From the IMG/VR virus record IMGVR_UViG_3300032242_000785, positions 1-24,495 of that record: DNA of 24,495 bases; one strand, 5' to 3'. Position numbers and translations under genes: made by a program. The stretch is from a virus. The notes under the pieces were generated by a model. That model ran no database searches, was not told where the DNA came from, and worked only from the letters and a program-made list of their open reading frames with translations. This document shows, piece after piece, positions 1 to 24,495 of this stretch (positions are counted from its first letter, which is position 1; the number at the start of each line of letters is the position of its first letter).

Positions 1-27
1 AAATAATTCTAATATTGTTTTACCCAT
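1..27 (-). CDS. start of next tail gene (partial, 9 codons)
   Basis: An ATG at 27-25 overlaps the tape measure stop codon in a TAATG arrangement. It opens a frame that stays free of stops to the window edge and reads MGKTILELF. The stop/start overlap indicates translational coupling with the tape measure gene. In T4-like tails a baseplate or tube-initiator protein could follow here, but nine residues do not allow identification. Confidence 0.6.
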
Positions 28-2519
28 TATTTATGTCCGTAATTATTTGTTCCTGATTTTTCAACCGTCTTTCCTATTGCTGCTGAAACTTTATGTCCAT
101 CCAAATAAACACCAATTTTACCTGATTGCATATCTGCTCTCAATGCTTTTATTTCACCTATTAATTCATCCGTTTTATCTTGCTTAGCGCCTCCGCCACC
201 TTCACCAACTAATCCAATTTTATTTAATCCTGTTAATACAGGAAGTGCTAAAAGACCAGCAACTCCAACTGCTGCCAATGCACCTGCCAATACCATTAAA
301 GAACCTGCTAAACCAAGTATAGGACCAAATTCTATTTTTGATAATTGTGATACATTATCCACTATATTAGGTAATACACTACTAATTGCATTAAATCCGT
401 TTGCAGCTACTATTAAACCGGCACCCAATATCATCATAGCAGCTCCCATAGCTATAAGAGCCAACACACCTGCTCCAAATACAAGTGCACCAACACCTGT
501 CATCATAAGTGCACCTAATCCAAATATTGCTGCTGTAAATATTACTAATCCCGCTGCCGCTGCTAATACATTTTCCATTTTAACATTTGCTAATAAACTT
601 AATGCAAAAGCAAATGGTATTAATGCAGCTCCCAATATTGCAATTGCAATTGCACCTTGTATCATATCACCTTCTACTTTTGATAAAAGATATGCAATAC
701 CAACCAATCCCAACATACCAACCAAACCTTTACCAACATCTTCCCATTTTACAGTTGCAAATTCTTGAAATGCTTTTGCAGATACCCAAAGTGCTGCTGC
801 TAATATTAATATTGCAGCTGCTCCTTTTATTAAATCTTCTGATTTTATTTTTCCAAATTTATTTGCGTTATCAACTTGAGGTGCATTATCCGTTGGTTTT
901 GGTATCTCTGCCGTTCCTGGAGTTGCCATTTTTCTAGCACCCAATTTAGTAAATAATTTTGTTAATCCCGGAACCTCTAATCCCATTTTAGCAAGTGAAC
1001 CACCCATTTGTGCCAATCCTAAAACAAGACCTCCGGCCGTTTTTAACATACCACCCATACCAGTTGCTATACCGGTTACGGATTCTTTCATTCTATCAAA
1101 TGTACTTACTTGTAATGTACCATCTGAATTAAGTTTATCCGAATTTGCTGCCATTTTTTGAAACTCCTCAACCGATAAACCTAATAATTGTGCTGCTTTT
1201 CTCTTTTGGAAAATATCCATTTTATTGAAAGCATCTATACCACCTAATTGTTGTAATGTATCTTTAACTGCATCTCCAATCTGGCCATTATATGCTAAAC
1301 TTCTTGCATTGTTTAAATTAATATTTTTACCAAGCATTGCACCTAATTCCAATTCATCATTAATAGATGATTCAAAATCCAATAAATGGTCAGTAACTCT
1401 TGTTAAAGTATCCATATTAACGCCCAACTTACCCGCCGCTACTGCTGCTTCTGCTATATTTTTACCACCATTTTTTCCATATTCTGCAAATGCTTTTGTT
1501 GAATTTGCAACATCCTTCATAACTGCGGATGGTACTAAATGGTTTTGTTTTGCTAATTCTTTTGTACTTTCTGCTAAATTAGCTGCCATATCCGTTGAAC
1601 CATTGTTTAACCTTGCAAAACTTCCTAATGTTTTAGCTGCTTCATCACCAGTAATACCCATATTTAATGCCATCAAATTGGTATTAAATTGAGTACCCAT
1701 TGTAATATCTTTAAGTCCACCAAATTCAGAAGATAATGATTTTGCAGTTCCACTTGCATCTTTAAAAATCAAACCAAGACCCATTGCTGATGCCTGTGCA
1801 CCACCTATGTACCCACCCCAATCTCTCACATTTGCTCCTATATAATCTGCTGCTTTACCCGCACCCATTAAAGTAACTCCCAATGCACCTGCAGGTCCTG
1901 ATGTCAGAATTGAAAATGTACTTAAAATTCCACTAATAGTTTTTTTAACAGTATTAAGTGTATCTACTTGTGCTTGCAATTGTTCTTTAACTTCTTCCGA
2001 TAAACTAGCATATTTATTTGCTAATTTGTTTGATTCAGTTAAATATTTTACTTGAGTTTCATATCCTTTACCTCTTTTATCCAAAGATGCCAATTGCTTA
2101 TCAAATTCCATTTGCAAAGCCTGAGCTTGAATAACATCTTCTTTTGAAAGTTGTGCTAATTGAGCATTTATAGATGCCATTGATTCAAACGCTTGAATAT
2201 TGGCTTTATGTTGAGTACCACTATCTCTTAAAGCGGTTACTCTTTTCTTTTCATATTCTTGAATAGGAGCATATAAAGAACCTATTGACTTCATTCCTTT
2301 TTCTTGCTCACTAATAGAATCAATTATTATTTTTTGATTTTCTCTTTGAGCTTGATTTAATTTAAATAATTGATTTACTCTATCTTTTTCTAATCTTTTT
2401 AATCTTTCTAAATTATTTATTTCATCTTTAGTAATAGCAGCACCTTTAGCCTCCAATTCATTTAATTGTTGCTGTATATCTTTAATATCTGCCTTTAATT
2501 CTGCTTTACCCTTAGCCAT
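27..2519 (-). CDS. tape measure protein
   Basis: 830-aa protein that probably sets tail length and occupies the tail-tube lumen. Residues about 1-200 are polar, Glu/Lys/Gln-rich and coiled-coil-like. A Gly/Ala-rich middle follows, then from about residue 565 to 770 come several long hydrophobic Ala/Gly/Leu/Ile segments typical of tape measure proteins. The C-terminus has a short helix (DELIGEIKALRADM) and the motif VYLDGHKVSAAIG, a tail-end pattern I know from other phage tape measure proteins. It is longer than T4 gp29 (about 590 aa); at roughly 1.5 angstroms per residue the tail would be about 120 nm (inference). It starts 5 nt after the 71-aa gene without an obvious SD, so it is probably coupled to it. 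Position downstream of the tube and chaperone genes supports the call. Sequence conservation in this family is low, so the call rests on architecture and context. Confidence 0.88.
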   Translation of the reverse strand: MAKGKAELKADIKDIQQQLNELEAKGAAITKDEINNLERLKRLEKDRVNQLFKLNQAQRENQKIIIDSISEQEKGMKSIGSLYAPIQEYEKKRVTALRDSGTQHKANIQAFESMASINAQLAQLSKEDVIQAQALQMEFDKQLASLDKRGKGYETQVKYLTESNKLANKYASLSEEVKEQLQAQVDTLNTVKKTISGILSTFSILTSGPAGALGVTLMGAGKAADYIGANVRDWGGYIGGAQASAMGLGLIFKDASGTAKSLSSEFGGLKDITMGTQFNTNLMALNMGITGDEAAKTLGSFARLNNGSTDMAANLAESTKELAKQNHLVPSAVMKDVANSTKAFAEYGKNGGKNIAEAAVAAGKLGVNMDTLTRVTDHLLDFESSINDELELGAMLGKNINLNNARSLAYNGQIGDAVKDTLQQLGGIDAFNKMDIFQKRKAAQLLGLSVEEFQKMAANSDKLNSDGTLQVSTFDRMKESVTGIATGMGGMLKTAGGLVLGLAQMGGSLAKMGLEVPGLTKLFTKLGARKMATPGTAEIPKPTDNAPQVDNANKFGKIKSEDLIKGAAAILILAAALWVSAKAFQEFATVKWEDVGKGLVGMLGLVGIAYLLSKVEGDMIQGAIAIAILGAALIPFAFALSLLANVKMENVLAAAAGLVIFTAAIFGLGALMMTGVGALVFGAGVLALIAMGAAMMILGAGLIVAANGFNAISSVLPNIVDNVSQLSKIEFGPILGLAGSLMVLAGALAAVGVAGLLALPVLTGLNKIGLVGEGGGGAKQDKTDELIGEIKALRADMQSGKIGVYLDGHKVSAAIGKTVEKSGTNNYGHK

Positions 2520-2524
2520 TTATG

Positions 2525-2740
2525 TTATTTAGATAATTTTTTCAGCATTTGTTTTAATTCCTCTGCTTCTTTATTTAATTTTTTCATTTTAGCTATTACA
2601 GGTGCATCAACTTTTCTTTCTTCTGCTTTTGATAAAAATGAATTTATTGTATTATTTTTTAATCCATCAAAAAATGCATCACTAAATTGTTTTGCTGCTC
2701 CAAATAAACCTTCTTCAATTTGCTCTTTCTTATTTGACAT
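2525..2740 (-). CDS. small helical protein between tail chaperone and tape measure
   Basis: 71-aa, highly charged protein with no signal peptide or membrane segment. Residues about 1-30 contain an amphipathic stretch (EEGLFGAAKQFSDAFFDGL), and residues about 40-71 form a Lys/Glu heptad-like helix that could be a coiled coil. I do not recognise the family. It is the first gene after a terminator-like hairpin (2775-2805) and an ATATTTAT motif, and it ends 5 nt before the tape measure gene, so the two probably share a transcript. A role as a tape measure partner or tail-initiation factor is possible from position alone. The ATG at 2740 has no SD-like sequence. Confidence 0.75.
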   Translation of the reverse strand: MSNKKEQIEEGLFGAAKQFSDAFFDGLKNNTINSFLSKAEERKVDAPVIAKMKKLNKEAEELKQMLKKLSK

Positions 2741-2758
2741 AGTTAGTTAATTATAGTA

Positions 2759-2766
2759 ATAAATAT
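2759..2766 (-). promoter_or_regulatory. ATATTTAT motif upstream of the 71-aa gene
   Basis: The 8-mer ATATTTAT in coding orientation ends 18 nt before the ATG at 2740. It lies just downstream of the hairpin at 2775-2805, the arrangement expected if one transcription unit ends and another begins. It is one copy of a recurrent intergenic motif. Confidence 0.5.
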
Positions 2767-2774
2767 TCCATAAT

Positions 2775-2805
2775 AAAAAAGTGAGGATTAACGCATCCTC
2801 ACTTT
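2775..2805 (-). terminator. Rho-independent terminator after the tail chaperone frame
   Basis: In coding orientation AAAGTGAGGAT (2805-2795) pairs perfectly with ATCCTCACTTT (2788-2778) across a 6-nt loop, and the 3' arm runs into a T6 tract. The stem contains the last codons and the TAA stop of the 85-aa frame. It is the strongest terminator-like structure in the window. Confidence 0.8.
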
Positions 2806-3045
2806 CGGTGTTTTATTTTGTTTTTGAGCTTTTTTCATCTCTTCAGCTTCTTGCTTTTTAAATTCTAATAATTTATTAAAATAGAATTTTCTTAAATAGG
2901 TTGGCATGTGATAAACATCTGCCCAAGTAAATCCATTACCAAATTGAAGCATTTCCCAAATTTGGTTATGAAGTTGAGTCCTATAATCAGTTGGAAGGGT
3001 AAAAAAAGTTAATACCAAATGGTATATCAAGTGCCTCCGTATCAC
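2788..3045 (-). CDS. tail assembly chaperone downstream frame (T-like part)
   Basis: 85-codon open frame overlapping the 3' end of the 271-aa gene by 59 nt in the +1 frame. It has no ATG. The frame opens after a TAA at 3051-3049, and its only early start candidates are GTG at 3045 and TTGs at 3030 and 3018, none with well-spaced SD. The content looks like the C-terminal part of frameshifted tail chaperones: a pattern around FTWADVYHMPTYLRKFYFNKL followed by a Lys/Glu-rich tail (KKQEAEEMKKAQKQ). The position between tube and tape measure fits. I infer that it is reached by ribosomal frameshifting on the T7 run (3007-3001), giving a fusion of about 337 aa. Alternatives are independent initiation (a gp51-like protein) or a sequencing error in the homopolymer. 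Confidence 0.7.
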   Translation of the reverse strand: MIRRHLIYHLVLTFFTLPTDYRTQLHNQIWEMLQFGNGFTWADVYHMPTYLRKFYFNKLLEFKKQEAEEMKKAQKQNKTPKVRMR

Positions 3046-3802
3046 CTGTTATATCTGATGTAAATTCAAATTTCAAATCCAAATCAGGTGAAATTTCTTT
3101 TACATAGTTTCTAAATGCTTTTGTATCTTTTGCTAAGAATGAATTTTGTACCCATCTATTAACAAATCCTCTATCAGAATTTCCATCAACTGAAATAACC
3201 ATATATCTTAAACGAGTTGTTACATCAAATGCTGTTCCACTGTTTTTGTTATATTTTTCTAATGCTTGAATTTCTTTATTTATTTCCACTTCATCAAAAT
3301 GAGTCAATAATCTAAATTCAATTTCTTTTCCGTTTGAAGGTAATACAAATTTGTAAACATTTTTTGAATTTAAAACAGAAGTATCAACATCTTTTGTTTG
3401 TACTTTAGATAAATCAATTACTACATCTTGCTTTTCCAATGTAAAAGGGTCACTTATTTCAACTCTATAATCAGCACCATATCCTAAAATACGAGTTGCT
3501 AAAAGAATAGCATTTTTATCACCAATGTAAATATCATTTGTATTTACACCAGGTTCTACAACAACTGATTCAAATAATTTGTCTAACACTATACCTTTTT
3601 TAATAAGGTTTTGTGATGCAAGGATATCTTCCTCTTTTGCTGTCATATATTTGATTTCACAAGTTCCTTTTCTTAATGGATGACCTTCAGGATAAACTAA
3701 ACCTTGAGAAGGTAATTCAATGATTTCAGTTGGGAAATCAAATTTTGGTTGTTGCGGTGCACTTTGTTGAGGTGCTTGGTTAATTTGTACCATATCTGCC
3801 AT
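2987..3802 (-). CDS. T4 gp26-like baseplate/tail assembly chaperone protein
   Basis: 271-aa cytosolic protein with a low-complexity Gln/Pro N-terminus (residues 1-20). A conserved block follows around ELPSQGLVYPEGHPLRKG and IKYMTAKEEDIL, then QNLIKKGIVLDKL. I associate this pattern with the T4-like base-plate family (Pfam T4_baseplate, gp26-like) found in T4-type and marine phages. Known family members act in baseplate-hub assembly; exact biochemistry is unclear. Placement directly between tube and tape measure, with an overlapping downstream frame, is also the classic position of a lambda G-like tail assembly chaperone. The protein ends in FFYPSN, four codons after a TTT TTT T run where frameshifting may occur. 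The start at 3802 lacks an SD but has an ATATTTAT motif 22 nt upstream. Confidence 0.8.
   Translation of the reverse strand: MADMVQINQAPQQSAPQQPKFDFPTEIIELPSQGLVYPEGHPLRKGTCEIKYMTAKEEDILASQNLIKKGIVLDKLFESVVVEPGVNTNDIYIGDKNAILLATRILGYGADYRVEISDPFTLEKQDVVIDLSKVQTKDVDTSVLNSKNVYKFVLPSNGKEIEFRLLTHFDEVEINKEIQALEKYNKNSGTAFDVTTRLRYMVISVDGNSDRGFVNRWVQNSFLAKDTKAFRNYVKEISPDLDLKFEFTSDITGDTEALDIPFGINFFYPSN
3001..3007 (-). other. candidate programmed frameshift site (T7 run)
   Basis: Coding orientation reads AAC TTT TTT TAC CCT TCC AAC TGA in the 271-aa frame. Skipping one base after TTT TTT (+1), or slipping back two, moves ribosomes into the 85-aa frame (ACC CTT CCA ACT GAT). The zero-frame stop comes four codons after the run. 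A GGAGG at 3038-3034 lies 26 nt upstream, probably too far to act as a classical stimulator. Confidence 0.5.
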
Positions 3803-3824
3803 AACTATAATTGTTTTTGTATAT

Positions 3825-3832
3825 ATAAATAT
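3825..3832 (-). promoter_or_regulatory. ATATTTAT motif upstream of the gp26-like gene
   Basis: ATATTTAT in coding orientation ends 22 nt before the ATG at 3802, within the 52-nt gap after the HNH gene. It would allow the chaperone gene to be transcribed independently of the inserted endonuclease. Confidence 0.5.
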
Positions 3833-3854
3833 ATCTTTTTTAAAAAATTAAAAA

Positions 3855-4646
3855 CTATATGTTGTAGGATGGGTGTAATTCACAATGACATGATTTGCAT
3901 AAAGTTTTACCGCTTATATCATTACTGATGTGGTAATCTATTACTTTATTCATTATTTCTCTCTTTTCATCAAATGTGTAATCTTTGGTTTTATCTACAT
4001 ATTTTAGTATAATTTTCGACATTGCTTCTTCGTTATGATGTACCTCCAGCTCTTTAGTAGAACCACATTTAGTACATTTAAACTCATCTTTTTTTAGTAT
4101 AGGGTATATCCATTCAGTATATAATCTTTTATTTGCTCTTACTAAATTATTTATTGAAGATGTACCACCTTTCCAATTAGCAGAATTAATACCCCATTTA
4201 GTAGGAACAATACCATCTAATCTATTTTTTCTCATTTGATTAGAATATTGTAGTTTCCTATCTAATGTAAACGATTTACTTACGTTTTTTCCATAATTAG
4301 CTATTCTAATATCAGTATCTTTTGTCAATCCATCATTCCACACAGTTCGTTCACCATTATTAAATTGCTCCCTACGAGTTTTAGATGAATTATTAATTGC
4401 TTTTTCATTATGTCCCCAATTGTTTTTTACTCTAGATATATGACCTCGTATCCATTCTTTATATCCTTTCTGTAAAGTAGTGAATGGTGTATCTTCGCCG
4501 CAACCACATTTACACTTTGGTCTTTCTCCATTTAGTAAATATTGATTATATACTTCTTGCGATGTTATTTTGTGAATTTTAGAACTATGTATTCTAAGTG
4601 AATCCAATGAATTTAACTCTTTTTGACAATGCTTACATATATACAT
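3855..4646 (-). CDS. HNH homing endonuclease (free-standing)
   Basis: 263-aa site-specific DNA endonuclease, probably a selfish element inserted between the tube and chaperone genes. It has an N-terminal C2H2-type zinc finger (C4, C7, H20, H25), a second Cys cluster (CKCGCG, residues 45-50), a NUMOD-like DNA-binding block (VWNDGLTKDTDIR, residues 102-114), an NWKGG motif (157-161) often seen before HNH domains, and a C-terminal HNH nuclease. The nuclease has zinc ligands C191, C194, C250 and C253, HH at 203-204 and H258. All parts look intact, so it is probably functional. It ends in TAG. An AAAGGG SD sits 7 nt before the ATG but is buried in the 3' arm of a perfect hairpin (4650-4681), so expression is probably restricted. 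The cleavage site cannot be predicted from this sequence; the tube/chaperone junction of a phage lacking the insert is the obvious candidate. Confidence 0.9.
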   Translation of the reverse strand: MYICKHCQKELNSLDSLRIHSSKIHKITSQEVYNQYLLNGERPKCKCGCGEDTPFTTLQKGYKEWIRGHISRVKNNWGHNEKAINNSSKTRREQFNNGERTVWNDGLTKDTDIRIANYGKNVSKSFTLDRKLQYSNQMRKNRLDGIVPTKWGINSANWKGGTSSINNLVRANKRLYTEWIYPILKKDEFKCTKCGSTKELEVHHNEEAMSKIILKYVDKTKDYTFDEKREIMNKVIDYHISNDISGKTLCKSCHCELHPSYNI

Positions 4647-4681
4647 AAAAAATCCCTTTACATATAAATATAAAGGGATTT
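4647..4681 (-). terminator. hairpin ending the tube transcript and masking the HNH ribosome binding site
   Basis: In coding orientation AAATCCCTTTA (4681-4671) pairs perfectly over 11 bp with TAAAGGGATTT (4660-4650), with a 10-nt loop. TTT and then the HNH start codon follow directly. It can act as a terminator for the tube gene about 60 nt upstream. The 3' arm carries the only SD-like sequence for the HNH gene. An ATATTTAT motif begins at the base that ends the 5' arm and fills most of the loop. Confidence 0.75.
4664..4671 (-). promoter_or_regulatory. ATATTTAT motif inside the HNH hairpin
   Basis: The motif ends 17 nt before the HNH ATG. If it is a promoter element with a start site 6-10 nt downstream, the resulting mRNA would lack the 5' arm of the hairpin and expose the SD. 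Confidence 0.5.
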
Positions 4682-4738
4682 ATAAAAACGTTTATTTTTG
4701 ATTAAGAAATATTAAAAATTCATAATCATATGTTAATG

Positions 4739-5227
4739 TTAAAATTCAAGCACCGCGTAATCGTAAGCCAAAGTAAGAGTGATTTCTGCTGGGTCATTAG
4801 AACTAAAATCTAAATCACCAAAATTAGCTTGAATGATGAATGCACCTTTCAATTTCCATTGTTCTATTTTATCGCCAACTGGTCCTAACATATAGATATC
4901 AATATCCTTTTTGTAGAAATCAGCGTATCCATCTCTACCAGTAATTGATTCATGAGATAAACGAACCCACTCCATTACCGCTTGAGCGCCAGATGGAACG
5001 ATTGGGTCATACATAGTAATCTCCAAATCTTGCCATTCACCTTTACCTTTTAATTGTCTTTTAACGTTGATATGGTCTAAAGTTACTTTTTCAAAGTTGA
5101 TTTGAGGTCTGTTTGCTGCCTTAATCATATAAGATTGGATACCATCAATTTCCATAATGTATCTATTCTTCATCTTTGGTTCAAAGTTCGTATAGAACAT
5201 TTTATCAAACTCTAATATTTCTGCCAT
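4739..5227 (-). CDS. tail tube protein (T4 gp19-like)
   Basis: 162-aa protein expected to form hexameric rings stacked into the inner tube of the contractile tail. Its size matches T4 gp19 (about 163 aa). Recognisable features include the start FDKMFYTNFEPKMKNRYIMEIDG, an NxxRP-type turn (AANRPQINFEKV), LEITMYDPI, and the closing beta strands PAEITLTLAYDYAVLEF, all typical of the gp19 family. It lies directly after the sheath gene, as usual. An AAGGA SD sits 7 nt upstream of the ATG, and an ATATTTAT motif sits 24 nt upstream, suggesting strong independent expression of an abundant structural protein. A hairpin (4647-4681) ends the unit. Confidence 0.95.
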   Translation of the reverse strand: MAEILEFDKMFYTNFEPKMKNRYIMEIDGIQSYMIKAANRPQINFEKVTLDHINVKRQLKGKGEWQDLEITMYDPIVPSGAQAVMEWVRLSHESITGRDGYADFYKKDIDIYMLGPVGDKIEQWKLKGAFIIQANFGDLDFSSNDPAEITLTLAYDYAVLEF

Positions 5228-5251
5228 TTTATATTCCTTTTAATTATATTA

Positions 5252-5259
5252 ATAAATAT
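5252..5259 (-). promoter_or_regulatory. ATATTTAT motif upstream of the tail tube gene
   Basis: ATATTTAT in coding orientation ends 24 nt before the ATG at 5227, in the 52-nt gap after the sheath stop codon. An AAGGA SD (5239-5235) lies between motif and start. Confidence 0.5.
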
Positions 5260-5279
5260 CTACTTTTTGTTTTTCTATA

Positions 5280-7601
5280 TTATGCTGAGAAACTTGCTCC
5301 AGTAGGTAAGATGTTGAAATCTATTACAATAAATTCCGCCGTCTTAGCCGGTTGTAAGTAAACTGCTCCTGCTAATATATTTCTATCAATTACATCAGGT
5401 GTATTGTTACTTTCATCCATTACAACTTTAAATGCGTATAAACCTTGTCTTTGTTGGATAGCCTCTAAATAAGGGTTTACAGTATTTAAGAAACGAGTTC
5501 TAGTTGTTGATGTATTTTGTTCGAATATCAAATAACGAGATGTAGATGCTACAAATTTCTTCATTGTGATAAGTAATCTTCTTACGTTGATTCTATCTAA
5601 TGCTGATGCTTTATCTTGCAATGTTTTTTGTCCAAATGCTACAATACCTTGTCCAGGGAATGCTGCGATTGGATTAACCTTACCTTCATATAAAGTATCT
5701 CTTTCAGCGTGCGTTAATCTATTTAATACACTAACTGCTCCAATGATACCACCTCTATTCAAACCAGCAGGTGCGAACCATTCTGCCGCCAATCTATCGT
5801 TAGAAGCGTAAACAGCTGGTAATAATACTGATGGTGGAACTGCTGTTAATTTGTTTGTGTTAGAATCAATTGTTTTAATCCAAGGATAGTAAGTACCAAC
5901 ATAGTTTGAATCTATTGTTGCTGCTTGGTCTACCACATTTTGAATTGAATCTCCAGCACCAACTAAGTCAGCGATGTAGAATGCATCTTGTCTACCTTCA
6001 ACCATATCAATAACTGCTTGAGTTGTAGAAGGGTGTAAGTTTCCAATAACACCAGGAGTTACTACCATATTGATATCCCACTCATCTGCGTTAGAAATAG
6101 CGTTAATTGCTTTTAAATATCCTACTGAACCAGAAGATGCTGATTTAGATAAATCATATCCTTGCGTATTTGCTGCTGATATTGAAGTTCCTAAGTTGAT
6201 TGGAGTGATAGGGTTACTACCATTAAATCCATATTGGAATCCTAATACAAATTGTCTTTTAGCCATATCAGCTGCTTTAGAACCAGTCATTTGATATGTT
6301 AATTGAGAATCAAATCCAAAATCAACGTTTGCACCTGTTGTTGCTCCATTAGGAATAGGTGCTAAATACATATCATTATCATTATATACACCAGCAGTTT
6401 CAAAATCAAATCCACTAAAGTAGATTGGAGAAGATGCTGAGTTATTTGCTGAACCAGTTTGATATACAACCGCAGGTACTAAAGAATCTTGTCCAGAAGT
6501 TGTAATTGGGTTTGTATATGCTTCATGTGAAAATGGTGCTGATGAAATTGGGAAAGTACCAGGACCTCCTATTTCACTACCATCATTTACAACAACTCTA
6601 ATATATTTTGATTGATTTTTATAATCACCAGTTTGAGTTATCTTACCACTATCATCAATTGTAATAAAAGAATCACCTATTCTTCTAGCTATATAGTTAG
6701 GAGAAGCAGGGTCTAAGTTTACGTTTGTATATGTTTCTAATACAACTTTTCTCTTATCAATATCAGAATAACCTCTTACAGTTACAGTGAATACAGAATA
6801 ATCAGTTGCTCCATCTTCACCAGCTGCTTTTACACCACTAATACCAACTTTATATTTTTTATTATAGTTAGTACCATCTCCAATAGTTACAAATTTAAAT
6901 AAATTGTATCTTTGTCCGTTGATTAATTGAGATTTAACAATTGGAGTTGCTGCGTTTTGTGCATCATATGTATAATCTTGAGTTGGTAATACAGTTGCTG
7001 ATATTACAGTGTTTGATGCTACTGAACCAGTATAATTAACTGCAGCGTTTTCAAAATAAGTATAAGCGTATGCTGCTTTACTACCATTTACTGATTCACC
7101 AAATACTGAATTTAGATTATTTGTATCTTTTGCTAAAACAGATGCTGATACATTTCCAATACCAGAACCTGATAGTAAAAATGAACCATCTTTAGAATCA
7201 TCACTTAATAAAGTTGCTCCAGTAAAACCATAGTTTTGGTAACCAACTGCTGTTGAATACAAAACTCCAATAAGTTTTTTACCTAAACCAGCCGAACCAG
7301 ATGCAAAAATACCTAAAGGTGCTTTTTGTTGGTAACCACCAATTCCACCAACCTTTACAATTGTTGCTTGTCCGTTTTCTTTTAAATACTGTTGTACTGC
7401 GTACTCAGTATAATAAGTGCCATCCACTTTACCAAATTTATCTTCAAACTCTGATTGAGTTGTTACGATTGTAGGTACAAATGAAGGACCTTCTTTAGTT
7501 GGTCCAATAAATGCCGCTCCAATGTTTCCTACCCCTGTTGATAGGTAAGATAAATCGTTTTCTCTTGTGAATACACCAGGTGATACAATTCTTTCTGCCA
7601 T
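5280..7601 (-). CDS. tail sheath protein (T4 gp18-like)
   Basis: 773-aa protein forming the contractile sheath around the tail tube. The N-terminus (VSPGVFTRENDLSYL, then GAAFIGPTKEGPSF) is the hallmark of myovirus sheath proteins. The C-terminal third contains the conserved core (ALDRINVRRLLITMKKFV, then ASTSRYLIFEQNTSTTR, FLNTVNPYLEAI, and closing strands before GASFSA), which provides the inter-subunit arms and tube contacts in this family. The central region (about 110-450) is Gly/Ser/Thr-rich and probably forms the variable surface domains. It is somewhat longer than T4 gp18 (659 aa). Translation signals are good: GGAG 7 nt before the ATG. The 147-nt upstream gap holds a terminator, an ATATTTAT motif and an 8-bp leader hairpin, consistent with its own strong late promoter. 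Confidence 0.97.
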   Translation of the reverse strand: MAERIVSPGVFTRENDLSYLSTGVGNIGAAFIGPTKEGPSFVPTIVTTQSEFEDKFGKVDGTYYTEYAVQQYLKENGQATIVKVGGIGGYQQKAPLGIFASGSAGLGKKLIGVLYSTAVGYQNYGFTGATLLSDDSKDGSFLLSGSGIGNVSASVLAKDTNNLNSVFGESVNGSKAAYAYTYFENAAVNYTGSVASNTVISATVLPTQDYTYDAQNAATPIVKSQLINGQRYNLFKFVTIGDGTNYNKKYKVGISGVKAAGEDGATDYSVFTVTVRGYSDIDKRKVVLETYTNVNLDPASPNYIARRIGDSFITIDDSGKITQTGDYKNQSKYIRVVVNDGSEIGGPGTFPISSAPFSHEAYTNPITTSGQDSLVPAVVYQTGSANNSASSPIYFSGFDFETAGVYNDNDMYLAPIPNGATTGANVDFGFDSQLTYQMTGSKAADMAKRQFVLGFQYGFNGSNPITPINLGTSISAANTQGYDLSKSASSGSVGYLKAINAISNADEWDINMVVTPGVIGNLHPSTTQAVIDMVEGRQDAFYIADLVGAGDSIQNVVDQAATIDSNYVGTYYPWIKTIDSNTNKLTAVPPSVLLPAVYASNDRLAAEWFAPAGLNRGGIIGAVSVLNRLTHAERDTLYEGKVNPIAAFPGQGIVAFGQKTLQDKASALDRINVRRLLITMKKFVASTSRYLIFEQNTSTTRTRFLNTVNPYLEAIQQRQGLYAFKVVMDESNNTPDVIDRNILAGAVYLQPAKTAEFIVIDFNILPTGASFSA

Positions 7602-7633
7602 GTTATTTCTCCGTTATAATGTTTTAAAAATGC

Positions 7634-7657
7634 TAATATTGAGTATATACAATATTA
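7634..7657 (-). promoter_or_regulatory. stem-loop in the sheath mRNA leader
   Basis: TAATATTG pairs perfectly with CAATATTA (8 bp, 8-nt loop) between the proposed promoter motif and the sheath SD. It has no T tract, so it is unlikely to be a terminator. A 5' stabilising or regulatory hairpin for an abundant mRNA is plausible. In such AT-rich sequence chance is also possible. Confidence 0.4.
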
Positions 7658-7662
7658 CCTAT

Positions 7663-7670
7663 ATAAATAT
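7663..7670 (-). promoter_or_regulatory. ATATTTAT motif upstream of the tail sheath gene
   Basis: The motif lies 61 nt before the sheath ATG, further away than other copies, and only a few bases downstream of the terminator-like hairpin at 7677-7721. The longer leader contains the stem-loop at 7634-7657. Confidence 0.5.
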
Positions 7671-7671
7671 A

Positions 7672-7721
7672 ATAAAAATGTTCAAAACACAATTTATTTC
7701 CTAAACCACACTTTGAACATT
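7672..7721 (-). terminator. terminator after the 128-aa gene
   Basis: In coding orientation AATGTTCAAA (7721-7712) pairs with TTTGAACATT (7686-7677) over 10 bp, with a 25-nt loop whose base can extend the stem only through G-U pairs. A T-rich tract follows (TTTTTATTATATTT). It lies 27 nt after the TAG of the 128-aa gene. The stem is AT-rich and the loop large, so it is weaker than the 2775-2805 hairpin. Confidence 0.6.
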
Positions 7722-7748
7722 AAAATATTTGATTTTTAGTTAAAATTA

Positions 7749-8135
7749 CTAAACAGGAGGAGCATCCGATTCAATAGAACCAGTGTACCAAGGTAATGAA
7801 TCAGCATGTACTTCTTTTGATACATACTTAGATTCACTAATTTCGTGTAGTATTCTTTCGTTGATATGATTCCAATATACAGGATATTTTACTGTATTTT
7901 TTACTTCAGTTTCTACCCATCCTATTACAATTTCTTCAGTTAATTCTTCATAAGGAATAAAACTTCCAGTTTCAACTGATTTTAATTCAAGTGGAGTTGC
8001 TCCTCCAAATGAACCACTATATCCGTTTTCATCAATTCCTTTTAATATCCATCTTGTACCAATAACAACGTTATCCAAAGAATCGGTATGTTGTTTTTTT
8101 AAACCAGTAAGTTTCCAATCATATGTTAATGCCAT
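7749..8135 (-). CDS. small phage protein of unknown function near tail fibre genes
   Basis: 128-aa acidic protein beginning MALTYDWKLTGLKK, with a central SGSFGGATPLEL and a segment EELTEEIVIGWVETEV, ending near SLPWYTGSI. I recall a family of unknown function with this layout (Y-x-W-x-x-TGLK, then a sentence-like 'PYEELTEExVIGWV' helix) beside fibre and tail genes in T4-like marine phages, but I cannot name it securely. There is no signal peptide or membrane segment. It ends in TAG and is followed by a terminator-like hairpin. No SD is visible, and an ATATTTAT motif lies 20 nt before the ATG. A structural or assembly role is likely only by position. Confidence 0.8.
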   Translation of the reverse strand: MALTYDWKLTGLKKQHTDSLDNVVIGTRWILKGIDENGYSGSFGGATPLELKSVETGSFIPYEELTEEIVIGWVETEVKNTVKYPVYWNHINERILHEISESKYVSKEVHADSLPWYTGSIESDAPPV

Positions 8136-8155
8136 AATTATTTTATTTTCTTTTT

Positions 8156-8163
8156 ATAAATAT
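8156..8163 (-). promoter_or_regulatory. ATATTTAT motif upstream of the 128-aa gene
   Basis: ATATTTAT in coding orientation ends 20 nt before the ATG at 8135, in the 41-nt gap after the 173-aa gene. Confidence 0.45.
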
Positions 8164-8176
8164 TAATCTTTTTATT

Positions 8177-8698
8177 TTATACATTAGTAATATTACCACT
8201 ACCTACAATTTCTTCTAATTTTGCTTTTAATATTGGGTATGCAATATCAAATATAGATGAACTAGATAACATACCAAAATCAGGTAATATTTTTAATGAT
8301 TCTACAGATGATGAAAGTGTTAAAGGAATGTGAATTGCTCTTTCACCATTTTGTATATTACCATTATTATCTAAATAAGAATATGTTTCATAATCAATTG
8401 ATGATGTTTCAATATAATCCCAAGATTGAGATACATATGATGATGTTAAAAATATATCAACACTTTCTAATGCTCTATTAGTTGGCTTTTGGATATGTAT
8501 AGTTCTAACAACTGTATTAGTTATTGTATCATAGTTAAATTTAGAAGCTTCTGCTGCATCATTTTCATCTTGATATAATCCTAATTGTAAATTAAGTTTA
8601 GATTCTAATTTATTTACATGATAGTTATCAATTCTAACATACAATCCTTGAATTATACCCATATCAGTTCCGATGGGAGATGTAATTTTAAGTGCCAT
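8177..8698 (-). CDS. hypothetical structural protein downstream of the large fibre
   Basis: 173-aa soluble protein beginning MALKITSPIGTDMGIIQGLYVRIDNYHVNK. It shows predicted alternating beta strands, a Ser/Tyr-rich middle (SSYVSQSWDYIETSSIDYETYSYL) and a helical C-terminus (AYPILKAKLEEIVG). I do not recognise the family. It starts 30 nt after the fibre stop codon, with a one-mismatch copy of the ATATTTAT motif touching that stop. Its position between a fibre and the tail shaft genes suggests a fibre-attachment, baseplate-periphery or tail-associated role, but nothing in the sequence proves it. The start is the only reasonable ATG and has at best a weak purine-rich leader (AAAGAAC). Confidence 0.75.
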   Translation of the reverse strand: MALKITSPIGTDMGIIQGLYVRIDNYHVNKLESKLNLQLGLYQDENDAAEASKFNYDTITNTVVRTIHIQKPTNRALESVDIFLTSSYVSQSWDYIETSSIDYETYSYLDNNGNIQNGERAIHIPLTLSSSVESLKILPDFGMLSSSSIFDIAYPILKAKLEEIVGSGNITNV

Positions 8699-8721
8699 AA
8701 TTTGTTCTTTTTAATATATAT

Positions 8722-8729
8722 TTAAATAT
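8722..8729 (-). promoter_or_regulatory. ATATTTAA, one-mismatch copy of the recurrent motif
   Basis: It lies 23 nt before the ATG at 8698, at the same spacing as exact copies elsewhere. It overlaps the last base of the large fibre's TAA stop. Confidence 0.35.
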
Positions 8730-11700
8730 TATGTTTTTAATAATAATTTTATGTCATCTATTTGAGATTGTAAATCATTAATTTTAATTTGTTGTTTTAC
8801 ATTTTGAGCTGCCAAATCTTTTACAGCTTCAATTAATACTGCTGATATATTACCATATGCTACAGAATATGTATCACCTTCCGCATCGTACTTAACAACT
8901 TCAGGTAATACGGCTTCCATTTCTTGCGCTATTACCCCAACTTGCTTATCAGTATCAACATGCAATGAGTTTTCTTTGAAATTAAAGTAAACCCCTCTCA
9001 TTTGCATTACTTTATCTAATGCATTATCAATTGTTACAATATTTTCTTTAGCCCTAATATCAGAATAGTTGTTCCAGGTACCAGATGCCCAACCATATCC
9101 TTGAATAGTAATTTTATAACCACCACCTAAAGTATATGAAGTACCAACTCCCATACATTGATTACCTCTACTCCAATACATTATCCAACCACTATAATTT
9201 TCATTATACCAACCACCATTTCCATCATTCCACATATCAGTTGTATAATATCCATTATTATCATATGTAGTAATACCAGCCCAACCATTTTTATATCCAT
9301 ATGTCATCCAATGCCCATATGTAGTACTGTAGTTAATTCTAAAATCACCTACAAATGGAAATGCGCCAACTGCCCCATCAGCTTGTAATCTACCATATTG
9401 ACCCCATAATCTATAATAATCATCAGTTGTAACCCAACTTCTAAATCTAGCAGGATAGTAAACACCCAATCCACCATCAGCAGTACCACCCAACTTAAGG
9501 TCACATCTATAACCAGGCCAAGGGTCTACCACATATCCATTAAAACCCGCTTGAGCTTCCCCACTCCAATACACCGGCCCACCAGCTCTAATAGTTCCAT
9601 TTGCCTGTAAGTTTCCAGCATGCCAAGCATCTCCATTACCCATACCAAATAAGTGGGCGTTATTATTTGTACCATTTTCAACAATACCAATAGTATGGTC
9701 ATTTCTAACGTTCCAAGCACTACCATACCAATATGTTAAACCATAGTAGTTACCACCAGCCCAGCTATCACCAATTGTCCAAATTGATTTTGTTGAAGTA
9801 CCTGCTTGGTCGTAGTTACCAACTATATTTCTATCACTATATGTTTTATAGTATGTATCCGTTAAGAATCTATTTGATGCGTAAACATATGTATCAGAAT
9901 AATAACCAGCTCCACCATAGTTTCTAACCCAACTACCATCAGTCATTCTAATACCAATACCATATGTGTTGTTATAGAAACCAGTTGCACCTTGTGCTCT
10001 AAACCAGTCATTAGCCATTACATATGCTAATTGTGATTGAGAGTTAGGGTCAATATAGTATCCACCATTATTGTAATCATACATAATTGGTGCATAGAAG
10101 TTAGTCAAAGACCTGTTGTTTCTATCACCCACACCTACTTGGAATATATCACCACCATGATACGGGTCATTATCAAAAAATCTAGTTCCACCATATCCAT
10201 AATATCCACCAATTTCAACTCCAGTATGCCATCCTAATACCATACGAGTATGTGTTGAGTAACCATTTGAATATGGTCCTCTTACCCATAACATATAGTA
10301 AGGTTGGTTATCACCTCTTGCTCCAGAAGATATACCAGTTTGAGAACCTACTGCAGATGGGTCACCACCACTATTACCTAAATCAATATGTCTAGTATTA
10401 CCAGCACCACTACCAACTCTGAATACAAATGCTCCATCTTGGCCCATATGATAATCAGACCAAATTTGTGGTCCTCTCATTGTGCTGTTAAACCAAACAG
10501 TTGAACCATTATCCCAACGTAAGTTCCAACCAACCATTGCTCCAGTTGGACCACCATATCCCAATCTCCAGTCATTTGCACTAACATTACCCATTAAACC
10601 CCAATAAGTAGATGGGTTATTCATTGCAAAGTGTCCAGTATTATTGGCCGCATCCAATCTAAATGTACTTTGTGCAATCACATAGTTCATATTAGTTGTA
10701 CCACTAGGGTCTACATAATATCCACTATTATCCCAATCGTACCAAATATTAAAGTAAGCACTTGCTCCTCTGATTGTATTATAAGGTCCAATCCATAATT
10801 GAACATCACCAGCCCCAGCAAATCCTTGAGGTGAACCAACACCACCAGCCTGGTCAAATCTCCAACCATGCGTAGAGTATGTACCAATACCACCATACCC
10901 AGCTCCATTCCAGTTTTGAAGGAATACCGCTTGGTTATAATATGAAGTGTTTACACCATATGATATAGCTATTTGATATACAGAGTTTGAAGTACCATTA
11001 GGATTATTATAGTATCCAGTATCATCTAAATCATAGAATATAGGTGCTCTTGATGAACCTGGTACATAGTTATTACCACTCATATCCAACTGCCATCTAT
11101 TAGCTGGTGCACTCCATCCACCAATTCTTAATACGTTATCGGAATCAAGACCCATATTTACGGCGTAGTAACCTCCCTTATGGAATGCCATAATAGCACC
11201 ATTATTACCAGTAGAATACACATATAAACCTACACCAGCAGAACCATTCACCGAACCATTACCCAAAACACTAACACCTTGGTTATTATCCCAATACCAT
11301 GTACCATGTACATTCGCAGCGTTTAAATTAGAAGTAGAAGCAGGGTCTAAATAGTATCCAGCGTTATCTACATCTAAAAATTGAGTACCATATACCTGTC
11401 CAGTTGATTTTAATGTACCCTCAACTCTCATAGATGCTTCATACACAATATTGTATCCAGCTCTATCAGAAATTGTAGTTGTTGGATTTGCTGTGTAGAA
11501 TACCGTACCACCAGAAGAATCTGTATAAGATGTGCCCGATGGATTACCAAATGCCAAAGATGTACCTCCAATAATATTATATAAATAATAAATTGTTGCA
11601 CCTCTTAACCAAACAATTAAGTGAGAAGATTGAGATACTTGAGTCCAATCAGCCATTGCGTTGAACGTTCTATAATATCCCTCTAAGTTTTCATAAGTTG

Positions 11701-14700
11701 CACCAAATCCCCAACCACTTGCTTTAATACTAAATCTAATGTTACAAGTTGAAAATCCAATACCACTATAACCAGGGTCATCATATCCACCCCTTTCAAT
11801 CATAAACTCACCATATTGTTGTACAGTTGCTCCTGCTCCAATATTAAAAACAACAGGATAGAAAGTTCCACTACTACCACCCACAACAAATGAAGTTCTT
11901 TGTGCACTATCGATTCTAGTAGCATATCCAGTAATACCAGGTGAAGTAATTGTACCAGCAGTTATTAATTGATTTAAGTTAGTTGTACCATTTGTATTAA
12001 GATAGTATGTACTATCATTATTCATATACAAATTACCATTACTTAAATTTTTTCTTAAATCCCAAGATGCCCAGTTACCATTTAAAAATCCGTAGTTACT
12101 ACTGTTATCTGCATATAATTGAAATTTAAAAGAACCTCCAGAGTTTTGTAATAAAATACCAGCATCACTGTTAGCTGCTGTTCTAATTAATATATTATTA
12201 GAGTTATATGAATAGTGATAATGCCCACCTATATAAGCTGCTACTATATTTGAAGTACCATTAGCATCTATATAATATCCAGTATTATCGTAATCATAAA
12301 ATATAGGAGAACGAGTACTACCATATATTTCCGTATATCCATTATAGAATTTTGCTTGAGAACTACCACCAAATCTAATTTCAAAATATGAAGAATATCC
12401 TAATATAGATGTAGTTGGTGTACCAGATGTACCACTTGCTCCAAATGCAATTACAGATACTCCGTTTGGTGCGTTAAATAGTCTTATGTTTTCATTATAA
12501 GAGTTGTATTGAGTACCATTATTTATCCATACTGAACCATTTTGGAAATAGTTAACATTGGATGTACCATTAGGGTCTACATAATAAGCAGTATTATCAT
12601 AATCATAAAATATAGTTGCTCTAAATTGATTTGATATTGATGTTGCAAATGTTGAATAATACCAACCAGAACCACCATAGTTAGGAGATTCTAATTCAAT
12701 AAATCCGTTAGCACTTTTTAATCTAACACCATAATATCCACCAATTTGTGTTTGGGTGCCACCAAATGGTCCACCAACATTATTATATCCAAGCCCATAC
12801 CAAGGAGAACCATTTATGGTATCACTATTACTACTATTAACACGGAAATGAACTCCCTTAACAGTATTTAAATTTGAATCACTATTAGGGTCTAAAAGAT
12901 AAGAATTATCATTTCTATCAATAAATCTATTAGCATAAAAATCACCTAATGCCTCAGAACCTGCTGCAATAGTAGTATTTAATTCCTCTAATCTAAATCC
13001 AGTTATTTCAGCAACTCCAGTATATCCACCATAAGGATATGAACTTAACCATCCTAATTGAACATATTTGGTATAAGAGTTCCAAGTATATCCAGTACCA
13101 GCTCCAGAAGGTCCAATTGTCATTGTATATTCTGTCCAAGCTCCAGAAGGTACTCCAGCAAAGAAATATGGTTGTCCCCATCCACCATTATCAGGTTGAG
13201 ATAAATCATAACCCGCTTGGTCAAATGAAAGATAGTTATAAGGGTTACCCGATACAGTTCTAATCCATACCGAAACTTTATAAGATTTTGTTCTATCAAT
13301 CGGCACCCAATGAGATTGTCTAATGGCTTGATATCCAACAGCTCCTCTCATTGATAAACTACCTAATTGAGAATCTGATAAGCCGGATTGGTAGCTTGAA
13401 CCAGGCCAGTTTCCAGAACCATTTGCACCATGCCAGTTATTTGTTAAAAATCTACCATTTGGAACTTGTGTAAAGTTTATATTTGCACCATATCCAGTAT
13501 TTAGTGTAGTTCCCCCAATAACTAAATTATTTAAATATGAAGTACCACTTGCTTTTACATAATATGAAGTATTAGCGTTATCATACATTGTACCACCAAT
13601 ATAAGAACTACCACCAAGAGTTAAGTTATTACTAATTAAAGACATATAAGTAGTACCACCACCACTACTACTATTTGCACCAGCATTCCAATACCAAGTT
13701 GCACTGGCACCAGTTCCAGCTGATTCAAAGTTTGTTTGGTCATCGGTGAATATATGTAAATTTCCATTATCGTAAATATGTGAAACGCCTGTTCCATATG
13801 TAGAGCCACCCCAACCTATACCAGTACCATTATTTATAAATTGTAATTGACCAGCAACATTTATATTACCACCATTACCACCTAATGTAAATGATAATGC
13901 AGAACCAGCTCCATAATCATATGCATCTAATTTTATAGTACTACCATCATTATAGAAATAAATTAATTTATTACCACCAAATGCTCCAACTTGATTTGTA
14001 CCAAATACTCCATTATATCCAGTAGATGTCATAGTACCACCAACATAAAGTTTAGTAGTAATATATCCTGCTCCAGTTACACCCAATGGATATCCCATAT
14101 TAGATGTTGAGTTAATGGTTATATTACCACCATTTGGATTTAATAATATATTATAGTTATTATTTAAACCACTCCTATCAGTAGCCTGAATCCAAGTATT
14201 TACTGAGTTTAATCCAAAATCTAATACAGCGTTATCACCGCCTCTCAATCTTAATGCAGTTGCGTTTTGAGTTGCTCCAGATGTTGCAGGCAATGCGTTT
14301 GTTCCTGCCGATGAATATAATCTTACATTTGTATAAGCGTTATTATCACCAATATAAACATTTGAGCTATTAAAATATGCATTAGCATTTGCGGTTAATA
14401 ATCCAGTTACTGTTAGAGTACCTCTACTAATAGTTGTATTACCACCTGCATCAATAAATACAGCTACCTTTGAACCAGCTGCATATGAATCGGTTGTTGC
14501 TAAAGCCATTGTAGTACCAAATCCACCACCACTTCTTACATATATACCAGCATTAGCTGCAGTTGATGGGTTACTATCTCTTGCTCCAAACGTAATTGCT
14601 GAACCATAGTTTGCTGTATTTGATGAATATAAATGTAATGCATCTAATCCTAATCCAATAGTACCCGATGTTGCCCAATCGGCCCCAGTTGTTAATATAG

Positions 14701-17700
14701 TTACTCTACCAGATGTATTTAATGTACTTGCTAATGTTAATGCATTTAAATTAGAAGTACCATTATTAATATAATATGTTGTACCACTACCCACATATAT
14801 TGTTGTACCAGTAATTGTACCATTTGCTACAAAGTTAGTATCAGCTATCCAATATTGTGAACTTTCATTCCATAAAAATTGTCTTGTTGTTTGAGAACCT
14901 CTTGATACTTCAATACCAGCATTTAATGATGGTGTTGATGAACCCGTTACATTTGCATTTAATGTTATAACATTATCACCAACATATAAGTTAGTTGCGT
15001 TAAGATATTCAGTTGTTCCTAATACTTGTAAGTTACCAGTAATTACCGCTGCTCCAGCAACAGTCAATGTAGTACCATCAAATGTTAAGTTAGAGTTTAC
15101 TTTAGCGTTTGGAGCAGTACCATTCAAAGTAATTACACCATTATTAGTTGTACCAGTTAATGCCAAAACTCCAGATGAACCAGCCGTACCGGATGAACCT
15201 GATGTACCGCTTGTGCCAGAAGTTCCTGATGAGCCGCTTGTTCCAGACGTACCTCCACTACCAGCAGTTCCTGTTGAGCCACTTGTTCCAGATGAGCCGG
15301 ATGTACCGCTTGTTCCAGAAGAACCGGATGTGCCTGCTGAACCAGTTGAACCTGTTGTACCTGAAGAGCCGGATGTACCGCTTGTGCCAGAAGAACCACT
15401 ACTTCCTGATGTACCACCACTACCTGCCGTTGCTGATGAACCACTACTTCCGCTTGTGCCAGAAGAACCACTACTTCCTGATGTACCAGCTGACCCCGTT
15501 GAACCTGTTGTACCACTACTACCGCTTGTTCCAGAAGAACCCGATGTACCAGCTGAGCCGCTTGAACCCTGTGCTCCAGATGAACCAGAAGAACCCGATG
15601 TTCCACTTGAGCCACTACTTCCCGATGAACCACTACTTCCACTTGTGCCAGAAGAACCTGATGTACCGGCAGAACCTGATGAACCTTGTACTCCAGAACT
15701 TCCCGAAGAACCGCTCGTACCAGATGTGCCACTACTTCCTGATGTTCCGGATGAACCTGCTGTTCCACTAACACCTCTTACACCTGTAATAGATATTGTC
15801 CAAGATGATGCAGTTGTTGTTCCTATATTATAATCTGCAGCAATTGCAAATGTAGTACCACCTGTAATAGTTACAATTCCTTCAAAATAGTTTGAAACAG
15901 TATTTACTGCTCTTACTCTATCTCCAGTTATAAATGCACCTTGCTGATTTGTTGTTAAAGTTATTGTTCCAGTTGATGCCGGTGTTGCTGATGTAGCTGA
16001 TGTTACATTACCATATCCTGCTCCAGCCGTACCACTTGTTCCCGATGAACCGCTTGTGCCAGAAGAACCCGATGTACCACCAGTACCAGCAGTTGCTGAT
16101 GTTCCGGATGAACCTGATGTACCCGCTGAGCCACCAGTACCAGCCGTACCGGATGAACCTGATGTACCTGCTGAGCCACCAGTACCAGCAGTTCCACTAC
16201 TTCCGCTTGTGCCAGAAGAACCCGATGTACCACTACTACCATTTGTACCACTTACACCAGAACTTCCTGATGAACCAGATGAACCTGATGAACCCGATGA
16301 GCCCCCAGCTCCCGTTATACCTGATGAGCCCGAAGACCCAGATGAACCACTTGTTGCTGAAGTTCCACTTGTACCTGCTGTTGCATTTGTACCACTACTT
16401 CCCGATGAACCACTACTTCCACTTGTGCCAGAAGTACCACCCGTTCCCGTTGAACCATTTGAACCCGATGTACCACTACTTCCACTACTACCCGATGAAC
16501 CCGATGAGCCGCTTGTACCAGAAGTTCCTTGAGAGCCGGTTGTACCAGAAGAGCCAGTTGTTCCACTACTACCGGATGAGCCGGCTGTACCTGTTGAGCC
16601 ATGAGAACCAGTAGTTCCCGATGTACCAGAAGTTCCTGAAGAGCCGCTTGTTCCGCCACTACCCGATGTACCATACGAACCACCTGCTCCAGTTATACCA
16701 CTACTTCCGCTTGTTCCACCACTGCCACTACTTCCGCTTGAACCCGATGTACCTCCACTACCAGCAGTTGCTGATGAACCAGAAGAACCTGATGTTCCAC
16801 TTCCAGATGTACCGGAAGAACCCGATGTACCACCTGTACCTGTTGAACCATTTGTACCGCTTGAGCCCGATGTACCTCCACTACCTGCGGTTGCTGATGA
16901 ACCAGAAGAACCACTTGTTCCCGATGTGCCTTGTGAACCGGTTGTACCAGCTGAGCCAGTTGTTCCTGATGAACCAGTTGTACCAGATGAGCCTCCACTA
17001 CCTGCCGTTCCCGTGCTTCCACTACTTCCGCTTGTTCCACTTGTGCCACTACTACCGCTTGTGCCAGAAGTTCCTGATGTTCCTCCACTTCCTGATGTAC
17101 CACTACTACCTGATGTAGCTGATGTTCCAGATGAGCCGCTTGTTCCAGCCGAGCCAGTTGAACCCGATGTACCAGCTGAACCAGTTGTACCACTACTTCC
17201 ACTACTTCCGCTTGAGCCACTACTTCCAGAAGTACCCGATGTACCACCACTACCACTACTTCCGCTTGTGCCAGAAGAGCCTGCGGTTCCTGATGAACCA
17301 GTTGTACCTGATGTTCCCGATGTACCAGAAGTTGCTGCTGCAAATTTACTACCTATAATACCCGTTGTTGGGTCTATTACTAATACCGTATTTGAATTTG
17401 AGGGGGCTACACTACCAGTATAAATTGCTATACTACCACTTACACTTAAACTACCACTAATAGAAACACTACCAGTAAATTGTTGTGTTGTGGTTACTGA
17501 ATTACCAAATCTATTTGAACCAGAAGAATATTCTACTGATGATGAAATAATATTTGTAATTATTTGATTAGCTTGTATTGTACCACCAACCGTTAAATTT
17601 TGTGTTATTATTTGAGAACCAGTTACACTTAAGTTACCATTAATTCCCTCTGCACCATTTACAGTCAATAACCCAGTTATTGTTTTATTACCAACAATAG

Positions 17701-18553
17701 TTTGATTTCCTAATTGATTAAATGAACCTGTTAAATTTTCATTTCCTAAAATATTTAATGAACCAGTTAAATTTTCACTACCAGTTACATTTAAACTTCC
17801 ACTTATCGTATCAATCCCAACGATAGTTTCATTACCTAAAATGTTTACACTACCAGTTAATATTTCATTTCCTAAAATACTCAATGAACCAGTAATTTGT
17901 TCACTACCAGTAATATTTAATGAGCCTGTAATTTGTTGACTACCACTTACAAATAAACTACCACTAATAGTTTCTATTCCATAAACATTTAATCCACCAC
18001 TTACATATTGACTACCACTTAAAATTAAATTACCTACAATTGTTTCAGAGCCTGTTAAATATAAATTACCACTAATATTTGTATTTATATTTATACTCAA
18101 TCCAATATTTGGTGAAATTTGTGCAATAGCAGAACCGGATTTAATTCTATTAATATCACCAATACTACTTGCATTTATATTTGTAATTTGAGAACCATCT
18201 CCTATAAAATAAGATGCTGATATAGACCCACTAACATTTACAGACCCAGATAGTTGAGTACTACCACTAATAAAAATCCCAGCTTGATTTACTTTTACAT
18301 ATGTTGAACCACTTGCTAATTGAGTTATATTTGTCAATCCACTACCATCTCCAATATGAGAACCACTAAAAGAACCAGTGATTTGAGAACCACTAATAAT
18401 AGAAGCTGTTATTGATTGTGATACATATAGTGATGTATTAAAAGAAATTGATGATGTTGATATTGTTGCTTGGTCAACACCATTTACCGTTACTGCTAAT
18501 ACACTTTGACTTATCTGATTTAACCCGTTAGGATTTTTGCCTAAAACATTCAT
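8729..18553 (-). CDS. giant modular tail fibre with collagen-like tracts and S74 chaperone domain
   Basis: 3274-aa fibre, probably a trimeric host-recognition appendage. Approximate order: N-terminal anchor with GDGSGLTNI/GDGSQITNI turns (1-150); 12-residue beta repeats of the type GSLNILGNENLT (200-310); collagen-like tract 1 (406-841); beta domain (842-927); collagen-like tract 2 (928-1126); a cap module shared with the upstream fibre (from 1128); a long stalk with ten D-x-D-N-x-G-Y-Y-x-D-P-type repeats; and a jelly-roll-like domain (1691-1856). The C-terminal S74 intramolecular chaperone begins at the SDIRAKEN motif (S3164). In endosialidase-type fibres this domain drives trimer folding and then cuts itself off before that serine, which here would release about 111 aa. 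The C-terminus is coiled-coil-like. The gene starts 14 nt after the 110-aa gene without an SD, so it probably depends on the promoter at 19276. It is unusually long for a fibre in one open frame. Confidence 0.95.
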   Translation of the reverse strand: MNVLGKNPNGLNQISQSVLAVTVNGVDQATISTSSISFNTSLYVSQSITASIISGSQITGSFSGSHIGDGSGLTNITQLASGSTYVKVNQAGIFISGSTQLSGSVNVSGSISASYFIGDGSQITNINASSIGDINRIKSGSAIAQISPNIGLSININTNISGNLYLTGSETIVGNLILSGSQYVSGGLNVYGIETISGSLFVSGSQQITGSLNITGSEQITGSLSILGNEILTGSVNILGNETIVGIDTISGSLNVTGSENLTGSLNILGNENLTGSFNQLGNQTIVGNKTITGLLTVNGAEGINGNLSVTGSQIITQNLTVGGTIQANQIITNIISSSVEYSSGSNRFGNSVTTTQQFTGSVSISGSLSVSGSIAIYTGSVAPSNSNTVLVIDPTTGIIGSKFAAATSGTSGTSGTTGSSGTAGSSGTSGSSGSGGTSGTSGSSGSSGSSGSSGTTGSAGTSGSTGSAGTSGSSGTSATSGSSGTSGSGGTSGTSGTSGSSGTSGTSGSSGSTGTAGSGGSSGTTGSSGTTGSAGTTGSQGTSGTSGSSGSSATAGSGGTSGSSGTNGSTGTGGTSGSSGTSGSGTSGSSGSSATAGSGGTSGSSGSSGSGGTSGSSGITGAGGSYGTSGSGGTSGSSGTSGTSGTTGSHGSTGTAGSSGSSGTTGSSGTTGSQGTSGTSGSSGSSGSSGSSGTSGSNGSTGTGGTSGTSGSSGSSGSSGTNATAGTSGTSATSGSSGSSGSSGITGAGGSSGSSGSSGSSGSSGVSGTNGSSGTSGSSGTSGSSGTAGTGGSAGTSGSSGTAGTGGSAGTSGSSGTSATAGTGGTSGSSGTSGSSGTSGTAGAGYGNVTSATSATPASTGTITLTTNQQGAFITGDRVRAVNTVSNYFEGIVTITGGTTFAIAADYNIGTTTASSWTISITGVRGVSGTAGSSGTSGSSGTSGTSGSSGSSGVQGSSGSAGTSGSSGTSGSSGSSGSSGSSGTSGSSGSSGAQGSSGSAGTSGSSGTSGSSGTTGSTGSAGTSGSSGSSGTSGSSGSSATAGSGGTSGSSGSSGTSGTSGSSGTTGSTGSAGTSGSSGTSGTSGSSGTSGSTGTAGSGGTSGTSGSSGTSGTSGTSGSSGTAGSSGVLALTGTTNNGVITLNGTAPNAKVNSNLTFDGTTLTVAGAAVITGNLQVLGTTEYLNATNLYVGDNVITLNANVTGSSTPSLNAGIEVSRGSQTTRQFLWNESSQYWIADTNFVANGTITGTTIYVGSGTTYYINNGTSNLNALTLASTLNTSGRVTILTTGADWATSGTIGLGLDALHLYSSNTANYGSAITFGARDSNPSTAANAGIYVRSGGGFGTTMALATTDSYAAGSKVAVFIDAGGNTTISRGTLTVTGLLTANANAYFNSSNVYIGDNNAYTNVRLYSSAGTNALPATSGATQNATALRLRGGDNAVLDFGLNSVNTWIQATDRSGLNNNYNILLNPNGGNITINSTSNMGYPLGVTGAGYITTKLYVGGTMTSTGYNGVFGTNQVGAFGGNKLIYFYNDGSTIKLDAYDYGAGSALSFTLGGNGGNINVAGQLQFINNGTGIGWGGSTYGTGVSHIYDNGNLHIFTDDQTNFESAGTGASATWYWNAGANSSSGGGTTYMSLISNNLTLGGSSYIGGTMYDNANTSYYVKASGTSYLNNLVIGGTTLNTGYGANINFTQVPNGRFLTNNWHGANGSGNWPGSSYQSGLSDSQLGSLSMRGAVGYQAIRQSHWVPIDRTKSYKVSVWIRTVSGNPYNYLSFDQAGYDLSQPDNGGWGQPYFFAGVPSGAWTEYTMTIGPSGAGTGYTWNSYTKYVQLGWLSSYPYGGYTGVAEITGFRLEELNTTIAAGSEALGDFYANRFIDRNDNSYLLDPNSDSNLNTVKGVHFRVNSSNSDTINGSPWYGLGYNNVGGPFGGTQTQIGGYYGVRLKSANGFIELESPNYGGSGWYYSTFATSISNQFRATIFYDYDNTAYYVDPNGTSNVNYFQNGSVWINNGTQYNSYNENIRLFNAPNGVSVIAFGASGTSGTPTTSILGYSSYFEIRFGGSSQAKFYNGYTEIYGSTRSPIFYDYDNTGYYIDANGTSNIVAAYIGGHYHYSYNSNNILIRTAANSDAGILLQNSGGSFKFQLYADNSSNYGFLNGNWASWDLRKNLSNGNLYMNNDSTYYLNTNGTTNLNQLITAGTITSPGITGYATRIDSAQRTSFVVGGSSGTFYPVVFNIGAGATVQQYGEFMIERGGYDDPGYSGIGFSTCNIRFSIKASGWGFGATYENLEGYYRTFNAMADWTQVSQSSHLIVWLRGATIYYLYNIIGGTSLAFGNPSGTSYTDSSGGTVFYTANPTTTISDRAGYNIVYEASMRVEGTLKSTGQVYGTQFLDVDNAGYYLDPASTSNLNAANVHGTWYWDNNQGVSVLGNGSVNGSAGVGLYVYSTGNNGAIMAFHKGGYYAVNMGLDSDNVLRIGGWSAPANRWQLDMSGNNYVPGSSRAPIFYDLDDTGYYNNPNGTSNSVYQIAISYGVNTSYYNQAVFLQNWNGAGYGGIGTYSTHGWRFDQAGGVGSPQGFAGAGDVQLWIGPYNTIRGASAYFNIWYDWDNSGYYVDPSGTTNMNYVIAQSTFRLDAANNTGHFAMNNPSTYWGLMGNVSANDWRLGYGGPTGAMVGWNLRWDNGSTVWFNSTMRGPQIWSDYHMGQDGAFVFRVGSGAGNTRHIDLGNSGGDPSAVGSQTGISSGARGDNQPYYMLWVRGPYSNGYSTHTRMVLGWHTGVEIGGYYGYGGTRFFDNDPYHGGDIFQVGVGDRNNRSLTNFYAPIMYDYNNGGYYIDPNSQSQLAYVMANDWFRAQGATGFYNNTYGIGIRMTDGSWVRNYGGAGYYSDTYVYASNRFLTDTYYKTYSDRNIVGNYDQAGTSTKSIWTIGDSWAGGNYYGLTYWYGSAWNVRNDHTIGIVENGTNNNAHLFGMGNGDAWHAGNLQANGTIRAGGPVYWSGEAQAGFNGYVVDPWPGYRCDLKLGGTADGGLGVYYPARFRSWVTTDDYYRLWGQYGRLQADGAVGAFPFVGDFRINYSTTYGHWMTYGYKNGWAGITTYDNNGYYTTDMWNDGNGGWYNENYSGWIMYWSRGNQCMGVGTSYTLGGGYKITIQGYGWASGTWNNYSDIRAKENIVTIDNALDKVMQMRGVYFNFKENSLHVDTDKQVGVIAQEMEAVLPEVVKYDAEGDTYSVAYGNISAVLIEAVKDLAAQNVKQQIKINDLQSQIDDIKLLLKT
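8732..9064 (-). other. S74 intramolecular chaperone/autocleavage domain
   Basis: Residues 3164-3274 of the fibre. It opens with SDIRAKENI, then NALDKVMQMRGVYFNFKE, QVGVIAQEMEAVLPEVV, and a final helix with heptad character. The conserved S-D-x-R-x-K opening includes the serine next to the self-cleavage point in this family; Ser and Lys are both present, so autocleavage is likely intact. Confidence 0.9.
10027..14785 (-). repeat. ten dispersed D-x-D-N-x-G-Y-Y-x-D-P-N-G-T-S-N-L-N repeats
   Basis: Imperfect protein repeats in the fibre stalk, at about 14744-14785 (partial), 13526-13587, 12861-12925, 12552-12613, 12244-12303, 11968-12018 (partial), 11321-11382, 10983-11040, 10684-10745 and 10027-10085. 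Each is roughly 17-21 residues, typically written FYDYDNTGYYIDANGTSN. Spacing is irregular (about 290-1,220 nt), with different beta-rich sequence between copies, which indicates a module boundary rather than a simple tandem array. Confidence 0.85.
12985..13480 (-). other. carbohydrate-binding-like jelly-roll domain in the fibre
   Basis: Fibre residues about 1691-1856. The pattern is that of galactose-binding/CBM-type beta sandwiches: MRGAVGYQAIRQSHWVPID, then SYKVSVWIRTVSG, W-T-E-Y-T-M-T-IGP, YVQLGWLSSYP, and a terminal EITGFRLEEL strand. It is rich in exposed aromatics (Trp/Tyr), as expected for glycan binding. Confidence 0.6.
15172..15768 (-). repeat. collagen-like Gly-X-Y tract 2 of the large fibre
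   Basis: About 66 Gly-X-Y triplets, almost all GTS, GSS, GTT, GST or GSA, with no proline seen. Fibre residues about 928-1126. It ends at the cap module beginning LALTGTTNNG. The reverse strand carries misleading Pro/Val/Glu-rich open frames here. Confidence 0.9.
16028..17335 (-). repeat. collagen-like Gly-X-Y tract 1 of the large fibre
   Basis: About 145 near-continuous Gly-X-Y triplets (fibre residues about 406-841), dominated by GTS and GSS, with occasional GTN, GST, GAG and GIT units. The Gly period is kept while codons vary. Confidence 0.9.
17620..17960 (-). repeat. 12-residue beta repeats in the fibre N-terminus
   Basis: Roughly nine to ten units following G-S-L-N-I-x-G-x-E-x-L-T, for example GSLNITGSEQIT, GSLSILGNEILT and GSVNILGNETIV. 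The 36-nt units also recur at DNA level as near-copies such as TTTCCTAAAATATTTAATGA on the plus strand. The period suggests a beta-solenoid or triple-stranded beta shaft. Confidence 0.75.
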
Positions 18554-18567
18554 CTATTTTATTACTT

Positions 18568-18900
18568 TTAACTAATTTCTAAAACCGAAACAATTACATC
18601 TGCTGATGATGCTGCTGATGATACTACCGAAATTGTATCACTAGCACTCATTGCTATTTTTTGTTCCCCACCAACCAATACAACACTTCCACCAGTTGGT
18701 ATTGTAGCATTTTTTACTATATATACCGTCTTAGCTTGCCCTGCACTTGTCAATGTAGCACTAACATTAATATTGTTAGTACTACTATTAGCAACACTCA
18801 TACCTATTACAGTTGTTGATGTTGCCACAGGTGTTGTATAAACTACGGTATTTAACGTACCTATTGAACCACTTATACTATTTTTAAATGTATTTGCCAT
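18568..18900 (-). CDS. small beta-rich virion-associated protein upstream of the fibre
   Basis: 110-aa protein (MANTFKNSISGSIGTLNTVVYTTP...) with alternating strands, ending SSAASSADVIVSVLEIS. It contains VYIVKNATIPTGGSVVLVGG, a pattern I recall in small uncharacterised phage proteins encoded beside fibre or neck genes in marine and freshwater phages. There is no catalytic motif, signal peptide or membrane segment. It probably forms a compact beta sandwich. It starts 14 nt after the 111-aa gene and ends 14 nt before the giant fibre start, so the three are almost certainly co-transcribed from the motif at 19276. A role as fibre-attachment or decoration protein is inferred from position alone. 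Confidence 0.8.
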   Translation of the reverse strand: MANTFKNSISGSIGTLNTVVYTTPVATSTTVIGMSVANSSTNNINVSATLTSAGQAKTVYIVKNATIPTGGSVVLVGGEQKIAMSASDTISVVSSAASSADVIVSVLEIS

Positions 18901-18914
18901 TTATTTTTTTATTT

Positions 18915-19250
18915 TTATCCTAATGCAATAGCGTAAGCTAATGCTGTATCAAGCACACTTACACCATTTATATTTACCGAACCAGAAAAAACATTTATTG
19001 AACCTGATATAACACCAACTGAGCCAGTTACTTGTAAACTTCCAATTAATTTTTCAGAACCAGTAACATTTAGTGAACCACTAATTACTGCACTATTATT
19101 AATAGTTAGATTATCAAATGAGGCTTGCTGAACATCAATTGCTCCTTTAAATGAACCAGTAAATGAACCGGTAAAAGACCCACTAAGATTCGCATACGAA
19201 TTTGATGATTGTACTATTGAACCTGAGAAAATGGGATTATTTATTTTCAT
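18915..19250 (-). CDS. short fibre-like protein related to the large fibre N-terminus
   Basis: 111-aa protein with beta-repeat sequence: NLSGSFTGSFTGSFKGAID, then VISGSLNVTGSEKLIGSLQVTGS and SGSINVFSGSVNINGV, ending in a small helix (DTALAYAIALG). The SGSLNVTGSE unit is the same as in the large fibre's N-terminal repeats, indicating duplication or a shared assembly interface. It has no collagen-like tract and no S74 domain. It is first in a three-gene unit with the 110-aa protein and the giant fibre, has an AAGGA SD 5 nt before the ATG, and an ATATTTAT motif 25 nt upstream. It could be an adaptor that co-folds with the fibre base. Confidence that it is a gene is high; its function is unknown. 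Confidence 0.8.
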   Translation of the reverse strand: MKINNPIFSGSIVQSSNSYANLSGSFTGSFTGSFKGAIDVQQASFDNLTINNSAVISGSLNVTGSEKLIGSLQVTGSVGVISGSINVFSGSVNINGVSVLDTALAYAIALG

Positions 19251-19275
19251 TTATATCCTTACTTTTGTTATAGGT

Positions 19276-19283
19276 ATAAATAT
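19276..19283 (-). promoter_or_regulatory. ATATTTAT motif upstream of the 111-aa/110-aa/giant fibre unit
   Basis: ATATTTAT in coding orientation ends 25 nt before the ATG at 19250, with an AAGGA SD between. It is the only copy of the motif I see between the collagen-like fibre end and the giant fibre start. Confidence 0.5.
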
Positions 19284-19297
19284 AGATAAATTTCCTT

Positions 19298-19741
19298 TTA
19301 AGGTTTTGCGGGCCAAGTTATGTTAAAAGCATTTTCTTGAGATGTAATATCTCTCAACGATTGTCTGTATGTTTTCCAATCGGTATTTGTATTTTGTGGA
19401 GAATCTGATAGTTGTGTCCAATCACATTCTGCTAAAAGAGAATCTCGTAATTCTCTAATTTCAATCCACTTTAATTCTAATCTAGAATTAATTTCTTCAA
19501 CTGATGCGTTTGATTGATTCCAACTTTGATTATAAACTCCATCAATTAAAACAGGAGTTCCTTCAGTAATATTTTTTGTATAATCGGTTGGTTTTACAGT
19601 TGGTGTTACTTCATTAACTCCCCATTCAATTAAAATATCATTTGATAAATTTTCAGGAAAGCTAACATTTGGATTATCCAACTTTAATTGTTCAATTGTA
19701 TATGGATAAGTTATTGTATCGTTAATAATTCTTAAATACAT
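19298..19741 (-). CDS. tail fibre assembly/tail chaperone-like protein
   Basis: 147-aa soluble protein. The C-terminal half has the conserved pattern of the phage tail assembly chaperone family I know as Pfam Phage_tail_APC (PF16778): ELRDSLLAECDWTQLSDSP, then WKTYRQSLRDI and a closing ITWPAKP. Family members sit beside fibre genes and are thought to help fibres fold or attach without staying catalytic components. The N-terminal half (YPYTIEQLKLDNPNVSFP) resembles the variable domains that match a particular fibre. The gene begins 2 nt after the BspA-like gene's stop codon, so translational coupling with that gene and the upstream collagen-like fibre is likely; its client could be either, or the giant fibre downstream. 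No SD is visible. Confidence 0.82.
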   Translation of the reverse strand: MYLRIINDTITYPYTIEQLKLDNPNVSFPENLSNDILIEWGVNEVTPTVKPTDYTKNITEGTPVLIDGVYNQSWNQSNASVEEINSRLELKWIEIRELRDSLLAECDWTQLSDSPQNTNTDWKTYRQSLRDITSQENAFNITWPAKP

Positions 19742-19743
19742 AA

Positions 19744-20613
19744 TTACTTAAAGTTTGTAGGTATTGATGCGTAATTAGATAAACCAGTACAATTATGAAA
19801 AGCTCCAGCTCCATAAGGTTGAGGACTTCTTAACCATATTGTTGGAGCAGTTCCACTCATAGAATTTGAAGTGCTACTCATATAATAAACATTACTAAAA
19901 ATTGTAACTTGAGTATTATATGTAAATTGTAATGGAAATGTTAATAACTTACACAATCTAAATGTAGATGAAAAGTTTACTACATTTATACAAGTATCAA
20001 ATAAATCTGATGGATAACTAGCTAATAATAAACATGTATTAAAAGTAGAACTAAATATTGATGCATTTGTATTATATGTAAATAATCCAGATGGTATTGC
20101 TGTTATATTTGTAAATGAAAATGCATCTGAAAAGTTTGTAGCGTTTGTTGAATATTGAAATATACCAGAAGGAATTGATGTTATGCCTGTATTACGCATA
20201 AATGATGAAAATACTTCAGCATCCTGCAATCCTATATAATCGGTTGGTAATGATGTTACATTAGTACATCCATAAAAATTTACTTGTCTTAATCCAACAG
20301 TTCCCCAAGCATCTATTGATTTAATTAAAGATTTTATTGCTGTTGTATTATTAACAATAAATACTGGTAAAAATCCAGTTATAGATATTTGGTATATACC
20401 AGCAGATGCGTATGTATGTAATCTATTTACATCAGTTGATGATGTAATTGTATTACTACCACCATCTCCCCATGTAACTACAAAATTAGGAGTTAATCCG
20501 TTATAGTCATTTAGAGGTAATGTAAAAGAACCTCCAGCTGCTACTTGTATTCTAAATTGAAATGGTTGTGCCACTGCGTTACTTTGTGATGATAATCTTC
20601 TTGCTATTCCCAT
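19744..20613 (-). CDS. PKD-like plus BspA-type leucine-rich-repeat surface protein
   Basis: 289-aa protein, probably a tail-tip adhesin. Residues about 20-90 form a PKD-like beta domain: VVTWGDGGSNTI, then LHTYASAGIYQISITG, matching the W-x-D-G...H-x-Y-x-x-x-G-x-Y pattern. Residues about 95-250 carry four to five repeats of about 23-27 aa, each with FSS-F-x-x-(T/C)-x-I/L-x-x-(I/Y)PSxxF (for example FSDAFSFTNITAIPSGLF), as in BspA-like leucine-rich repeats and related Mycoplasma DUF285 repeats. There is no signal peptide, consistent with a virion protein rather than a host secreted protein. It follows the collagen-like fibre by 6 nt and precedes the chaperone-like gene by 2 nt. I infer that the three form a receptor-binding unit. 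Confidence 0.8.
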   Translation of the reverse strand: MGIARRLSSQSNAVAQPFQFRIQVAAGGSFTLPLNDYNGLTPNFVVTWGDGGSNTITSSTDVNRLHTYASAGIYQISITGFLPVFIVNNTTAIKSLIKSIDAWGTVGLRQVNFYGCTNVTSLPTDYIGLQDAEVFSSFMRNTGITSIPSGIFQYSTNATNFSDAFSFTNITAIPSGLFTYNTNASIFSSTFNTCLLLASYPSDLFDTCINVVNFSSTFRLCKLLTFPLQFTYNTQVTIFSNVYYMSSTSNSMSGTAPTIWLRSPQPYGAGAFHNCTGLSNYASIPTNFK

Positions 20614-20619
20614 AACTTA

Positions 20620-23600
20620 TTATGCCATATTTTTACCAGTTAAGAAACCATAATATGTACTTCCTCCATCATAAGTATAAATAACTATAATATCTGTTCC
20701 GGATACGGATAGATTTGGTGCTGCCCCACTTGCCCATTTAACTGATGGCCATGTTATTGTGTATGCACCTCCATTAACTAATGCTAATGTAAATCCAAAT
20801 GCTTTAGAAGCAGGTTGATTGGATAAACTTATTGTTGTAGTTGCGTTTATAGTTCTAACAAAATTATTTGCTGTTGATAAATCTATTGTAAATGAACCTC
20901 CAGTTCCTAAATTTGAATATGTTTCATTATATGTTGTTGGTGATACTGCTCCTGCTACAATTAATGTACTACCATTAAATGTTAAGTTAGGATTTACTCT
21001 ACCACTTGTTGATGCGTTTATATAAGTTATTACACCATTATCAGTTGTACCACTTAAATTTAGCGAACCATTTGTACCACTAATTCCAGAAGTTCCTGAA
21101 GTACCATTTGATGAAGTTAATCCAGATGTTCCGTTTGTACCTGAAGTACCACTACTTCCAAAGAATGTACCACTTACACCCGAAGTACCGCTTGTACCTA
21201 TACCACTTGTTCCGCTTGTTCCAGAAGTTCCAGCGCCTGATGTTCCCGATGAACCACTACTTCCACTACTTCCAAAGAATGTTCCATCAAGTCCTGATGT
21301 TCCCGCCGAGCCACTTATACCAGAAGTACCCGATGTACCTGCGCCTGAAGTTCCTGATGTTCCTGATGTTCCAGCACTTCCAAAGAATGTACCATCTAAT
21401 CCAGATGAACCCGTAGTACCGCTTGTACCTATACCGCTTGTACCACTACTTCCAGAAGTTCCAGCTCCAGATGTTCCCGATGTTCCGCTTGTTCCAAAGA
21501 ATGTTCCATCAAAACCACTTGTACCGCTTGTTCCAAAACCACTTGTACCGCTTGTTCCATTAGTTCCTGATATGCCAGACGTTCCTGATGTTCCAGCACT
21601 TCCAAAAAATGTTCCATCAATACCGCTTGTACCTGATGTGCCCGTACTTCCAGATGTTCCATCCGTACCAAGTCCGCTTGTACCACTTGTACCAGACGTT
21701 CCAGCACTTCCAAAAAATGTTCCATTAATACCGCTTGTACCTGATGTACCAGTTGAACCCGATGAACCAGAAGAACCTGCTCCTGAAGTTCCTGATGTAC
21801 CAGTTGTTCCACTACTTCCAAAGAAAGTACCATCAACACCGCTTGTTCCAGAAGTTCCTGTAATACCTGATGTGCCAGATGTGCCAGATGTGCCTGCTGT
21901 TCCATTAATACCGGATGTACCACTACTTCCAAAATATGTACCATCTAATCCAGAAGTTCCTGAAGAGCCGCTTGTACCATAAGTTCCTGAAGTACCGCTA
22001 CTACCTGATGAACCGCTTGTGCCAGAAGTTCCACTACTTCCAAAGAATGTACCATCCTTTCCGCTTGTACCACTACTACCACCGCTTCCAGCAGTTCCGG
22101 TTGTACCACTACTTCCCGATGTGCCGCTTGTACCATTAACTCCAGAAGTTCCTGATGTGCCATTTGTTCCTGATGTGCCAGAAGAACCCGATGTACCTTC
22201 AGAACCAGTTGTTCCTGATGTTCCAGTTGAGCCGCTTGTTCCAGCTGAACCCGTACTACCATTTGTACCCGATGTGCCATTAGTTCCTGAGGTGCCGCTT
22301 GTTCCACTTGTTCCTGAGGTGCCGCTTGTGCCCGTTGAACCTGATGAGCCTGAAGTTCCTGATGTTCCATCATGTCCATCCGTACCAGAAGTTCCCGAAG
22401 AGCCTGATGTTCCGCTTGTGCCACGTGAACCAGTTGTACCAGAAGAGCCAGTTGAACCGCTTGTGCCAGAAGTTCCTGATGTTCCATCATGTCCATCCGT
22501 ACCAGAAGTCCCTGATGTGCCACTTGTACCATTTGAACCCGATGAACCCGATGAACCCGTTGAACCCGATGAACCAGAAGTTCCTGATGTTGCTGATGTA
22601 CCACTACTTCCCGATGACCCGCTTGTGCCAGAAGTTCCACTACTACCACTACTTCCGCTTGTGCCAGAAGAACCCGAAGTTCCATTACTACCTATTGCTG
22701 AAGTTCCCGATGAACCTGATGAACCACTTGTGCCAGAAGTTCCTGATGTGCCAGATGTACCGTTAGTTCCACTCAAACCACTGCTTCCGCTTGTGCCACT
22801 ACTTCCGCTTGTACCTGATGTACCATTTGAGCCATTAATACCAGAAGTTCCTGATGAACCAGATGAACCTGATGAACCTGATGTGCCGCTTGGACCTCCA
22901 CTACCCGAAGTACCTGATGTGCCATCAGTTCCGCTTGTGCCACTGCTTCCGCTTGTACCACTGCTTCCTGATGTACCACTTGAGCCACTACTTCCGCTTG
23001 AGCCGGATGTACCGCTTGAGCCATCAGTACCAGAAGTACCTGATGAACCCGATGTGCCAGATGTACCACTCGAGCCAGTTGTTCCCGATGTACCACTACT
23101 TCCTGATGAGCCGCTTGTACCTGATGTGCCACTTGTTCCCGATGTACCACTACTTCCCGATGTGCCGCTTGAACCAGTTGTACCTGATGAGCCGGATGTG
23201 CCAGCTGAACCACTACTTCCGCTTGTGCCAGAAGTACCTGATGTACCATTACTGCCGGCAGAACCTGAAGTACCGGATGTACCATGTGAACCAGTTGTAC
23301 CCGAAGTGCCGCTCGTACCACTACTTCCCGATGTACCATCTCTACCACTTGTGCCACTTGTGCCAGAGGAACCCGAAGTTCCTGTACTACCACTACTACC
23401 ACTTGTGCCAGAAGTTCCATCTTTACCGCTTGTTCCAGAAGAACCCGATGTGCCCGTTGTACCGCTTGTGCCGCTTGAGCCCGAAGTGCCCGATGTTCCA
23501 TCAACTCCAGATGTGCCACTGCTTCCCGATGTACCACTTGTGCCGCTTGTACCATCAATTCCGGATGTGCCACTACTTCCCGATGTACCATATGAACCGG

Positions 23601-24495
23601 TTGTACCACTACTTCCCGATGTGCCGCTTGAGCCGCTTGTGCCAGAAGTTCCATCTATACCACTACTTCCAGAACTTCCTGATGAACCGCTTGTGCCAGC
23701 TGAACCACTAGTACCGCTTGTGCCAGACGAACCCGATGTACCATTAGAACCTGTACTTCCCGATGTTCCGCTTGTACCAGACGTGCCGCTTGTACCTCTA
23801 GTACCTGATGTGCCCGATGTACCTGATGAGCCGCTTGTACCTCCACTACCACTACTTCCACTTGAGCCAGAAGTTCCCGATGAACCATCTTTGCCGGATG
23901 AGCCAGATGTACCTGATGAACCGCTTGTTCCAGAAGTTCCTGATGAACCGGTTGTGCCACTTGAGCCACTACTTCCGCTTGTGCCACTACTTCCGCTTGT
24001 GCCAGAAGTTCCCGATGTTCCGCTTGTGCCGCTTGTGCCGCTTGTACCTCCACTACCACTGGTGCCGCTTGTGCCGCTTGTTCCAGAAGTTGCTGATGTA
24101 CCGCTTGTGCCAGAAGTTCCTGATGTGCCGCTTGTACCGGATGTTCCTGATGTACCATCAACTCCAGAAGTTCCTGATGTGCCGCTTGTTCCAGAAGAAC
24201 CCGATGTGCCGCTTGTACCACTTGTGCCGCTTGTACCTGATGTGCCAGAAGTTCCATCTGAACCCGTTGTACCTGATGTGCCACTTGAGCCGCTTGTACC
24301 ACTACTTCCTGATGTGCCCGATGTTCCATCAACTCCAGATGTGCCACTACTTCCTGATGTACCAGAAGAGCCACTACTTCCGCTAGAACCAGAAGAACCT
24401 GATGTTCCAGAAGTCCCGCTACTTCCACTACTTCCAGATGTGCCACTACTACCACTTGTGCCAGAAGAACCCGATGTACCACTACTACCGCTTGT
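20620..24495 (-). CDS. giant collagen-like tail fibre (5' end outside window)
   Basis: Open frame from the window edge to TAA at 20620-20622, at least 1291 aa. No credible start is visible: the only start-like codon near 22776 is a TTG inside uninterrupted Gly-X-Y sequence, so the gene really continues upstream. About 1,140 residues are Gly-X-Y triplets (mainly GTS/GSS, with GxD units and only one proline noticed, near 22890). The C-terminal 150 or so residues are a beta-rich cap: GTTDNGVITYINA, NPNLTFNGSTLIVAGA, then FGFTLALVNGGAYTITWPSVKW and YDGGSTYYGFLTGKNMA, a fibre-tip pattern common in phages. The likely role is a long flexible fibre holding a receptor-binding tip, with the PKD/LRR gene next door. 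An S74 domain is absent. Alternatives are a decoration or whisker-like fibre. There are no internal stops or frame breaks. Confidence 0.9.
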   Translation of the reverse strand, partial: TSGSSGTSGSSGTSGSSGTSGSSGSSGTSGTSGSSGSSGSSGSSGTSGSSGTSGVDGTSGTSGSSGTSGSSGTSGTTGSDGTSGTSGTSGTSGTSGTSGSSGTSGTSGTSGVDGTSGTSGTSGTSGTSGTSGTSATSGTSGTSGTSGSGGTSGTSGTSGTSGTSGTSGSSGTSGSSGSSGTTGSSGTSGTSGSSGTSGSSGKDGSSGTSGSSGSSGSGGTSGSSGTSGTSGTRGTSGTSGTSGTSGSTGSNGTSGSSGTSGTSGSAGTSGSSGSSGSSGIDGTSGTSGSSGTSGSSGTTGSYGTSGSSGTSGIDGTSGTSGTSGSSGTSGVDGTSGTSGSSGTSGTTGTSGSSGTSGKDGTSGTSGSSGSTGTSGSSGTSGTSGRDGTSGSSGTSGTSGTTGSHGTSGTSGSAGSNGTSGTSGTSGSSGSAGTSGSSGTTGSSGTSGSSGTSGTSGTSGTSGSSGSSGTSGTTGSSGTSGTSGSSGTSGTDGSSGTSGSSGSSGSSGTSGSSGTSGSSGTSGTDGTSGTSGSGGPSGTSGSSGSSGSSGTSGINGSNGTSGTSGSSGTSGSSGLSGTNGTSGTSGTSGTSGSSGSSGTSAIGSNGTSGSSGTSGSSGSSGTSGTSGSSGSSGTSATSGTSGSSGSTGSSGSSGSNGTSGTSGTSGTDGHDGTSGTSGTSGSTGSSGTTGSRGTSGTSGSSGTSGTDGHDGTSGTSGSSGSTGTSGTSGTSGTSGTSGTNGTSGTNGSTGSAGTSGSTGTSGTTGSEGTSGSSGTSGTNGTSGTSGVNGTSGTSGSSGTTGTAGSGGSSGTSGKDGTFFGSSGTSGTSGSSGSSGTSGTYGTSGSSGTSGLDGTYFGSSGTSGINGTAGTSGTSGTSGITGTSGTSGVDGTFFGSSGTTGTSGTSGAGSSGSSGSTGTSGTSGINGTFFGSAGTSGTSGTSGLGTDGTSGSTGTSGTSGIDGTFFGSAGTSGTSGISGTNGTSGTSGFGTSGTSGFDGTFFGTSGTSGTSGAGTSGSSGTSGIGTSGTTGSSGLDGTFFGSAGTSGTSGTSGAGTSGTSGISGSAGTSGLDGTFFGSSGSSGSSGTSGAGTSGTSGTSGIGTSGTSGVSGTFFGSSGTSGTNGTSGLTSSNGTSGTSGISGTNGSLNLSGTTDNGVITYINASTSGRVNPNLTFNGSTLIVAGAVSPTTYNETYSNLGTGGSFTIDLSTANNFVRTINATTTISLSNQPASKAFGFTLALVNGGAYTITWPSVKWASGAAPNLSVSGTDIIVIYTYDGGSTYYGFLTGKNMA
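21148..22060 (-). repeat. nine-copy 36-38-residue superrepeat with DGTFFGS core
   Basis: Within the collagen-like fibre the triplet pattern is broken nine times by D-G-T-F/Y-F-G-S/T (last copy VSGTFFGS), at about 22037-22060, 21927-21952, 21816-21840, 21708-21730, 21601-21624, 21491-21515, 21371-21400, 21268-21296 and 21148-21175. Spacings counted on the protein are 37, 37, 36, 36, 36, 38, 36 and 38 residues. From copy 3 onward most units also contain one or two two-residue GA/GL/GF/GI breaks. Confidence 0.9.
22357..24495 (-). repeat. upstream Gly-X-Y tract with spaced Asp triplets
   Basis: Continuous GTS/GSS triplets with Asp inserted as GxDG (VDG, IDG, KDG, TDG, SDG, RDG). At least eleven Asp triplets occur between 22921 and 24340, and two almost identical TDGHDG units lie near 22366-22390 and 22484-22503 (39 residues apart). 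Asp spacing further upstream is irregular. Confidence 0.75.

Follow-up and report, generated by a model that had tools for sequence, protein, structure and literature searches.

A hairpin that pairs the start region and holds a promoter-like word in its loop recurs before predicted homing endonuclease genes located behind phage tail-tube genes

Hairpins that hide a ribosome-binding site (RBS) and contain an inner late promoter have been described for I-TevI, I-TevII, I-TevIII, segB, mobE and the T4 genes e, soc and 49 (PMC2988022, PMC3014915). In the leaders of the T4 I-TevI, I-TevII and I-TevIII genes a stable hairpin is reported to sequester the Shine-Dalgarno sequence (SD) of a homing endonuclease when transcription comes from promoters further upstream, and the inner promoter is placed such that its own RNA lacks the 5' arm; these genes are intron-encoded and use the T4 late promoter word TATAAATA, and the available text describes no link to a replaced terminator (PMC2988022). 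The mobE gene of Aeromonas phage Aeh1 is reported as a free-standing, intergenic HNH gene combining an RBS-hiding hairpin with a late promoter, and reduced translation initiation was shown for it experimentally (Gibb and Edgell 2007, 2009, cited in PMC2988022, PMC3014915). The segB, e, soc and 49 genes share the logic of a mask with an inner promoter, and are a GIY-YIG endonuclease gene or ordinary phage genes. This logic is already known, even for a free-standing HNH gene; the locus reported here is not the first such case, as T4 segB and Aeh1 mobE precede it (PMC2988022, PMC3014915).

The present locus lies in a 24,495-nucleotide stretch of viral DNA (hereafter the window; positions 1 to 24,495 of IMG/VR record IMGVR_UViG_3300032242_000785) from a T4-like phage, whose minus strand encodes, in this order, a sheath protein (7601-5280), a tail-tube protein, an endonuclease (HE) and a baseplate hub protein. 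The tail region additionally contains a minus-strand open reading frame of 3274 aa (8729-18553). The features of the segment from tube to baseplate gene are:

4739..5227, minus strand: tail tube gene (gp19-like; PF06841 1.5e-10, phrog_4542 5e-32)
4755..4765, minus strand: TACGATTACGC, conserved tube 3'-end codons (YDYA) seen in the sequence; candidate endonuclease target
4721..4730, minus strand: TATGATTATG, the tube 3' end repeated directly in degenerate form, 8 nt past the tube stop
4699..4706, minus strand: CTTAATCA, partial inverted copy of the tube 3'-end motif, seen in the sequence, with weaker statistics
4671..4681, minus strand: hairpin 5' arm AAATCCCTTTA (folding and compensatory changes)
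4664..4671, minus strand: promoter-like word ATATTTAT in the loop; the word recurs upstream of genes in HE-less relatives
4657..4660, minus strand: predicted transcription start region, placed by -10 geometry alone
4650..4660, minus strand: hairpin 3' arm TAAAGGGATTT (folding and compensatory changes)
4654..4659, minus strand: Shine-Dalgarno AAAGGG, predicted to be paired in the long RNA
4647..4652, minus strand: TTTTTT, a T run following the G-C portion of the stem and being both terminator U tract and SD-ATG spacer
3855..4646, minus strand: endonuclease gene, 263 aa, with N-terminal C2H2 finger, middle helical region and C-terminal HNH-like domain
3825..3832, minus strand: promoter word belonging to the baseplate hub gene that follows, outside any strong hairpin
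2987..3802, minus strand: baseplate hub-like gene

Sampling of viral contigs recovered 12 near relatives of HE, and an alignment of ten members then gave 80 loci. Two of the 83 distinct contigs end before the flank; in the other 81 HE lies at the 3' end of the tail-tube gene, co-directional with it in 79 cases and convergent in two. The tubes are often 37-50%, and as low as 37%, identical to that of the window, and HE therefore occupies one conserved site in very different phages. The residues C191, C194, H203, H204, C250, C253, H254 and H258 are invariant and fit an N-terminal C2H2 finger and a second cysteine cluster, with an HNH-like C-terminus. In the structure model of HE (mean pLDDT 89.9) the N-terminus matches zinc fingers and the C-terminal part weakly matches the nicking endonuclease SciA of phage T5 (PDB 9qgx, 9qgv), a small protein without the zinc-finger part, whose sequence match to the C-terminal HNH region is likewise weak and under usual significance (E 0.06). 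The C-terminal part also resembles YomD-type HNH proteins of SPbeta phages over at most about 110 residues (35-45% identity), and these show no match to the N-terminal targeting part. Mob proteins are reported to join an HNH domain to a distinct C-terminal region and to reside at nrd genes, whereas HE has its HNH-like part at the C-terminus and a zinc finger at the N-terminus, and is located at the tail tube. The window HE alone gave no confident match to Pfam or PHROGs; the Pfam HNH model is marginally under its cut-off in L086, and a phrog HNH profile reaches 1e-6 in L085. Annotated phages yielded no full-length HE homolog, so no cultured test phage was found, and no T4 record occurred among the phage matches of the family. 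A genome-collection scan with the HE alignment returned 25 pattern matches, none of them a relative. HE is a nuclease reading frame at an intergenic site and is missing from close relatives (77 HE-less relatives in our set), as is characteristic of free-standing homing endonucleases, and we take it to be a site-specific one inserted behind the tail-tube gene.

In L090 and L091 the N-terminal targeting region and the tube site are retained and the nuclease end is DUF559/MTES_1575-like, which is apparently a domain swap in a site-specific endonuclease; L091 keeps the hairpin, and L172, which is nearest to L091, may share its DUF559-like end. The tube gene of L129 has in-frame TGA codons at positions where tryptophan is expected and its endonuclease frame is also interrupted by stops, which suggests that this phage reads TGA as tryptophan; L130, L131 and L133 are near-copies of L129 and probably share the in-frame TGA.

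On the minus strand the tube-HE junction of the window consists of AAATCCCTTTA (4681-4671), TATTTATATG (4670-4661), TAAAGGGATTT (4660-4650), TTT and the ATG of HE (4646-4644). The preliminary description had reported an 11-bp perfect stem ahead of this ATG, an SD within its 3' arm 7 nt from the start codon, and a candidate promoter 8-mer in the loop, and all three were recovered: the perfect stem spans 4681-4650 and extends to 14 pairs, one of them G-U; AAAGGG (4659-4654) is paired, with 7 nt between its end and the ATG; and ATATTTAT occupies 4671-4664. This hairpin is not a product of chance. The plus-strand fold of 4620-4720 has a minimum free energy of -15.2 kcal/mol (z -3.3) that was equalled by none of 200 dinucleotide shuffles; in the leader comparison described below the minus-strand hairpin scores -16.0. 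The stem runs into six T and scores as an intrinsic terminator too, a configuration (a G+C-containing stem directly before a U run) that is present in the window and is not general across the family. Without the 5' arm the start region in the window is predicted to be more open (0.60 rather than 0.17), and across leaders the median openness goes from 0.22 to 0.45, with an increase in 40 of 43 and with part of the gain arising from the definition of the short RNA. The other strong hairpin of the window (2778-2805) is an ordinary terminator with its promoter word outside, in contrast to the HE leader.

For each leader we recorded the best simple hairpin with its 3' end from 13 nt before to 14 nt after the start. 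Strong hairpins, reaching -12 kcal/mol, were found in 43 of 59 non-redundant HE leaders (73%; median -16.1 kcal/mol), whereas among 251 control starts from the same loci, taken from tube, sheath, baseplate and other genes, 4% had one (median -1.1; Mann-Whitney p 2e-27), the start codons being predicted ones and the leaders being related by descent; L090, L114 and L144, whose start codons are uncertain, were omitted from some tests. The window, L082, L083 and L084 share a common 13-pair stem in which all cells are paired and three pairs have changed on both sides. A different, AUG-masking form occurs in 11 leaders, where the ATG lies within the 3' arm (AAAGGTCTGTGGTA-loop-TACCATGGACCTTT), with five compensatory pairs and a covariation score reached by none of 500 shuffles; in these leaders 6-7 nt separate the end of the -10 from the ATG, so the message would be leaderless. 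When 16 diverse leaders were aligned with MAFFT the two arms came out misaligned, and that alignment was excluded from the pair counts. The SD is fully paired in 21 of 23 cases and the AUG is paired in 21; at least one of the two is buried in 36 of the 43 strong hairpins. Prediction and comparison agree in placing the SD or start codon within a stable hairpin in RNA initiated upstream. Within the family the leader appears to have been inherited and kept by selection; the preliminary description had left open whether the restraint was convergent or inherited, and the likeness to T4 is best seen as convergence because protein architecture, site and promoter word differ.

The word ATATTTAT is present in nine copies in the window, seven of which are on the coding strand, and all seven lie in the gap immediately upstream of genes. 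In HE-less relatives the same word precedes the tube (27/27) and g7749 (21/22), and TATTTATA precedes the baseplate gene (18/19). The ATATTTAT/TATTTAT word is directional and occurs upstream of late genes in 72 of 99 upstream regions; in the close HE-less relatives it stands in the sense orientation, mostly 25-35 nt before the ATGs of the tube, g7749 and baseplate genes. The T4 late promoter TATAAATA in sense orientation was found in 0 of 99 upstream regions. In more distant leaders the 5' arm separates the two elements of sigma70-like pairs and the loop holds the -10; examples are TTTACA-17-TATACT in L086, TTTACA-17-TATATT in L120, TTGACT-16-TATAGT in L123 and TTTACA-16-TACAAT in L125; in L170-L172 TTGACT is paired with TATATTTG or TATACTTG, elements which we take to resemble the Bacteroidetes-type consensus. 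With an E. coli matrix, which can only stand proxy for the actual hosts, the best sigma70-like -10 is no more than 7 nt away from the centre of the loop in 25 of 43 strong hairpins (12.4 expected) and promoter scores attain p<=0.05 in 18 of 43, AT-rich loops being prone to match TATA-like words. Among the strong hairpins, the loops of L142, L154, L160 and L162 lack a clear promoter word, and no -35 was found in the window leader. A sigma70 scan of the whole window gave the same number of promoters as shuffles, and single promoter matches were therefore kept out of the evidence. By their geometry, the word and the -10-like positions fit a predicted start whose RNA lacks the 5' arm.

The hairpin, the buried SD, the position of the word, the compensatory evolution, the association with HE and the exclusion of terminators (see below) are evident from the sequence. 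We consider it probable that this hairpin masks the start of HE and carries a promoter within it, blocking expression when RNA reads through from the tube and allowing it when RNA begins in the loop. Read-through RNA from the tube would hold both arms and fold; it would probably be partly terminated at the U run, and molecules passing the U run could not load ribosomes, as their SD would be paired. RNA from the loop-word promoter would start in or just before the 3' arm, without the 5' arm, and would leave the SD exposed. HE would then be independent of tube transcription, its own promoter being its sole source. The activity of that promoter, the position of the start site, termination, repression of translation and late timing are predictions from the sequence. 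The RBS mask with loop promoter proposed in the preliminary description thus gains good comparative support from the family hairpins, the compensatory changes, the loop word and the lack of such a hairpin in HE-less relatives, but its choice between termination and a translation block is not an either/or: where a U run is present, as in the window, both are likely.

It is unlikely, in our estimate, that the hairpin is merely the intrinsic terminator of the tail-tube gene, with SD and promoter word incidental, although the window hairpin with its U6 run scores as one and stands in place of the ordinary tube terminator, and although HE-less relatives have a terminator at the same place in 73 of 77 cases. 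The loops of these ordinary terminators are 3-6 nt long and hold no promoter word, and the ATG of the following gene, which has a separate promoter word, is far away; the masking hairpin is absent from these relatives, whereas the preliminary description had noted that its conservation there would reduce it to a tube terminator. Strong hairpin and separate terminator also exclude each other, as a terminator role would have it: 43 HE+ loci have only the strong hairpin, 10 only a separate tube terminator, two neither and none both (43:0 vs 2:10, Fisher p 2e-9), a result that is partly inherited, with two firm and six weak independent contrasts on the tree, and L138 (strong hairpin) possibly having a tube terminator missed by the scan. 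On the tree the trait shows about six changes, at least two of them firmly supported, and hairpin loss accompanies terminator presence. However, in L086, L087, L091, L125 and the AUG-masking group the hairpin persists with no U run directly after it, so termination by itself does not account for all members, nor would it call for an SD or AUG buried in most strong hairpins. In the two convergent loci (HE at the tube 3' end in L164, 2938-3858, and L167, 2231-3166) there is no sense tube read-through and no strong start hairpin, and together with the mutual exclusion this fits a guard against tube read-through.

The tube 3' end recurs as a direct copy, always at one offset (at least 8/12 matching), in 34% of HE+ loci, in none of the 77 HE-less ones and in 0.8% of shuffles, and an inverted copy (at least 9/12) in 15% of HE+ loci as against 3.4% of shuffles. 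The direct-copy loci are the window (4765-4699), L082, L083, L086-L089, L099, L123, L125, L137, L139, L144, L145, L149, L153, L158 and L162; the copy corresponds to the codons YDYA/FDN, lies 8 nt after the tube stop, is at times followed by the inverted copy, and was seen in HE+ loci only. Such copies, and the autorepression of I-TevI from an operator resembling its homing site, reported in PMC2988022, speak for a leader that is mainly a DNA operator or target, with HE binding the copies and/or the palindrome and repressing its own promoter; yet we regard this as very unlikely, since it leaves the compensatory changes in the stem and the SD or AUG in the 3' arm unexplained and the copies were not found in many HE+ loci, and such binding could add to the hairpin instead of replacing it. 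A hairpin between two genes could also be a stabiliser of tube or endonuclease mRNA or an RNase processing site, but a buried SD or AUG is not expected of these, and neither the word in the loop nor the association with HE would be explained; we regard this too as very unlikely.

The tube 3'-end copy may be an operator, a target remnant or an insertion scar. Its match to the own tube exceeds that to a swapped one modestly (6.1 vs 5.4 of 12), and co-variation of repeat and tube is therefore not claimed. The window and the HE-less L043 are 99.05% identical over 1435-3854, up to the base adjoining the HE stop, and 76% identical past the tube stop; on the tube side the window is matched by L081, whose HE is nearly identical. 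A breakpoint at the HE end is suggestive of what homing co-conversion could leave, and other recombination could produce it as well. In L063 a different, apparently coding insert of about 770 nt (3827-4602) lies between an ordinary tube terminator and the baseplate genes, and the tube 3' site may accept cargo besides HE.

Returning to the start-masking hairpin with its embedded promoter, the family-wide conservation, the AUG-masking form, the trade-off with the terminator and the nearby tube 3'-end repeat are new here; in the open-access literature we found no paper on the HE family or on a promoter-hairpin trading off with a structural-gene terminator. We tentatively offer a wider proposal, which is possible but which we do not hold to be the likelier case: a tail-tube-targeting family might carry a portable three-in-one leader (a promoter with its -10 in the loop and the 5' arm as spacer, a translational lock, and a replacement tube terminator), remade with varying promoter dialects and also as a leaderless AUG-locked form, with a target-site copy beside it as operator.

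Restraint of endonucleases by a masked start was described before for a handful of T4-group genes, and here it is kept, with compensatory change, across one endonuclease family in very different uncultivated phages. This suggests that selfish genes are selected to remain independent of strongly expressed structural neighbours. Loci that have kept a tube terminator lack the hairpin, a natural experiment which makes read-through testable as the cause, and the leader would serve as a compact promoter-plus-lock part.
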